NCBI RefSeq assembly: GCF_027942295.1
Contig: NZ_CP101416.1
Coordinates: 3,830,501 to 3,894,500 of the forward strand
Direction: 5' to 3'
Length of the DNA: 64,000 nucleotides
Source of the DNA: Pseudanabaena sp. Chao 1811
GTDB taxonomy: Bacteria > Cyanobacteriota > Cyanobacteriia > Pseudanabaenales > Pseudanabaenaceae
The notes under the pieces were generated by a model. That model had not been told where the DNA came from, made no database searches, and was given only the letters and a program-made list of their open reading frames with translations. How positions within the stretch are numbered: the first letter of the stretch is position 1; every line of letters begins with the position of its first letter. The position numbers and the translations under genes were made by a program. Positions 1 to 64,000 of the stretch are shown piece by piece.

Positions 1-458
1 AAGCCGATGGTTCCCTTGGAGCCTACGGTATTGCCAATCATCGCCATACCCCTGAGATCGAACAGGTTTGTAGTGATCTAGCAGGTCAAGAGGTGTTAGT
101 CCAATTTACACCTCACCTAATTCCGATGATTCGTGGCATTCTTTCGACGGTATATGCAAAGTTACGCGACCCCGGTTTAGTCAAAGATGATGTGCTGACG
201 ATCTATAAATCTTTTTATCGCAATTCTGAATGGGTACAGGTTTTGCCCAAAAATATTTTTCCACAAACGAAATGGGCATTAGGGACAAATCTCTGTTATC
301 TCGGTGTGGAAGTTGATCCGCGCACAGGTCGCGTCATTGTAGTTTCAGCGATCGACAATCTTATGAAAGGTCAAGCGGCTCAGGCTGTGCAATGTATGAA
401 TATTATGATGGGTTGGGAAGAGTCATTAGCTTTACCTAAGCTAACTTTCTATCCATAA
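1..458 (+). CDS. argC: N-acetyl-gamma-glutamyl-phosphate reductase, C-terminal part
   Basis: This is the 3' end of argC; its start lies outside the window and the reading frame enters at base 3. The enzyme reduces N-acetylglutamyl phosphate to the semialdehyde in arginine synthesis, in the cytosol. The visible part contains [26 protein letters not shown] and the ending [20 protein letters not shown], all typical of the C-terminal half of the family. A hairpin follows directly after the stop, so the gene probably ends a transcription unit. The assignment is firm; only completeness is unknown. Confidence 0.95.
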
Positions 459-464
459 TTGAAT

Positions 465-482
465 AAGGGGCTTCCGCCCCTT
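465..482 (+). terminator. Hairpin terminator after argC
   Basis: AAGGGGC and GCCCCTT form a perfect 7-bp stem around TTCC, followed by a T-rich stretch (GTTCTTTT). It lies between the argC stop and the chosen thiL start, so it would end argC transcription or attenuate readthrough into thiL. Confidence 0.7.
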
Positions 483-497
483 GTTCTTTTAAAAAAT

Positions 498-1508
498 ATG
501 ACTGCAACAATTAAAAGTTTGGGTGAGCAAGGATTGCTGAAAATATTTCGGCAATACTGTAGTGATGTAGTTGGCGATGACGCAGCACCGATGGGGACAA
601 CCTTGCCAGAGCATCAGATGGTCGTTACTACCGATATGTTAGTGGATGGAGTCCATTTTAGCGATCACACTACGAATCCTGAAGATGTCGGTTGGCGTGC
701 GGCGGCTGTGAATTTATCAGATTTGGCAGCAATGGGGGCTAAACCTTGGGGATTAGTGATGTCTGTGGGCTTGCCACCTGATACAGAAGTTGCATGGATT
801 GAAGGCGTATATCGAGGCTTTAGTGAATGTTTGCAAACCTACGGTACAGAATTAGTGGGTGGAGACACGGTGCGATCGCCAATTCGGACTTTATCCGTAA
901 CAGCGTTTGGACAAGTTCATCAAAGTCAAATCATTCAAAGACATACGGCACAAGTTGGTGATGCGATCGTAATGACGGGGGTACATGGACTCTCAAAGGC
1001 AGGGTTAGAACTTCTATTTAATGCAAACTTAAAAGAGAAATTATTAGCTCCACTCAAAGTTAGGAATCGTATTCTTGCTGGGGAAGGTTTAGTTGAAGCG
1101 ATTTGCCGTTGTCATCAGCGACCAATTCCGCGTTTTGATGCGATCGCCCTTTTACATAAACTGCTCAAACAACATAATCATTTAAAGGATTTCCCGATTT
1201 CAGGCATGGACAGCAGTGATGGTCTTGCCGATGCGATCGCCCAAATTTGTCGATCTAGTAAAGTCGGCGCGAAAATATTTTGGCGATCGCTGCCAATTCA
1301 TCGGGCAGTAAGGACATTAGCAGGTGAGAGTGCCTTAGATTGGGTTTTGTATGGTGGTGAAGATTTTGAACTAATTTTATGTATGCCTTTTAAGTTAGCC
1401 GAGCCATTTGTACATCAATTATCTAATGCGGCAATTATTGGCGAAATTATCGAAGGGAATCAAATTGACGGATTAGAAATGCGATCGGCTTTCCAGCATT
1501 TTTCTTAG
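498..1508 (+). CDS. thiL: Thiamine-monophosphate kinase
   Basis: ThiL phosphorylates thiamine monophosphate with ATP to make thiamine diphosphate, the active cofactor. Family signatures are present: VVGDDAAPM near the N-terminus, TTDMLVDGVHF, an acidic GGDTVRSP loop, and SGMDSSDGLADAI near residue 235, which supply the metal-binding aspartates. The ATG at 498 is preferred over an in-frame TTG at 459: the longer form would translate the argC terminator hairpin, and the family normally starts close to a LGExGLL segment. At 336 residues it matches ThiL length. It is cytosolic and has no operon partner here. Confidence 0.95.
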   Translation: MTATIKSLGEQGLLKIFRQYCSDVVGDDAAPMGTTLPEHQMVVTTDMLVDGVHFSDHTTNPEDVGWRAAAVNLSDLAAMGAKPWGLVMSVGLPPDTEVAWIEGVYRGFSECLQTYGTELVGGDTVRSPIRTLSVTAFGQVHQSQIIQRHTAQVGDAIVMTGVHGLSKAGLELLFNANLKEKLLAPLKVRNRILAGEGLVEAICRCHQRPIPRFDAIALLHKLLKQHNHLKDFPISGMDSSDGLADAIAQICRSSKVGAKIFWRSLPIHRAVRTLAGESALDWVLYGGEDFELILCMPFKLAEPFVHQLSNAAIIGEIIEGNQIDGLEMRSAFQHFS

Positions 1509-1556
1509 CGAGACTACACAAAAGTATTTCTAGCATAGTTATAGACTAAACTCAGG

Positions 1557-1590
1557 TTGTTGTGCCGATCACTAAGCGGCGGCATAACAA
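1557..1590 (+). terminator. Hairpin after thiL
   Basis: TTGTTGTGCCG pairs with CGGCATAACAA (11 bp with one G-T pair) just after the thiL stop. The toxin-antitoxin pair approaches from the other side, so it may act in both directions. Confidence 0.55.
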
Positions 1591-1599
1591 TTTTGTAAA

Positions 1600-1917
1600 T
1601 CACGTTTTTTCAACTAGTTCGCCTTTCAAATATTTATGAAGAATATCTTGAGCAAAGCTAGATACAGATTTACCAAGTTGATTCGCCAAGCCATAGATTT
1701 TATCAGTATCCTGTATTGACATCTGGACTTCAATCTTTTGTCTAGACATTTGACTAATAGCCATTTCCTGAAAATGTTTCATTTCTTCTTTTTCGTTAGG
1801 AATACTGACCCATTCATCATTTTCGATACTTTCTAGTAAAGCCTGTTCTTCTTGATCTAACTGGAGAGAGATAGTAAGTTCATCAATATTCATATTGTCA
1901 AAGTTCAAGTTAGTCAT
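1600..1917 (-). CDS. Putative antitoxin of a BrnT-like module
   Basis: A 105-residue acidic protein with the stretch LLESIENDEWVSIP, then a C-terminal part (IEVQMSIQDTDKIYGLANQLGKSVSSFAQDIL, read here in pieces) that looks like a ribbon-helix-helix or CopG-type DNA-binding and dimerisation segment. It is the second gene of a two-gene unit and overlaps the upstream toxin-like gene by 8 bases, which is typical of type II toxin-antitoxin operons. It probably binds the toxin and represses the shared promoter. The family name is inferred from layout and sequence style. Confidence 0.6.
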   Translation of the reverse strand: MTNLNFDNMNIDELTISLQLDQEEQALLESIENDEWVSIPNEKEEMKHFQEMAISQMSRQKIEVQMSIQDTDKIYGLANQLGKSVSSFAQDILHKYLKGELVEKT

Positions 1918-2194
1918 CCTCTTGATCTCCTAGAAATCTTTTTTTCATTTTTCGACTAGGAAAAATAGTCTTTAAAAAAGTTACAGAGCCATCTTTGATA
2001 AAAGGAACACAATAAACGTAGTCTTTAATTCTAACCACTATAACAGACTGATTTGGATACTTTTCTAAGCTTGATGTTCCAACTATTCCAAGTATCTGAC
2101 CATTTTCAATAGCTTGAACTATATCTTCAAAAGAAATATTTCTTGTTTGTAGTAAATACCTGTTTTTCTCATCATTCCATCTATATTCTTCCAT
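1910..2194 (-). CDS. BrnT-like toxin (putative ribonuclease)
   Basis: A 94-residue basic protein with the pattern W-N-x-E-K-N-x3-L and RNISFEDIVQAIENG, followed by KYPNQSVIVV, YVYCVPFIKDG and FLKTIFPSRK. This arrangement resembles the BrnT/DUF4258 toxin group, RelE-like folds that cleave RNA. As in brnTA systems the toxin gene comes first and the antitoxin second. No activity can be shown from sequence; a wider DUF4258 protein is the alternative. Confidence 0.6.
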   Translation of the reverse strand: MEEYRWNDEKNRYLLQTRNISFEDIVQAIENGQILGIVGTSSLEKYPNQSVIVVRIKDYVYCVPFIKDGSVTFLKTIFPSRKMKKRFLGDQEDD

Positions 2195-2238
2195 ATATAG
2201 CTATCGCCAGCCTTGTGATGACACAAAAATAGAAGATG

Positions 2239-2298
2239 AGTTGCGCTGCAACTTGTTTCTCGTTTTTTGAGAAGTAGGGGCAATTCATGAATTGCCCC
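2239..2298. terminator. Two palindromes downstream of chlI
   Basis: AGTTGC-GCT-GCAACT near 2240-2253 is a short hairpin with a three-base loop. GGGGCAATTC-AT-GAATTGCCCC (2277-2298) is a perfect palindrome 8 bases after the chlI stop. On the minus strand both follow chlI, so they are probable transcription ends for it. Confidence 0.55.
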
Positions 2299-2306
2299 AA
2301 AGGCTT

Positions 2307-3374
2307 CTATTCTTCTTCAAGACCAAATACTTGATTGAAGGTTTTAAGAACTTTGTAGCCTGAATCAATGGATTCTAGAGGATCTTTGCGGAGACGGTGT
2401 CGTAGGCAGAGACCTATTACGGCTTTGATATCATCTACTTCTACTTCTTTGCGTCCTTCCGAAGCCGCATAAGCCTTGGCTGCACGGGTAGTGACGATAT
2501 CACCACGCAAACCATCAATATTCAGATCAGCACAAACTGTCGAGATTTTTAGACGCAAATCGCGATCAATATTTACTTCATTGAGGATAGTCTGTGCTCT
2601 CACGATTTGTTTTTGCTTTTCAGCCTGTTGCTCAGACTTTTCGGCGAGAAATGCGTGGGGGTTATTATCAAAGGTGGTGCGATTTTCGACAATTTGTAAA
2701 CGCAATTCAGGATCGCGAGCGGTCTTGATTTCGGCATACATCCCAAAGCGATCGAGCAACTGTGGACGCAATTCGCCTTCTTCAGGGTTGCCTGAGCCAA
2801 CTAGCACAAAGCGGGCAGGGTGGCGGATCGAAATCCCTTCACGCTCAACGGTATTCCATCCAGAGGCGGCAGAGTCTAACAACACATCGACGAGATGATC
2901 ATCGAGGAGGTTAACTTCATCAATGTAGAGAATGCCACGATTTGCCTTGGCAAGTAGTCCAACTTCAAAGGCTTTGACACCTTCGGATAGGGCTTTTTCG
3001 ATGTCAATTGTGCCGCAAACGCGGTCTTCGGTTGCACCAAGGGGTAAGTCCACCATGATGACTTGCTTGGTTGTCACGGGTAGCTTCTCACCATTGGCAA
3101 TGCGTTGGCGGACTTCTTCGCTTTGTAGGTCGCCATCGGTGGGGTGGCTGCTAAAGGGGTCGTCGGCAACAACTTCAATTTCGGGTAGGAGGTCGGCTAG
3201 GGCGCGAACGGTGGTGGATTTGCCCGTACCGCGATCGCCCATTACCATGACTCCACCAATCTTAGGATCGATGACGTTGAGCAACAGGGCGAGCTTCATC
3301 TCTTCCTGTCCGATCACGGCGGTGAAAGGAAATACAGGTCGTCTTGTCGTTGGTTTAATGGGAGTTGCAATCAA
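2307..3374 (-). CDS. chlI: Magnesium chelatase ATPase subunit I
   Basis: ChlI is the AAA+ motor of the Mg-chelatase (ChlI-ChlD-ChlH) that inserts Mg2+ into protoporphyrin IX, the first committed step of chlorophyll synthesis. The N-terminus has RPVFPFTAVIGQEEMKLAL, the Walker A motif GDRGTGKST near residue 47, Walker B ILYIDEVNLLDDH near 150, and the sensor/arginine-finger stretch GNPEEGELRPQLLDRFG. At 355 residues it is full length. The only in-frame start near the conserved N-terminus is a TTG at 3374, which is unusual. chlD and chlH are not in the window. Confidence 0.96.
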   Translation of the reverse strand: MIATPIKPTTRRPVFPFTAVIGQEEMKLALLLNVIDPKIGGVMVMGDRGTGKSTTVRALADLLPEIEVVADDPFSSHPTDGDLQSEEVRQRIANGEKLPVTTKQVIMVDLPLGATEDRVCGTIDIEKALSEGVKAFEVGLLAKANRGILYIDEVNLLDDHLVDVLLDSAASGWNTVEREGISIRHPARFVLVGSGNPEEGELRPQLLDRFGMYAEIKTARDPELRLQIVENRTTFDNNPHAFLAEKSEQQAEKQKQIVRAQTILNEVNIDRDLRLKISTVCADLNIDGLRGDIVTTRAAKAYAASEGRKEVEVDDIKAVIGLCLRHRLRKDPLESIDSGYKVLKTFNQVFGLEEE

Positions 3375-3489
3375 GGTTTTTTAAATTTTGGATCAATAAA
3401 TGGGTCACTCTAGCCAATATACCGCTTTTCATAACCCAAAAGAATAGGACAGTTACTAAGCTCTATTTCTATTTCGCAAACTCAAACTC

Positions 3490-3530
3490 CGAGAGGGAGT
3501 TGTATCGCTTTGCGATACAACTCCCTCTCG
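3490..3530. repeat. Perfect 19-bp hairpin with TTT loop
   Basis: CGAGAGGGAGTTGTATCGC and its exact complement flank the loop TTT. It lies in the intergenic region between chlI and the methyltransferase gene, upstream of chlI on the minus strand. TAACTTACGT-G-GCGATC follows, and a near copy of that 17-mer recurs near 3648. Confidence 0.8.
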
Positions 3531-3583
3531 ATAACTTACGTGGCGATCAATACAGCAATTTACACTGTGCCTAAGCACAAATG

Positions 3584-3628
3584 GTGAACAATGGTAAGAA
3601 TCGCAAAGCGATTCTTACCATTGTTCAC
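3584..3628. repeat. Perfect 21-bp hairpin with AAA loop
   Basis: The left arm begins GTGAACAATGGTAAGAATCG and the right arm is its exact complement around the loop AAA. It lies about 20 bases beyond the 3' end of the DUF938 methyltransferase gene on the minus strand, so it may terminate that transcript, although no strong T tract follows. Confidence 0.8.
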
Positions 3629-3649
3629 TTTCGTCGGACTGACATTAAC

Positions 3650-4303
3650 TTACGTAGCGATCGCTATGGTTTTCTGAAAAACTACGGATAGATTATTCGA
3701 TGGCATAGGGTGCACTTTTTGCAATGTCAGGTTTTGCTCAGCCGCAACAGCGATGACTTCTTCAAGGTTCCGTACTCCCCATTCTGGATTTTGATAACGC
3801 AAACTAGCATCAAATTCGGCATTGCTAGGCGAAGTATGTTTACCATTTTGTTTATATGCGCCGTAAAGATACAAAATGCCTCCTTCAGGCAAAATCCTGT
3901 TTGCGCCAGACATCAAACCGAGGCAAGCGGTCCAAGGGGCAATATGAATCATATTGATATTTACGATCGCCTGAATATTTTGATCTTGCAGTTGATGGCG
4001 ATCGCTCCAGTCAGGTTCTGTCACATCGATAGTTAGAGGCGCAACGAGGTTCGGTGATGGTTGATGTTGTTGCCAAGCAGTGATACTAGCAATAGCGATC
4101 GGGTTAGGGTCAGAGGGTATCCATTGTCGTGGTTGCAGGTGTGGAGAAAAGTAGACAGCATGTTCACCAGTACCACTAGAAATTTCGAGGATACTACCTG
4201 TTGTTGGCAAAATTTGTGATAGTACTTCTAAAATTGCATCACGATTTCTGGCGGTAGCTGGAGCATATTGTCGAGCATCTTGCATAGCTTCTATATGAAT
4301 CAA
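3650..4303 (-). CDS. DUF938 family SAM-dependent methyltransferase
   Basis: A 217-residue cytosolic protein with a Rossmann-type methyltransferase N-terminus: DARQYAPATARNRDAIL, then motif I as LEISSGTGEHAVYFSPHLQ and the acidic SDPNP that would hold the SAM ribose. INMIHIAPWTACLGLM is also characteristic of DUF938. The substrate of this family is not established. An internal ATG at about 4285, right before the conserved DARQYAPAT, is an equally good start. A 51-codon reading frame ends seven bases upstream and may be co-transcribed. Confidence 0.85.
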   Translation of the reverse strand: MIHIEAMQDARQYAPATARNRDAILEVLSQILPTTGSILEISSGTGEHAVYFSPHLQPRQWIPSDPNPIAIASITAWQQHQPSPNLVAPLTIDVTEPDWSDRHQLQDQNIQAIVNINMIHIAPWTACLGLMSGANRILPEGGILYLYGAYKQNGKHTSPSNAEFDASLRYQNPEWGVRNLEEVIAVAAEQNLTLQKVHPMPSNNLSVVFQKTIAIAT

Positions 4304-4309
4304 ATATTT

Positions 4310-4465
4310 TTATTTAGAGGTTCCAATAATTTGTGGCAAAAGATTTTGCAAGATTTGATTATCTAGGCTTTCTAATTTACCAAGTTTTTTAATTACAAGT
4401 TTTTGCTCTAGGGTTGTGATAATTGGGTTGCTTACTGAAGGCTTAATTAATAATTTTTTCAACAT
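4310..4465 (-). CDS. Possible 51-residue protein
   Basis: An uninterrupted frame from ATG reads MLKKLLIKPSVSNPIITTLE and ends LLPQIIGTSK, stopping seven bases before the DUF938 methyltransferase start. It is lysine- and leucine-rich with amphipathic helix potential, and there is only a weak purine stretch before the ATG. No family was recognised. It could be a small co-transcribed protein or chance. Confidence 0.3.
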   Translation of the reverse strand: MLKKLLIKPSVSNPIITTLEQKLVIKKLGKLESLDNQILQNLLPQIIGTSK

Positions 4466-4534
4466 TTTTTCTTGGTTGAAAATTAGCTATACCTATAGAA
4501 AGCTTGGTCAACTATTAGCGATCGCTCACTTGTA

Positions 4535-4570
4535 AAAAATAAGAGAGTGCTAGCGCACTCTCTTATTTTT
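4535..4570. terminator. Two-way terminator hairpin after the M23 peptidase gene
   Basis: AAAAATAAGAGAGTGC pairs perfectly with GCACTCTCTTATTTTT around TAGC. The A tract on one side and T tract on the other make it functional in either direction. It begins three bases after the end of the M23 peptidase gene on the minus strand. Confidence 0.8.
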
Positions 4571-4572
4571 TA

Positions 4573-5598
4573 TTAAGCTTTATTCCCAGACTTAGGCGAT
4601 TGGGCGAGATACTTTTGTAACTGCTCCATGGCAAGCATCAACTGCGGCGTAGGATCGATAGCTACGAGACCATCCTTCATCTTTTGCCAAATCTCGAAAT
4701 GTAAATGGGGGCCAGTTGCTAAGCCAGTACTACCGACTAAACCGATCACCGTTCCCTGCTTGACCTCTTGACCTGTCTTAACCAATACCTCAGACAAGTG
4801 GGCATAGCGAGTCTCATGGGTATCTCCGTGGGAAATAACGACAATCAAGCCATAACCACCAAGCCAACCCGCAATTTCTACTCGACCACTAAAGGCGGCG
4901 ACTACAGGTGTGCCTTCAGCAGCAGCAAGGTCAGTACCTTGGTGAAAGCGAACTTGCCCAGTGACAGGATGGACGCGAGTTCCAAATAACGAACTAATAG
5001 CCGTTGGGGCAATCAATGGGAAGAGCATTTGCTTATCGCCATTGCTAGGTAAGCTCATTGCCGCAATCTCTTCTGGTGTGAGGCGGCGAACTTGTACGGC
5101 GGTCTCGCCCGAGGCAGCAGCATAGAGAACATTGCCATTTTGGTAGTAGTTTTGCCGATCGCTAATTGCTACTTCAGGGGCGCAAAGATTTGATCTGCGA
5201 CTTGACAGATTACTCGCTTTAGTTTGACAACCACTCGAGCGATTTTCAAGAACAATTTCTACAGGTTGCGATCGCGAAGACTCTGCTCGTGCCGATCGAT
5301 TAGATGTAGTTTCAATATTGACCTGAACCGATTCGCCATTACTTCTAGAATTGCTAGAACTATTAGTAGGCTCAGATTTATAGGCTTTTTCGGTTTTGAT
5401 TTCGACAGTGGTAGGCGCAGGAGCGATCGCTGGTTGAGGTTGCGCTTGGGGAACTGGAGCGGAAGTCTGAGATACTGCAATATCAGGGGAAACGGCTGAT
5501 TTGCTTGCGGCATATGCTGAGCTAACTAGGAGATAGTTATTTGTGGAGAAGCAAAGCAAAGTCGCTAAAGTAATGGTAGAAAGAGTGGATTTTCGCAT
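4573..5598 (-). CDS. Secreted M23 family metallopeptidase
   Basis: The protein starts at MRKSTLSTITLATLLCFSTN, a signal peptide ending near AYAA, and this start lies eight bases after the birA stop; a longer reading to 5670 would overlap birA and bury the signal. A low-complexity Pro/Gln/Ser linker follows. The C-terminal M23 (LytM-like) domain carries the zinc ligands in HQGTDLA and HLHFEIW, plus RYAHLSE. It probably cuts or remodels peptidoglycan peptide bridges in the periplasm. Length is 341 residues. The tight spacing suggests co-transcription with birA. Confidence 0.88.
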   Translation of the reverse strand: MRKSTLSTITLATLLCFSTNNYLLVSSAYAASKSAVSPDIAVSQTSAPVPQAQPQPAIAPAPTTVEIKTEKAYKSEPTNSSSNSRSNGESVQVNIETTSNRSARAESSRSQPVEIVLENRSSGCQTKASNLSSRRSNLCAPEVAISDRQNYYQNGNVLYAAASGETAVQVRRLTPEEIAAMSLPSNGDKQMLFPLIAPTAISSLFGTRVHPVTGQVRFHQGTDLAAAEGTPVVAAFSGRVEIAGWLGGYGLIVVISHGDTHETRYAHLSEVLVKTGQEVKQGTVIGLVGSTGLATGPHLHFEIWQKMKDGLVAIDPTPQLMLAMEQLQKYLAQSPKSGNKA

Positions 5599-5606
5599 AT
5601 TTGAGT

Positions 5607-6347
5607 CTACTGATAGCCGACAGAAAAGTTTTGAGGCTGATAGATCGCATCTTGGGTGTTGCCCTCCCATCTTACTACCAGTTCGCCTGTTGGTCTAATG
5701 TCGATAATTTGACCTTGAAGTTCCCGACCGTCAATCGTTTTACGCACATAGCGTTCACTTAGCATCTCTAAATATTCCGCCAAAAGGCTGGTGATCCCTT
5801 CGCGATCGCAACGAGTTTGCCCCATTTCAATCCCCGTTAGCACCACTTCGATTAATTCATCCATACTTGATAAAGTCGTTGGCAACTCACCTAAAGCGAT
5901 CGCACCATCAGGAACTTCATTTGTCCAGTTAATCCCAATCCCCACCACCGCATAGAGGATTTTGTTTGCCTCAATCTTGGTTTCGGTGAGAATGCCTCCC
6001 AACTTACGGCGATCGATTAACAAATCATTGAGCCATTTCAGCTTCACATTTGCCCCTGTCTGATTCAGAGCCTTAGCAATGCCCCAAGCTGTCCATAGCG
6101 TAATTTGATGCGCCTGAGATGCAGCTAAATTAGGTTGCAAGATCACGGACATGAATAGTCCACCGAGATCTGACTGCCAACTATGTCCGCGTTGTCCCCT
6201 TCCCTTAGTTTGGCGTTTGGCAATAATTACAGTATTTACAGAATCCTGATGACGCTCAAGCAGTCGCCATGCCTCACTATTAGTCGAGTCAATTTCTGCA
6301 TATCTAATTACGGTAAACATTGGACGATGCAATACAGGAGTAAGCAA
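5607..6347 (-). CDS. birA: Biotin--[acetyl-CoA-carboxylase] ligase
   Basis: BirA activates biotin to biotinyl-AMP and attaches it to the biotin carboxyl carrier protein of acetyl-CoA carboxylase. The sequence shows EIDSTNSEAWRL, the nucleotide/biotin loop GRGQRGHSW, and KLKWLNDLLIDRRKLGGILTE. There is no N-terminal helix-turn-helix, so this is the monofunctional ligase rather than the repressor type. The true start may be an internal ATG at about 6320 (MFTVIRYAEIDS). It is followed at once by the M23 peptidase gene on the same strand. Confidence 0.92.
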   Translation of the reverse strand: MLTPVLHRPMFTVIRYAEIDSTNSEAWRLLERHQDSVNTVIIAKRQTKGRGQRGHSWQSDLGGLFMSVILQPNLAASQAHQITLWTAWGIAKALNQTGANVKLKWLNDLLIDRRKLGGILTETKIEANKILYAVVGIGINWTNEVPDGAIALGELPTTLSSMDELIEVVLTGIEMGQTRCDREGITSLLAEYLEMLSERYVRKTIDGRELQGQIIDIRPTGELVVRWEGNTQDAIYQPQNFSVGYQ

Positions 6348-6508
6348 TTTAATAAAAAAACGATTTTACTGCATGGATTCGCCTCACTCCAAAAATCGGG
6401 GCTTTATTTTACTGTGCGACCCTAAGCAATGCTTAGATATGGAAATTTGTGATTATCCTAGTAAATGTTTGGTGCAAAATCCTGTAGGCAAAAATAAGGA
6501 AAGTAAAG

Positions 6509-8194
6509 ATGCGTAGATTAGGTTGGTTTGTCGGTTGGATTTTGCTCAATATTTCCTCCCATATTGCCACTAGCCCCACCAGTTGGGCTTTAGACAAATC
6601 AGTCGATCGCCAAGGGATTGATGCACGTGTTTTACAAAAAACGCCCTATAACCTCACAGGCAAAAATGTATTTATTGGGCAAGTTGAACTCAGCCGCCCT
6701 ACTCGATTTGCTGTCGATAAAATATCGAACAAACTTTTGCAAATTGATCGCGCGATCGTCCAACCTTACGAAGTATTTTTTCGTGATGGTAAAGCTATCC
6801 CCAATAAAAATCTAGACGATCACTCGGCTCAAGTTGCAGCCGTGATCATTAGTCAAGACAAAATTCGGCGGGGAATTGCCCCCGATGCTAAGCTACTTTC
6901 TTCAGCATATTCACAGCGTCGGCAAGATGGACAGCCCGAAGCTTGTCTAGCAGCTCAGTATGTCGCTCGACAATATAACAGCACCGTTCGCGCCATCAAT
7001 TTTAGCTTTGGCGAACTACTAAGTGAAGATCCAAGACCCAAACCACTTTTAGATGGTAATGCTCTGCTTACCCTCTGCGTTGATTGGGTAGCCAACAACT
7101 ACAACACCTTGCCCATAGTTGCAGGCAATCAAGGCAAAGGAGGTATCCCCATTCCCACGGATCTATATAACGGTTTTACAGTCGGCTTTACTCGCGAGGT
7201 CGATGGCATTTACCGTCAAGCTGATCGCGGCAATCTCATTGATGAACCCTTCATTGATCGCAATGACAATGGCAAATACGATCAAGGAGAAGTATTCAGT
7301 GATCTGAATAAAGACGGCAAATGGACAGCAGGTGTAGAAAGCCCCATTAATAGCAGGCGATCGCTTGCACTCCTTGCCCCCGGGAATAACCTCAAGCTCC
7401 CTACGCTCCAGAGTAAATTTAAAAATGCCAATGGCTCCAGTTTTGCCGCCCCCCATGTCGTCGGTACGATCGCCCTTTTACATGAATATGCCAATCGCCA
7501 AATTGAAGCTGGCAACTGGAGCATTGATGCGCGTCGTCACGAATTGATCAAAGCTGTCTTGATCAACTCTGCGGATAAAATCCAAGATCAAGGGGATGGC
7601 AAAATTCTCGGCATGTCTAAAACTATTCTCGATGCCTTTGGTAAAACATGGATTGACACCGAAGCCTACGTCAGTCGGACTATTCCCCTCAGTCGGTACC
7701 TTGGCGCAGGACAACTCAATGCCCATCGGGCTTTTCTGCAATACCAAGCAGGACAGCAATTGCCCAATACTTCTCAAAACAATATTTCAGAAAATATCAA
7801 AGCGATCGGATGGGACACCAATATTGTCGAAGTTGATCAATACCAAGACTACGTGTTTGCCAAACCTCTAGAAGCTGATAGCTATATCTCGGCGACTTTA
7901 ACTTGGGATCGTCAGGTCAAACTCAATGATAAAAATGGCAATGGTTTATTTGATATTGGTGAAAGTTTTACCGACGAAGGCTTTAATAAACTCGAATTGT
8001 ATTTAATGCGATCGCAAGATACCGATATTTCTCAAAGTATTTGGTCATCGGTTAGCCAAGTTGACAACTTACAGCATATTTTTATCAAAATCCCATCTAC
8101 AGACAAATACAAACTCCGAGTTGTATTTAAGTCTCCTCAAAAAAATTCACCAAGCCAACGTTACGGTTTAGCTTGGTGGGCAAAAAATTCTTAA
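6509..8194 (+). CDS. Secreted subtilase (S8 family) with calcium-type loops
   Basis: A 561-residue exported protein (signal-like MRRLGWFVGWILLNISSHIA). The subtilase fold is shown by the catalytic-His segment DDHSAQVAAVI, the oxyanion Asn in IVAGNQGKGG, and the serine motif NGSSFAAPHVVGTIALL. Where the catalytic Asp is expected the sequence is KNVFIGQVELSRP, with Glu in place of the usual VIDTG Asp. Loops such as DRNDNGKYDQGE and DKNGNGLFDIGE look like EF-hand or dockerin-type Ca2+ sites inserted between catalytic elements. The C-terminal part resembles a beta-rich domain. The physiological substrate is unknown. Confidence 0.8.
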   Translation: MRRLGWFVGWILLNISSHIATSPTSWALDKSVDRQGIDARVLQKTPYNLTGKNVFIGQVELSRPTRFAVDKISNKLLQIDRAIVQPYEVFFRDGKAIPNKNLDDHSAQVAAVIISQDKIRRGIAPDAKLLSSAYSQRRQDGQPEACLAAQYVARQYNSTVRAINFSFGELLSEDPRPKPLLDGNALLTLCVDWVANNYNTLPIVAGNQGKGGIPIPTDLYNGFTVGFTREVDGIYRQADRGNLIDEPFIDRNDNGKYDQGEVFSDLNKDGKWTAGVESPINSRRSLALLAPGNNLKLPTLQSKFKNANGSSFAAPHVVGTIALLHEYANRQIEAGNWSIDARRHELIKAVLINSADKIQDQGDGKILGMSKTILDAFGKTWIDTEAYVSRTIPLSRYLGAGQLNAHRAFLQYQAGQQLPNTSQNNISENIKAIGWDTNIVEVDQYQDYVFAKPLEADSYISATLTWDRQVKLNDKNGNGLFDIGESFTDEGFNKLELYLMRSQDTDISQSIWSSVSQVDNLQHIFIKIPSTDKYKLRVVFKSPQKNSPSQRYGLAWWAKNS

Positions 8195-8237
8195 AAGTCA
8201 AATAGAGGGTCGCGCCGCGACTCTCTATTTGACTTTT
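8193..8237. terminator. Two-way terminator between convergent genes
   Basis: AAAAGTCAAATAGAG-G-GTCGCG pairs with its complement with one mismatch, giving a stem of about 21 bp followed by T-rich sequence. It starts inside the subtilase stop codon and ends seven bases before the convergent secreted-protein gene. Confidence 0.8.
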
Positions 8238-8243
8238 GTTTTT

Positions 8244-8852
8244 TTAAGGTGTAGCGGCACTGGGGCGCACATACTGAGCATCAACAAAACCTAGCTCAAA
8301 TAATTGTTGATAAGCCTGTTGTCCCAACTCTCTGGTTGGCGCTTGGCTACGGATCAATTGCACCAATAGAGGTATTGCCAATTCAGGCTGATTCTTAGCA
8401 CGATAGACCACCGCAAGCTGGTAGGTCGCATCATCCCGTAACTGAGCCGTTTGCAAAGCCTTCCGACGATGACTATCAGAGATGCGATTATCAATACCAG
8501 AAAAGCTTGTCGTTAGCTCTTGATAAAAATTTGATAATTGATTAAATACTTGACGAGCATCTTGCAGCTTGGTCACAGCCAAATCATAGTTTTGTTGACT
8601 GACTGCGGCGGCTGACTCCGCTACCAATCGCTGACCACCTGAAATACTAAATACACTATTTTCAAGGGCATTAGGTTTAGGAGATTCTACAGGCTGGGAT
8701 TGAGGCTTCTGTGGCGAAGCATTTTGCGCGATCGCCCCTAAAGGCAACAAAGCAGCAGAGGAAATAACAGACAAAACTGCGGCTTGGAAAGCAAACTGAA
8801 ACGAGCGGGGCTTAGCAGGTGTGGACATAGGTTGCAAATTCTGAATGCTCAC
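8244..8852 (-). CDS. Exported helical-repeat protein of unknown function
   Basis: A 202-residue protein with a basic N-terminus and hydrophobic segment (FQAAVLSVISSAALLPLGAIA) that looks like a signal peptide cleaved before QNASPQ, then a Pro/Gln/Ser linker. The rest is helical and TPR-like: AVSQQNYDLAVTKLQDARQ and AVVYRAKNQPELAIPLLVQLI. No enzyme motif is visible. It probably sits in the periplasm or thylakoid lumen as a protein-binding factor. The true start could be the ATG at residue 9 (MSTPAKPRS). It is divergent from the ATP synthase operon. Confidence 0.65.
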   Translation of the reverse strand: MSIQNLQPMSTPAKPRSFQFAFQAAVLSVISSAALLPLGAIAQNASPQKPQSQPVESPKPNALENSVFSISGGQRLVAESAAAVSQQNYDLAVTKLQDARQVFNQLSNFYQELTTSFSGIDNRISDSHRRKALQTAQLRDDATYQLAVVYRAKNQPELAIPLLVQLIRSQAPTRELGQQAYQQLFELGFVDAQYVRPSAATP

Positions 8853-9212
8853 AAAAAGTAATGAATTTTAGATGAATGCTGAGAGTGCTTAAAATCTTAA
8901 AAATTTTTCGACAAAATTTTAAGAAATCTTTAGAAAACTTGGCAACATTTAGTCTAAAACTTTTTGCTATGGTAACACCCCAACATAGACGAAATACCTA
9001 GTTAAAAATATCCGCCAAAAAGTATAGGAGCAGGCTTCACACTCCTACTTACTTATTTGTTGAAGAGTTGTAAAGCAAATGTGACATCTTGCGTGATATG
9101 CTTAGCAACGGTGTAGGCAGCTACATCCAAGTTTTTGGATACCCATTTGAGTACTGTCTTAAGTACTGGTTCTTCACTCAAAATAATCAGCAATTTTCGC
9201 TAAAAGTCAACA
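8853..9212 (+). promoter_or_regulatory. Leader region upstream of the ATP synthase operon
   Basis: This 360-base gap separates a minus-strand gene from atpI, so the operon promoter and long 5' leader should be here. It starts A/T rich (runs such as AAAATTTTAAGAAATC) and has a small palindromic patch AGGAGCAGGC...CTCCTACTT near 9028-9052. No convincing -35/-10 pair with proper spacing and no known riboswitch was seen. Confidence 0.35.
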
Positions 9213-9647
9213 GTGAAGATTATCCCCGCAAAAAACAGTACAGCTTCGCAGACGGTTGCCGAAAACTCCTCCGTATCAGTTACTGATGCTCTGGAAGAAT
9301 ACAACCGCCTTAAGAAGAAGCTGTTAGTACTAACCCTTGCCTCTGGATTGATTATCGGTCTAGTGGTCTGGTGCGTGTATGGACAAAAAATTGCACTTAG
9401 CTATTTTATAGGCGCATTGTTTGGCGCTATCTATCTCAGAATGTTAGCTAAAGGAGTAGATCGGCTTGGAAAGCAGTCCAAGCGTCTCGGTTATGCTCGA
9501 TTTGGTGTATTTGTCATCCTGATTGCGATCGCTGCCAAGTCCGAACAATTGCAGGTTTTACCCGCTTTTTTTGGATTTATGACCTATAAGATTGCTGTAA
9601 TTGCGATTCTTGCTCAAGATCTGACAAGTAAGTCCGATTCTCGCTGA
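9213..9647 (+). CDS. atpI: ATP synthase assembly protein I
   Basis: AtpI is a small membrane protein encoded first in most bacterial and cyanobacterial atp operons and linked to assembly of the c-ring. The 144-residue product has a charged N-terminal tail, EEYNRLKKKLLVLTLASGLI leading into the first membrane segment, then three further hydrophobic segments. Translation appears to start at GTG (9213), giving MKIIPAKNSTASQ; upstream in-frame sequence does not resemble the family. atpB follows 32 bases later, so the two are co-transcribed. Confidence 0.85.
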   Translation: MKIIPAKNSTASQTVAENSSVSVTDALEEYNRLKKKLLVLTLASGLIIGLVVWCVYGQKIALSYFIGALFGAIYLRMLAKGVDRLGKQSKRLGYARFGVFVILIAIAAKSEQLQVLPAFFGFMTYKIAVIAILAQDLTSKSDSR

Positions 9648-9679
9648 TTTGACCTCCTATAGGTTGTAACATATCGAAC

Positions 9680-10441
9680 ATGATCGATCCATTAATTTTT
9701 AGCCAACAAAACAGTTTCGCCGCGCTAGAAGTGGGCAAACACCTTTATTGGCAGTTCGGCAACCTAGCGGTACACGCTCAAGTATTAATCGTGAGTTGGA
9801 TCGTAATGGGCGTAGTCATCGTTGCTGCACTTATTGCGTCCAGCACCGCCAAAGCCGACCAACGTGTTCCCGCAGGTTTTCAAAATTTCATGGAATACGC
9901 TCTGGAGTACGTCCAGAGCATTGCCAAAGACCAAATCGGCGAGAAGCATTATAGAGAATGGGTACCATTTGTTGGTAGTCTGTTCTTGTTTATCTTCGTA
10001 TCAAATTGGTCAGGGGCATTAATTCCTTGGAAGCTAATTAAATTGCCAGAAGGTGAGCTTGCCGCTCCTACTGGTGATATTAACACCACTGTCGCACTGG
10101 CTCTGTTAGTCTCCCTAGCCTATTTCTACGGCGGATTGAAGAAGCGTGGACTGGAATTCTTTACCAGATACGTTCAAGCGTCTCCATTCCTTCTTCCTTT
10201 ATGGGTTCTAGAAGATTTCACCAAGCCTCTATCCCTAAGCTTCCGTCTTTTCGGAAACATCCTCGCTGATGAGCTAGTGGTAGGTGTTATGGTTCTCTTA
10301 GTACCTCTATTCGTTCCTTTACCATTGATGGTTTTAGGACTCTTTACTAGTGCAATCCAAGCACTGATTTTCTCAACATTGGCAGCATCTTACATTGGTG
10401 AAGCAATGGAAGGTCATGGCGATGAAGGTCATGAGCATTAG
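9680..10441 (+). CDS. atpB: ATP synthase subunit a
   Basis: Subunit a (atpI in plant-style cyanobacterial naming) forms the stationary proton half-channels beside the c-ring in the thylakoid and plasma membrane. The protein has 253 residues with five or six membrane helices. The helix carrying the essential Arg is seen in [19 protein letters not shown], and the C-terminal [16 protein letters not shown] is also diagnostic. The His-rich tail [10 protein letters not shown] is common in this subunit. It is the second gene of the operon. Confidence 0.97.
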
Positions 10442-10556
10442 ATAGTATCAAATCTATTTAATTTTCTCTTTGAGATCTTCACTTTTGACTTCTCTATAAC
10501 TTCGCAGGTGTATATCTGCTGTGTTAAATAAATTCTACTCTCAACAAATTAACTAA

Positions 10557-10820
<264 letters not shown>

Positions 10821-10902
10821 GAGCTAATTCACAAGAAGCTATGAGTACTTGCTCCTAGCTTCTTATTGACTCTAGCAACCGAATTTTTTTGGCAAAATAC
10901 CT

Positions 10903-11400
10903 ATGATACTTTTGAACTTTGTCTCAAATGTTCTGCTTGCTGCGGAAGCTGTTGAGCAGAAAGGTGGATTATTTGACGTTAATGCCACTCTCCCAATTAT
11001 GGCGGTGCAGTTCATCGTCTTTGTCGCTATCCTCAACGTTATCTTCTTTAAGCCTCTAACCAAAGCGATCGATGATCGCGATGATTATGTTAGAGCGCAG
11101 ATTATAGGCGCGAAGGAGCGTCTAGAGAAGTCAGAACTAGTTGTAAAGCAATATGAGCAAGAGCTAGCTGCTGCTCGTAAGGCAACTCAAAATGTTTTGG
11201 CTAATGCTCAAGCGAGTGCAAATAAGATTCGCAAAGAACGTATTGACGCAGCTACGGCAGAAGCAAGAGCAAAAGTTGCTAGTGCGAAAGCTGAAATCGA
11301 AAAACAAAAGCAAGATGCCACAGCATCTTTAGATGCAGAAGTAGATTCACTCAGTCGCCAAGTTCTCGAAAAGCTACTAGGTAATTTAGTAAGATCCTAG
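10903..11400 (+). CDS. atpG: ATP synthase subunit b'
   Basis: One of two different peripheral-stalk b subunits that photosynthetic organisms use as a b/b' pair. The 165-residue protein has one N-terminal membrane helix (PIMAVQFIVFVAILNVIFF) and a long charged coiled coil rich in Ala, Lys, Glu and Gln. It lies between subunit c and subunit b, its standard place. It is also called atpF' or atpF2. Confidence 0.94.
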   Translation: MILLNFVSNVLLAAEAVEQKGGLFDVNATLPIMAVQFIVFVAILNVIFFKPLTKAIDDRDDYVRAQIIGAKERLEKSELVVKQYEQELAAARKATQNVLANAQASANKIRKERIDAATAEARAKVASAKAEIEKQKQDATASLDAEVDSLSRQVLEKLLGNLVRS

Positions 11401-11466
11401 TCTTCATAGTCCTATGATAGTTTCTGTCTGGCTTCTGGCTGATATTGAGTAATAGAAATAACGTTT

Positions 11467-12000
11467 ATGATTAGCAATTTCGTTTTACTTGCTAGCGAAG
11501 CAGGCGAATCTTCAGGAATTCGGTTAAATACCGATATTCTTGAAACTAATGTAATTAACTTAGTAATTGTCCTAGCTTTTCTGGTATACGCAGGTCGCGG
11601 TTTTCTTGGCAAAATTCTTTCATCACGTTTAGAGTCGATTCAATCGGCGATCGCTGATGCAGAAAAGCGTCAAAATGAAGCTTCGGCTAAGCTTGCAGAG
11701 CAACAAAATAAATTGGCTCAGGCTCAGACTGAGGCAGAAAAATTGCGCCAGCAAGCTGAAATCGATGCGAAGAATGCGGCTGATTTAATTTTGGCGACGG
11801 TTGATGCTGATATTGCACGTTTGCATGAAGCTGCCGATCAAGAAATTGCTACTGAGCAAGAACGTGTCATTGTGCAATTGCGTCAGCAAGTTGCTGAAAA
11901 ATCTCTTGCCAGTGTACAGGCTTATTTTGATCGTGGTTTGAGTGAAGATGCTCAGATCGAATTAATTGACCGTAGCATTGCCCTTTTGAGTTCTGACTAG
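11467..12000 (+). CDS. atpF: ATP synthase subunit b
   Basis: The second peripheral-stalk subunit, 177 residues. It has an N-terminal TNVINLVIVLAFLVYAGRGFLG membrane helix (quoted in part, residues about 28-49), then a coiled coil starting SSRLESIQSAIADAEKRQNE. With b' it holds the alpha3-beta3 head against rotation by joining subunit a to delta. The stop lies eight bases before the delta gene, indicating tight coupling. Confidence 0.95.
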   Translation: MISNFVLLASEAGESSGIRLNTDILETNVINLVIVLAFLVYAGRGFLGKILSSRLESIQSAIADAEKRQNEASAKLAEQQNKLAQAQTEAEKLRQQAEIDAKNAADLILATVDADIARLHEAADQEIATEQERVIVQLRQQVAEKSLASVQAYFDRGLSEDAQIELIDRSIALLSSD

Positions 12001-12008
12001 GAGAAAAC

Positions 12009-12563
12009 ATGAAATCTAATTCTGTTAGTCAAGCGGTCGTTGCTCCCTATGCCGACGCTTTGATCTCTTTGGCTCAAGAGCAAAATAGTCTCGATGCGAT
12101 CGCCAGAGATGTACGACTAATTGGCGATACTCTTAGCGATTCCGTTGAATTAAGCCAACTATTTGCAAGTCCTCTCATTGGTGCGGATGTCAAAAAAGGC
12201 GTAATTGAAAGTGTTTTTGGTTCGCAAGTAAATGCGTTTACCAAAAGCTTTTTACTTCTCTTAGTTGATCGCAAGCGCATCGCCTTCTTAAATGAGATCG
12301 TTCAACAGTTCCAAGCTCTATTGCGTGTGATTGATGGCGTTGCTCTTGCCGAAGTTACTTCTGCTTTTCAATTGAGCAGAGCGCAAGAAGATTCCTTACG
12401 CGATCGAGTCAAAAAATTGACTGGTGCTAAGGCAGTCGAACTTTCGATTACAGTTAATTCCGACTTAATTGGTGGTGTCATCATTAAGGTTGGTTCTCAG
12501 GTAGTAGATGCCAGCATTCGCGGACAACTACGTCGCATCAAGAGCAGCCTCGCTGCTGCCTAA
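12009..12563 (+). CDS. atpH: ATP synthase subunit delta
   Basis: Delta (atpD in plant-style naming) sits on top of the alpha3-beta3 hexamer and binds the b/b' stalk. The 184-residue protein shows VVAPYADALISLAQEQ at the N-terminus, FLLLLVDRKRIAFLNEIVQQF in the middle, and the C-terminal LIGGVIIKVGSQVVDASIRG, the family signature. GAGAAAAC just upstream provides a ribosome site. The gene is followed by a 159-base spacer before atpA. Confidence 0.95.
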   Translation: MKSNSVSQAVVAPYADALISLAQEQNSLDAIARDVRLIGDTLSDSVELSQLFASPLIGADVKKGVIESVFGSQVNAFTKSFLLLLVDRKRIAFLNEIVQQFQALLRVIDGVALAEVTSAFQLSRAQEDSLRDRVKKLTGAKAVELSITVNSDLIGGVIIKVGSQVVDASIRGQLRRIKSSLAAA

Positions 12564-12599
12564 TAAGGAAAAGGGTAAAAGGCAAAGGGAAAAAGTTAT

Positions 12600-12670
12600 T
12601 ACCGATTCGCAATCACCAATTACCCATCACCAATTTCCAATAGCTAAAAGCTAATCACTAATAGCTAACC
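12600..12670. repeat. Degenerate short tandem repeats between delta and alpha genes
   Basis: The spacer holds variants of CAATCACCAATTACCCATC and then TAGCTAAAAGCTAATCACTA, a drifted short-tandem pattern like the heptamer-type repeats common in cyanobacterial spacers. No gene or hairpin terminator is evident, so transcription probably runs through into atpA. Confidence 0.5.
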
Positions 12671-12713
12671 CCCTCAAATATTAAAAATAAAATCGATCGC
12701 TGATAACTGGTAA

Positions 12714-14240
<1,527 letters not shown>

Positions 14241-14256
14241 TCCACAAACAAGCTAA

Positions 14257-14286
14257 TAAAAAAGAGGGCATATGCCCTCTTTTTTA
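14257..14286. terminator. Strong terminator after atpA
   Basis: TAAAAAAGAGGGCAT is followed at once by its exact complement, a 15-bp palindrome centred on CATATG with a T tract. It lies 17 bases after the atpA stop and closes the ATP synthase operon. Because of the A and T tracts it can stop transcription from both sides. Confidence 0.9.
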
Positions 14287-14342
14287 TTGGGGAGAATTTT
14301 AGTACAGGAAAAAAATTAGCCTACTAAGCCAATATCAACTCA

Positions 14343-14419
14343 GCGATCGCCTAAATCAAAACCCAAATATATTCGCGATCGCTTGCGTACTTTAACAATT
14401 ACGGATGCGCGTAAAATCT
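14343..14419 (+). repeat. Island repeat, copy 1 (atpA / PIN toxin boundary)
   Basis: Starts GATCGCCTAAATCAAAACCC, passes TTCGCGATCGCTTGCGTACT and ends GGATGCGCGTAAAATCT. It is the most complete copy with copy 3. All four copies point the same way although the genes between them do not. Confidence 0.75.
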
Positions 14420-14449
14420 CCCGTTATGATATTTCTGTGAAGCGATCGC

Positions 14450-14872
14450 TCAATAATTCCAAGGATTAATAATTGTGATTTGACAATCTAGGAAATCGTC
14501 AACATTGCGAGTTACGATCGCTGCATTATTAGCTAGACATATAGAGGCAATCAAAGCATCAGCTTGAGCTATTGGTTTCCCTTTTTTGCGGCGATCGCTT
14601 GTGATTTGAGCAAAACAGTTTGCTGAGTCTGAGTCAAAAAATAAAATCTGTCCCGCGAAGTCTTCATTAAACATAGCCTGTGCAGATTCTTGTAAAGCTT
14701 TGCTACGTTTACCTTCGGGCATAATAGCGATGCCACCAAGGATCTCGGCTTGGTTAATACTGGTGGTAAATAGGTTTTCTCTAGGCTGGGCAGCAACCCA
14801 AGATTTGACTGTTTGTGAACCTTGGGGCTTCATCAGTTCTGACAGGACGTTGGTATCAAGAACAATTTTCAT
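14450..14872 (-). CDS. VapC/FitB-type PIN-domain toxin
   Basis: A 140-residue PIN-domain ribonuclease, the toxin of a type II toxin-antitoxin pair. The acidic active-site residues are visible: Asp in MKIVLDTNVLSELMKP, Glu in TSINQAEILGGI, and the downstream Asp residues in IAQADALIASICL and VTRNVDDF. The partner antitoxin gene is directly upstream and overlaps by four bases (ATGA). The FitB-like LSELMKP motif suggests the FitAB subgroup. It lies just downstream of atpA in an accessory island. Confidence 0.88.
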   Translation of the reverse strand: MKIVLDTNVLSELMKPQGSQTVKSWVAAQPRENLFTTSINQAEILGGIAIMPEGKRSKALQESAQAMFNEDFAGQILFFDSDSANCFAQITSDRRKKGKPIAQADALIASICLANNAAIVTRNVDDFLDCQITIINPWNY

Positions 14873-15126
14873 AGATCGCCCATGTCAAATGTTGGTAAGG
14901 AACGCATGGGTTCTCTAGGCATTTCGGGAATTTCAAAGTCTCCAAAGTCTGCAAAGCGTCTATTAATGGCAGTGGCGAGGTCAGTATTGCTTGGCTTTTT
15001 GGGCGCTAATACGCTTTTGAGAATTGCCTTAATTTCAAGCTCGATGGTGCGACCATGTTGGGCGGCGCGTTGTTCTAACTGTTGGGCAATGTCTGGTTCT
15101 AGTTGATGAATAGTGATGGTTGACAT
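14869..15126 (-). CDS. FitA/VapB-type antitoxin
   Basis: A protein of 85 residues starting MSTITIHQLEPDIAQQLEQR, a ribbon-helix-helix DNA-binding domain, followed by GRTIELEIKAILKSVLAP. The C-terminal acidic/aromatic tail (FADFGDFEIPEMPREPM) would wrap the PIN toxin. The start at 15126 is chosen because it begins with the conserved TITIHQLEP; an upstream extension to 15183 has no family likeness. It overlaps the toxin gene by four bases and probably represses the shared promoter. Confidence 0.88.
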   Translation of the reverse strand: MSTITIHQLEPDIAQQLEQRAAQHGRTIELEIKAILKSVLAPKKPSNTDLATAINRRFADFGDFEIPEMPREPMRSLPTFDMGDL

Positions 15127-15252
15127 GACGTTGGGGAGTAGTAGCAAGGTGTCACTAAAATTGTAACAATCCATTGCAGCCAAGTAAGCTTGAACTCTCC
15201 ACGCTCGCCTTTATCGTCAAGTAGTTTTTACAGGTAAAGAAAGATTCTGGAG

Positions 15253-15290
15253 GCGATCGCCTAAATCAAAACCAAAATACACTCGCGATC
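15253..15290 (+). repeat. Island repeat, copy 2 (truncated)
   Basis: Has the first half only (GCGATCGCCTAAATCAAAACC through CTCGCGATC, given in part). It ends close to the RelE-type toxin remnant, as if the deletion that cut the toxin locus also removed its second half. Confidence 0.7.
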
Positions 15291-15300
15291 TAGTCTATTT

Positions 15301-15396
15301 CTATTCTCCATAATGAGTTCTTGCACGAATCACTAAAATGACCAAATCTTCATTGTAGATTTCATACACAAGACGATCTGTATATCTGCTCCATGC
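15301..15396 (-). pseudogene. C-terminal remnant of a YoeB/Txe-type toxin
   Basis: Reading the minus strand up to a TAG at 15301 gives AWSRYTDRLVYEIYNEDLVI and then LVIRARTHYGE, the conserved C-terminal strand and tail of YoeB/RelE-fold toxins. A TAA lies immediately upstream, and the N-terminal two thirds are missing. The antitoxin gene runs straight into the remnant in another frame, so a deletion has joined the antitoxin 3' end to the toxin 3' end. Confidence 0.75.
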
Positions 15397-15625
15397 TTAC
15401 AGTTTCTCCTTCCAGATATTCTTGTCTTGCTATTTCGATTTGTTGGAGAATGTTAGGAGTTTGCATAATCATCGCGGTTTCCATAAGTGATTCCCATTCT
15501 TCTTGGGCAATCAAAATATAGCTGCGGTTTTCACTAACGATCGCTACGCCTTCAGATTCTTTTGTAGCCCGATCGCATAGTTCATCAAGGTTCTTTTTGG
15601 CATAATCAAAAGTAACTTGATACAT
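15362..15625 (-). CDS. Phd/YefM-type antitoxin, orphaned
   Basis: An 87-residue protein with the YefM/Phd N-terminal fold: MYQVTFDYAKKNLDELCDRA, then VAIVSENRSYILIAQEEWESLMETAMIM. In this family the protein binds DNA and neutralises a YoeB-type toxin. The last residues (after GETVSM) are translated from the edge of the toxin remnant and may not be original. With its toxin truncated it is either decaying or acts as a solitary regulator or anti-addiction factor. Confidence 0.82.
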   Translation of the reverse strand: MYQVTFDYAKKNLDELCDRATKESEGVAIVSENRSYILIAQEEWESLMETAMIMQTPNILQQIEIARQEYLEGETVSMEQIYRSSCV

Positions 15626-15682
15626 ATATTTTATTTGCCTAAGATACTTTTTTTGATTAGCTGCATTATATCATCAGGAGAA

Positions 15683-15753
15683 AATCGCCTATATCAAAAC
15701 AAAAATACACTCGCGATCACCTGCTTTAGAAATTACAGATGCGCGTAAAATCT
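15683..15753 (+). repeat. Island repeat, copy 3 (antitoxin / DUF433 boundary)
   Basis: Reads ATCGCCTATATCAAAACAAA, then CACTCGCGATCACCTGCTTT and ACAGATGCGCGTAAAATCT. It follows copy 1 over its whole length with scattered substitutions. Confidence 0.75.
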
Positions 15754-15842
15754 ACTTGGATTGAGCGCAATTTTGCCGTGATATAATTACAAAAATACAG
15801 CTTTGGTATTGGCAAGAAGAAAGTTTATTATTGGCTTGACAG

Positions 15843-16160
15843 ATGACTGTTTTAAAATCTTGGGATGAAAAAGTTTATATGCGATCGCTTGTCACTGAAA
15901 TAATTAATGGCGAATCCTATAGCTACTATCCACTAGGGCAGTATGTTGTTCGGGCTATGGGGGTTTGTGGCGATCGCCCAACTTTTAAGTACACTCGGAT
16001 TGAGATTGCGGGTGTGATGGAGCGATTAGCTAAGGGAGAAAATGTTGAAAGTATCGTGCTTGGTTTTCGGGGAAGGGTTTCGCGTGAGGCGATCGCTGAG
16101 GCGATTCAAGTTGTGACAACTCATTTTCTTGAGAGTCTTCCTATTTTGAGTGCAGCATGA
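15843..16160 (+). CDS. DUF433 protein, putative antitoxin
   Basis: A 105-residue protein with the DUF433 core GDRPTFKYTRIEIAGVMERL, then GENVESIVLGFRGRVSREAIAEAI, a small helix-turn-helix-like domain. DUF433 genes typically precede a PIN-like DUF5615 gene and are regarded as antitoxins. Here the stop overlaps the next start by four bases (ATGA), supporting translational coupling. The extra N-terminal segment before the core is longer than in many relatives. It is on the plus strand, opposite to the neighbouring modules. Confidence 0.75.
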   Translation: MTVLKSWDEKVYMRSLVTEIINGESYSYYPLGQYVVRAMGVCGDRPTFKYTRIEIAGVMERLAKGENVESIVLGFRGRVSREAIAEAIQVVTTHFLESLPILSAA

Positions 16161-16567
16161 TTGTCCTTGACGAACAGCTTTTAGGAGCGAATCTGGAACA
16201 GGCGATCGGCAAGTGGTATCAGGGTAATGTTTGCTTTATTACGGACTTGCGACCTAATTCGATTATTAAAGATGAAGCGATTCCTATGTTGTTGCGAAAA
16301 GAAGCGCAACCCACTTTTATCACGATAAATGAGCGAGATTTTTGGCGAAAAGTGGCAGTAAGTGAATATTTTTGTATAGTCTGTTTTAATTTGCCAGATT
16401 CGCGTGCTTCCGAAATCTCTTTTCTACTCAGAAATCTCTTCCGTCACTCTGAATTTAATGTAAAAGCAAAGCGGATAGGAAAGGTGGTGAGGATTGCGGA
16501 TAGTAGTGTTAGCTATTATTCTACTAGCAATAGAGAAATACAAGAATTTACTTTACAGATTCAGTAA
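16157..16567 (+). CDS. DUF5615-like PIN-superfamily toxin candidate
   Basis: A 136-residue protein beginning MIVLDEQLLGANLEQAIGKW, with an early acidic residue as in PIN-like Mut7-C/DUF5615 proteins, then DLRPNSIIKDEAIPMLLRKE and FITINERDFWRKV, which carry further acidic residues in PIN-like order. It is coupled to the DUF433 gene. Role as an RNA-cleaving toxin is inferred from the pairing and fold type. Confidence 0.68.
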   Translation: MIVLDEQLLGANLEQAIGKWYQGNVCFITDLRPNSIIKDEAIPMLLRKEAQPTFITINERDFWRKVAVSEYFCIVCFNLPDSRASEISFLLRNLFRHSEFNVKAKRIGKVVRIADSSVSYYSTSNREIQEFTLQIQ

Positions 16568-16574
16568 CAATTCC

Positions 16575-16635
16575 ACGCCTAAATCAAAACCAAAATACAT
16601 TCGCGATCGCTTTGCTGCTTTAAAATTTACAGATG
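16575..16635 (+). repeat. Island repeat, copy 4 (DUF5615 / xisI boundary)
   Basis: Reads CGCCTAAATCAAAACCAAAA, then TTCGCGATCGCTTTGCTGCT and ACAGATG, after which it departs from the other copies. It sits directly between two convergent modules. Confidence 0.75.
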
Positions 16636-16648
16636 TTTTTTGTGGTGA

Positions 16649-16993
16649 TTAGGCGATCGCATAGCCTGATACTTGACGAATATAAACGGGCTGAAAACCG
16701 ATGACGATATCTTCTTTGGGTACACCTTTCTCGACGAGGGATTGACCAATATCGAGTTCGGTATTGTTGATTTGAATCCAAATTTTGCCATTTTTAATAT
16801 CTAAGTGCATGGAAACACCATAAACTCGTGTTTTTTGATCCCATCCCACACCTAATACTTGATAGTGATCGTGTTCTGTATCCGATAGAAACTGCATCTC
16901 GATCTCACCATGAGAGGGTTTGTAGGAGGCATAGTGTCCCAAAATCTCTTTGATAATGGTGCGATACTTGGCGAGTTTTTCTAGATTTTCCAT
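16649..16993 (-). CDS. xisI: XisI family protein
   Basis: A 114-residue member of the XisI family, named for a factor controlling excision of the fdxN element in heterocystous cyanobacteria but widespread outside that setting. Family signatures: LEKLAKYRTIIKEILGHYAS, HYQVLGVGWDQKTRVYG, IWIQINNTELDIG and VPKEDIVIGFQPVYIR. XisI normally follows and overlaps xisH; here only the tail of xisH survives upstream. Its biochemical role is not known; a fold related to nuclease-inhibitor pairs has been suggested for XisH/XisI. Its start overlaps the xisH stop by 13 bases. Confidence 0.9.
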   Translation of the reverse strand: MENLEKLAKYRTIIKEILGHYASYKPSHGEIEMQFLSDTEHDHYQVLGVGWDQKTRVYGVSMHLDIKNGKIWIQINNTELDIGQSLVEKGVPKEDIVIGFQPVYIRQVSGYAIA

Positions 16994-17133
16994 GTGATAA
17001 TTACCTCGTTTTCGATATCGTAAACAAAGATTTCCAATTTATATTCAGCAATAACCATATATGCAAACTCTTTTTGGAAAAAGCTTGCATACGCAGTATT
17101 GGGAACTGCTAAAAATAGTTTGCGTTTTTCCTT
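16981..17133 (-). pseudogene. xisH: C-terminal remnant of xisH
   Basis: On the minus strand, an open frame ending at a TAG that overlaps xisI reads KEKRKLFLAVPNTAYASFFQ, then KEFAYMVIAEYKLEIFVYDI and ENEVIITWKI. This matches the XisH C-terminus (LAVP...FF...YDxExEVIxxW). A TAA lies directly upstream and nothing XisH-like precedes it, so about two thirds of the gene, including its putative endonuclease-fold core, is lost. Confidence 0.75.
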
Positions 17134-17175
17134 TTAACTTTTTCCTTTTTAGAAACCATTTAAGAATTGTAATCT

Positions 17176-17249
17176 TAGCCCCCCTAGCCCCCCAATTCTG
17201 GGGGGAACCAGATTCAAGTCCCCCAGAATTGGGGGATTTAGGGGGGCTA
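17176..17249. repeat. C/G-tract palindromic repeat
   Basis: The left half (TAGCCCCCCTAGCCCCCCAA) and the right half (TTGGGGGATTTAGGGGGGCT) are inverted copies, a MITE-like palindrome of a type common in cyanobacteria. It lies about 40 bases upstream of the xisH break and just beyond the 3' end of the STAND gene, and may mark the rearrangement that truncated xisH. Confidence 0.75.
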
Positions 17250-17315
17250 TTGGTAGACTTTTAAACGAAATTTCATATGTCATGTAATTCTTAAATAGTT
17301 TCTTGGAGATCTGGG

Positions 17316-19613
17316 TCATTGCTGGAATAATCGCATTAATGCATCAGGATTATTTTGAATCATCTCTACTAAGGCGGTAGCATCTAAACCCGTAATTGCT
17401 TGCAGTTTCAGCAGCATCAATGCACTCATTACACTTTGAGTATAGGGATGATTTTCGCCAACGGTTGCCATCAAAATTGCTAACGCTTCTTGATACAGCG
17501 GTTCCGCTTCTTCATATCTCCCTTGCGATTTGTACAGCCCTGCGAGGTTGTTGAGACTGGATGCGACATCGGGATGGCGATCGCCTAACAGTTCTCGCAT
17601 CAACTGCATCGCTTCTTGATACAGCGGTTCCGCTTCTTCATATCTCCCTTGCGATTTGTACAGCGCTGCGAGGTTGTTGAGACTGGATGCGACATCGGGA
17701 TGGCGATCGCCTAACAGTTCTCGCATCAACTGCATCGCCTCTTGATACAGCGGTTCCGCTTCTTCATATCTACCTTGCGATTGGTACAGCGCTGCGAGGT
17801 TGTTGAGACTGGATGCGACATAGGGATGGCGATCGCCTAACAGTTCTCGCATCAACTGCATCGCCTCTTGATACAGCGGTTCCGCTTCTTCATATCTACC
17901 TTGCGATTTGTACAGCGCTGCGAGGTTGTTGAGACTGGATGCGACATAGGGATGGCGATCGCCTAACAGTTCTCGCATCAACTGCATCGCTTCTTGATAC
18001 AGCGGTTCCGCTTCTTCATATCTACCTTGCGATTTGTACAGCGCTGCGAGGTTGTTGAGACTGGATGCGACATAGGGATGGCGATCGCCTAACAGTTCTC
18101 GCATCAACTGCATCGCTTCTTGATACAGCGGTTCCGCTTCTTCATATCTACCTTGCGATTTGTACAGCGCTGCGAGGTTGTTGAGACTGGATGCGACATA
18201 GGGATGGCGATCGCCTAACAGTTCTCGCCACAACTGCATCGCTTCTTGATATAGCGGTTCCGCTTCTTCATATCTCCCTTGCGATTCGTACAGCGCTGCG
18301 AGGTTGTTGAGACTGGATGCGACATCGGGATGGCGATCGCCTAACAGTTCTTGCGTAGCTTTCAAACATCTTAAATGCGAATCTTCTGCCAGTGTGTAGA
18401 TTCCTTGTCCGTAATAAAACCTTCCAACCCCTCCAAATGCCCAATACAAATTGTTATCTTCTTCAGGATTGAGAATATCACCTAGCATTTCGCGGCTCAG
18501 CATATCCAAATGGGGAATCGCAGGGGCTACTTCTGCAATCAAATCTCGCGTTGGTGATTGGGGAATTTGTTTTGCTATAGCGAGCAAACTGTTTATAAAT
18601 GCTTGACGAAACTGATGATTTTCTTCAGCTTTTAATAGCTTGGCTCCGAAGAACTCACGGACTAGCGTATGAATTTTATAAAAGTTGCATTCTTCATCAA
18701 CTGGTTGAATCAAATGCAAACTGTCTAACTGCCCCCTTGCCTCATTGAGTTCTGCTTCTGTAATTTCGGCACTTGCCCCAATCTCAGCCACCAACTCCCA
18801 CAAAATCTCAACAGGTGCAAACAGTCCTAACAGCATCGCCACTCTCTGAGAACCAGCACTAATGTCATCCCAACTCAGTTGGATTGCTGCCTCTACACCA
18901 CGATAGCCATAGGACTTATAAGCGCTGCGATCTTTTGCAAGCGATGCATCCGCTAGATTTAACCTTTCGGTTAACTTCGCAAAGGTCAAATGGCGATTTT
19001 TAACCAGATATTCGCCCATCAACTCGATCGCCAAAGGCAAATAACCCAACTTTTTACATAGTTCCGCAACTACACGATTTTCCTTTTTAACCTTAGCAAG
19101 ACCCACAAACTTGATAAACAAAGTTATCGCTTTGCCTTGGGTTAGCACCTTCAATAACAATTGCTTAAAATCTGACCTCAGCGATCTTTCCCGCGTCGTT
19201 ACCAACACCTTTACCCTCGGAGCGATCGGCATCGCCAGATCAGGAATGCTCTCCGCCTTTGGCACATCATCGAGAATCACCAATAACTTGCCAGACTCAG
19301 GCAACCAGTTTTGCCAATACCATGCCGCCTGTTCATCCAGACTAGCCGACTGCATCGCTTCGGGTAAGTCCAGATAAGGACTAGCCATAGTCACCACAGC
19401 CTGAGCCAATCCCATCTCCCGCAAAGACAACCAATACCGCGCCACATATTCCTGTTGATAGCGAGTCGCATATTGCAGCGCTAGTTCAGTCTTACCGACA
19501 CCACCCATCCCCTCCACTGCACAGACGATTACACCCTGACCTTCTTGCAACTTTGCATGAATTTCCGCAAGCTCATCCTCTCGCCCCACAAAGTTAGGCG
19601 AACCATGCCGCAC
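17316..19613 (-). CDS. STAND NTPase (NB-ARC type) with TPR array
   Basis: A 765-residue protein of the STAND class, signalling ATPases that oligomerise on ligand binding. The N-terminus has SPNFVGREDELAEIHAKLQE, the P-loop GMGGVGKTELALQYA near residue 35 and Walker B KLLVILDDVPKAE, then a winged-helix region. The C-terminal third has seven 42-residue TPRs of the kinesin-light-chain type (HPxVASSLNNLAALYxSQGR). Translation is taken from a GTG at 19613. The frame stays open for 21 codons further upstream to a TGA that is the stop codon of the next gene, so both genes share one frame and may once have been a single protein. The role could be defence or regulation; no effector domain is attached. 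Confidence 0.85.
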   Translation of the reverse strand: MRHGSPNFVGREDELAEIHAKLQEGQGVIVCAVEGMGGVGKTELALQYATRYQQEYVARYWLSLREMGLAQAVVTMASPYLDLPEAMQSASLDEQAAWYWQNWLPESGKLLVILDDVPKAESIPDLAMPIAPRVKVLVTTRERSLRSDFKQLLLKVLTQGKAITLFIKFVGLAKVKKENRVVAELCKKLGYLPLAIELMGEYLVKNRHLTFAKLTERLNLADASLAKDRSAYKSYGYRGVEAAIQLSWDDISAGSQRVAMLLGLFAPVEILWELVAEIGASAEITEAELNEARGQLDSLHLIQPVDEECNFYKIHTLVREFFGAKLLKAEENHQFRQAFINSLLAIAKQIPQSPTRDLIAEVAPAIPHLDMLSREMLGDILNPEEDNNLYWAFGGVGRFYYGQGIYTLAEDSHLRCLKATQELLGDRHPDVASSLNNLAALYESQGRYEEAEPLYQEAMQLWRELLGDRHPYVASSLNNLAALYKSQGRYEEAEPLYQEAMQLMRELLGDRHPYVASSLNNLAALYKSQGRYEEAEPLYQEAMQLMRELLGDRHPYVASSLNNLAALYKSQGRYEEAEPLYQEAMQLMRELLGDRHPYVASSLNNLAALYQSQGRYEEAEPLYQEAMQLMRELLGDRHPDVASSLNNLAALYKSQGRYEEAEPLYQEAMQLMRELLGDRHPDVASSLNNLAGLYKSQGRYEEAEPLYQEALAILMATVGENHPYTQSVMSALMLLKLQAITGLDATALVEMIQNNPDALMRLFQQ
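17480..18345 (-). repeat. Seven near-identical 126-bp coding repeats
   Basis: Each unit encodes one TPR and contains GATGGCGATCGCCTAACAGT (plus-strand text). Units differ only at a few codons (Tyr or Asp after HP; Glu, Lys or Gln before SQGR), which indicates recent tandem expansion or gene conversion. Confidence 0.92.
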
Positions 19614-19676
19614 ATTACTAGGAATGCTCTTAGGAGAATTTAACTTTGTCCGCGCTCCCGATTCAGACGAGTTTAG

Positions 19677-20123
19677 TCAATCATCATCACTTGTCCCAAA
19701 ATACATTTTTTCGGCAATGTATTGCTTTCCACCCTGCTCAGCCTTAGCCTGAACATTCATGTTGTTATCACCCGTGACATTCTGCACCATATTGCTATTG
19801 TCTTGCAGTTTGCCAGCTTGAATTTCTTTGGCTAGCACTTTCAACTGTTCGGCAAACTCTGGCTCATCATCTAGCACCACATCTAGATTTTTGGCAATAG
19901 TTGATATGGCAGTGCGATCGCCCTGCTCGGCTTTTGCCAATGCCTCATCCACCTTTGCCGACCTGCCACGCAGCTTATTCCAGATCGCTTGACGCAACTC
20001 ATCCATCTTCGCGATCGCCTCAGCAGTGAACTTCTTTGCCAATTCACCAGCACCCGACTCGATAAACTTCTGAAAAGCCAAATTTGCGATCGCCCCAGCC
20101 GTCAACGTTAAAGGATCTGCCAT
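19677..20123 (-). CDS. N-terminal module of the STAND protein, now separate
   Basis: A 148-residue, mostly helical protein: MADPLTLTAGAIANLAFQKF, GAGELAKKFTAEAIAKMDEL and VLDDEPEFAEQLKVLAKEIQ, then an Asn/Gln-rich linker NSNMVQNVTGDNNMNVQAKA. Such modules are found fused N-terminally to NB-ARC or NACHT proteins in cyanobacteria. It ends ...TSDDD at a TGA, and the same frame continues into the NB-ARC gene. It may be a broken fusion, or a free adaptor translated separately. A shorter analogue stands alone at 61848-62243. Confidence 0.65.
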   Translation of the reverse strand: MADPLTLTAGAIANLAFQKFIESGAGELAKKFTAEAIAKMDELRQAIWNKLRGRSAKVDEALAKAEQGDRTAISTIAKNLDVVLDDEPEFAEQLKVLAKEIQAGKLQDNSNMVQNVTGDNNMNVQAKAEQGGKQYIAEKMYFGTSDDD

Positions 20124-20319
20124 ATTAAAAAGCTAAGAAATTTGTGGTTATTATGATATAGCAATCAACTATTTTGCTCAATTACTTCAGTATTAACTAC
20201 AAAAACTAGAGTAATCACCCAGATCGAAGCTAATTTAATTCTTGTATTAATGCTATCTGTATCAACTCCCAAAAACAAAGTAATATTACTTACGGTCTTC
20301 GTCTAGAGATGTATAAAAT

Positions 20320-21264
20320 ATGATGCGAATACTGGCATTGGTTCCAGGTGGGACTGGCGATCAGTTACTGTTTTTCCCGACACTGGATACCCTCAAACAA
20401 CAGTATCCCAATGCCGAAATTGACGTGGTGGTTGAACCACGCGCGATCGCTACCTATCGCATTAGCCAAGTGGCAAATCGCGTACTTAAATTTGATTTTA
20501 ACGATCGCAATTCTTTGGCAGATTTTGGCAACTTACTTGGGACAATCCGCGATCGCGAATATGATGCGGCAATTCTTACCCAGCCAAGCTTCTCGATTAA
20601 TATCTTGTTATGGTTAAGTGGTATCCCCAAGCGGATCTCCTTTGCAGGGGCAGGCGACTTCTTGCTAACGGATATTATTCCCACAGCTCCTCAAGAATAT
20701 TTAGCAGCACAGAATCATAGCTTGCTCATAGCACTAAATAATCAGCAACCATGTCCACCTATCAAGGTTAATCTCCCTAAAAATGATTTAGATTGGGCGG
20801 CAGGTGAACAAAAACGGCTTGGCATTCACCAAAGCGGTTTTATCTTGCTTAACTGTGGTGCTTATGCCAATTATCCTGCGGACAGTTGGGCAACAATTGC
20901 CAAAGACATTCAATCAAAATTGCCAAATTTACCGATTGTGGCGATCGATAGTGTCAATAATGCAGACTTGCTCAAGCAACTCACTACTAAAGTTCCAAAT
21001 ATTTTGATTACTAGCCCCACCGATATTGGTAAGCTCACAGCCATGATTGCCTCGGCAAATCTCTTTATTTGTGCGGAAGGCGATGCGATGCAGTTAGGTG
21101 TTGCGGTTGGCACTGCTTTAGTCGCGATTTTAGGAGCAAATACATCGGCGGCGACATTTTTGCCAATCCAAGAAAAGCGCGTGAAGTATGTGCAGGCTAG
21201 CAATGGTCAATCACTGAAAGATATCTCGCCTAAAATAGTCCTTGCCAAGATTTGGGAAGGATAG
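20320..21264 (+). CDS. Glycosyltransferase family 9 (heptosyltransferase-like)
   Basis: A 314-residue GT-B fold enzyme of the family that adds heptose or similar sugars to lipopolysaccharide cores. The N-terminus MMRILALVPGGTGDQLLFFP has the typical GxGDxLLxxP loop, and the C-terminal half has GFILLNCGAYANYPADSWAT and ANLFICAEGDAMQLGVAVGT, the nucleotide-sugar binding region. Some cyanobacterial relatives act on other glycans, so the acceptor is unknown. Two adjacent ATG codons make the exact start uncertain by one residue. A terminator follows directly. Confidence 0.85.
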   Translation: MMRILALVPGGTGDQLLFFPTLDTLKQQYPNAEIDVVVEPRAIATYRISQVANRVLKFDFNDRNSLADFGNLLGTIRDREYDAAILTQPSFSINILLWLSGIPKRISFAGAGDFLLTDIIPTAPQEYLAAQNHSLLIALNNQQPCPPIKVNLPKNDLDWAAGEQKRLGIHQSGFILLNCGAYANYPADSWATIAKDIQSKLPNLPIVAIDSVNNADLLKQLTTKVPNILITSPTDIGKLTAMIASANLFICAEGDAMQLGVAVGTALVAILGANTSAATFLPIQEKRVKYVQASNGQSLKDISPKIVLAKIWEG

Positions 21265-21295
21265 GAAAAAAGGCTTGCTTGGCGAGCCTTTTTTC
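21264..21295. terminator. Terminator after the glycosyltransferase gene
   Basis: GAAAAAAGGCTTGC and GCGAGCCTTTTTTC form a stem with one G-T pair around a short loop, ending in a T tract. It lies between the convergent glycosyltransferase and pentapeptide-repeat genes and can serve both. Confidence 0.85.
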
Positions 21296-21307
21296 TTGGA
21301 ACGTTTG

Positions 21308-21988
21308 TCAACGTTTGGCATTTTCTAGAAGAGCGCCATCAAGTTTGGCAGCGTGAAGATCGGTGTTTCTCAGATCCGCTTCTTTGAGCTTTGCGCCATT
21401 AAAATCAGTTTTGCGTAAAACTGCTCCACTGAGATTGGCTCTGGTTAAATTTGCACCACTGAGATTTGCCCCACTTAACTCAGTTTCGCAGAGGGAGGCA
21501 TTACTCAAATTTGCCCCATTCAAATTTGCCCCACAGAGATTTGCGTCACTAAGATCGGCATTAGTAAGATCTGCGCCACTCAAGTTAATTCCCATTAAAT
21601 TGGCATTACGAAGGACTGCACCACTTAGGTTTGCACCACTGAGGTTTGCGAGACTGAGATTAACCGCACTGAGATTTGACAAGCTAAGATTTGCACCACT
21701 GAGGTTTGTCATGCAGAGCGTGACATCCTGAAATGTTGCCAGACTTAGATTTGCACCACTGAGATTGGCGAGGGTCATATTTGCTTCTCGGAGATTTGCA
21801 CCCACTAAGTTTGCCCCACCCAGATTTGCTAAGCTGAGATCTGTACCACTAAAGTCAGCCTTACTAACTTCAGCATAGGCAAGATTTGCTTCGCTCAGGT
21901 CGATAGAGATGCGATACTCTTGCGATCGCCAAAAATTCCAACTACTTACCCCATTTTGTAGCTGAGTCAGATGTTCTTTATTTGCCAC
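21308..21988 (-). CDS. Pentapeptide-repeat protein
   Basis: A 226-residue protein built almost wholly of A(N/D)LSG-type pentapeptides from about residue 30 on (ANLSGANLSLATF, ANLSGANLSGAVLRNANLMG). Such repeats fold into a right-handed quadrilateral beta helix. The N-terminal 30 residues (MANKEHLTQLQNGVSSWNFW) are not repetitive and look like a small cap. No enzyme domain is attached. The family is abundant in cyanobacteria and mostly of unknown function. Confidence 0.9.
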   Translation of the reverse strand: MANKEHLTQLQNGVSSWNFWRSQEYRISIDLSEANLAYAEVSKADFSGTDLSLANLGGANLVGANLREANMTLANLSGANLSLATFQDVTLCMTNLSGANLSLSNLSAVNLSLANLSGANLSGAVLRNANLMGINLSGADLTNADLSDANLCGANLNGANLSNASLCETELSGANLSGANLTRANLSGAVLRKTDFNGAKLKEADLRNTDLHAAKLDGALLENAKR

Positions 21989-22223
21989 GATCTTACCTTC
22001 GCTTTTAAGTACGGCGATTAGTAAAAATTTACAGAAAGAAATTTATATAGTGCAGGCGGTATAGGCTACTGCTTCTACTCTATAGAATAAGTCAAGACTG
22101 AAAAAGTTTGATTTTGTCATGACAATTCGCAATATAAAGTGGTATATCTCAATCAATTATTGGCAACAAATTGCTGATCTAGATAGTGATAAACATAGCT
22201 GCTCTAGAGGGAACAGGTTTAGG

Positions 22224-23129
22224 ATGATCAAATCGTTAATCTTCAATAGCAATTCATCATGGGTGATCGCTGCTAATTTTTTGCTCATGACTGGGTTTGC
22301 CTTCAGTGATATATCATCGGTGCGATCAATGGCGATCGCTGAACCCATTGCTCAAGCACCCTTACCGACAAACAATTGCTCCCAATTGACCAATCGCCGC
22401 TATGTGACTCTAATTGATCGCCCTGCCAATTCGCTGCCACAGTTGCCTCGATATTTAGTACTAGCCGCAGTACCTTGCAATTATCTCAATGGTTCGATGA
22501 CCTTCTTCGGGGGATTTGATAACGTTAAGACCTCAGCATTTCGAGCAAGTCAACTACGTGAACTTGGACTAGATGCAGTTGTCTATTCCTTCAATGCCAA
22601 GGTGAGTGATGTGCCTGCCAATGTGCAGGCGGCGGCGGTTTTAGTAGAACTAAATAATGAGCCTAATGTAGTAATTCAGAAGGTGCAATCACTCACTGGC
22701 AAAAGTGCAGTTTTAGCAACCTTTGGCAATCGCTCGGTAATTGTCGCTGCCCCACTATCGAGTCAGCAAAGTGCCAATGCGATCGCTACATTACTACGTC
22801 GGCAAGGTTTTGCCGCACAGGTTATTAGTGCCGATATTATTGCCCCACCTAGTACCAATACAAGTAATACACCGCCCACTTCGGTTCCAATTTCTACCCC
22901 TTCTAACCCAACAACTAATACTAGACCTACCATTTATCGCGTGCTAGTTCCCAATAATACCGCCGACACCTTGAAAAAAATACGGGCATCTGCTCCCGAT
23001 GCGTTTGTGACGATTTTTCGAGGGCAATCTTATATTCAGGTGCGTACCTATACCAACCGCGACAATGCCCACCGTGAACGCGATCGCTTAAATGCTATTT
23101 ACGCAGGTACAATTCTGCTCCGAGACTAG
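22224..23129 (+). CDS. Exported SPOR-like protein of unknown function
   Basis: A 301-residue protein with a signal-like start (MIKSLIFNSNSSWVIAANFL) at 22224, preferred over an upstream ATG at 22119 because it places the hydrophobic segment at the N-terminus and follows an AGG-containing purine run. Two similar segments (RYLVLAAVPCNYLNGSMTFF...LRELGLDAVVYSF and TIYRVLVPNN...SYIQVRTYTNRDNAHRERDR) have the look of SPOR-type repeats, with a Thr/Pro/Asn linker between. Peptidoglycan binding is possible but not shown. Confidence 0.6.
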   Translation: MIKSLIFNSNSSWVIAANFLLMTGFAFSDISSVRSMAIAEPIAQAPLPTNNCSQLTNRRYVTLIDRPANSLPQLPRYLVLAAVPCNYLNGSMTFFGGFDNVKTSAFRASQLRELGLDAVVYSFNAKVSDVPANVQAAAVLVELNNEPNVVIQKVQSLTGKSAVLATFGNRSVIVAAPLSSQQSANAIATLLRRQGFAAQVISADIIAPPSTNTSNTPPTSVPISTPSNPTTNTRPTIYRVLVPNNTADTLKKIRASAPDAFVTIFRGQSYIQVRTYTNRDNAHRERDRLNAIYAGTILLRD

Positions 23130-23167
23130 CAACGACGATTAACTAAAGATTAGCTAAAAAATAACCC

Positions 23168-23953
23168 ATGCCATCTATAGCATCTCGTTCTCAATCTTTA
23201 ATTAATTCGCAAATTAATTTAGAAAGCAATCCAGATTTGCCAGCCTATACTGTGCGTGTAAGCGATCGCGCTAAGTGTGTACGCCTTGCCCTCTCTGTCG
23301 AAAATGGGTTAGAGGTAGTTGTCCCTGCTAATTACGATCACCTCAAGATCCCTGAAATCATTCACCAAAAACGTAATTGGATCAATCGCAATCAGCGCAA
23401 ACTCAATGAGCGGGAGGCATTTTTTCAGTCCCAATCCCCCCATGAACTCCCAGATCGACTTAAGCTGCGATCACTAGGCGAAGAATGGCAAATTGTATAT
23501 CAGCAAACTGTCACCAGATTTGGCTCGATCACCATCAAAGAGAACAGAGAGCAGCTTCAGTTGGTGATCAGTGGCGATATTACTGATGTCAGATCCTGCA
23601 AGGCTCTAATTAAACAATGGTTAATGAAAACAGCAGAAAAGCAATTGTTTAGTTGGTTACGCAGACTTAGCCTTCAGACCAATTTGCCCTATCGCACAAC
23701 TGCAATCCGTGGTCAAAAAACTTTGTGGGGTAGCTGCTCTAGCGATCGTAATATTAGCCTCAACTATAAACTTCTATTTCTCGAAGCTCAAGTTGTGGAA
23801 TATGTGTTGATCCATGAGTTATGCCATACCGTTCATATGAATCATTCAGCCAAATTTTGGAAGTTGGTCAGTAAGTTTGAGCCAAATTACAAAACCATCG
23901 ATAAATCCCTCAATCAAGCATGGCAGATTATTCCTGCATGGTTGAGTTTGTAA
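23168..23953 (+). CDS. DUF45/YgjP-like zinc metallopeptidase
   Basis: A 261-residue cytosolic protein of the M48-like YgjP/DUF45 group. The zinc motif is HELCHTVHMNHSAKFW (HExxH plus a downstream His), preceded by the family-typical GQKTLWGSCSSDRNISLNYK. The N-terminal half (RVSDRAKCVRLALSVENGLE) is also standard. Substrates are unknown. It starts 38 bases after the SPOR-like gene on the same strand, so the two may be co-transcribed. Confidence 0.85.
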   Translation: MPSIASRSQSLINSQINLESNPDLPAYTVRVSDRAKCVRLALSVENGLEVVVPANYDHLKIPEIIHQKRNWINRNQRKLNEREAFFQSQSPHELPDRLKLRSLGEEWQIVYQQTVTRFGSITIKENREQLQLVISGDITDVRSCKALIKQWLMKTAEKQLFSWLRRLSLQTNLPYRTTAIRGQKTLWGSCSSDRNISLNYKLLFLEAQVVEYVLIHELCHTVHMNHSAKFWKLVSKFEPNYKTIDKSLNQAWQIIPAWLSL

Positions 23954-24210
23954 GCCATCCTAAAATGAGTTACACCTTCGGGACGCTCTTTTAAAAAATT
24001 TGAATCATACTTTAGGTGGATTTTCTATCCATCTACTATATTTTTAGGTGGTAAAAAGTTTCTTAAAAGCATTGTCACACAAGCAAATAAGAACCTGACC
24101 TAAGTTAACTATGTGAGCAAGCTCACAATGTATCTGTGCATCAAGTCTATGGGGATTTGGGGTTAAGCACTATACTGACATCTTGCAACTGACAAATTTG
24201 AGGTCTCATT
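23954..24210. other. Intergenic region before the DUF3352 gene
   Basis: No gene seen. It contains direct repeats of TTTAGGTGG (twice within 40 bases near 24010-24055) and a small hairpin TGTGAGC-AA-GCTCACA near 24113-24128 that could be a regulatory site or part of the promoter of the next gene. Confidence 0.4.
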
Positions 24211-25962
24211 ATGACTGAAAGAAAAACGAATTTACTACCTATTATTGGTGGTGCTGCTGTAGTAGTTGCTGGTGGTGTAGGAGCCTATTTTTTCTTCAAT
24301 AAACCAGCCATTTTGCCTACTGGCACTAGTGTATCGGGAACTCTCACCGTTGTCCCTAAACAGTCCTTGATGGCAATGTCCATCTCTACCGATGGAGCGG
24401 CACTTTCGCAAATAGAGCAATTTCTGTCTCCAGAAACCAAAAAGCTTTACGATACCGAACTTGATAAGTTTAGAAAGAATCTTTCTTCGAGTGATTTTGA
24501 CTATGACAAGGATGTAAAGCCTTGGATTGGCAAAAATGTCACGATCGCCTTTTTGCCATCGGGTAAAACTGCCAATCTCGTCCCCAATAGATCCCAATCT
24601 GCTCTTCAGCCACGCTATGTCCCCATGAGCAATACAGGTTCAATCCAGTTTGTTCAAAATAAAGAGCCAGAGAAAGCTGAATCTGCCTCAGCCCCTAACG
24701 TTCTACTTGTGATTGAAGTAAAAGACAAGGCGGGAGCTGAGAAATTTTTGTCAGAAAAAGTCAAAACTAAGGCTGGTGGCAAAGAAAAGCAGTCGGAATA
24801 TAAGGGCGTAAAAATTACGCAATATGGCGAAGGATCAAATTCAAGTGCGACGGCAACCGTGGGAGATTACTTAATCGTTACTCCCCGTGAGCAGCTTACG
24901 CAAAAGGCGATTGATACCTTTAAAGGTGAACCTTCGTTAGCAAGTTCCATTAGTGCTGATGATCTCAAACTCAAAAACACTGTTGCTCAAGTTTACATTC
25001 CTAATTTTGGCGAATCAATCGTTGAGCTATCAGCGTTAAATCCTAAGGCTGAAACAATTCCTCCTGAATCTTTGGAGCAATTGAAGAAAGTTAAATCAAT
25101 TAACTTAGGTTTTGGTATTGATGACTCAGGTATTCGCTTTAAGGCATTGGGTAAATTCGACCCAGAAGCAATTGCTGCCCTCAAGAATTCTCCTAACAAA
25201 ATTATTGGTCAAATCCCTTCCCAAGCATTTGCCGTAATCACTGGATTCAATATCAAGAATTCATGGGAACAGTTTGCAAAGTCAGCAGAGAAGAATGCCG
25301 AAATCAAGAAAAGTCTTGACGAAGCCAGAACTCAACTGAAGTCCTCACCATTAGCACTCGATCTGGATAAAGATATCTTTGGTTGGATGGATGGTGAATA
25401 TGCGATCGCCTCAGTATCTGGTAAACCCGAAGGCATTTTAGCGCAGACTCAAGGGCTTGCACCTGTACTACTACTGCAAACCACCAATCGTTCTGCGGGT
25501 GAATCTTTGCTTAAGAAATTGGATGATTTCATCTCGAAGAATGGCGGCAAGGTTGACAAGAAGGATGTTGGCGGTGTTGCCGTCACCGAATGGTCAGTAC
25601 CAGGCGCACCAGGCGCGATCGTTTCTCACGGTTGGAGTCAACAAGACACATTATTTCTCACGGCTTCACCAATTGTTTCCTTGTTTGTACCGAAGCCTAC
25701 TAGTGCTCTCGAAGCAGATTCTACCTTCAAGTCGGTAGTAAGCACTCTACCTACTAACAATGTGGGTTATTTCTATATTGATGCCGATAAAACATGGAGC
25801 ATCGTTCAGAGCTTTTTACCTGCTGCGGAGAAAGAAAAGACTCCTCCCGAAGTGAAGGCTTTGATTACTTCTATCCGTGGATTGGCAGTAACTGCTGCTT
25901 ATCCAAAGCCAGATACTGCTGAAGTCGAAGCAATTCTTGCATTGAAGAAAGGTGGCAAATAA
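24211..25962 (+). CDS. DUF3352 membrane-anchored protein
   Basis: A 583-residue protein common in cyanobacteria. A single N-terminal membrane segment (LLPIIGGAAVVVAGGVGAYF) anchors a large soluble part. Recognisable segments are SLMAMSISTDGAALSQIEQF, DVKPWIGKNVTIAFLPSG, DKDIFGWMDGEYAIA and NNVGYFYIDADKTW, as in DUF3352. No catalytic motif is visible and the function is unknown. It is a single-gene unit closed by long hairpins. Confidence 0.85.
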   Translation: MTERKTNLLPIIGGAAVVVAGGVGAYFFFNKPAILPTGTSVSGTLTVVPKQSLMAMSISTDGAALSQIEQFLSPETKKLYDTELDKFRKNLSSSDFDYDKDVKPWIGKNVTIAFLPSGKTANLVPNRSQSALQPRYVPMSNTGSIQFVQNKEPEKAESASAPNVLLVIEVKDKAGAEKFLSEKVKTKAGGKEKQSEYKGVKITQYGEGSNSSATATVGDYLIVTPREQLTQKAIDTFKGEPSLASSISADDLKLKNTVAQVYIPNFGESIVELSALNPKAETIPPESLEQLKKVKSINLGFGIDDSGIRFKALGKFDPEAIAALKNSPNKIIGQIPSQAFAVITGFNIKNSWEQFAKSAEKNAEIKKSLDEARTQLKSSPLALDLDKDIFGWMDGEYAIASVSGKPEGILAQTQGLAPVLLLQTTNRSAGESLLKKLDDFISKNGGKVDKKDVGGVAVTEWSVPGAPGAIVSHGWSQQDTLFLTASPIVSLFVPKPTSALEADSTFKSVVSTLPTNNVGYFYIDADKTWSIVQSFLPAAEKEKTPPEVKALITSIRGLAVTAAYPKPDTAEVEAILALKKGGK

Positions 25963-26025
25963 AGCATAGCTTTGTTTCTAGTGTTTCTAAATAACGTCAG
26001 TTCGGCTTAAGCTGGCAAATTTTAA

Positions 26026-26074
26026 AAAAATAAAAGTAAAAGCCTTGCGTAGCAAGGCTTTTACTTTTATTTTT
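26026..26074. terminator. 23-bp hairpin with GTA loop
   Basis: The left arm ends GTAAAAGCCTTGC, the loop is GTA, and the right arm begins GCAAGGCTTTTAC with flanking A and T tracts. The stem is perfect. It follows the DUF3352 gene and faces the HxlR gene. Confidence 0.85.
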
Positions 26075-26107
26075 GAGAGAGGGTTTGTTACACAAACCCT
26101 CTCTCAA
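26073..26107. repeat. 16-bp hairpin with TAC loop
   Basis: TTGAGAGAGGGTTTGT and its exact complement flank TAC. It abuts the preceding hairpin with no spacing, an unusual tandem arrangement. Confidence 0.8.
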
Positions 26108-26138
26108 CGTCTGTTTCAAATCATCCCGAACTCGCGTT

Positions 26139-26175
26139 AAATAGAACAGGCGCACTATGTGCGTTTGTTCTATTT
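26139..26175. terminator. Hairpin overlapping the HxlR gene end
   Basis: AAATAGAACAGGCGCAC pairs with GTGCGTTTGTTCTATTT (two G-T pairs) around TAT. It includes the HxlR stop codon and would terminate that gene on the minus strand. Confidence 0.75.
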
Positions 26176-26547
26176 TTGCTCTAAATATTTTCTGCCCCAA
26201 AGGTGCATTGCATCTAGTACAGGTTGTAGAGTTTTGCCTAAAGCAGTCAGCGAATATTCCACCTTAGGCGGAACCTGCATATAAATTTCACGATGAATCA
26301 AGCCATCTCTCTCCATCTCTCGTAACTGCTGCGTGAGCATCTTTTGAGTGATTCCATGTAAGCTACGATGCAATTCTCCAAAGCGTCTTGTGCCATTAAA
26401 TAATTCATGCAAAATCAAAACTTTCCAACGCCCACCGATCGCATCAAGAGTCGCCTCAACAGGACAGCTAGGGCGATCGCCTTGATATGAGCCACTACAA
26501 ATAATTTCTGGATCAGCCTCAATAAAGGTATTCGTCGTTTGGTTCAT
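26170..26547 (-). CDS. HxlR family transcriptional regulator
   Basis: A 125-residue winged-helix regulator. Family signatures: CPVEATLDAIGGRWKVLILH, LFNGTRRFGELHRSLHGITQ, KMLTQQLREMERDGLIHREI and PPKVEYSLTALGKTL. The Cys at the start of the CPVE motif is the redox- or electrophile-sensing position in YodB/QorR relatives; another Cys (CSGSY) is nearby. It is divergent from the CDGSH and pirin genes, which it probably controls, with palindromic sites in between. Confidence 0.92.
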   Translation of the reverse strand: MNQTTNTFIEADPEIICSGSYQGDRPSCPVEATLDAIGGRWKVLILHELFNGTRRFGELHRSLHGITQKMLTQQLREMERDGLIHREIYMQVPPKVEYSLTALGKTLQPVLDAMHLWGRKYLEQK

Positions 26548-26558
26548 AGTATCTTTTT

Positions 26559-26588
26559 GGTATGTACCTTACAAAAAAGTGCATACTT
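26559..26588. promoter_or_regulatory. Candidate HxlR operator
   Basis: Two dyads, GGTATGTACC and AAGTGCATACTT, share the GTATG/GCATAC core and lie just upstream of the HxlR start; GTGTATGTC recurs at about 26599. TATATT at about 26612 could be the -10 of the divergent CDGSH gene. This is the expected layout for autoregulation plus control of the neighbours. Confidence 0.5.
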
Positions 26589-26661
26589 TACGTTAAGAGT
26601 GTATGTCAATTATATTGGAATGGTTGAAAGTTGAACCAATTACCACAAGGAATAAGGGAAA

Positions 26662-26898
26662 ATGAGCGAGCCTAAAATTGTTGATAAGAAGCCTGTTGTA
26701 TTGGAACTAGAACCTAAAACCTATTATTGGTGTACCTGTGGAGCATCCACCAACCAGCCCTATTGTAACGGCGCTCATAAAGGAACAGAGTTTACGCCCC
26801 TTGCCTTTGAAGTGACAGAAACCAAGAAGGTTGCACTTTGTCTATGCAAGCATACGGGCAATGCTCCCTTCTGTGATGGCGCACATACCAAACTTTAA
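26662..26898 (+). CDS. CDGSH-type iron-sulfur protein
   Basis: A 78-residue protein with two CDGSH-like half motifs: CTCGASTNQPYCNGAHKG and CLCKHTGNAPFCDGAH, each giving the 3-Cys/1-His ligand set for a redox-active [2Fe-2S] cluster. Prokaryotic tandem CDGSH proteins of this size are known. GGAATAAGGG just upstream provides a ribosome site. It lies between HxlR and pirin genes, suggesting an oxidative or electrophile-response unit. Confidence 0.92.
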   Translation: MSEPKIVDKKPVVLELEPKTYYWCTCGASTNQPYCNGAHKGTEFTPLAFEVTETKKVALCLCKHTGNAPFCDGAHTKL

Positions 26899-26959
26899 CT
26901 TTTAACTTTATTGTCGATTGTCGGTATTTTGTACCCACAAATCAACTAGGAGAGAATCT

Positions 26960-27658
26960 ATGCTCACTATTCGGAAATCAGAAGAAAGAGGACATGCCAA
27001 TCATGGTTGGCTCGATAGTTATCACACCTTCTCCTTTGCGAACTACTACGATCCGCAGCATATGGCGTTTCGCTCACTGCGTGTAATTAATCAAGATGTG
27101 ATTGCTGGTGGTAAAGGATTTGGCACGCATCCCCACCGTGACATGGAAATCATTACCTATATGCTAGATGGAGCCTTAGAGCATAAGGACAGCATGGGTA
27201 ATGGCTCAATCATTCATGTTGGTGATGTGCAGAGAATGAGTGCAGGTACTGGGATTACCCATAGTGAGTTTAATCATTCATCGACAGAAACTGCTCATTT
27301 ATTGCAAATCTGGATTTTGCCCAATCAACAGAATGTCATGCCCAGCTATGAGCAAATTTCTTTCTCGCGAGAGGAGAAGCTAAATCAGTTAAGACTGATT
27401 GCTTCCCCTGACGGACGCGATCGCTCAGTGACGATCCATCAAGATGCAAATATATATGCCTCGATCCTTGAAGATGGCGCAGAGGTAACTCATCCAGTCA
27501 ATCCTAACCGCTATGCGTGGATACAGGTTGCTAGAGGGAATGTATTAGTTGGCGATCGCTTGCTCAATGCTGGTGATGCAATTTCTAGCGATCAAACTGG
27601 CGATTTGAAAATCACTAGTCAAGGTAATGCAGAAGTTCTCGTCTTCGATTTGGCATAA
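26960..27658 (+). CDS. Pirin family protein (YhhW-like)
   Basis: A 232-residue bicupin starting [20 protein letters not shown], chosen because a good AGGAGA site precedes it; an upstream GTG/TTG-type start at 26918 is less likely. The metal-binding His residues appear in [14 protein letters not shown] and [12 protein letters not shown]. Some relatives have quercetinase activity, others regulate enzymes. It follows the CDGSH gene by about 60 bases and is likely co-transcribed. Confidence 0.9.
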
Positions 27659-27661
27659 ATA

Positions 27662-27704
27662 ACTTAAGATGAGGATGTTGCGCCACAGCATCCTCATCTT
27701 AAGT
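27662..27704. terminator. Hairpin between pirin and VanW genes
   Basis: ACTTAAGATGAGGATGTTG pairs with CAGCATCCTCATCTTAAGT (19 bp, one G-T pair) around CGCCA. It lies between the convergent ends and overlaps the VanW stop region. Confidence 0.8.
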
Positions 27705-28490
27705 CTTAATACAGGGCTGATAATGGCTCATGGCTTGATAATCAAGCTGCCATGTAGATGATGAATCTAACTCATGTTTGATATAGCGCGAAGTTTGCAC
27801 CACCCAACCCGATAGATATTGCGGATCGGGTGGATGGAGATGCTCAATAATCTGAGACTCAACTTTAACTTCCCAAGGTTTTGGGATAGCCCCCCAGAGA
27901 CTAGATTCAACTTTACGTTCTTGTTCTAATACGCGAAATCTTAGTTGTAAGGGAATGGAAGTATGGTTGCGAACTATTAAGTCTTTGTAGCCATTGGCTA
28001 CGGCAGCATCTTGCCCCAAGGGGTAAAACCTTGATTCTCCATAGGCATCAATGCTATGGCAATGTCTTTCTAAAATCTGACAGCCAGCATAAAGCAATGT
28101 ATTAAAAATATTGGTGGCAACTAAACATAAGCCACCACCCACATCGGTAAGTACCTGTCCACGCACAAACACTGGGGCATCTCGGAATCCATTGGATTTG
28201 GTGGGATTGCCAACGCGATCGCTAAAGCTAAAGATCTTATTGGGGGCAAAGTTCAGGCAGTCAATTCTCTGAGCAGCTAGTTGTAAGTTCCAAATTCGAT
28301 TAGATTTAATTTCCGTTGTGCCGCGATCGGGAATTAGAGTACTAGTTTCTATCCATTTATGGGGATATTGATCTGCATCATCGTGATTTTGCTGTCTAGC
28401 ATAATGAAAAGGATATCCCTTAGCTAGAGATTTAGCATATTTAAGGCTATTGCGAATTGGCTTTTTAAAAGTTTGCCAGACTTGCTGCAT
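27699..28490 (-). CDS. VanW family protein
   Basis: A 263-residue member of the VanW family, named from a vancomycin-resistance cluster but of unknown function. The core is visible as LAAQRIDCLNFAPNKIFSFS, GNPTKSNGFRDAPVFVRGQV, DVGGGLCLVATNIFNTLLYA and HCHSIDAYGESRFYPLGQDA. No signal peptide is evident. It stands alone; there are no resistance genes nearby, so no drug role should be inferred. Confidence 0.88.
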   Translation of the reverse strand: MQQVWQTFKKPIRNSLKYAKSLAKGYPFHYARQQNHDDADQYPHKWIETSTLIPDRGTTEIKSNRIWNLQLAAQRIDCLNFAPNKIFSFSDRVGNPTKSNGFRDAPVFVRGQVLTDVGGGLCLVATNIFNTLLYAGCQILERHCHSIDAYGESRFYPLGQDAAVANGYKDLIVRNHTSIPLQLRFRVLEQERKVESSLWGAIPKPWEVKVESQIIEHLHPPDPQYLSGWVVQTSRYIKHELDSSSTWQLDYQAMSHYQPCIKT

Positions 28491-28534
28491 ATCCTAAACT
28501 CTCATAGATCTAAAATATGAGGATAGGCAACATA

Positions 28535-28629
28535 TGTAGCGTTTCACAGTCCAGTGAAGTATGGGATTATTTCCCCGCCTTCGACGGGGAAACGCTCCTT
28601 TGTACCTCGCTTGATTGAAAAGCGTTATA
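28535..28629. repeat. Dispersed palindromic repeat, copy A
   Basis: Starts TGTAGCGTTTCACAGTCCAG, has a central hairpin TTTCCCCG-CCTTCGA-CGGGGAAA, and ends GATTGAAAAGCGTTATA. The ends AGCGTTT and AAAGCGTT are short inverted repeats. Related copies, one inverted and one partial, occur at 50938 and 41567. Confidence 0.65.
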
Positions 28630-28775
28630 TTAGCTGTTGCCAAGTATATTACAAAGAGAATAACGATGCTTTTCGCTGCCATTCTCTTCTTAGGTTGCAA
28701 GCAATGGCAGCTATATTGTTAATTTTCACATAATAGATCGCTTATGGCAAAAAACCGAAATGTTAAGATAGCTAT

Positions 28776-28826
28776 AAAAACAGAAGCAAGTTGCGGCGCT
28801 TAGCGCCGCAACTTGCTTCTGTTTTT
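28776..28826. repeat. 24-bp hairpin with TTA loop
   Basis: The left arm ends CAAGTTGCGGCGC, the loop is TTA, and the right arm is its exact complement ending in a T tract. It lies in the 500-base gap between VanW and murG, not directly after any gene. Confidence 0.8.
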
Positions 28827-28846
28827 TGACATAGCTGGCTACTGCT

Positions 28847-28883
28847 GATTGATGGTGCGGGGCAAAGCCTCGCACCATCAATC
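28847..28883. repeat. 17-bp hairpin with AAA loop
   Basis: GATTGATGGTGCGGGGC pairs with GCCTCGCACCATCAATC (one G-T pair) around AAA, 20 bases after the previous hairpin. The remaining sequence of the VanW-murG gap shows no gene; the murG promoter must lie in the last 110 bases. Confidence 0.75.
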
Positions 28884-28994
28884 TTTGTTTTTTATATTTG
28901 GAAAATTGCGATCAAATCGTTACAATACTCGCAGTGACGAATCCTTAATTCGTCATATCCAAATATTTGCAACATCTAGAGACTTGTAATAACT

Positions 28995-30119
28995 GTGGGC
29001 GCAACTAATCACACCGACAACCAACCGAATTTACAATCCTTAAAGAAACCTAAAATTGTATTAACAGGTGGTGGTACTGGTGGTCACGTTAGCCCCAATC
29101 TTGCTTTAATTCCTGCGCTCGAAGCTGATGGTTGGGAGATTTTTTATATCGGCTCTAGCAATGGCATTGAGAAGCAACTTGTTGCAGAAGTGGGACTTCC
29201 CTACTACGGCATCTCTTCAGGGAAATTGCGCCGTTATTTTTCTTGGCAGAACTTCATCGATCCTTTCAAAGTGATTAAAGGCATATTTGATGCTTTTTGG
29301 GCGATCGCGAAAATTAAGCCCCAAGTTGTCTTTTCTAAAGGCGGCTTTGTGACGGTTCCTGTGATCTTTGCGAGTTGGTTACAACGGATTCCTGTAATTA
29401 TCCATGAATCGGATTTTTCTTCAGGTTTAGCCAATCGCCTCTCACTTCCCTTTGCCACTAAGGTCTGTGTTACTTTCCCTGAAACCGCTAAGAAATTGGC
29501 GAAATATGGCTCTAAAGTGAAGCATACAGGATTGCCCATTCGTCCTGATATACGGAATGGCAATGCCGATAGAGGGAGATCTTTTTGTGGTATTTACGGA
29601 GACTTGCCAGTTCTATTTGTAGTAGGCGGTAGTACAGGCTCTGCCAAAATCAATCAGGCAGTGCGATCGGTTTTAGATACACTCACTCAAAAGTATCAGG
29701 TGGTTCATGCCTGCGGTAAGGGCAATCTTGATCCCAATCTCAAAGATCATCCGCGCTATTGTCAATTTGAATATTTAGGAACGGAACTGGCGGATGTGTT
29801 AGCACTGGCGGATTTAGTAGTATCCAGATCGGGCGCTAATGCCGTATTTGAGTTTCTGACTCTACGCAAGCCGAATTTGTTAATTCCTCTATCAAAATTA
29901 TCCAGTCGGGGTGATCAGATTCTGAATGCGAAGTCTTTCCAAGCGCGTGGCTATAGTGCTGTTCTCTTTGAAGAAGATTTAACTAGTGAGAGTTTATTAA
30001 CAGCGATCGCTGATTTAGATGCTCGTCGTGATGAATATATTCAAAATATGAACCAAAGCGAAGATGCCAATGCGATCGCCCAAATTGTAGAACTAGTTAA
30101 AGCTTTTTCCGAAAAATAA
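28995..30119 (+). CDS. murG: UDP-GlcNAc:lipid I GlcNAc transferase
   Basis: MurG adds GlcNAc to undecaprenyl-PP-MurNAc-pentapeptide to make lipid II on the cytoplasmic face of the membrane. The 374-residue protein has VLTGGGTGGHVSPNLALIPA at the N-terminus, HESDFSSGLANRL in the middle, and VVSRSGANAVFEFLTLRKPN plus GDQILNAKSFQARGYS in the donor-binding domain. The start is a GTG (VGATNHTDN), giving a short hydrophilic N-terminal extension. Its 3' end overlaps the convergent ClC gene by 23 bases. Confidence 0.96.
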   Translation: MGATNHTDNQPNLQSLKKPKIVLTGGGTGGHVSPNLALIPALEADGWEIFYIGSSNGIEKQLVAEVGLPYYGISSGKLRRYFSWQNFIDPFKVIKGIFDAFWAIAKIKPQVVFSKGGFVTVPVIFASWLQRIPVIIHESDFSSGLANRLSLPFATKVCVTFPETAKKLAKYGSKVKHTGLPIRPDIRNGNADRGRSFCGIYGDLPVLFVVGGSTGSAKINQAVRSVLDTLTQKYQVVHACGKGNLDPNLKDHPRYCQFEYLGTELADVLALADLVVSRSGANAVFEFLTLRKPNLLIPLSKLSSRGDQILNAKSFQARGYSAVLFEEDLTSESLLTAIADLDARRDEYIQNMNQSEDANAIAQIVELVKAFSEK

Positions 30120-32700
30120 TAATTGTCCTGTCACTATTGCGAGCGATCGCTTCAGGAATATTGCCATGAAGCATCTGTTGGAAAAAGTTTTCATGGCTTG
30201 CACCAAGCATAATCACATCGCTGCGTTGCTGATTGGCGAGATCGACGATCGCATCGGCGGTTGATTTGGCACAAACAGCAATTTGTCCTACGGAGAAACG
30301 CAAAGATTTATATAAGGATTCTGCATATTTTTCCATTTGACTAAATTCATAATCTTTATCGTTAGGAGAAAAGACTTGACAGAGATAAATTTCGGGATAG
30401 GGTGCAAGATTAATTAATGCAGGAAGTAGTAATAATGCATTTTCAGTATTGGAACTACCAGCAATAGGAATTAACCAACGATTGAAGGAAATATTTGGCT
30501 TCTTAAATTCCTGTTTAAAGGGATTAAATTTTTGGAGGCGATCGCTAAATTTCACTAGCATCACATCACAATTTGCCTGTTGTACTACCGCATCTACGAT
30601 ATCGCCGAGGATTCGCTGTGGTGATACGGACTTGCCATGCCAACCAATTACCAATAGATCATTGTTGCGATCACCAGCGACTTCTAAAATGGCTTGGCTG
30701 ATATCATGGGCAACTCGCACCTGTGTATGTAGAGAAACCTGTTTCAATTTCGCTGCCACAGTTGCCGTTTGCAAAAGTTCTAAACTAGGATTTAAATCGA
30801 CAGGGGTTTCCGATAGGGATAGATGGGATGCGAGGGTAATAATATGCAGACATTCTAATTCGTAGTTACGAGCGACCGCGATCGCTAAGCCAATTTCAAT
30901 TAAGTAGGGTGCTGTCTGGGGATTACTCAAGGGTAATAGCAGTCGTCCTTTGCCTGTGGCAGTACCCCGTCTCTGATAAACCAGATAGGAGGGTTTGGTA
31001 GTTTTAGGACTGACTCCCCGTAAGCGTTTAGCTTGAGCACGGAGAATATCGCTACGGGTAATAATCCCAACTAGTTTATGGCGATCGATCACTGGTAAAC
31101 GGGACAACTTGTAATAGGAAAGCAAATAGAGAACCTGAGATAGACTTTCCTCCGGACTGACGGTGATCGGTTTGGTAGTCATGATTTGAGAAATCTCTAT
31201 ATCTCGCGATAGCTTTCTCTCCTGCACTTTCACCAAATCCATTTGGGTGATGATGCCTACTAATTCATCATTGGCAACGACAGGAAAACCACGATGGCGC
31301 GATCGCCCAAAAAACTGCATCGCTTCATCGATGCTCATCTGCTCAGGTAATGTCTCCACTTGCCTCTGCATAACATCCGCCGCTCGCATTCCATTCCATA
31401 ATCCTTCGGTCACAATTTCCGTTTGCAGATAAATGCCCTTTAGCTCTAATAATCTTGTATACAGAGAGTGAGGCGCATATTTTTCTGAGCAGAGATAGGC
31501 AACCACGCTGGTAATCATCAAGGGCAAGATGATATTAAAATCCATCGTGATCTCAAATACAATCACAAAGGCTGTGATGGGAACCTTTGCCACTGCCCCA
31601 AAAAATGCTCCCATTCCCGAAAGTGAATAGGTCGCGAGAGTTCCGATGCCCAAGAAAGAATGCTCTAAATTTCCCACCAATGAACCTAGTGCTGCCCCCA
31701 AAATCAAACTCGGTACAAATAAGCCCCCTGGAGTCTCCGCGCTACAGGCAACCAGCGTCAAGATAAAGCGCACTACAAAGGCTCCTGCCGTAATTTGCCA
31801 GTCCGATTGACCCATCGCTAAAAATAGCTGTAAGCCAGAACTGTCACGAAAGTCAATGGGCAACATTGAGATCACGATTCCTGATACACAACCTGCGATC
31901 GCAATTCGCCACGACAATCCCATCCGAAAGGTTTTGCGATTCCATTTGGTTAAATTAATCACGCTGTTATTAAATAGCGCCGCAAACCAGCCAACTAGTA
32001 TGCCCAGCAGTAATAAAAATGGAATTTCTTGAGCCGAGAATTGCACCTGAGGAATGACTTGGCTCAAACCCTGTCCTGTCAAGATTCGCGAAACCACACC
32101 ACCAATAAACGAGGCAAGAATCGCTGTGCCTAAGGTCAAGCTAGAAACATCATGCAGCAATTCTTCGATCACAAATAGCACCCCTGCGATCGGCGCATTA
32201 AACCCTGCGGCGAGTCCTGCGGCGGCTCCTGCGGCGATTAATTGCCTTTGATATTCGGGCGAATTGGGAATCCATTGGCTCACCTGTCCTGCGATCGCTG
32301 CTCCAATCTGGACTGTCGGGCCCTGCCGACCAAGTGCTAACCCCGCACCCAGTGCCAAAATCGTGCTAGCCAGTTTGACAAGTGCTACACGAAAATTAAG
32401 AACAATGGGAATATACCCGAGGGCTGCCTTAACTTGGGGAATGCCACTACCTGAAGCTTCTGTAGCAAACTTCTCAATTAAGAATCCTGATAGAAATCCG
32501 CCAGTTAGTCCAATTAAAGGTAACGCGATCCATGCGGGTATTTCTTGGGCAATATGAACACGCCAACCGCCTAACCAGCCAATGCCCAGTTTTAAAACTA
32601 CCGCCGCTAAGCCTGCAATTAAACCAATTAAACAGGCTTCGGCAATGGCTAACCGTTTCGGATTCAACCATTTTTGTAATAAAGACACCAAAAATGCCAA
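30097..32700 (-). CDS. ClC-type anion channel/exchanger with CBS pair and UspA domains
   Basis: An 867-residue membrane protein. The ClC core (about residues 1-430) has the selectivity motifs GSGIPQ, GRQGPTVQIGAAI and GGLFVPSLILGA, with IEELLHD after the second. Two CBS motifs follow (MRAADVMQRQVETLPEQMSI and ISQIMTTKPITVSPEESLSQ), then about 300 residues with two universal-stress-protein-like halves (GTATGKGRLLLPLSNPQ; RWLIPIAGSSNTENALLLLP). The gating Glu of GREGP is Gln here. The soluble domains suggest control by nucleotides or stress. It overlaps murG tail to tail. Confidence 0.93.
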   Translation of the reverse strand: MAFLVSLLQKWLNPKRLAIAEACLIGLIAGLAAVVLKLGIGWLGGWRVHIAQEIPAWIALPLIGLTGGFLSGFLIEKFATEASGSGIPQVKAALGYIPIVLNFRVALVKLASTILALGAGLALGRQGPTVQIGAAIAGQVSQWIPNSPEYQRQLIAAGAAAGLAAGFNAPIAGVLFVIEELLHDVSSLTLGTAILASFIGGVVSRILTGQGLSQVIPQVQFSAQEIPFLLLLGILVGWFAALFNNSVINLTKWNRKTFRMGLSWRIAIAGCVSGIVISMLPIDFRDSSGLQLFLAMGQSDWQITAGAFVVRFILTLVACSAETPGGLFVPSLILGAALGSLVGNLEHSFLGIGTLATYSLSGMGAFFGAVAKVPITAFVIVFEITMDFNIILPLMITSVVAYLCSEKYAPHSLYTRLLELKGIYLQTEIVTEGLWNGMRAADVMQRQVETLPEQMSIDEAMQFFGRSRHRGFPVVANDELVGIITQMDLVKVQERKLSRDIEISQIMTTKPITVSPEESLSQVLYLLSYYKLSRLPVIDRHKLVGIITRSDILRAQAKRLRGVSPKTTKPSYLVYQRRGTATGKGRLLLPLSNPQTAPYLIEIGLAIAVARNYELECLHIITLASHLSLSETPVDLNPSLELLQTATVAAKLKQVSLHTQVRVAHDISQAILEVAGDRNNDLLVIGWHGKSVSPQRILGDIVDAVVQQANCDVMLVKFSDRLQKFNPFKQEFKKPNISFNRWLIPIAGSSNTENALLLLPALINLAPYPEIYLCQVFSPNDKDYEFSQMEKYAESLYKSLRFSVGQIAVCAKSTADAIVDLANQQRSDVIMLGASHENFFQQMLHGNIPEAIARNSDRTIIIFRKKL

Positions 32701-32751
32701 GGGATTAATTAGGGAATAATGATATTTCTGTTGCGGCTTTATTGAACAGCT

Positions 32752-34092
32752 TTATTCATGAGAGTGAACCAGTTTTAAAGCATCACTAGAGCCAACTACC
32801 GAAATTGCAGGAGTCGTAAAATACTTTTGCGCCACATTTTGGACATCAGATTCGGTTACTGCCTCGATCGATTCGACAAATTTGCGATCGAATTCTAAAC
32901 CTAAGCCCATCACTTCGTACCAACCGTAAACTTGAGCGATTTGGCTATTAGTTTGCTTACCAAGGGCATATTGTCCGAGTAACTTGCTTTTGCAAGTGCT
33001 TAGTTCTTCAGTAGTAAGCGGAGTATGGGCTAAGCGTTCGCATTCATGGCGCAAACCTGCGAGAGCCGTGCCTGTATTGTGAGAGGCCGTGCCCATATAG
33101 GCGACAAATTGCGAGGTTTCTAAACGGGTGGGATAAAAAGCGGAAACTTCGTAGGCAAGTCCACGCTTTTCACGTAATTCCACAAAGAGACGACTCGATA
33201 AACCATTCCCTAAATAGGTGGAAATAATTTTGATGGCGGCATAGTCGGGGGAATGTACCGATGGCGCAGGATAGCCGATCATCACGATCGCCTGTTGTGT
33301 GTCCTGTTGATGGGTGACTAATAGGGGCTGAAAATTGGGGGCAGGGGTAGTAATTACAGTAGATTGAGGGGATTGCCAATCACCAAAGGCTTCTTCGACA
33401 AGGGCGATCGCCTGTGCAGAGGAAATCTTACCCGCAATACTTACTACCATTTGATCAGGGCGTAGATGCTGGTGGTGAAAATCAACTAAATCTTCACGGG
33501 TAATGGTACTGACACTCGCCTCAGTACCTAAGCTGGAAAACCCATAGGGATGATCGCCATACATCAAATGTTGTAAGCGATCGTAGGCAATCGTAAAGGG
33601 GCGCTCCTGCTGCGATCGGATTGATTGAATCGTCAAGCGTCTTTCGAGATCAAGTTCACTGCTGGGAAAACTTGGCGATCGCAAAATTTCCGAGCCTAAG
33701 AGCAACATGTCATGAAAATCTGAAGTGATGGTTTTCAATGACAGTACAAAATAATCGCTGGAAGCTTCAGTCCCTAACGAAGCGCCGATTGATTCGACTT
33801 GCTCCGCAATTTCTAAGGAAGAATAGCGCTCTGTCCCGCGTGTCAGTAGTGAGGATGCTAAATGAGTAAGTCCAGATTTTGCTGGAGTTTCCACACGCTC
33901 ACCACCTGCAAAAAAGCAACGCGCTGCAATGATGTCAGCAGTCGGATTTTCGGTGACTAAGACGACGATGCCATTAGATAGCACCAAGCGATCGCTAATT
34001 CGTTGTGAGACTGCTAGTGACAAATCTTTCACCCACTTAATAAAAACTGATAGGAGGTGACGCAAAGCACCACCTCCTAATAAATATCTCAC
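32752..34092 (-). CDS. M16 peptidase-like subunit lacking the zinc motif
   Basis: A 446-residue insulinase-family (M16) protein. Where the active subunit has HxxEH this protein reads KSGLTHLASSLLTRGTERYS, so the catalytic Glu and second His are missing. Other family features remain, such as RQQERPFTIAYDRLQHLMYG-like text near residue 165 and LRPDQMVVSIAGKISSAQAI. It is probably the regulatory partner of the active M16 protein encoded just upstream, as in two-chain M16B peptidases. An internal start near residue 24 would also fit. Confidence 0.88.
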   Translation of the reverse strand: MRYLLGGGALRHLLSVFIKWVKDLSLAVSQRISDRLVLSNGIVVLVTENPTADIIAARCFFAGGERVETPAKSGLTHLASSLLTRGTERYSSLEIAEQVESIGASLGTEASSDYFVLSLKTITSDFHDMLLLGSEILRSPSFPSSELDLERRLTIQSIRSQQERPFTIAYDRLQHLMYGDHPYGFSSLGTEASVSTITREDLVDFHHQHLRPDQMVVSIAGKISSAQAIALVEEAFGDWQSPQSTVITTPAPNFQPLLVTHQQDTQQAIVMIGYPAPSVHSPDYAAIKIISTYLGNGLSSRLFVELREKRGLAYEVSAFYPTRLETSQFVAYMGTASHNTGTALAGLRHECERLAHTPLTTEELSTCKSKLLGQYALGKQTNSQIAQVYGWYEVMGLGLEFDRKFVESIEAVTESDVQNVAQKYFTTPAISVVGSSDALKLVHSHE

Positions 34093-34149
34093 AAATTCAC
34101 TGAATATGGCGGAAATCCATCTTTACGGCGATTTTTGCTCCAATCTTGA

Positions 34150-34289
34150 ATAATACTTGTGACGCACCCCTCATCCCCCAACCCCTTCTCCCGCAGGAGA
34201 TGGGGAGTAAGATTTTTTTTGTTCCCATCTCCTGCGGGAGAGGGGCTAGGGGTGAGGGCAAAGAGTACTTTGGTGTGTCAAGTATTATG
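34150..34289. repeat. MITE-like element with terminal inverted repeats
   Basis: The ends ATAATACTTGTGACGCACC and GGTGTGTCAAGTATTAT are inverted copies, and the interior is a long inverted repeat (CTTCTCCCGCAGGAGATGGG against CCCATCTCCTGCGGGAGAGG) around a T-rich loop. About 140 bases, no coding capacity. It separates the two M16 genes and may terminate or stabilise their transcript. Confidence 0.75.
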
Positions 34290-34306
34290 AAATACCTAAA
34301 AGATTG

Positions 34307-35623
34307 TTAGGCAGGAACGGCACAGGTAACGATGTAATTTTCGAGGGACAGATATTTTTTGACTAGATTTTGTAAATCCGATGGCTTTACCTTGCGAATG
34401 ATTTTACAGTAGGCATTTGACCAATCCGTACATAGCTCCTCACAACCTAGCAAGCTGTGATATCCCAAAAAATTAGCTAACTGACTTGGTGACTCCAACG
34501 CAAAGATGAATTGATTGCAGAGCGATCGCTTAGCTTTATTAAGTTCTGCCTCAGCGATCGGATGATTTTGTAAATCTTTCACCTGTTGGATAATTTTATG
34601 CTCCACCAATTCCAAATTTTCCGCATCTAAATATGCCGAAATGGTAAATAGGGCAGCTTCTTGCTGCAATGCAAAGCTACCAGCAATGTCCTGTACCAAA
34701 TCTGACTCCTCTAGCAATTCCCGCACTAAACGCGCTGATCGCCCCTCGGTCAAAATCATCGTCACCAACTCAAGCTGAATTGCATCCTCTAAATTAGCAA
34801 CACTTGTACCCATCCATGCCATATTCAAGCGGCTATGCTGCACCATCGGCAGGCTAATTGTGTCACGGCGCATGGTTGGTGTTGGCAAATTTTGAACAGG
34901 ATTAGCACCATTAGAGATGTTGCTCAAAATATTTTTAGGAATATTGCGCGAAAAAGTATTCCGAGTAAAAGCTGCGTCTACAATTTTGATTGCTTCCTCA
35001 CGAGTTACGGCTCCTGCGATCGCCACAGTCATATTTTCGGGACGATAGTAGGTCTGATGATATTCCCGCATTTGCGTAGCGGTGATCCCAGAAACTACTG
35101 CTTCAGTACCCAAGACCGAACGGCTATAAACATGATCACCATAGGCAGTTTCCATGAGGTGCTGATAGGCAATCCAGTCAGGATCGTCCATCGCTTGGCG
35201 CAATTCCTCAAGTACGACTAAACGCTCTTGCTCCAACTCCTGCTCATCGATCTTTGCTTCTAGCAACATTTGCGAGAGATAGGGCAAGGCGATCGCAAAG
35301 CGACTAGCCGCTACCGTAAAGTTGTAATGGGCGTAGTCTAGACTTGTTGCCGCATTAGAAGTCCCCCCTTCAGACTCGATGACCAGATCAAATTCGCCCG
35401 CCGCGATCGCCTCAGTCCCCTTAAAAATCATATGCTCTAGGAAATGTGCCATACCTAGAGAGCTTGCGGGATCACTTGTTGCTCCTGCCTTTACCCACAC
35501 ATCAACGCTCACAACTGCGGATGCTGACATCTCCTGATGCACGAGGGTAATTCCATTTCCCAACTTTAGAAAAGTAGCTTGGGGAGAGACTTTTGCTGCT
35601 ATGCGATCGCAGGTAATTGGCAC
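34307..35623 (-). CDS. M16 family zinc peptidase, active subunit
   Basis: A 438-residue insulinase-family protease. The inverted zinc motif is intact in LGMAHFLEHMIFKGTEAIAA (HFLEH), with the downstream glutamate in the segment DLVIESEGGTSNAATSLDYA. LEELRQAMDDPDWIAYQHLM and YYRPENMTVAIAGAVTREEA are typical of the M16B processing-peptidase group. Its probable partner, lacking the zinc motif, is encoded downstream on the same strand. No signal peptide is seen, so it may act in the cytosol. Confidence 0.93.
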   Translation of the reverse strand: MPITCDRIAAKVSPQATFLKLGNGITLVHQEMSASAVVSVDVWVKAGATSDPASSLGMAHFLEHMIFKGTEAIAAGEFDLVIESEGGTSNAATSLDYAHYNFTVAASRFAIALPYLSQMLLEAKIDEQELEQERLVVLEELRQAMDDPDWIAYQHLMETAYGDHVYSRSVLGTEAVVSGITATQMREYHQTYYRPENMTVAIAGAVTREEAIKIVDAAFTRNTFSRNIPKNILSNISNGANPVQNLPTPTMRRDTISLPMVQHSRLNMAWMGTSVANLEDAIQLELVTMILTEGRSARLVRELLEESDLVQDIAGSFALQQEAALFTISAYLDAENLELVEHKIIQQVKDLQNHPIAEAELNKAKRSLCNQFIFALESPSQLANFLGYHSLLGCEELCTDWSNAYCKIIRKVKPSDLQNLVKKYLSLENYIVTCAVPA

Positions 35624-35880
35624 AATAATTATTTATTAAAAAATGCTGATAATTTCATTATGAAGCGTATTTACAATTACATAGTGTTTAATGCTACATA
35701 ATTCGCAACATTATTTTGCACCCAGACTTTATAGCTGTCGTCGCTTGATATTAGGCAAAAGCAAACCATCCAGACATAGCATTACAAAAGATAAAAGAAG
35801 TTGATTTGCACGATCTCCCATCTCTTGGGTAAATTTACAAGCCAAAATTACGATATACACAATCTCAAACTTAATGAATT

Positions 35881-36357
35881 ATGGATCAGGAGATAGCTTT
35901 ACCCAATTCTGAAACAGGAATGCGTTTAGTAGCGATCGCCATATTGCAATATCAAGATAAATTTTTGATGCAGCTACGTGATGATATTCCCACCATCGTT
36001 CATCCAGGGGTTTGGACAATGTTTGGGGGACATCTAGATATAGGAGAAAGTCCAGATATAGGAATCTGTCGTGAGTTAAATGAAGAAATTGGATATATAC
36101 CCAAGCAAATCAGCCTTTTTCGGAGCTATATAGGCGATCAGGTACAACGCTATGTTTTTTACGGTGTTTTAGATGTAGGGCTAGATCAACTTGAGCTGAA
36201 TGAAGGCTGGGATATGGACTTACTGTCGCCTGAACAAATTGCGGACGGCTCCCACTACTCTGGTCGAGCCTTACAGAATCGCCCCCTTGCACCTAGTCAT
36301 CAACAGATCTTGTTAGATTTTCTAGCATCTTCAGAGAGCCGTATTAATATGTTGTAA
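35881..36357 (+). CDS. NUDIX hydrolase
   Basis: A 158-residue member of the NUDIX family, which cleaves nucleoside diphosphates linked to another group. The NUDIX box is recognisable as GGHLDIGESPDIGICRELNEEIG (residues about 46-68, read in parts; GGHLDIGES and RELNEEIG are the conserved ends). The substrate cannot be told. The following gene starts about 45 bases downstream on the same strand. Confidence 0.88.
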   Translation: MDQEIALPNSETGMRLVAIAILQYQDKFLMQLRDDIPTIVHPGVWTMFGGHLDIGESPDIGICRELNEEIGYIPKQISLFRSYIGDQVQRYVFYGVLDVGLDQLELNEGWDMDLLSPEQIADGSHYSGRALQNRPLAPSHQQILLDFLASSESRINML

Positions 36358-36402
36358 TGTGTGTGGTGCTTCGTGACAGATTTTAAATGCGGAGAGAATT
36401 GG

Positions 36403-37761
36403 ATGAGTATTGCAACGGATAAACAAAAATGTCTAGATTGTTTGGCACAAGCGATCGCCGACCTGCAAGGTCAAGTTGACAACGAGCAATTGACTAAAAT
36501 CTCCAATTTGATCATTCAGACGATGACTGGTCCATGGCGATCATTTCATACACCTAACCACATTTTTGAGGTAGGTGCTGGGGGAGATGCGATCGAAGTA
36601 ATATCGGCATTATTTCATGATCTCGTCTATGTACAGGTCGATCAAGGCATCAGCGTCAATATCAGTCGCTATATTTCGCCCTATATCAAAGAAGATCGTG
36701 AGCAATTAGTAATTCTTGAGCCGCCCGAACTTCAAGAAGATGTAATTTTTCAGATGGTACTCATGCTATTTGGATTTAGTCATGGTCAAGCCCTACTACC
36801 GATGTCTGGGCAAAATGAGTTTCTCAGTGCAATCATTGCAGGTAAAGCTTTAGAAAATATTCTGCCGCTAGCTAAGTTGACAGAGATCGCCGCTTGTATT
36901 GAAGCAACAATTCCATTTCGTCCTCAACCAACTTCGGGGCTAACTTCCTCTGATTTACTGTTTGGTCGCTTGGTCAATGCGAATGAAGTATTCCAGTTAG
37001 GATGGAATGATGATGAAATTGCCGAAATCGTCAAACGCTCTGTGCGTTTATCAAACCGTGATGTCGAGAATTTTGCAAGCCCTAATTCCTCCCATTTTCT
37101 CAACAATACTTGGAACTTAATTCCTGAAACAAATCACGACCTAAAAAACGTCAATTCCTATACAGTGCATGGTTATCGGGTTTCTATGCAGAAGATGGAA
37201 GGATTTATGAACTTCCTTTCTCCTGAAATCGTGTTTCGTCGCTACCGCAATGAACCAGACGAAAAATCCTATTACAAATTACTTGCCCAAACCAAGCAAA
37301 ATCTGGAAGTATCACGACTATATCTAGGCACAAAATTAACTTCGATCGCAATTTTAGAAGCCCTATCATTTCGGATTGGCGATGATATTCCCCTCTCCAC
37401 AATGATGGGAGAATTGCCGCGTGAGGATAAGCTGGTTATTGGCTTAGAGAAATTCTTGCCTGAAATCACTGATCCGCACTTACCTTCAACTCCCATCGAA
37501 GCCGAAGTATTAGGACTACTCGAAAAAGGTCGTACAGTTGATTCTAGCTATGACATTAAGAATTCCCCCGTGGCTACCTTTATGGTGAAAGCGATCGGAT
37601 TTTCAGAGATGCAGCGAATGTTGGGACTCTCTAAGGAGTTTTTCAAAGGTAACTTGACCCATGAGCAACTGATCGCCAATTGCGATTCCTATGTAATTGA
37701 AACGATCAAAAATGCAGTGGTACAGTTGTTCGACTCGCGCAAAGCCGCACTCTCACAATAA
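36403..37761 (+). CDS. Conserved cyanobacterial protein with HD-like segment
   Basis: A 452-residue cytosolic protein starting MSIATDKQKCLDCLAQAIAD, chosen because GGAGAG precedes it closely; a GTG at 36361 would add 14 unlikely residues. The segment SFHTPNHIFEV followed by ISALFHDLVYVQVDQ has the spaced His and HD pattern of HD-type phosphohydrolases. The C-terminal half (FRRYRNEPDEKSYYKLLAQT) resembles nothing I can name. Function unknown. Confidence 0.65.
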   Translation: MSIATDKQKCLDCLAQAIADLQGQVDNEQLTKISNLIIQTMTGPWRSFHTPNHIFEVGAGGDAIEVISALFHDLVYVQVDQGISVNISRYISPYIKEDREQLVILEPPELQEDVIFQMVLMLFGFSHGQALLPMSGQNEFLSAIIAGKALENILPLAKLTEIAACIEATIPFRPQPTSGLTSSDLLFGRLVNANEVFQLGWNDDEIAEIVKRSVRLSNRDVENFASPNSSHFLNNTWNLIPETNHDLKNVNSYTVHGYRVSMQKMEGFMNFLSPEIVFRRYRNEPDEKSYYKLLAQTKQNLEVSRLYLGTKLTSIAILEALSFRIGDDIPLSTMMGELPREDKLVIGLEKFLPEITDPHLPSTPIEAEVLGLLEKGRTVDSSYDIKNSPVATFMVKAIGFSEMQRMLGLSKEFFKGNLTHEQLIANCDSYVIETIKNAVVQLFDSRKAALSQ

Positions 37762-37791
37762 ACCACCTCATCAAACCCAATTGATTTAGGA

Positions 37792-38238
37792 CTATTCTAT
37801 TGATCTTACTGAAGCATCAACAAAGGCATAGTCCGCAACAACTTTACCATTAATAATATGTTCTTGAAGTACTCGTTCTAGTACCTCTGGGGTTGCGGAA
37901 TGATACCAAACACCGTCGGGATAAACTAATAAAATAGGACCGCGATCACATACTCGCAAACAATTAGCTTTAGTCCGAAAGATTTTAATTTCTAGGTCAA
38001 GTTCTTTAAGCCGACGTTTGAGATAGTCCCATGCTTGCAACCCTAGTTCTTTTTGACAGCAGAGGGGTTTAGTTTGGTCTGCACAGAGAAATAAATGCTT
38101 TTCGATTTGAGGAATTGCTAAATTAGCCGCACGGATCGCCAGTTGCTGTTTGATAACATCTAAATCTACAATAATCTCCTGATTTATTATTTCAACTTCA
38201 ATTTCAGGATTAACGTCTACGCAATTTGGTTGATTCAT
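37792..38238 (-). CDS. Thioredoxin-like [2Fe-2S] ferredoxin domain protein
   Basis: A 148-residue protein with the thioredoxin-fold [2Fe-2S] ligand pattern: cysteines in [18 protein letters not shown] and in [20 protein letters not shown], then the family-typical [20 protein letters not shown]. Such proteins occur widely in cyanobacteria as (2Fe-2S) ferredoxins of unknown partner. The N-terminal 30 residues are acidic and not conserved in appearance. It is divergent from the two-component system. Confidence 0.88.
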
Positions 38239-38287
38239 ATGAGCAGGGGATAATCAAAGATAATGTCTTACTACTTTTACTTTTCTA

Positions 38288-38959
38288 ATGAAAATTTTGT
38301 TAGTTGAAGATGATGAGCGTATCGCCGCCGCACTAACAGAGGCATTAACTGACTATCATTATGTCGTAGATGTGGCATCAGATGGAGATCAAGGATTTAC
38401 ATTTGTGCAGACATTCCCATATGAGTTGCTAATTTTGGATGTAATGCTGCCCAAATTAGATGGCATTGAGCTATGTCGGAAGATTCGTCACAATGGTTAT
38501 AAAATGCCAGTCTTGATGCTCACGGCAAAAGATACTTATCATGACAAAGTACAAGGACTTGACGTGGGAGCCGATGATTATGTAGTTAAGCCTTTTGATC
38601 TAAATGAGTTATTAGCAAGAATTAGAGCCTTATTACGAAGGGGGACTACCGAGTTAACGATGTTCTTAGAATGTGGAAATCTACAGCTTAATCCTAATAC
38701 TTACGAAGTTACCTATGCAGGTGAAGCTTTACATTTAACACCGAAGGAATATCGAATTTTAGAGTTACTATTACGCCATCGCGATCGCACTTTTAGTAAG
38801 TCAGAAATCATCGATCATCTTTGGTCATTTACCGATCCACCTAACGAGGAAACAGTAAAAGTTCATATCCGCAGCTTAAGACAAAAATTAAAACATATAG
38901 GGGCAAGGCAAGACTTAGTTGAGACTGTATATGGTCTGGGATATCGCATTAAATATTAG
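38288..38959 (+). CDS. OmpR-family response regulator
   Basis: A 223-residue regulator with a receiver domain (MKILLVEDDERIAAALTEAL; phospho-acceptor Asp in LLILDVMLPKLDG near residue 51; Lys in YVVKPF) and a winged-helix DNA-binding domain (LTPKEYRILELLLRHRDRTF, TVKVHIRSLRQKLKHIGA). It resembles the RppA/NrsR group of cyanobacterial regulators. The sensor kinase gene follows 30 bases later, so they form one operon. Confidence 0.94.
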   Translation: MKILLVEDDERIAAALTEALTDYHYVVDVASDGDQGFTFVQTFPYELLILDVMLPKLDGIELCRKIRHNGYKMPVLMLTAKDTYHDKVQGLDVGADDYVVKPFDLNELLARIRALLRRGTTELTMFLECGNLQLNPNTYEVTYAGEALHLTPKEYRILELLLRHRDRTFSKSEIIDHLWSFTDPPNEETVKVHIRSLRQKLKHIGARQDLVETVYGLGYRIKY

Positions 38960-38989
38960 AAAACAATCATTAAATCCATATGAGTACTA

Positions 38990-40399
38990 ATGAATTTTAG
39001 AAATTACGTGAAACGATTAGTCCGACGATGGATTGATCACCCATTTAATTCTTTACATTTACGTTTGTTATTTGCATATTTAAGTGTAATGAGTGCGGTA
39101 TTAGGAATCATCATCCTTTTTGTTTATCAATATTTTGCTAATAATCTCTACGATAAGATTGATCGTCAACTCAGAAATTTAGCTGATGCTGCTGCTCATA
39201 GTTTACCTACATTAAAAGCAAATCCTCATCATTATCAGACACCTCGTATGCTTGATAATGATGGTGATTTAGATATTCAGTGGCAGGATATTCAGCAACA
39301 TCAACAAACTGTGGAATGGTTTGATGCAAATGGTGAATTATTAGCTCAATCAGGCAAAAAAATTCCTAAATTACCCCTAATAAAGACTAGTGTTGTTGCT
39401 CAGGTGCAGAAATTAGAGCATAGCCAGAATAGTCTAGATAATCCAGTTTATAAAGACTATGACAATCTAAGATTTCTAACTATTCCTGTATATTTAGCAA
39501 GTTATATTAATGATCAAAAGTCACCACAAAAGAGGCTGATTGGATATGTACGAGTGAGCGAATCTGGGGAGGAAATAGAAGAAGAACTAGAAAGATTATT
39601 ATGGGCTTTAGGTTGGGGGGGATTGCTGGCTGTCTTTTTGAGCAGTATGGGGGGGTGGTGGCTAGTGAAGCAAACCTTGCAACCAGTTGAACAGAATTAT
39701 GAACAAATGCGCCAGTTTACGGCTGATGCTTCCCATGAATTGCGAAGTCCCCTAACTGTAATTAAAACATCTGTGGATGTGATTCGTAGTCATCCTGAAC
39801 GTATTCATAGTGCTGATGTCCAAAAAATGAATGCGATCGCTCAGGCTATAGAGCAGATGAGTCATTTGGTTGAAGATTTATTATTTATGGCAAGGTTTGA
39901 TAATACTGAAGTTAGCGATCTCCATAGTCATAACTTATTATTCTCTCCTAGCGAGTTAATCGAAGATTTATTGGAAATACTAGAACCGCAAATTCAGGCA
40001 AAAAAGATCACATTACAGACCAATATCCATGAACCGCAGCTAGAGCAAGCTAATATTTATGGAGATCCTCAACAAATTCGTCGCCTGTTAATGAACTTGC
40101 TCGAAAATGCGATCGCCTACACTCCGCAATCGGGAGAAATTAAAGTAGTGTTGCTAGCAGATAAAGAGTTTTTGGAAATAAAGATCGCCGATACAGGTAT
40201 AGGAATTGCCCATGATGATCTAGCCCATGTATTTGAAAGATTTTGGAGGGCAGATCGAGCGCGTACTAAACGATCAGGCGGATCAGGACTAGGGCTATCC
40301 ATCGCTCAAGCGATTGCTAAAAGACATGGCACAGTCATCAATGTGAGTAGTGAAATTGGTTTGGGCAGTAGCTTTAGTGTGAAATTTCCCTCTAGATAA
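38990..40399 (+). CDS. Membrane sensor histidine kinase
   Basis: A 469-residue kinase with two membrane segments (LLFAYLSVMSAVLGIIILFV and LGWGGLLAVFLSSMGGWWLV) enclosing a 150-residue external sensor. The dimerisation box is FTADASHELRSPLTVIKTSV with the phospho-His; the ATPase part has LLMNLLENAIAYTP, DTGIGIAHDDL and GGSGLGLSIAQAIAKRHG. There is little room for a HAMP domain between the second membrane segment and the His box. It is the partner of the preceding regulator and resembles RppB/NrsS-type sensors. Confidence 0.93.
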   Translation: MNFRNYVKRLVRRWIDHPFNSLHLRLLFAYLSVMSAVLGIIILFVYQYFANNLYDKIDRQLRNLADAAAHSLPTLKANPHHYQTPRMLDNDGDLDIQWQDIQQHQQTVEWFDANGELLAQSGKKIPKLPLIKTSVVAQVQKLEHSQNSLDNPVYKDYDNLRFLTIPVYLASYINDQKSPQKRLIGYVRVSESGEEIEEELERLLWALGWGGLLAVFLSSMGGWWLVKQTLQPVEQNYEQMRQFTADASHELRSPLTVIKTSVDVIRSHPERIHSADVQKMNAIAQAIEQMSHLVEDLLFMARFDNTEVSDLHSHNLLFSPSELIEDLLEILEPQIQAKKITLQTNIHEPQLEQANIYGDPQQIRRLLMNLLENAIAYTPQSGEIKVVLLADKEFLEIKIADTGIGIAHDDLAHVFERFWRADRARTKRSGGSGLGLSIAQAIAKRHGTVINVSSEIGLGSSFSVKFPSR

Positions 40400-40504
40400 A
40401 GTTAGTGCGATGCACCGCCTTTATCTTTGATTTTTTCTTTCCGAGTTCTTTACTTTTTTTCGCCATACTCAACTCATTCACACATTGACCAACCCAAAGT
40501 AACC

Positions 40505-40807
40505 ATGAAGAAAATCAACTGGCGCAAAATCCATCGATTCATTGCTCCTATTTTATTCTTGCCACTTTTGCTAACCACTATTACAGGAGTTGCCTACAGA
40601 TTGGGAAGAAGTTGGTTTGATATTCCTAAAGGGAAAGGGACATTATCAGAAACTTTACTAACAATTCATCAGGGAGGATTTTTAGGGGAACAGCTCAGAC
40701 CCTTCTATGTTTTGCTTGATGGTCTAGGATTAATTGCGCTGATCGTAACGGGGATAATTATGATGGGACTTTTTGGAAAACGTTCTCGCCGCCAAGTCGA
40801 TATTTAG
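40505..40807 (+). CDS. Small PepSY-type membrane protein
   Basis: A 100-residue protein starting MKKINWRKIHRFIAPILFLP, which is preceded by a long AT-rich stretch; the upstream TTG-type extension is unlikely. It has two membrane helices (FIAPILFLPLLLTTITGVAY and LIALIVTGIIMMGLFGKRSR) as in short PepSY-associated TM proteins. It follows the two-component system and could be its target. Confidence 0.7.
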   Translation: MKKINWRKIHRFIAPILFLPLLLTTITGVAYRLGRSWFDIPKGKGTLSETLLTIHQGGFLGEQLRPFYVLLDGLGLIALIVTGIIMMGLFGKRSRRQVDI

Positions 40808-40842
40808 TAGAAAAGCTACCTAAAGGGTAGCTTTTCTACTAA
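40804..40842. terminator. 17-bp hairpin after the PepSY-type gene
   Basis: TTAGTAGAAAAGCTACC pairs perfectly with GGTAGCTTTTCTACTAA around TAAAG. It includes the stop codon of the small membrane protein gene. Confidence 0.8.
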
Positions 40843-40871
40843 GTAGCTAGGCATAATTAAAAAATAGAACC

Positions 40872-40910
40872 AAAAGCTGTGGCGCACGCTGCGCGTGCGC
40901 CACAGCTTTT
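40872..40910. repeat. 18-bp GC-rich hairpin with TGC loop
   Basis: AAAAGCTGTGGCGCACGC and its exact complement flank TGC. It lies about 40 bases before the convergent gene end and 30 bases after the preceding hairpin, again a tandem arrangement. Confidence 0.8.
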
Positions 40911-40951
40911 AGGGTTTTATATTTAATTGCGCCTAGCTACTTAAATATTAT

Positions 40952-41533
40952 TTAGGGATTTAACTCGTTAATGACTTTATCAGTTTTACGGAATTTCAGT
41001 TCGGGAGGGGCATCAGGTAAATTAAGCAAATCACGAATTGCGGTGTCTAATTCTTCAAAACCAAAAATACCTTCGCGATCGAAGCTAACTTTACCATCAC
41101 CATCAATTAGAACTGTTTGTGGAACTGTACCTTTGTAGTAATAAGCTTCTTCAGTGGGAGTATAGCTCTCTTTCTCTAAATCTAACCCATCGACAGGAAT
41201 TGCAATTAAGCTGAGACTTTTGCCATAAAAGCCTTGTGCGAGATTGAGGATTGGTGAAAATCTCTTGCAGTCAGCACTATCATCCACATAAAAAACTACC
41301 ATTGCGGGGCGACCTAGCTGAAGTGACTGAGCTAGACTGATTCGAGGTGGCACAATCGAGCCATTACCACCATAGAGAGCAAATATATTGCCGTCATAGG
41401 TATCATCGGTGAGTCTTGCTTGGGCAGGTTGGGCATTACCAAATACTGTTCCTAACAATATGCTGAGGCTGATACAACTAGCGATCGCTATACAAAGTCC
41501 TAAATTAAAATATTTTTTCAGCCAATTTCTCAT
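40952..41533 (-). CDS. Thioredoxin-fold thylakoid protein (PSI accumulation factor-like)
   Basis: A 193-residue exported or membrane-anchored protein: hydrophobic N-terminal segment (LGLCIAIASCISLSILLGTV), a cleavage-like AQA, then a thioredoxin-like domain with RPAMVVFYVDDSADCKRFSP and GTVPQTVLIDGDGKVSFDRE. Only one Cys stands in the active-site position (DDSADC), so it is not a standard CxxC oxidoreductase. It resembles a cyanobacterial family annotated as thylakoid photosystem I accumulation factor. The start MRNWLKKYF at 41533 is preferred over 41560. Confidence 0.72.
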   Translation of the reverse strand: MRNWLKKYFNLGLCIAIASCISLSILLGTVFGNAQPAQARLTDDTYDGNIFALYGGNGSIVPPRISLAQSLQLGRPAMVVFYVDDSADCKRFSPILNLAQGFYGKSLSLIAIPVDGLDLEKESYTPTEEAYYYKGTVPQTVLIDGDGKVSFDREGIFGFEELDTAIRDLLNLPDAPPELKFRKTDKVINELNP

Positions 41534-41566
41534 TATCGTCAATATAAATTCTTCTATCAAACACTA

Positions 41567-41630
41567 TATAGCGCTTTTTAACCGCTTAAGGTACGGGTTT
41601 AAGTCTTGTCCGAAGGCGAGAATATAATTT
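41567..41630. repeat. Dispersed palindromic repeat, partial copy B
   Basis: ATATAGCGCTTTTTAACCGC, then AAGGTACGGG and CCGAAGGCGAGAATATAAT follow the reverse complement of copy A (28535) with gaps. The second half of the element is missing. The match is weaker than that between the other two copies. Confidence 0.5.
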
Positions 41631-41655
41631 CCATCAGCAAGATGATCAAAACAAA

Positions 41656-41713
41656 CTAAAACCCAGAGATGTAGTGGCAATTTTTAAATTACCCCTACAT
41701 CTCTGGGTTTTAG
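41656..41713. terminator. 19-bp hairpin after folE
   Basis: CTAAAACCCAGAGATGTAG pairs perfectly with CTACATCTCTGGGTTTTAG around a 20-base interior that can itself fold (AATTTTTAAATT). It lies 13 bases beyond the folE end on the minus strand. Confidence 0.75.
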
Positions 41714-41725
41714 AAAATTGTCAAA

Positions 41726-42490
41726 TTAATCTCCAAATCCGTGGGCACGAATGAGATCAAAAAATTCCTTTTTCATATGTGGGTCATGACGGAAAGAACC
41801 ACGCACGATTGAGTTCACCATTTTGGTTTCAGGTTCCTTAACTCCGCGCCAAGTCATGCACATATGCTGAGCCTTGATTACAAAGGCTAAACCTTTAGGC
41901 TTGATCAGATTTTCGATCGTATCAGCAACCATTATCGCTGCTTCCTCTTGGATATGGGGACGGCTCATTACCCAGTCCACGATCCGATTAAATTTGGAAA
42001 TGCCAATAACGCGATCGCTAGGGACAATGCCAATCCATGCTTGTCCAACAATAGGGACAAAGTGGTGAGAACATGCCGAACGTACAGTAATTGGTCCAAG
42101 GGTATAGATTTCATCTAGTTCCTTAGCATTGGGGAAGTCAGTAACCTTGGGCATGGGGTGATAGCGTCCTTTGAAGACCTCATCCACATACATTTTGGCA
42201 ACACGTTTTGCAGTTTCTTTGGTGTTGTGATCATTTGCCGTATCAATAATCAAAGAGTCAAAAACACCTTGCAACTTGCCTTCAATTTCTTTTTTTAGCT
42301 CTTCTCTCTCAATATCGCTAATGTGATGGGCGATCGAGTCATTAGCAAAATAAGGATCTCCAGCCGCTACGACGCGATCGCGAATAATTTGCGAGATTGC
42401 TTTTCTGGTGGGTAGAGGTTCGAGGACTTTTGCGTTTTTTGAATCGTTCTCAGAATTATTGGTGACAGGGCGGGAGATACTGATCGTCAT
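41726..42490 (-). CDS. folE: GTP cyclohydrolase I
   Basis: FolE opens the GTP imidazole ring to form dihydroneopterin triphosphate, the first step of folate and pterin synthesis. The 254-residue protein has an extra N-terminal stretch before the core. The core shows VKVFKGRYHPMP-like text (VDEVFKGRYHPMPKVTDFPN), the zinc and substrate residues in VRSACSHHFVPIVGQAWIGI, SKFNRIVDWVMSRPHIQEEA, and CMTWRGVKEPETKMVNSIVRG in the C-terminus. It is a single-gene unit with a long upstream region. Confidence 0.96.
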   Translation of the reverse strand: MTISISRPVTNNSENDSKNAKVLEPLPTRKAISQIIRDRVVAAGDPYFANDSIAHHISDIEREELKKEIEGKLQGVFDSLIIDTANDHNTKETAKRVAKMYVDEVFKGRYHPMPKVTDFPNAKELDEIYTLGPITVRSACSHHFVPIVGQAWIGIVPSDRVIGISKFNRIVDWVMSRPHIQEEAAIMVADTIENLIKPKGLAFVIKAQHMCMTWRGVKEPETKMVNSIVRGSFRHDPHMKKEFFDLIRAHGFGD

Positions 42491-43099
42491 GGTGTGATAC
42501 TTACTAGATATCCAGTGAATTAACTTAAAACTGAGGAAGCGAAAAAAATACCGAGAAAACAGTAATTAAACATCAAAATTTTGTGTTTGAAGCTAATCGA
42601 ATCTACCTGCATAAAAAGGTGACTGGTTAGGATTTCAAACTAGAAAATTTAATATATTCTCCCATATTCGCAGATCTGTGGAGGTTATCGCTTCTCTCAA
42701 TAGATTGAACTTTCTCAATCGTTATTTAACATTCCTACATAATTCTAGACTATTCTTTACTAGCTTGAAGAGTCAAAAGCCAAAAGATGAGATGTGCCAC
42801 TTTGTTCTATGTCCATTTTTCTGGCTTTTTTCTAGCTTTTGATTGGTACACCATCGCTAGATCTGCAATGTAGTGATAGCTGACACTTTGTATCCTCCAT
42901 CACTTATCTATTTTAATTATCAATAAAATAGATAAAAAATTAAAATGTCTATAGGTAAATGCTTATGGATATTTCTTAAATGAGCATATTTACTAAAACA
43001 ACATCAGTTTGACGAAAGTGCAAAATGGGAGAAATCGCTGTGCAGATCTTCCCATTTTGAGCCATTTGCCAATTTTTAGAATTTGAAGAGAGAAGCTCT
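42491..43099. other. 600-base intergenic region with one stem-loop
   Basis: No open frame of interest was found. It is AT-rich with an inverted pair AGCCAAAAGATG...TAGCTTTTGATTG near 42777-42845. At 43021-43059, CAAAATGGGA and TCCCATTTTG close a 19-base loop and are followed by CCATTTGCCAATTTTT. A small RNA could lie here, but no known cyanobacterial RNA was recognised. The folE promoter should lie at the left end. Confidence 0.35.
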
Positions 43100-43152
43100 A
43101 TAGCAATATAAGTGAAGGCAGTACGAAGTACTGCCTTCACTTATATTGCTAT
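43100..43152. repeat. 25-bp hairpin with GAA loop
   Basis: The arms (left ATAGCAATATAAGTGAAGGC then AGTAC) are exact complements around GAA, the longest perfect stem in the window. It lies 20 bases beyond the 3' end of the short-chain dehydrogenase gene on the minus strand. Confidence 0.85.
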
Positions 43153-43172
43153 CTCTTACATTGCTATAGTTG

Positions 43173-43919
43173 CTAGAAAACACCTGCATTGGGCATCAAT
43201 ACGAGGTCATTGATAATTGCATCGGCGGGAAGATTTACTAAGGTCATAATCGATTCTGCGACGGTGGCAGGGCTGAGCATGGCAGCACGATTAAAACTTG
43301 GTGGTACTTTATCGCCAAGGGTATCCCATAGTGGTGTATTCACCGATCCAGGGCAAATGGACATAACTTTGATGCCATGGGGCTGTTCTTCAGCGGCAAC
43401 TGCCTGCGTTAATCCTAGTAAGGCAAATTTACTGGCACAATAGGCTCCCCAATTAGGAAATCCTTGTTTTGCTGCGATTGAGGCGACATTAATGATTGTG
43501 CCGCTTTTTTGCGATCGCATGGTGGGCAAGACTGCTTGTAGACATTGGAAGACACTGGTGAGATTCAGGTCAAATAATTTTTGCCACTCATCAAGGGGCA
43601 TATTGATCAGTTCGCCAATATATGCACTACCTGCATTGTTAATCAAAATATCGACACCACCCAGATCGGTGATGATCGATTGGATTTGCGATGATACTTT
43701 GGTGGTGTCACAGAGATCAATGGCAAAGCCTTTAGCATTAGATTCTGGGGGTAATTCACTTAAAATGCGATCAGGATTGCGGCTAACTAAAGCTACCTGT
43801 ACGCCTTCTTGAATGAGTCGTAGCGACACTTCTTTGCCAATGCCACTACTGGCTCCAGTAACAATCGCTCGCTTACCTGTTAATTTTCCTGCTAATTTAA
43901 CTGATACTGTATCTGACAT
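43173..43919 (-). CDS. Short-chain dehydrogenase/reductase
   Basis: A 248-residue NAD(P)-dependent oxidoreductase of the classical SDR type. Motifs: cofactor loop TGASSGIGKEVSLRL near residue 20, NNAG in DILINNAGSAYIG, catalytic Ser in IINVASIAAKQG and YxxxK in GAYCASKFALLG. The ending AIINDLVLMPNAGVF resembles 3-oxoacyl-ACP reductase-like SDRs. Substrate unknown. It is divergent from the small membrane protein gene, 38 bases apart. Confidence 0.92.
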   Translation of the reverse strand: MSDTVSVKLAGKLTGKRAIVTGASSGIGKEVSLRLIQEGVQVALVSRNPDRILSELPPESNAKGFAIDLCDTTKVSSQIQSIITDLGGVDILINNAGSAYIGELINMPLDEWQKLFDLNLTSVFQCLQAVLPTMRSQKSGTIINVASIAAKQGFPNWGAYCASKFALLGLTQAVAAEEQPHGIKVMSICPGSVNTPLWDTLGDKVPPSFNRAAMLSPATVAESIMTLVNLPADAIINDLVLMPNAGVF

Positions 43920-43957
43920 GGTTTCACTTGTTTTCCCTTAGTCTATTGCAAAAGTCG

Positions 43958-44530
43958 ATGTCAAAAAAAGTGGGATGGAGCTTTTGGTGGCTATGGACAA
44001 TCGCTCACGTTATTGGTAGTGCGCTTTTGCCATTGCTGGTTTGGCAAGATCCTTACGATCTGCGATCGCGGATTTTTCTCAATGAAATCTTACAGGGTAT
44101 TGGGGTTTCCCTTGCTCAGTCCATAGTTCTACGAGATCGCTTTACCAAAGAGGGCTGGTGGTTACCCTTAAGCCTAATTGGGTGGACGATCGGCATAACG
44201 CTGATATTTTTTGTACCGCCACTATCAATTCATATCCATTTATCCAACTTTCCCCCGATTACACTGCTGATAATTGATTTTGCAATCATTGGGGCAATTG
44301 TGGGTATCTGCCAATGGCAATTGCTAAAGTCATTTCGGGCAGGTGGTTTGTGGCTATTTGCCAGTCCGATCGCTTTGTCGCTCAGCATATTTGGTTTACA
44401 GCTAGGCTACATGGCAAAATCATCCGTACTAGCAACAGCTTTACAAGGCGTTATCTATGGGGCAATTACAGGATTAGCCGCCATAAAAGTTTTGCGATCG
44501 CCCAAAATATTGCCTAAACCTAGAAAGTAA
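43958..44530 (+). CDS. Integral membrane protein of unknown function
   Basis: A 190-residue protein starting MSKKVGWSFWWLWTIAHVIG at 43958, preferred over a TTG at 43928. It has about five hydrophobic helices, among them WWLPLSLIGWTIGITLIFFV, LLIIDFAIIGAIVGICQWQL and ALQGVIYGAITGLAAIKVLR. The tail is basic. Similar small multi-pass proteins are common in cyanobacteria. No functional motif is visible. Confidence 0.65.
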   Translation: MSKKVGWSFWWLWTIAHVIGSALLPLLVWQDPYDLRSRIFLNEILQGIGVSLAQSIVLRDRFTKEGWWLPLSLIGWTIGITLIFFVPPLSIHIHLSNFPPITLLIIDFAIIGAIVGICQWQLLKSFRAGGLWLFASPIALSLSIFGLQLGYMAKSSVLATALQGVIYGAITGLAAIKVLRSPKILPKPRK

Positions 44531-44566
44531 TAAAGCGCGTTTCTCTGCGCCGCACTTTATTACTTT
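44524..44566. terminator. Hairpin between convergent genes
   Basis: AAAGTAATAAAGCGCG and CGCACTTTATTACTTT form a 16-bp stem with one mismatch around TTTCTCTGCGC. It covers the membrane protein stop and ends four bases before the convergent gene. Confidence 0.7.
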
Positions 44567-44569
44567 TGA

Positions 44570-45082
44570 TTATTCAGATGCTGCCTCTACAAATCGCAGA
44601 TCGCGTTTTAAGAAAGTCTTCTCACCTGTATCCGTCTCCACCGTTGCCCGAATTAGACTCGTCCGTACTACCAATAATTTCGCCATGTAATAGGGGCTAT
44701 CAGCTTCTAGAACCAATACGCGATCGCCAATCTGCAAAGGTCGAATCGTAGGGATAGGCATAGCTCTTTGGCTAGATGAGGTTGAGTCGAGATCATTCTT
44801 AGGAGTGTAGTCTAAGGACTCCGAGGATGAAACCCGATCATTAATCAGACTTTCTACATATTGTTTAAGTTTACGTTCTAAAGCCAATTCCAAGACGGCA
44901 AAGCGATCCTGCTCATCATCCTGTTCAGGAATACCATCTAAAACATGCTGTAAACCCTGAATCAGCAGCTCTGTTTCAGTTTTGCCAGTTTTTCTGACTT
45001 TTTCCAACAAAGCTGTATAGAGTTCGCTAGATAGTTCGAGCGTTAATAAGTGACTATTCGGCTGCATATCAGAGCGTTCCAT
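44570..45082 (-). CDS. Conserved protein of unknown function
   Basis: A 170-residue protein starting MERSDMQPNSHLLTLELSSE. The first half is a helical, CopG-like segment (LYTALLEKVRKTGKTETELL) followed by a long charged helix (ALERKLKQYVESLINDR). After a Ser-rich linker the C-terminal 60 residues (IRPLQIGDRVLVLEADSPYY, TDTGEKTFLKRDLRFVEAAS) look like a small beta-barrel. Function unknown. It is divergent from the peroxiredoxin gene. Confidence 0.6.
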   Translation of the reverse strand: MERSDMQPNSHLLTLELSSELYTALLEKVRKTGKTETELLIQGLQHVLDGIPEQDDEQDRFAVLELALERKLKQYVESLINDRVSSSESLDYTPKNDLDSTSSSQRAMPIPTIRPLQIGDRVLVLEADSPYYMAKLLVVRTSLIRATVETDTGEKTFLKRDLRFVEAASE

Positions 45083-45184
45083 TGTAGATATTGTTGATAA
45101 GATGATGATTGGCTGTGCAACACATGTTATATCCAGTCTAAATCCCAAATCAAAATCAAATCAAAAGGTAACGTAGGAAACTCT

Positions 45185-45637
45185 ATGTCTGTCGAAGTCG
45201 GTCAAAAAGCTCCAGATTTTACTTTGCCTAGCGATCGCGGCGACATTACCCTCAGCCGCTATGAAGGCAAAGCTAATGTTGTACTTGCCTTTTATCCGGG
45301 GGACTTTTCTCCACTCTGTACTAGTGAGATGCAATGCTTTGCCGATGATTGGACAAAGTTTCGTGAAGCTGGGGCAGAGATTCTTGGTATTAGTACTGAC
45401 CCCATTGATAAACATATTTCTTTTTCTAAAAAGTTAGGTTTGCAGTTTCCGCTACTCAGCGATCGCAATCAAGAGGTTTGCAAGAAATATGGTGTAGCTG
45501 GTTTATTTGGTAGTAAACGAGCCTACTGCATTATTGATATTCATGGCATCGTGCGTTATAAACACATTGAGTTTTTACCAGTTTTCAAACGTGAAGATTC
45601 GGAACTCTTAGTCGTATTGAGAAGTCTTAAAGCTTAA
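45185..45637 (+). CDS. Peroxiredoxin (AhpC/TSA family)
   Basis: A 150-residue thiol peroxidase of the Prx fold that reduces hydroperoxides. N-terminal VGQKAPDFTLPSDRGDITLS, active-site DFSPLCTSEMQCFADDW with the peroxidatic Cys near residue 44, and the support residues in QFPLLSDRNQEVCKKYGV. The Cys in EVCKKYG could be the resolving Cys. It is most like the BCP or AhpE groups. GTAGGAAACTCT upstream supplies a weak ribosome site. Confidence 0.92.
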   Translation: MSVEVGQKAPDFTLPSDRGDITLSRYEGKANVVLAFYPGDFSPLCTSEMQCFADDWTKFREAGAEILGISTDPIDKHISFSKKLGLQFPLLSDRNQEVCKKYGVAGLFGSKRAYCIIDIHGIVRYKHIEFLPVFKREDSELLVVLRSLKA

Positions 45638-45679
45638 GCTGAAGCTCCAGAGCGTAAAGGATTACTCATCTTCAGCTTA
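45635..45679. terminator. Weak stem after the peroxiredoxin gene
   Basis: TAAGCTGAAG and CTTCAGCTTA pair perfectly (10 bp) around a 25-base loop that starts at the stop codon of the peroxiredoxin gene. No T tract follows. Confidence 0.4.
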
Positions 45680-45702
45680 TAAATCAGTTGGGGATGTTAC
45701 CT

Positions 45703-46083
45703 ATGAAATCTGTAAAAATTTGCTCTCTAATACTTGCAGAGATCGCCGCTCTAATTACTTTTGTGCCACAATTTACCGCCAGTGCCAGCGCTCAATCCGT
45801 TACCGATAAAAGCTGTGTTGCCGATGTCATCGGTGAAGATATTGGTTCACAGGTGAATATTCGCTCTGGCGCAGGTACTATTTTTAGTGTGATTGGCACT
45901 GTATCGGTAGGTAATCGCGTGATTGTAGTCAATGATGATCAAGACAAAAGCGGTGTTGTGTCTCCCTTTAAGCGCACCGATAGCCAAGGGGATGTTTGGT
46001 ATCTCACAACGAGATTGAGACAAAGTCCTTACAAAGGATGGATAAGAGCCGACTTCTTAAAACTAAATTGTCCTTATCCTTAA
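45703..46083 (+). CDS. Secreted SH3-domain protein
   Basis: A 126-residue protein with a signal peptide (MKSVKICSLILAEIAALITF, cleavage near ASA-Q) and one bacterial SH3 domain: SQVNIRSGAGTIFSVIGTVS, VIVVNDDQDKSG, YLTTRLRQSPYKGWIRADFL. SH3b domains usually bind peptidoglycan or act as targeting modules. The ATG at 45703 is used because it starts the signal peptide; in-frame earlier codons at 45688 and 45694 would only extend it slightly. Two Cys (SCVAD and LNCPYP) could form a disulfide. Confidence 0.8.
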   Translation: MKSVKICSLILAEIAALITFVPQFTASASAQSVTDKSCVADVIGEDIGSQVNIRSGAGTIFSVIGTVSVGNRVIVVNDDQDKSGVVSPFKRTDSQGDVWYLTTRLRQSPYKGWIRADFLKLNCPYP

Positions 46084-46088
46084 AAAGA

Positions 46089-46115
46089 CAAAGGGAGCGC
46101 TTTGCACTCCCTTTG
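46089..46115. terminator. Hairpin with TTT loop after the SH3 gene
   Basis: CAAAGGGAGCGC and GCACTCCCTTTG pair (one C-A mismatch) around TTT. It lies five bases after the SH3-protein stop and abuts the ispD end on the other strand. Confidence 0.75.
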
Positions 46116-46116
46116 C

Positions 46117-46803
46117 TTATGATTGGCGCTGTTTCAAAATAAATTCAGCGATCGCTAAATCTTGAGGGGTCGTAACCTTGAGATTGGTTTCTTCACCCAT
46201 TACAATTTGCACTGCTAAACCAACCTTCTCAAATAGTGCCGCATCATCAGTAACTTCCCAACCTAAATCAACGGCTGTCAGATGGGCATTTTTGAGTAAA
46301 TCCACTTGAAAACCCTGAGGAGTTTGGGCTGCCCAGAGATGATCGCGATTGGGCGTATCAACAATGGTTTGACCATCGACAATTTTAATTGTGTCCTTAA
46401 CTGGCACAGCAGCGATAAAACCCTGCATCGTTTTTAAAGACTCATCACAGCGATCAAACAGTTCAGGAGTTGCTAGACATCTCGCTCCATCATGAATTAA
46501 GACACGATCGCCTTCGACTGGTAATGCCTTTAATCCATTAAATACGGAAGCTTGGCGCGTATCTCCCCCTTGGATGAGACGAATCGGTTTGGTGGTATTG
46601 AGTCTATTAAATATTTTCTGAAACTCAGGATAGTCATGGGGTTGAGCTATCACACCAATCCAAGCGATCGCCTGAGATGCGATCGCTGCTTCGAGAGTCC
46701 ATTGCAAAATTGGTTTGTCGAGTAGGGGCAATAGCAATTTATTGCGATCGGCTCCCATGCGTTTGCCACTACCCGCCGCAGGAATTAATAAATGACAGGT
46801 CAT
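46117..46803 (-). CDS. ispD: 2-C-methyl-D-erythritol 4-phosphate cytidylyltransferase
   Basis: IspD couples CTP to methylerythritol phosphate in the MEP isoprenoid pathway, needed for carotenoid, phytol and quinone tails. The 228-residue protein starts MTCHLLIPAAGSGKRMGADR with the nucleotide-binding loop, followed by NKLLLPLLDKPILQWTLEAA, VLIHDGARCLATPELFDRC, DTPNRDHLWAAQTPQGFQ and VTDDAALFEKVG. All family motifs are intact. It is separated from the DUF2839 gene by three bases, so the two are co-transcribed. Confidence 0.96.
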   Translation of the reverse strand: MTCHLLIPAAGSGKRMGADRNKLLLPLLDKPILQWTLEAAIASQAIAWIGVIAQPHDYPEFQKIFNRLNTTKPIRLIQGGDTRQASVFNGLKALPVEGDRVLIHDGARCLATPELFDRCDESLKTMQGFIAAVPVKDTIKIVDGQTIVDTPNRDHLWAAQTPQGFQVDLLKNAHLTAVDLGWEVTDDAALFEKVGLAVQIVMGEETNLKVTTPQDLAIAEFILKQRQS

Positions 46804-46806
46804 AGG

Positions 46807-47025
46807 TTAGTCAGCCAAGTGCCACCAGCCAAAGGCGGGACCAATAAAGCGGATCGTTACCCAAATGGCTACGGTGACACCAATGCCATACCATGCCGCC
46901 TGTGTCGAAATTTTCACAAATGCGTCGGCTTTGTCTTTAGTCAAAAAAGGGATCCAAGAGGCGATTGGCTCAGCTTTGCCATAGTTTTCGCCTAATACTT
47001 CCTTGCGGCGCTTTGACTCGCCCAT
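46807..47025 (-). CDS. DUF2839 family small membrane protein
   Basis: A 72-residue protein starting MGESKRRKEVLGENYGKAEP, with GGAGC before the ATG; the ORF could extend to 47046 without family support. The C-terminal half has one or two membrane helices (AAWYGIGVTVAIWVTIRFIG). DUF2839 is restricted to cyanobacteria and plastid-bearing lines and has no known function. It precedes ispD on the same strand. Confidence 0.88.
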   Translation of the reverse strand: MGESKRRKEVLGENYGKAEPIASWIPFLTKDKADAFVKISTQAAWYGIGVTVAIWVTIRFIGPAFGWWHLAD

Positions 47026-47111
47026 AATTTTTGCTCCTAAACTCACAATTCATCTAATGATATCAGTTGATATCAGATTGGTTTCTATAGCAATCCTAAA
47101 TGGTTTGTGGA

Positions 47112-47134
47112 AGCGCATCCCAAAGGGATGCGCT
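47112..47134. terminator. Hairpin with AAA loop after mfd
   Basis: AGCGCATCCC-AAA-GGGATGCGCT is a perfect 10-bp stem, 24 bases beyond the mfd end on the minus strand. Confidence 0.7.
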
Positions 47135-47157
47135 ATGGGTTTTAAGCTTAATCTTTC

Positions 47158-50100
47158 TTAGCTTTTCGCGAGATGCATTGTGTCTAGCCATTCGATGAGG
47201 CTATCAAGCTGTTTGTCATGGGAGAGAGTACCTAAGCCCCTGACGGTGACATTGCCTTTGGTGTAGACAAAGCGCGATCGCACATGGCTAGGGAGATGCT
47301 CATGGAGGATTTTCCATGCAGGTTCTTCCATTTTCGATTCGAGGACAACATGTTGTTTGCCATCTGGTTTAATGCGCGAGAAGCCGATCCGCTTAGCAAT
47401 CAGCTTTAATTCCATGACTTTAATTAATTGCATCGCAGGGGCAGGGACTTTGCCATAACAATCGTTCCATTCTTCAATGATTTGGGCAAGTTCGCGGCGT
47501 GAGGTTACGGAAGATACGGCACGATAGGCACTCATCTTGCGATCGCCATCGGGAATATATTCCGCAGGGATAAAGGCAGTAATCGGTAGATCGACTTGGG
47601 TATCATCAACTTCAGGGATTTCGGAACCACGTATTTCGGCGATCGCCTCTTGGAGCATCTCCATATACAGGTCAAAGCCAATCGTGTTAATTTGTCCCGA
47701 CTGTTCCGCACCGAGGAGATTGCCCACGCCTCGAATTTCCATGTCGCGCATGGCTAACTGATAGCCTGAGCCAAGATGGGTAAATTCTTGAATTGCTTTG
47801 AGGCGTTTTCGCGCCACATCGGTGAGTTCGCCTTTTTCTTGATAAAAGAGCCATGCGTGGGCTTGGATGCCCGCACGACCGACGCGCCCCCGCAATTGAT
47901 AGAGTTGGGCTAATCCAAATCTTTGGGCATCTTCGATGATGATCGTATTCACACGCGGAATATCTAAGCCTGACTCGATAATCGTGGTGCAGATCATCAT
48001 GTCAGATTCGCCACTGCTAAAACTGAGCATGGTGGACTCTAGCTCGGATTCGGGCATTTGTCCGTGGGCGATCGCCATGCGTACCGAGGGCAACATTTCA
48101 TGGACTTTTGCCGACACCTCGTCGATATCATCAATGCGCGATACGACATAGAAAATCTGTCCGCCGCGATCGAGTTCTTGGCGGATAGCGGCGCGAACTA
48201 GTTCGGAGTTATAACGCGATAAATGCGTCATAATCGATCGCCGTGATGGTGGTGGTGTCGTAATCAGGCTCATCTCACGCACCCCAGACATCGCCATATA
48301 GAGGGTTCTGGGAATTGGCGTTGCCGAGAGGGTCAGCACATCCACTTCCGTTTTCATGGTTTTGATTTTTTCCTTTTGCGCCACCCCGAAGCGTTGCTCT
48401 TCATCAATTACAAGCAAGCCCAAATCTTTAAATTCCACATCCTTAGCTAGCAGTTGATGCGTACCCACGACAATATCTAATTCACCCGTTTTCAGTTTGC
48501 GGATAATTTCTTTCTTTTCGGAAGTACTTTTAAAGCGATTGAGTAGCGCAATATTTACAGGATAGGCGGCATAGCGTTCTTGCAAACTATGGTAATGCTG
48601 CTGGGCGAGAATGGTCGTGGGAACGAGGAGTGCTGCCTGTTTCCCAGAAGTCACCGCCTTAAAAATTGTGCGAATGGCAACTTCCGTTTTACCAAAGCCA
48701 ACATCACCGCAAACGAGACGATCCATCGGACGCGCACTTTCCATATCTTGCTTCACATCCTGTGTTGCCTTTAACTGGTCAGGGGTGGCTTGATAGGGAA
48801 AGGAATCTTCCATTTCCTGTTGCCAAGGATTATCGGGCGGAAAGGAATAACCCACCTGTTGCGCCCTCTTAGCGTATAGTTCCAACAAGTCAAAGGCAAT
48901 CTTCTTAATCGCTTTCTTAGCCTTAGCCGTGCTATTTGTCCAAGCCTTGCCCGTCATCTTGTGCAGTTCGGGCTTCGCTTCGTGCATTCCCCGATAGCGC
49001 GAGAGGATCGACATCTGATCGACGACAACGCGCAGCAGTCCATCAGCATATTTAAGAACTAAATATTCGCGAGTTTCTTTATTGACTGTGAGCTTCTCTA
49101 ATTTGACAAACTGCCCAACTCCATGATTTTTGTGAACGACGTAATCCCCAGGGGAAAGCTTATTAAGATCAACCTGTTTTGAGGCAGCGCGGCGACGCTT
49201 ACGGACATAGTTGGGCGTACCGAGGGCGTGCTGTCCAAAAAATTCGCGATCGCTGATTACGGCAATGCGATAGGTCGGTAATACAAATCCTTGAATTTCG
49301 GCAATGCCTGAATATTTCAACGCAACGGCTATTCGCAGATTATGGGTTTTGTCGATCGCAGGAAAATCGCGGACATTGGGAATGAATTGGGCTTGGCAAT
49401 CATGCTCTTGCAACAGAGCAACGGTGCGGGAAGGTTGGGCGGAAATGAGAATGATTTTGTACTTCTGTTCGCGATAGTCGCGGATGGTTTGGGCAAGCTT
49501 CCCAAATTGGTGCGGAATTGCGGGGATCGAGCGACTGGACATATTTACGCCACGATTTTCTTCGGCAAGTTCAAAGAGATCGAGGCGATAGAATTTATTG
49601 ATGTCGGCTAAACATTCCGCAAAGGAGCGATGGAGTTTGCTCTCACCCCCAGCCCCTCTCCCAGAGGGAGAGGGGAGCAAGAATGATGGAAAAAGTTCTT
49701 CGGCGGATTCGTACCAGCGATCGCAGTGGGCTTGGCATTGTTCTAACTCGTCAATAACGACTAGACATTGCTCTGGATTAGGCAGATAGTCTAAGAGCGA
49801 AGCGCTAGAAAGTGGATGGACAGCAAATCCCTTGCTGCTAAATTCATCGTCAGGATCTTGTTCGGGGAATTCTAAACTGCCTAAAATATGCCCGTAACTA
49901 ATGGGCGTTAGTAAAACGGAAGGAATACTATCTAAGGCTCGCTGTGTTGCAGGATCGAATTCGCGAATCCTCTCAATCTCATCGCCGAACCAGTCAATCC
50001 GCACGGGCATTTCGCTAGATACAGGGAAAATATCGATAATATCCCCTCGCCTTGCCCATTGCCCCTCAGTCTCAACGGTAGAGGCATTTTCATACCCCAT

Positions 50101-50598
50101 GATTGTAAGATTTTCCGCCAAATCCCGTAACTTAATCTCACAGCCAACTTCTAGTTGGAGACAATAGTCATTAAATGCCTGAGGACTGGGTAAATGCTTT
50201 TGTAGAGCGCGATCGGTTGCCACGATCGCCATTTTTTTCTTGTCCCCTTCCTGCTGATCCCAATCGGCTAAATCTGCCAATACCTGCATCTGTCCCCAGA
50301 TTACCTCTGACTCTGGTTGATATGGCTCATAGGGCAACATATCGGAGTTGGGATAGTAATGCACTGTATGCCAGCCCATCGTCTCTAGCTGCACCGCCCA
50401 TCGTCCAGCCTCCTCAATGGTAGAGGTGATCACCAGCATGAGCTTTTCTTCTTTTTGGCTCAGGGTAGAGCTAACCAAACCTTTACCGACTCGCGATAAG
50501 CCTGAAAGGGTGAGATGGCGCGATCGCACCAGTTTACTCTCTAGTTCATCAGTGAGAGGCGATCGGATTAATGAACGGATGACAGAGGAAAATGGCAT
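47158..50598 (-). CDS. mfd: Transcription-repair coupling factor
   Basis: Mfd removes RNA polymerase stalled at DNA damage and recruits UvrA/UvrB. The 1146-residue protein has an N-terminal UvrB-like region ([40 protein letters not shown]), the RNA-polymerase-interaction domain ([20 protein letters not shown]), and a RecG-like helicase with Walker [21 protein letters not shown] and DEEQ in [17 protein letters not shown], then the C-terminal TRCF domain ([20 protein letters not shown]). Near residues 307-319 a short stretch ([13 protein letters not shown]) is encoded by a palindromic repeat and seems to be an insertion. Another stop-free frame runs only in part on the other strand. Confidence 0.97.
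49641..49677. repeat. GC-rich palindrome inserted in the mfd coding sequence
   Basis: CTCACCCCCAGCCCCTCTCC leads into the perfect hairpin CCCCTCTCCC-AGA-GGGAGAGGGG (49653-49675). It has the same look as intergenic repeats in cyanobacteria and keeps the reading frame, adding about a dozen Ser/Pro/Gly residues. Confidence 0.7.
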
Positions 50599-50937
50599 GA
50601 GCTAGATAAATTAAATGAGCGATTTTACAGATACGGTAAGCGGAGCTTATCACTAAGTCTAGCAATAAGTAGGATAGGGTTAGAGGCAGTATGAATTTAT
50701 CGATATGCTGTTTCTAGATTGCAAGATATGGCGTACACCATAGTTTTGAAGCCTCTTTCTCAAGTCACAGCTACAATACTGGTGCATCAACCTTTTACCT
50801 AAGATCAACCCATAAATAATCGCTGATGTTGCCGATTATTGCGGAATCTTAGTATTTATCGATTAAATAATCTTCGTAAATTACACTAGGGTTATAACCA
50901 TCACCTTATTAGATTAACCATCAATTTTTTCTTGATT
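50599..50937. other. Intergenic region upstream of acs and mfd
   Basis: This divergent gap of about 460 bases (with the repeat that follows) must hold the promoters of mfd and acs. I saw no open frame and no convincing operator; the sequence is AT-rich with GATTAAATAATC-like palindromic patches near 50860-50875. Confidence 0.35.
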
Positions 50938-51031
50938 TATAGCGTTTTTTACGCAAGCGATTTACAGAGGGCTATTTCCCCGCCGAATGTAGGGAAACAC
51001 CCTCGTACTTCACTAGACTGGGACACTATAA
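50938..51031. repeat. Dispersed palindromic repeat, copy C (inverted relative to copy A)
   Basis: TATAGCGTTTTTTACGCAAG, the centre TATTTCCCCGCCGAATGTAGGG and the end TTCACTAGACTGGGACACTATA (in part) match the reverse complement of copy A. It ends about 30 bases before the acs start and could carry regulatory function there. Confidence 0.65.
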
Positions 51032-51061
51032 ATTGATTTAACTATAGATCTTGCAATACCT

Positions 51062-53032
51062 ATGTCTCAACCCACGATTGAATCCGTTTTACAAGAAAAG
51101 CGCTTATTTGAGCCATCGGCTGAGTTCTCACAGGCTGCTCACATTAAGAGTTTAGAAGAATACAAACAAATATATGACCGTGCCGCCGCCGATCCTGCTG
51201 CATTTTGGGCAGATCTTGCGGATAAAGAATTGCATTGGTTTGAGAAATGGCACACCGTTCTCGATTGGCAGCCCCCATCGGTGAAATGGTTTGATGGCGG
51301 CAAAATTAATATTTCCTATAATTGCCTCGATCGCCACTTGACTACTTGGCGCAAGAATAAGGCGGCGTTAATTTGGGAAGGTGAAAATGGCGATTCGCGT
51401 ACCCTTACCTATGCTCAACTCCATCGCGAAGTATGCCAGTTTGCCAATGCTCTCAAGCAATTAGGAATCCAAAAAGGCGATCGCGTTGGCATTTATATGC
51501 CGATGATTCCTGAAGCAGCGATCGCTATGCTTGCCTGTGCCAGAATCGGCGCAGTACATGGTGTGGTATTTGGCGGCTTCAGTGCTGAAGCTTTGCGCGA
51601 TCGCCTCGTTGATGCTGAAGCAAAATTGGTGATCACTGCGGATGGGGGATGGCGCAAGGACGTAATCGTGCCATTAAAAGACCAAGTAGATAAAGCGATC
51701 GCTAATGGAGCCGTACCCTCCGTTACCGATGTGCTAGTAGTCAAGCGCACAGGTCAGAATATCCCCATGAGTGCAGGTCGCGATCATTGGTGGCATGATC
51801 TCCAGCAAGGTGTTTCCGCTAAGTGTGAAGCAGAGCCAATGGAAAGCGAAGATATGCTGTTCGTTCTCTATACTTCAGGAAGTACAGGTAAACCGAAGGG
51901 AGTTGTGCATACCACCGCAGGCTATAACCTCTATAGTCACATGACCACCAAATGGATTTTTGACCTCAAGGATACCGATGTCTATTGGTGTACTGCGGAT
52001 GTGGGCTGGATTACAGGACATAGTTATATTGTTTACGGACCTCTTTCCAATGGTGCAACCACCTTAATGTACGAAGGCGCACCTAGAGCTTCTAATCTCG
52101 GTTGTTTTTGGGATGTAATTGAGAAGTATCAGGTCACGGTTTTCTATACTGCACCTACCGCGATCCGTTCCTTTATCAAAATGGGCGAACATCATCCGAA
52201 TACTCGCGATTTAACTTCTCTCCGCCTATTAGGAACTGTTGGCGAACCGATTAACCCCGAAGCTTGGATGTGGTATCACCGTGTCATCGGTGGTAGTCGT
52301 TGCCCAATTGTCGATACATGGTGGCAAACGGAAACAGGCGGAATTATGATTACCGCATTACCAGGGGCAATTCCTACGAAACCCGGTTCCGCTACACTAC
52401 CATTCCCTGGAATTATTCCCGATATTGTCGATTTGGAAGGTGATCCAGCACAATCTAATGAAGGTGGATATCTAATCGTGCGCCATCCTTGGCCGGGGAT
52501 GATGCGAACTGTTTATGGCGATCCTGATCGCTTCCGTAAGAGCTATTGGGAGCATATTCCACCTAAGGATGGTAAATATGTCTACTTTGCGGGTGATGGC
52601 GCTCGCAAGGATGAGGATGGCTATTACTGGGTAATGGGGCGTGTAGATGATGTAATCAATGTGGCAGGACATCGTCTAGGCACGATGGAAATCGAGTCAG
52701 CGCTCGTTTCCCATCCTGCGGTGGCGGAAGCGGCAGTCGTCGGTAAGCCCGATGAGGTCAAGGGTGAGGATATCTTTGCCTTTGTGATTCTCGAAGGCGA
52801 TCGCCAACCTAGCGATGAACTTGCTAAGGAACTGAAGAAGCACGTTGTTGCAGAAATTGGCGCGATCGCTCGTCCCAACGAGATTCGCTTTGCGGAAGCA
52901 TTACCAAAAACGCGATCGGGCAAAATCATGCGCCGCTTATTGCGATCGCTGGCGGCTGGTCAAGAAATCACCAGCGACACTTCAACCCTAGAAGATCGTT
53001 CGATTCTTGATAAATTAAGAGAGGGCGCTTAA
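51062..53032 (+). CDS. acs: Acetate--CoA ligase (AMP-forming)
   Basis: Acs makes acetyl-CoA from acetate and ATP through acetyl-AMP. The 656-residue protein is full length. Motifs in order: [20 protein letters not shown], the phosphate loop [26 protein letters not shown], the hinge [19 protein letters not shown], and the C-terminal [14 protein letters not shown] with the acetylatable Lys. It is cytosolic and stands alone between mfd and the channel gene, which lies on the other strand. Confidence 0.97.
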
Positions 53033-53088
53033 GTAACCCTCATCCCAAACCCTCTCCTAGTCAGAGCTTGGCTAATTACAAGAGAAGC

Positions 53089-54780
53089 CTAACTAACTGC
53101 AACTTGAAATGGAGCAACTCGCCAGAGTTGCTCTAATTTTGTGGCTGGCATCGTCAAATAGAGAATATCTCCTGCACTGAGAGAGGCTTCTAGCAAATTC
53201 CATCCGTGAATTGTTTGACAGGCAGTCTCAATATAAAGCGGTACAAAATCCGCAGTCATTGAGGCTTCACGTACAGGTTTGCCGCAGAAGGGATGATTGG
53301 GCGTAATCATCGTAGCGATCGCTACCCAGAGACTATCGGCGACAATGCCATTACCGAGAATACGTCCACCTAAAGCAGAGGAGGCAAAGGCAGGAGCCGC
53401 AATTTCAGGAGGACTAAGTACTGCTTCAAAATCAAATACTTCCTGCGCCATACCTGCATAATAGGGATCGTCATAGCGCACAACTACACGGCAACGGGGA
53501 GCAATTCCTTTGGCATTGAGAGCGATTTCCAGATTCGCCGTATCATTGCTGGTGACAGCAAGTAAACTCTCGGCTTTATCTAGATTGGCAGCTTTGAGCG
53601 TAGCAGGCAAACTCGCATCACCATGAATGACGGGGATATTATGCGATCGCACCGTATCTAAAAAGCGATTATTAGAATCACGTTCGATGATGAGAACTTC
53701 ATAACCATAGTTCACTAATTGCATGGCTGTCTGTACACCTACACTTCCCAAACCACAAATCACAATATGATTACGTTGTGGCACTCGTGCAGCATCCCAG
53801 AAGTTCCGTAACCGTGAGCCGAGAATAAAATCATTGAGAATCGCGTAGAAAATCCCAATTACTGCTGTACCAATCAGCATCATGATGATTGTAAAGAATT
53901 TGATGCTATCGGTGGAATGTTCTACTACCTGCTCATTGCCTCCTGCTCCCGTAATCATCCCTACAGAAAAATAGAGGGCATCTACTAAGGAAACTCCCAT
54001 CTGAAAACTCGTGTAGATAACCGTTGCCGAAAAAATCGTTAGTAACAAAGCGATCGCTGTAAATAAAACGGCTCTCCCATGTTCATGAAAATGGCGAAAT
54101 CCCATAAACAACTTCGATATTTTTTGCAAGATCGGACGAGAGGCAGTTCTAACGTTAGGTTGTGTACCTAGCAAAAGGCGATCGCCGATCTGCAATGTAC
54201 GCCCACTGAGTACAGCGCTTACGAGGTCAACTCTAGCCTCATCGTAGGGAAGATAATAGATCAACATCCGCGTCCGATCTTCCCAAAACTCTGATAAGGG
54301 CTTGCCGCACCAAGGATGACGCTCATCGATATATTCTTCGTGAATCGGCCAAATTTGGTTAAAGAGGCGCAACTGCCCGATCGCTTCACTTCCCATCGCG
54401 CTAAAGGCAAATACGGGGGCTGCCAGAGCCGCAACGCTCATAGTGACATGATTAGGCAGTGTTAAATCTAAGCGTGTACCCAGACTAGAGTTAAAAAGAC
54501 GATTAATAATTCTGACATGGGGATTAAGGACTCGCGCCTGCATCAAGATGCTGAGATTGCGGGTTTCATCGGCTCCTGCCAAAATCAAGGTCTGAGCATC
54601 TCGAATTCCTGCGGCTAGCAAAGTCTCCGCCGCTGCCAAATCACCAATGACAATTTCTACATCCGCTTGGTGAATAGGCTTGTCATGAATGCCAATCACA
54701 AAGCAACCTTGCTGCTTGAGCAGACTCAAAATCTTGTAACCCGTTCGGTCTAGACCACAGACGATAATGCGGGGTTTCAT
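53089..54780 (-). CDS. Ion channel-like protein with two RCK/TrkA-N domains
   Basis: A 563-residue protein with an NAD-binding RCK domain at the N-terminus (MKPRIIVCGLDRTGYKILSL), two membrane segments around a pore loop (AVLFTAIALLLTIFSATVIY; FFTIIMMLIGTAVIGIFYAI), and a second RCK domain (NHIVICGLGSVGVQTAMQLV). The pore loop reads LYFSVGMITGAGGNEQVVEH, without the usual TVGYG filter, so K+ selectivity is not assured. TrkA-C-like segments follow each RCK domain. Probably a regulated cation channel of the inner membrane. Confidence 0.85.
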   Translation of the reverse strand: MKPRIIVCGLDRTGYKILSLLKQQGCFVIGIHDKPIHQADVEIVIGDLAAAETLLAAGIRDAQTLILAGADETRNLSILMQARVLNPHVRIINRLFNSSLGTRLDLTLPNHVTMSVAALAAPVFAFSAMGSEAIGQLRLFNQIWPIHEEYIDERHPWCGKPLSEFWEDRTRMLIYYLPYDEARVDLVSAVLSGRTLQIGDRLLLGTQPNVRTASRPILQKISKLFMGFRHFHEHGRAVLFTAIALLLTIFSATVIYTSFQMGVSLVDALYFSVGMITGAGGNEQVVEHSTDSIKFFTIIMMLIGTAVIGIFYAILNDFILGSRLRNFWDAARVPQRNHIVICGLGSVGVQTAMQLVNYGYEVLIIERDSNNRFLDTVRSHNIPVIHGDASLPATLKAANLDKAESLLAVTSNDTANLEIALNAKGIAPRCRVVVRYDDPYYAGMAQEVFDFEAVLSPPEIAAPAFASSALGGRILGNGIVADSLWVAIATMITPNHPFCGKPVREASMTADFVPLYIETACQTIHGWNLLEASLSAGDILYLTMPATKLEQLWRVAPFQVAVS

Positions 54781-54828
54781 TGCTTATACGCGATCGCGGT
54801 CGCTACCCATAGGACTATCGCAACTATT

Positions 54829-54864
54829 GTGAGCTATAGATGACATTACGACTGTAGCTCACAA
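54829..54864. promoter_or_regulatory. Hairpin upstream of the channel gene
   Basis: TGTGAGCTA and TAGCTCACA are perfect complements around a loop of about 18 bases. It lies some 50 bases upstream of the channel gene start and before the IS region; it could be an operator or a terminator. Confidence 0.4.
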
Positions 54865-54954
54865 CACGAATTACAATTTAGGCGTTAGGCCATAAAAGGC
54901 ACTGGTCAGTAAAGGGGTGAGGAGTAAAATAAAGAGGTAGAGTTGGAAGAAAAC

Positions 54955-55358
54955 ATGGAATGTCCGCACTGCCAAAGCGAAAAAGTAGTCAAGAATGGCA
55001 AAGATTACCACCAAGATGGCAAAGCAATCCAGAATTACTTATGCAAAGGATGTGGCAAGCGATTCAACGAACGGACAGGAACAGCGATGTCAAGGCTAAG
55101 AACCCCAGCAAGTATCGTGTCCTACGCGCTGAAGAAGAGGACAGAGGGGATGGGAATCAGAGCAAGTGGGAGAGTGCTAGAAAAATCGCACACTAGCATC
55201 ATGAGATGGGAGCAAAAACTGGCAAATCATGCAGAACAATGGAGTCCAGAAGCCCCAGTAGGAGGAGAAGTGACTATTGAAGGAGATGAAATTTATACTC
55301 GCGTAGGCGAGAACCTTCCCCCCCAGTGAATCAAAAGGGTGGACAGTGATATTTAACC
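54955..55358 (+). pseudogene. IS1 family transposase, 5' fragment
   Basis: Starts MECPHCQSEKVVKNGKDYHQ, the zinc-ribbon InsA-like N-terminus, then RASGRVLEKSHTSIMRWEQK (helix-turn-helix) and EGDEIYTRVGENLPP. A run of seven C residues at about 55318-55324 puts this frame into a TGA; with six C the frame continues SESKGWTVIF and then leaves IS1-like sequence at about 55358. The catalytic C-terminal two thirds are missing. The C run could be a mutation or the relic of a programmed slip site. Confidence 0.8.
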
Positions 55359-55364
55359 TAAGTT

Positions 55365-55450
55365 GCTACCCATAGATTAACGCTAAGAGCAAGGACAAAG
55401 AGCATGACTTTAAGCTCAAAGCCCTTGGCAGTAACAGCATGAATCGATTT
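55365..55450 (-). pseudogene. C-terminal remnant of a possible transposase
   Basis: On the minus strand a frame reads KSIHAVTAKGFELKVMLFVL and ALSVNLWVAT before a TAG. The style (hydrophobic helix at the end of a DDE transposase) and its position directly against an IS256 end suggest another IS that was interrupted. The family is not resolved and the call is tentative. Confidence 0.35.
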
Positions 55451-56097
55451 GAGACTGTCAAGCATTTTGTGTAAAGTCTAGAAGCTAGATGTGGAGACGA
55501 TCCTCAAAGAGGATGGCAAAGCGATTAAGAGCAGGCTTCCAATCACGGATCGGCATTGTCCATTTCTTGGAAATATTCCGCATGGCAAGATAAACCAGCT
55601 TGAAAGCAGTCTCATCAGAGGGAAAAATCTGCTGAGATTTAATCACTTTACGCAAACTGCTATTCATCGACTCAAGTGCCTTGGTGGTGTAAATCGCCCT
55701 GCGAATCTCGGTTGGGAAAGCAAAGAAGGGGATAATATTCGCCCAATGACTGCGCCAAGATTTGGAAATCGACGGATATTGCTTGTCCCATTTCTCAGCA
55801 AAGAGTTCGAGGTTAAACTCTGCCTCCGATTCCGTTGCCGCAGCATAAATCGCCTTGAGGTCAGCACAAACCTGCTTACGCTGTTGCCAAGGCACAAAAG
55901 CGACTGAGTTTCTGACCATGTGGACAATGCATAACTGCACCTGAGTTTTAGGAAATACAGTTTCAATAGCATTGGGAAATCCTGTCAAGCAATCGACACA
56001 AGCAATCAAAATATCTTTGACTCCACGGTTGTGAATTTCGGTGAGTACCGATAGCCAGAACTTTGCACCCTCATTCGGGGAAATCCACATACCCAAT
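55451..56097 (-). pseudogene. IS256 family transposase, 3' half (copy 1)
   Basis: The element end (GAGACTGTCAAGCATTTTGT on the plus strand) matches the right inverted repeat of the two full copies. The coding part, from [20 protein letters not shown] to [12 protein letters not shown] (203 residues), is the C-terminal half only. Compared with the full copies it has a Cys for Gly in the DGLTGF catalytic-Asp motif and TTKALES for TTNAIES, so it is inactive and older. An IS4 fragment cuts it at the 5' side. Confidence 0.9.
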
Positions 56098-56935
56098 AAT
56101 GATGGTGGTCAAAGTAATGAAAATCCCTGAACCATGGGTAATCAGCATCGACCGCACAGACTGGAAATTTGGTAAGACGGTGTTTAATGTGCTGACATTG
56201 GGAGTAGTCCATCAAGGAGTCGCGTTCCCCTTAGTCTGGATGATGCTGAATAAAAAAGGTAACTCGAACACCCGTGAACGCTGTGAACTGTGGAATCGAT
56301 TTCTGGAAATATTTGCAGACCGCAAAATTGACTTTTTAACCGCAGACCGAGAGTTTGTGGGAGAAGAGTGGTTTGATTATTTGCTGTGTGACCCATGTAC
56401 TCCATTTAGAATCCGTATTCGCAAAAACACCTTAATTGACGACGGGCAGAAACAACTACGGGCGGATGTTTGCTTCCAAGACCTTCAAGTGGGTCAATCA
56501 AAGGTATTATCCAAGCCAAGGCTAGTTTGGGGACATTGGCTTTATATTGCAGCTATGCGTCTGAAGAATGGAAATTTGTTAGTTATAGCTACTGCTCATG
56601 ACCCTAATAGCGCGATTGCTGACTATGCTAAACGTTGGGCGATTGAGACTCTCTTTGGTTGCTTTAAATCCCGTGACTTTTGTTTGGAGTCTACTCATCT
56701 TCAAGACCCTGAACGTCTTTCTAAACTTATAGCTTTGCTCACTCTTGCTTTGTGTTGGTGTTTTTCCTCTGGTTTGTGGCAATCTCTCATTAAGACCCTC
56801 AAACCAAAAAAACATGGTCGTTTCCCAAAAAGCATTTTTCGTCTTGGTTTTGATTTCCTCCGTCACTTCATCTTTGACCTTCATCTCAATTCTCAAGCCT
56901 TCTTTAACTCCATTAAATTTTTGTCCTGTACTTAG
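56098..56935 (+). pseudogene. IS4 family transposase, 5'-truncated
   Basis: From the junction with IS256 copy 1 the frame reads MVVKVMKIPEPWVISIDRTD, VWMMLNKKGNSNTRERCELW, FLTADREFVGEEWFDYLL and RWAIETLFGCFKSRDFCLES, giving the D, D and E of an IS4-type DDE enzyme. The N-terminal third is absent. A longer open frame from 56063 begins in reverse IS256 sequence and is not a real start. The stop at 56935 is next to the junction with an inverted copy of the same IS. Confidence 0.88.
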
Positions 56936-57111
56936 GTCAGCACATTAAACACGGTTTTACCGAATTCCCAATCGGTGCGGTCGATAGAAATTACCCAAGG
57001 TTCGGGGATTTGCATGACTTTGACGACCATGAGTGCGATGTTTTCATAGTCCACTTCAAAGTCTCGAAAAAATCTCTGTAACCTCTTATAGTGTGATTCG
57101 ACTTTGGCATA
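56936..57111 (-). pseudogene. IS4 family transposase, N-terminal fragment, inverted
   Basis: On the minus strand this reads LYAKVESHYKRLQRFFRDFE, VDYENIALMVVKVMQIPEPW and VISIDRTDWEFGKTVFNVLT. It overlaps the first 33 residues of the adjacent plus-strand fragment with a few substitutions (Q for K, E for K), so it belongs to a second copy of the IS. IS256 copy 2 cuts it on the right. Confidence 0.85.
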
Positions 57112-58438
57112 AAGAGTGTAAAGTGAAGTGTGTAAAGTCTGGGATATATACAGAGAGATGATCTAGACACACAATTACCAACACTAAAACTGATGAATAT
57201 ACGCAAAGAATTGCTCGACGAATTGCTGCAAGAATGTAAAACACCACCTGACCTATTCGGAGAAGGAGGAATCCTGAAGCAACTGACGACCGCATTAGTG
57301 GAGAGAGCATTGGAAGCAGAACTATCCATGCATCTGGGCTACGGAAAACATGAACCAAGACCAGAAGGACAAACCAACAGTCGCAACGGTTATAGCCAGA
57401 AAAAAGTGCAAGGTGACTTTGGCGTAGCCGAAATCGCAGTCCCCCGAGATCGGCAAGGGGAGTTTGAACCACAGATGGTGAAGAAAGGACAAAGCCGCTT
57501 GTCAGGACTAGATGAAAAGATCATTGCTCTCTACGCACGAGGTATGAGTGTCAGGGATATTCAAGCCCAGTTGCAAGAAATGTATGGTGTTGAAGTATCA
57601 CCAACACTTATTTCCAATGTTACAGATGCAGTAATTGACGAGGTGAAGCAATGGCAAAACCGTCCCCTTGAAGCAGTCTATCCAATCGTCTTTCTGGACT
57701 GTCTAGTCATCAAAGTCCGAGACAATGGCAGAGTGATTAACAAATCCTTGTACTTTGCCTTGGGCGTGAATATGGACGGGTACAAGGAATTACTGGGTAT
57801 GTGGATTTCTCCGAATGAAGGTGCGAAATTCTGGTTGTCAGTACTCACCGAAATTCACAACCGTGGGGTCAAAGATATTTTGATTGCCTGTGTCGATGGC
57901 TTGACTGGTTTCCCTAATGCGATTGAGACGGTATTTCCTAAAACTCAGGTGCAGTTATGCATTGTCCACATGGTCAGAAACTCGGTCGCTTTTGTACCTT
58001 GGCAACAGCGTAAGCAAGTTTGTGCTGACCTCAAGGCTATTTATAGCGCGGCGACGGAATCGGAGGCTGAGTTTAATCTCGAACTCTTTGCTGAAAAGTG
58101 GGACAAGCAATATCCATCAATCTCCAAGTCTTGGCGCAGTCATTGGGCAAACATTATCCCCTTCTTTGCTTTCCCGACCGAGATTCGCAGGGCGATTTAT
58201 ACCACCTATGCGATTGAGTCGATGAACAGTAGTTTGCGGAAGGTGATTAAATCCCAACAGATTTTTCCCTCTGATGATGCTGCTTTCAAGCTCGTTTATT
58301 TAGCAATGCGGAATATCTCGAAGAAGTGGACGATGCCGATTCGTGATTGGAAACCTGCTCTTAATCGCTTTGCCATCCTCTTCGAGGATCGTCTCCACGT
58401 CTAGCTTCTAGACTTTACACATTTTACTTGACAATCTC
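57112..58438 (+). mobile_element. IS256 family insertion sequence, copy 2
   Basis: A complete 1327-base element. The left end AAGAGTGTAAAGTGAAGTGT and right end (reverse complement GAGATTGTCAAGTAAAATGT) are imperfect inverted repeats that both continue GTAAAGTCT. The flanking 8-mers (TTGGCATA and AACGAATT) differ, so no target duplication is left and the surroundings have been rearranged since insertion. Confidence 0.92.
57193..58404 (+). CDS. IS256 family transposase (copy 2)
   Basis: A 403-residue mutator-type DDE transposase: [20 protein letters not shown], the [20 protein letters not shown] domain, catalytic Asp in [15 protein letters not shown] and [15 protein letters not shown], and Glu in [15 protein letters not shown]. 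The last motif has Tyr where the third copy has Asn. It differs from the third copy at very few positions, so transposition was recent. AACTGATG upstream has no clear ribosome site. Confidence 0.93.
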
Positions 58439-58508
58439 AACGAATTTTCTCGGGGCTATTTATCTCACTGCTTCCTTTATCTGGCTTAATTGATGACACG
58501 CCCTAGAG
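58439..58508 (+). pseudogene. Tail of an IS5-like transposase
   Basis: Directly after IS256 copy 2 the plus strand reads TNFLGAIYLTASFIWLN and a TGA, close to the NFLG-x-IYL...IWL ending of IS5-type transposases, followed by ATGACACGCCCTA that could be its terminal repeat. Only about 17 codons remain. Confidence 0.45.
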
Positions 58509-58551
58509 TACACTATTTTCTAGATTTACGCTTTACCGATTAAGCGATCAC
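58509..58551 (-). pseudogene. UvrB C-terminal remnant, part 1
   Basis: On the minus strand the last codons read CDRLIGKA and stop at 58526, matching the DRLIGKA ending of the real uvrB at 62301, including about ten bases beyond the stop. The ISAs1 element interrupts the remnant here at the duplicated target AAGCGATCAC. Confidence 0.7.
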
Positions 58552-59469
58552 TAGGGCAACCGCACACGTTTCTTAACAAACTAGTAAGCATTTTTAACAA
58601 GGAGAAAAAGGTAGAAACGAGAGAATAGAGAATATTTAGAATGAGCAGCCCAAAATGCTAGATACAGTCAACCCCATCGGATTAATCGAAACCCACTTTG
58701 GGAACTTGCAAGATCCCAGAGCAGCACACGGTATCCTGCATAAGCTGCTCGACATATTGATAATCACGATTTGTGCAGTGATCTGTGGAGCTGATAATTT
58801 CATCGCAATCGCCGAATATGGCAAAGAGAAAGAAGAATGGTTAAAGACATTTTTGGAATTAGCCAACGGCATACCATCAGTAGATACATTCGAGAGATTA
58901 TTTGCGAGACTAAAGCCAGAAGAATTGCAAAAAAGCTTTATTAGTTGGATGGAAGCAGTCCATAAATCAACCGATGGAGAATTGATTAACATAGATGGCA
59001 AAACTCTGAGAGGGGCAAAGGGATCAGGAAATTCACGTAGTCTGATTCATATGGTGAGTGTGTGGTCAGCATCACAACATTTGGTATTGGGACAGAAAAA
59101 AGTAGACGAGAAATCCAATGAAATAACAGCGATTCCATCATTGCTAAAAATGTTAGCGATACGAGGTTCAGTGGTGAGCATAGATGCAATGGGATGTCAG
59201 ACCGAAATCGCGAAAACAATCATCGAAGAGGGAGCAGATTATGTGTTAGCGCTGAAAGGCAATCAAGGTAATCTCCATAAAGATGTGCGTGAACTATTTA
59301 CCTCTGCACGAGAACAGAACTTCAAAAATATTGAACATCAGTTCTATGAAACGGTTGAGAAAGGACATGGGCGCATTGAAACCCGTCGCTATTGGACAAT
59401 GGGTAATACCGAATACTTAATTGGTGCGGAGAAATGGATAGGTTTGAAAAGTATTGGTATGGTTGAATC

Positions 59470-60796
59470 GAGAGTGTAAAGTGAAGTGTGTAAAGTCTGG
59501 GATATATACAGAGAGATGATCTAGACACACAATTACCAACACTAAAACTGATGAATATACGCAAAGAATTGCTCGACGAATTGCTGCAAGAATGTAAAAC
59601 ACCACCTGACCTATTCGGAGAAGGAGGAATCCTGAAACAACTGACAACCGCGTTGGTGGAGAGAGCATTGGAAGCAGAACTATCAACCCATCTGGGATAC
59701 GGTAAGCACGAACCTAGACCAGAAGGACAAACTAACAGTCGCAACGGTTATAGCCAGAAAAAAGTGCAAGGTGACTTTGGCGTAGCCGAAATCGCAGTCC
59801 CCCGAGATCGGCAAGGGGAGTTTGAACCGCAGATGGTGAAGAAAGGACAAAGTCGCTTGTCAGGACTAGATGAAAAGATCATTGCTCTCTACGCACGAGG
59901 TATGAGTGTCAGGGATATTCAAGCCCAGTTGCAAGAAATGTATGGTGTTGAAGTATCACCAACACTTATTTCCAATGTTACAGATGCAGTAATTGACGAG
60001 GTGAAGCAATGGCAAAACCGTCCCCTTGAAGCAGTCTATCCAATCGTCTTTCTGGACTGTCTAGTCATCAAAGTCCGAGACAATGGCAGAGTGATTAACA
60101 AATCCTTGTACTTTGCCTTGGGCGTGAATATGGACGGGTACAAGGAATTACTGGGTATGTGGATTTCTCCGAATGAAGGTGCGAAATTCTGGTTGTCAGT
60201 ACTCACCGAAATTCACAACCGTGGGGTCAAAGATATTTTGATTGCCTGTGTCGATGGCTTGACTGGTTTCCCTAATGCGATTGAGACGGTATTTCCTAAA
60301 ACTCAGGTGCAGTTATGCATTGTCCACATGGTCAGAAACTCGGTCGCTTTTGTACCTTGGCAACAACGCAAGCAAGTTTGTGCTGACCTCAAGGCTATTT
60401 ATAGCGCGGCGACGGAATCGGAGGCTGAGTTTAATCTCGAACTCTTTGCTGAAAAGTGGGACAAGCAATATCCATCAATCTCCAAGTCTTGGCGCAGTCA
60501 TTGGGCAAACATTATCCCCTTCTTTGCTTTCCCGACCGAGATTCGCAGGGCGATTTATACCACCAATGCGATTGAGTCGATGAACAGTAGTTTGCGGAAG
60601 GTGATTAAATCCCAACAGATTTTTCCCTCTGATGATGCTGCTTTCAAGCTCGTTTATTTAGCAATGCGGAATATCTCGAAGAAGTGGACGATGCCGATTC
60701 GTGATTGGAAACCTGCTCTTAATCGCTTTGCCATCCTCTTCGAGGATCGTCTCCACGTCTAGCTTCTAGACTTTACACATTTTACTTGACAGTCTC
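59470..60796 (+). mobile_element. IS256 family insertion sequence, copy 3
   Basis: A complete 1327-base element with inverted repeats GAGAGTGTAAAGTGAAGTGT and (right end, reversed) GAGACTGTCAAGTAAAATGT. It is flanked by an exact 8-base target duplication GTTGAATC (59462-59469 and 60797-60804), proving simple insertion into the ISAs1 transposase gene. Confidence 0.97.
59551..60762 (+). CDS. IS256 family transposase (copy 3)
   Basis: A 403-residue intact transposase nearly identical to copy 2. It has Thr for Met near LSTHLGYG and the canonical TTNAIES motif, so of the three copies this one looks most likely to be active. Catalytic Asp residues are in FLDCLVIKV and ACVDGLTGF. It is embedded in ISAs1 with a clean target duplication. 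Confidence 0.95.
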
Positions 60797-61189
60797 GTTG
60801 AATCAGATCGAATTATAAATGGAACTATTTCTACTGAACAGCGATACTATCTGCTTAGTCTTGAGAGTGATGTCCACAGATTTTCCCAATCTGTCAGAAA
60901 TCACTGGAGTATTGAAAATCGACTACATTGGATTCTCGATGTTGGCTTTAATGAGGATGCTTCTCAATCCTGTCGAGGCTATATTGCCGAAAACTTAGCT
61001 GTTATACGTCATATCAGTTTAAATTTGTTGTCAAGAGATAAAACTAGTAAGGTCGGGGTCAAGACTAAACGTCTTAAAGCTGGCTGGAACAATAACTATC
61101 TTAAGGATGTCCTAAGTGCCTTAAACATAGTCGCTGTCTAAATCTCGTTAATTGTTAAGAAACGTGTGCGGTTGCCCTAAAGCGATCAC

Positions 61190-61262
61190 ACAATAACTTG
61201 ATCTTGTCGCAAAAAACGCCAGATTGTTCAAGTTATTGTTTCTTGGCTGCATTTTTCTTCTG
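61190..61262 (-). pseudogene. UvrB C-terminal remnant, part 2
   Basis: Together with part 1 the minus strand reads QKKNAAKKQ, an in-frame TAA, then LEQSGVFCDKIKLLCDRLIG, aligning without gaps to [20 protein letters not shown] at the end of UvrB (the UVR motif). The stop and many substitutions show it is a decayed tail, not a working gene. Confidence 0.72.
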
Positions 61263-61325
61263 TATTAGCGATCTCATTGACATTACTCTGCTCCGCCGCC
61301 TCAACTTTTTGTTCGACATCTTTCA

Positions 61326-61592
61326 TCAATAAACCTCATCATGAGTACCAATATCGATAAGAATGATCGCCTCTGAGTCAACGCTGAAGACAATGCGACA
61401 ATCATAACCGCAAGAACAAGCCTGAAATCCTTCCAACTTGCCCCTAAGAGGATGTGTACCTAAACTCGGTGCAAACACATCTAACTCCATTTGCTGAATC
61501 ACATTCTCTATGCGATTTTTTAGCTCAGGATTTCGTTTAACATATCGCCTCAAAGCACGCCCAAACTTTGGCGAAAAAACAATCTTTCTCAT
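61326..61592 (-). CDS. RelE/YafQ-type mRNA interferase toxin
   Basis: An 88-residue basic protein: MRKIVFSPKFGRALRRYVKR, a middle helix with RIENVIQQMELDVFAPSLGT, then HPLRGKLEGFQACSCGYDCR and IVFSVDSEAIILIDIGTHDE, the RelE/ParE strand pattern with the conserved ending L-x-x-I-G-T-H-D-E-V-Y seen in the YafQ/RelE-like group. It would cleave ribosome-bound mRNA. The antitoxin gene is three bases upstream on the same strand. Confidence 0.9.
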   Translation of the reverse strand: MRKIVFSPKFGRALRRYVKRNPELKNRIENVIQQMELDVFAPSLGTHPLRGKLEGFQACSCGYDCRIVFSVDSEAIILIDIGTHDEVY

Positions 61593-61595
61593 AGA

Positions 61596-61820
61596 TTATT
61601 CGGGCGCATCAAGCATATTGCGTAATTCTGCGATCGCCTCTTCTGCTGTGTAAGACTTTAATTCACCAGCTTGATACGCCGCTAGTGCCTCCCGTCCATT
61701 TTGAGCAATCTCATCGCGCCGACGCTCAATCTGACGATCGCGAATAATTTGTAACAACATATCTTGTTGTTCTGTCGATAGTTGTTCAACAACCTCAAGT
61801 GCTGCTGCAAGTGTAACCAT
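61596..61820 (-). CDS. Antitoxin of the RelE-type pair
   Basis: A 74-residue acidic protein starting MVTLAAALEVVEQLSTEQQD; a longer start at 61835 adds five unlikely residues. It continues LLQIIRDRQIERRRDEIAQN and ends with TAEEAIAELRNMLDAPE, typical of small cyanobacterial antitoxins that precede a RelE-fold toxin. The three-base gap to the toxin gene shows co-translation. Confidence 0.85.
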   Translation of the reverse strand: MVTLAAALEVVEQLSTEQQDMLLQIIRDRQIERRRDEIAQNGREALAAYQAGELKSYTAEEAIAELRNMLDAPE

Positions 61821-61847
61821 TTCAAAACACTCCACTTGATATTTTTA

Positions 61848-62243
61848 TTAACTTAAATTGATTGTATTCGCATTTTCTATATTGGCGATCGCCTTCACTG
61901 TCGCACTATCCCGTGCATCAATTGTCTGTGAGACATTCTTTTGATTGCCAGTATTGATCTGCTGCTGGATTTGCTGCACATCCGCCACCAACTCATTCCA
62001 AAAATCAGACTTCCGCAGTTTCTCAATTTCCAGAAATGGCACAACATTTTCTTGCAAGCCAGCCTCGGATTTACTCGCCTCAGATGATTCCAAAGCCTTG
62101 ATCGCCTCAGGTTCACCCGCAAATTTTGCCTTCAGTTTTGCCCAAGCCTTCTTTGCCAAATCCACCGCACCCTTGGCAAGTTCACCAGCACTTGCCTTAA
62201 TCGCCCCATCAAAGATCACCTTCAATATTTCTGCTCCAGTCAT
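61848..62243 (-). CDS. Solitary STAND-like N-terminal module
   Basis: A 131-residue protein beginning MTGAEILKVIFDGAIKASAG, with ELAKGAVDLAKKAWAKLKAK, an acidic middle and an Asn/Gln/Ala ending (QINTGNQKNVSQTIDARDSA, ENANTINLS). Its order of a GAGELAK-like helix followed by an Asn/Gln-rich tail resembles the module at 19677-20123 attached to the STAND gene. AGGAAG precedes the ATG at good spacing. No NTPase domain follows it; the antitoxin gene is 27 bases downstream. Confidence 0.55.
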   Translation of the reverse strand: MTGAEILKVIFDGAIKASAGELAKGAVDLAKKAWAKLKAKFAGEPEAIKALESSEASKSEAGLQENVVPFLEIEKLRKSDFWNELVADVQQIQQQINTGNQKNVSQTIDARDSATVKAIANIENANTINLS

Positions 62244-62300
62244 AATAACTTCCTATATTCTAAATTCACTTTCCCTAAAATTTTATCTTGTTTTCTGGAT

Positions 62301-64000
62301 TTATGCTTTACCGATTAAGCGATCGCGTAGAGCCTTGATCTTGTCGCGAAAAGCAGCAGCTTGCTCGAATTCCTGCTTCTTCGCAGCATCTTTCATTTGG
62401 GCTTCCAACTGCTCGATGATCGCGGGAATGTCATCTAGAGAAATCTCCTTCGCATTATTGACCACATACTCAAGCTGACGCTCATTGAGGCGGCGCGAAA
62501 CAGATAGAAAATCGAGAATCGCGTTACCTTCAAGCGACTTCACAATTGACCTTGGCGTAATATTATTGTCTTCATTGTATTTAATCTGAATGCGGCGGCG
62601 GCGTTCCGTTTCGGAAATTGCCTTTTCCATACTGTTAGTCAAGCGATCAGCGTACATAATCACCTGTCCTGCCACATTTCGCGCCGCCCGTCCGATGGTT
62701 TGAATTAGCGATCGCTCGGCTCTTAAAAAACCTTCCTTATCTGCATCCAGAATCGCCACCAGTGACACTTCAGGCAAATCTAAACCTTCCCGCAACAAGT
62801 TCACTCCGATCAGAACATCAAACTCTCCTTTTCGCAGAGCTTGCAGGATTTCAATTCGTTCAATAGATTTGATGTCGGAATGGAGATATCGCACCGATAG
62901 ATTTCGCTCTTGAAAATAGGTAGTCAAATCCTCCGCCATTTTCTTAGTTAGGGTTGTAATTAAGACCCGTTCCTTGCGCTTAATTCGCAATTGAATCTCA
63001 TGATAGAGATCGTCAACTTGTCCCTCAGTTGGACGCACAAATATCTCAGGATCGACTACGCCTGTGGGTCTGATGATCTGCTCAACTACTTGTTCTGAAA
63101 CTTCCATTTCCCAATCTCCGGGGGTGGCGGAAACAAAAATACATTGCTTGACCATATCCCAAAATTCATCAGCCTTGAGAGGTCGATTGTCCGCTGCACT
63201 GGGCAAACGGAAGCCATGATCGATCAGCGTCATTTTCCTTGCGCGATCGCCATTATACATTCCTCTAATTTGCGGTATAGAAACGTGAGACTCATCGACA
63301 ATCAATAACCAATCATCCTTGGGAAAATAGTCTACTAGACAGGCTGGAGACTCTCCCGCTTGCCGTCCTGCGAGATGCCGTGAATAGTTCTCTACGCCAT
63401 TACAGAAACCCACTTCTTGTAGTAGTTCCAAATCATACTTTGTACGTTGTTCTAGACGTTGAGCTTCTAGCAATTTTCCTGCGTTAGTTAATTCTTCGAG
63501 ACGTTCTTCGAGTTCTGCTTTAATATCTGCACAGGCAATTTCTAAGCGATCAGCAGGGGTGACAAAGTGCCTTGCAGGATAGATATTCAGAGCTTCCATA
63601 CTTTGCAAAATCTCACCCGTCACAGGATCGACATAGCGAATTGCTTCAATCTCATCGCCAAAAAATTCTACGCGAATGGTGCGATCTTCGTAGGCAGGTC
63701 CAATTTCTAAAATGTCTCCCTTGACACGGAATTTACCTCGACCTAGCTCAATATCATTGCGCTCATACTGCACGTTGGTTAAAGCTTTTAGCAATTCCCT
63801 TTGATCATATTCCACACCCACTGCTAGCGGAATCGAAGCCTTGAGATATTCCTCTGGAATTCCTAAACCATAGATGCAGCTTACGGAGGCGACCACAATT
63901 ACATCTTTACGCTCAAACAGTGATCGCGTGGCGGAGTGGCGTAGCATATCAATTTCGTCATTAATTGAAGCAGTCTTCTCAATGTAGGTATCGGTAACGG
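62301..64000 (-). CDS. uvrB: Excinuclease ABC subunit B, C-terminal part
   Basis: UvrB verifies damage and holds DNA for UvrC in nucleotide excision repair. The frame runs off the right edge, so roughly the first 100 residues are outside the window. Visible are [50 protein letters not shown], the helicase motifs [20 protein letters not shown] and [29 protein letters not shown], and the C-terminal UVR motif [20 protein letters not shown]. The C-terminus is intact (DRLIGKA). Confidence 0.96.

Follow-up and report, generated by a model that had tools for sequence, protein, structure and literature searches.

The closest described relatives of the genes considered here are xisH and xisI of the Anabaena fdxN element (PF08814 and PF08869), which have the same families, gene order and overlap as the pair analysed below. 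Papers that cite the original work state that both genes are required for excision of the element, and they relay the view of Hwang et al. (2014) that XisH is likely an endonuclease and XisI likely a directionality factor. Structures have been solved in both families (2inb and 2okf for XisH; 3d7q, 2nlv, 2nwv and 2nvm for XisI). The literature further mentions four xisH and seven xisI genes in one Thiomargarita genome, putative LexA sites at a Lyngbya xisH promoter, and XisH and XisI among the domains of predicted eCIS-associated toxins in Moorena; one paper remarks that their function in species lacking heterocysts is still to be disclosed. A toxin-antitoxin proposal for XisH/XisI was not found in the searched literature, which covers few subscription journals and in which the sole mention of an antitoxin together with XisI belongs to a reference list.

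Here we consider a window of 64,000 nucleotides from Pseudanabaena sp. Chao 1811 (NZ_CP101416.1, positions 3,830,501 to 3,894,500), in which an xisI gene has kept its full length next to a fragment of xisH.

A deletion has removed the core of xisH in the window

The locus comprises the following features, numbered from the first base of the window.

16649-16993, minus strand: xisI, intact, 114 aa (Pfam XisI 8.3e-43, profile positions 2-110 of 110)
16981-17124, minus strand: xisH remnant, codons 91-137 plus stop, original start codon deleted (Pfam and DNA comparison with L023 and L024)
17004-17007, minus strand: GAGG, possible xisI ribosome-binding site within the xisH remnant, 10 bases before the ATG (judged from sequence)
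17124/17125, minus strand: deletion junction, at which the leader is joined to xisH codon 91 (comparison with G306 and G187)
17125-17145, minus strand: surviving xisH leader GGAAAAAGTTAAAAGGAAAAA, the same leader as ahead of intact xisH in L023 and L024

The original prediction that about 50 residues of XisH remain and overlap an intact xisI is borne out. An open frame of 50 codons (16981-17133, minus strand) matches Pfam XisH at 8.1e-10 and 39.4 bits (cut-off 25) over profile positions 90-134 of 134 alone, and its stop lies inside xisI, giving an overlap of 13 bases (16981-16993). The xisI product reaches 145.7 bits against a curated XisI cut-off of 25 and is thus a full-length family member. 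Its orthologues in three congeners are 97%, 95% and 92% identical, the closest being that of G306, which adjoins an intact xisH; this XisH is in turn 98% identical to XisH of Pseudanabaena sp. lw0831. An intact xisH precedes the same xisI in both G306 (L023) and G187 (L024), and in G293 the xisH ahead of it is frameshifted at almost the same codon as the break in the window. DNA comparison with both G306 and G187 shows that exactly 274 bp of xisH are missing in the window, namely the start codon and residues 1-90, including the D/E/ExK motif (D38, E48, E57 and K59).

What has been lost can be gauged from a model of the G306 protein. It superimposes on solved XisH (2okf; Z 23.6, rmsd 1.0, 128 residues aligned) and also on EndoMS (5gkj; Z 9.2, rmsd 2.8, 105 aligned), Can2 (7bdv; Z 8.8, rmsd 3.1, 118 aligned) and Card1. 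Mean pLDDT is 57 over residues 31-40, and the four motif residues are invariant in 16 of 16 aligned XisH sequences. As modelled, intact XisH is thereby shown to have the fold and motif of PD-(D/E)XK nucleases. For XisI, clear matches are confined to solved XisI structures: no fold outside its own family reached Z 5, and the weak match to 1ew4 (Z 4.7, rmsd 3.6, 76 aligned) was set aside. Pfam reports the XisI domain only and no DNA-binding domain, unlike typical type II antitoxins, and the PADLOC defence models match neither XisH nor XisI.

A promoter scan limited to consensus matches found no promoter-like site upstream of the window xisI on its strand; on the same criterion, a terminator-like hairpin lies within the xisH remnant (17092-17059). 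The window xisI branch shows 4 nonsynonymous and 8 synonymous substitutions and the G306 branch 0 and 2, respectively, which is consistent with purifying selection, the periods before and after the deletion being inseparable. The window locus is a decayed xisHI pair and as such ordinary for its family; the result of interest is the family-wide one-sidedness of this decay, described below.

Eleven places in the same genome match XisI, and XisH is found at nine of them: six full-length, one split and two reduced to C-terminal remnants, the window among the latter. One of the two XisI copies without XisH has an internal stop, and no XisH match without XisI was present in this genome.

The flanking repeat and neighbouring genes

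Upstream of the xisH leader lie two nested repeats.

17151-17303: 153-bp stretch enclosing the GC palindrome, bounded by an 18-base inverted repeat
17176-17249: GC-tract palindrome, belonging to a repeat family dispersed over the genome (11 matches)

The palindrome arms (17176-17206 and 17219-17249) are 74% complementary and the outer repeats (17151-17168 and 17286-17303) 94% complementary over 18 bases. The repeat is not a product of chance, since a 26-base arm of the palindrome has 11 genome matches with at most 3 mismatches, as against 0 for the same pattern read backwards. Among the loci of these 11 matches, the outer ends occur at the window copy only. Two other copies (L057 and L062; G000:C1:4374373 and 4717168) are enclosed by another outer inverted repeat, as though several small elements carried the GC palindrome. 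The palindrome had been placed about 40 bases from the break, which is roughly right. Some 50 bases separate the junction from the nearest arm and some 26 separate it from the outer repeat; the break itself lies outside the repeat. The element is absent from the stretches upstream of xisH that were compared in L023 and L024. We find no support for the palindrome as the cause of the break: the leader survives unbroken between the repeat and the junction, and the flanks of the core differ at its other copies.

The original description of the setting as a toxin-antitoxin array is a fair one, given the following genes nearby.

14450-15183, minus strand: toxin-antitoxin pair, a FitA-like antitoxin (14869-15183) and a PIN-domain protein (14450-14872) (Pfam)
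15362-15625, minus strand: Phd/YefM-type antitoxin, apparently toxin-less (Pfam PhdYeFM_antitox 1.4e-8; flanks from the open reading frame list only)
15843-16567, plus strand: DUF433 protein (15843-16160; Pfam DUF433 4.2e-6) and its 136-aa partner (16157-16567)

The Phd/YefM-type gene is a second apparently lone antitoxin of the array. The 136-aa partner of DUF433 has no Pfam match and may be a divergent DUF5615-like protein; in G313 and G304, DUF433 matches recur that agree with the window copy in positions and frame length. On the other side of xisI, an NB-ARC ATPase with about seven near-identical TPR units (17316-19613, minus strand) is preceded by a 148-aa protein (19677-20123, minus strand), and TPR-like coding DNA is found upstream of xisH in L023 and L024 as well.

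Intact xisH is not found without xisI

The survey covered 31 cyanobacterial genomes from 21 genera, chosen by the presence of XisI (G000, 26 XisI-bearing genomes of at most 10 contigs, and 4 congeners), and genes were scored as intact by coverage, absence of a stop and an open frame. Among 240 XisI and 201 XisH matches, XisH and XisI lie at most 150 bp apart at paired loci, so that the pairs are small adjacent or overlapping genes, as in type II toxin-antitoxin systems. Intact xisI genes number 211, with an intact xisH beside 130, a broken one beside 39 and none beside 42; 81 of them are thus without an intact xisH. Conversely, 131 xisH genes were counted as intact and an intact xisI stands beside 130. 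The remaining candidate (L204 in G062) has an xisH frameshifted after profile position 113 and an xisI that stops after position 104 of 110, and both genes may be damaged or both still working. Since this exception is not an xisH without xisI, the lone counts are 81 and 0. The 14 XisH fragments without a downstream XisI include no intact gene, and of 29 broken XisI matches 25 have no XisH beside them, 3 a broken one and 1 the apparently intact one.

Lone xisI occurs in 20 of the 21 genera. Under a null expectation set by gene length (134/244), the binomial probability is 8e-22 by locus and 6e-6 with each genus taken once, where the loci are not independent events and five congener genomes supply 25 of the 81 lone xisI. 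Sequencing errors could mimic stops and frameshifts, though in both genes alike. The survey of solitary xisI against solitary xisH had been asked for in advance, and its outcome is as predicted: the finding that would have spoken against the idea, namely xisH alone being as common as xisI alone, did not materialize, as a lone intact xisH is present in none of the samples.

Because the 31 genomes had been picked by XisI presence, we added sets seeded by XisH and a tally of XisH in 291 genomes. Among the best 80 of at least 555 relatives on genome contigs, retrieved with search patterns that require the N-terminal part of XisH, 73 loci have a full XisH, 6 a broken XisH with a full XisI and 1 both genes broken; a full-length XisI lies beside every one of the 73. 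Both full XisH genes on viral contigs are likewise paired with a full-length XisI match. On plasmids, each of the 38 records with an XisH match (43 XisH places, each record being represented by its best one, and some XisH matches being partial) carries XisI as well, as judged by annotation or tblastn, XisI records numbering 46; 21 of the 38 plasmids are predicted to be conjugative or mobilizable. In the 291 sampled genomes, for which up to 15 XisI and 13 XisH candidates per genome were scored and genome tallies alone were used, XisI is present in 84 and XisH above cut-off in 79 among the matches listed; all 79 also have XisI, 5 have XisI only, and 3 further XisH matches fall below cut-off. A search for XisI relatives returned none from viral contigs or phages and one for XisH none from phages, which together with the pairing of both viral XisH genes rules against phage-borne lone XisI as a counter-defence.

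Two loci depart from the usual arrangement. Directly upstream of xisI in L102, the XisH core has been removed and the N- and C-terminal ends are fused in one short open frame. In L222:354-1730, an open frame of 459 aa has XisH at its C terminus, and downstream of it come xisI and another xisHI pair.

Lone xisI genes and their upstream regions

Upstream frames were read at 41 of the 42 XisH-less xisI loci. A fixed replacement partner for XisH was considered and dismissed, as no single partner is found at most of the 41; three of the loci (L005, L074 and L098) have a MazF-like gene that Pfam confirms. Short XisH stubs are detectable at 11 of the 41 (tblastn, E <0.05, a loose limit), so several of these loci are probably more deeply eroded pairs. 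Within contigs of 51-226 kb from G313 and G295 (L098, L100 and L101), a conserved mazF-xisI arrangement has a MazF-like gene in the place of xisH, of which only the last bases remain before xisI begins. At L068 and on plasmid CP150887.1 (H48), the lone xisI overlaps the end of a gene annotated as N-6 DNA methylase.

Median dN/dS is 0.086 for lone xisI (48 pairs) and 0.093 for paired xisI (153 pairs), the values of most lone pairs reaching back to before the loss of xisH. Two groups share their upstream DNA, at 95-97% over 400 bp in L098/L100/L101 (dN/dS 0.046-0.103) and at 80.6% in L083/L084 (dN/dS 0.068), and loss of xisH therefore predates their divergence. Judging by these substitution rates, the lone XisI of both groups are maintained by purifying selection. 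Since xisI decays after xisH has been lost (28 broken xisI lack an intact xisH), many other lone xisI may be relics.

Alternative explanations

How might such one-sided survival arise? The reading that we favour, at a probability of about 0.75, is that xisHI acts like a toxin-antitoxin pair in which the nuclease XisH is costly unless XisI restrains it, the window holding a leftover antidote. The alternatives can be weighed against copy numbers, lesion patterns and gene order.

XisI might instead act in its own right as a directionality factor and XisH as its nuclease helper, as in the fdxN element, with xisI serving other recombinases where xisH is gone. The reported need for both genes in fdxN excision and the view attributed to Hwang et al. 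(2014), both known through citing papers, are in keeping with this idea. It leaves unexplained, however, why intact xisH is absent without xisI, and it sits poorly with up to 22 XisI matches per genome, some of them on plasmids, and with G070, which keeps an intact lone xisI and in which no XisH match was found. We consider it improbable.

Slightly less probable still is mere dependence, whereby XisH is unable to work or fold without XisI, XisI is independently useful, and xisH decays without any toxicity once xisI has been lost. Few intact lone xisH are expected on this account too, but it also predicts a lag, during which an intact xisH would stand beside a freshly broken xisI. XisH remains lie within 450 bp of 40 lone XisI and carry stops, frameshifts, deletions and insertions. 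In 20 cases they still cover at least 115 of 134 profile positions; these represent 19 distinct xisH genes, one case being a tandem second XisI behind the same xisH. In eight of these little-eroded xisH, one in-frame stop is the sole interruption of the match; others have several lesions, so not all are young. The converse of these 20 cases, a little-eroded lesion in xisI beside an intact xisH, was seen 0 times in the samples. The little-eroded lesions thus speak for a cost of free XisH over mere dependence on XisI.

Gene order was addressed with a control pair in five genomes of the window's genus, DUF433 and DUF5615, which we take to be antitoxin-like and toxin-like, respectively. The pair shows the same one-sided survival as xisHI and differs from it in belonging to other Pfam families and in that the antitoxin-like gene comes first and the toxin-like gene second. 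Next to 61 intact pairs, 71 intact DUF433 genes lack an intact DUF5615 (58 have none and 13 a broken one), an upper bound given that DUF433 might pair with other genes as well; what counts is the single intact DUF5615 without DUF433. Survival hence follows role and not position, because here it is the first gene that survives. Neutral decay with a positional bias, in which upstream deletions strike the first gene and spare the second, would account for the many upstream truncations that leave the C-terminal end of xisH, but it is most unlikely and already disfavoured by this control and by in-frame stops and frameshifts that are just as one-sided.

Discussion

The original prediction cast XisI as the inhibitor or immunity partner of a toxin-like XisH. 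At the level of sequence this is supported: our samples contain many lone xisI and no lone intact xisH. We infer toxicity and nuclease activity of XisH, direct inhibition by XisI, and protection in trans by lone XisI. We envision that XisH, a small protein with a PD-(D/E)XK nuclease fold, would be harmful to its host when free, and that XisI, made from the overlapping downstream gene, would restrain it. A cell would then be free to lose XisH and unable to lose XisI first. In the window, the 274-bp deletion eliminated the beginning of xisH together with its catalytic core and spared its leader and last 47 codons; because these codons hold the possible ribosome-binding site of xisI, the latter could survive as a lone antidote, and its product may still protect in trans.

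A broader scenario, offered tentatively and at somewhat less than even odds, is that the XisHI family is a mobile cyanobacterial addiction module of nuclease and antidote, carried on plasmids and beside toxin-antitoxin genes, and that one element later put it to use in fdxN excision. Lone XisI, among them those joined behind mazF-like genes, would then be retained as a safeguard against XisHI modules that are encoded at other loci of the cell or enter it on plasmids.

XisH and XisI abound in cyanobacterial genomes and bear the annotation of excision factors also in species that lack heterocysts. If they are nuclease and antidote, many annotations change their meaning, and a PD-(D/E)XK family is added to the known toxin-antidote pairs. 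The role of xisHI outside the fdxN element, an old question, would then reduce to a simple expression test.

Compared with the Anabaena fdxN-element pair, the window locus differs in the deletion of xisH, and the survey points to a relation of toxin and antidote rather than to an excision helper. Among type II toxin-antitoxin systems, those of the HigBA kind have a reversed gene order. Like them, xisHI consists of small overlapping genes with the toxin-like member first, frequently leaves lone antidotes, and is found beside toxin-antitoxin genes and on plasmids; unlike them, it combines a toxin-like member of PD-(D/E)XK fold with an antidote that has no recognised DNA-binding domain. DNase colicins are nuclease/immunity pairs, in which a small dedicated protein restrains the nuclease. 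XisH, with 137 residues, differs from these colicins in having no room for a domain beyond its Pfam match, and by analogy the xisHI pair would resemble them in joining a fold of the DNA-nuclease type to a small dedicated partner.
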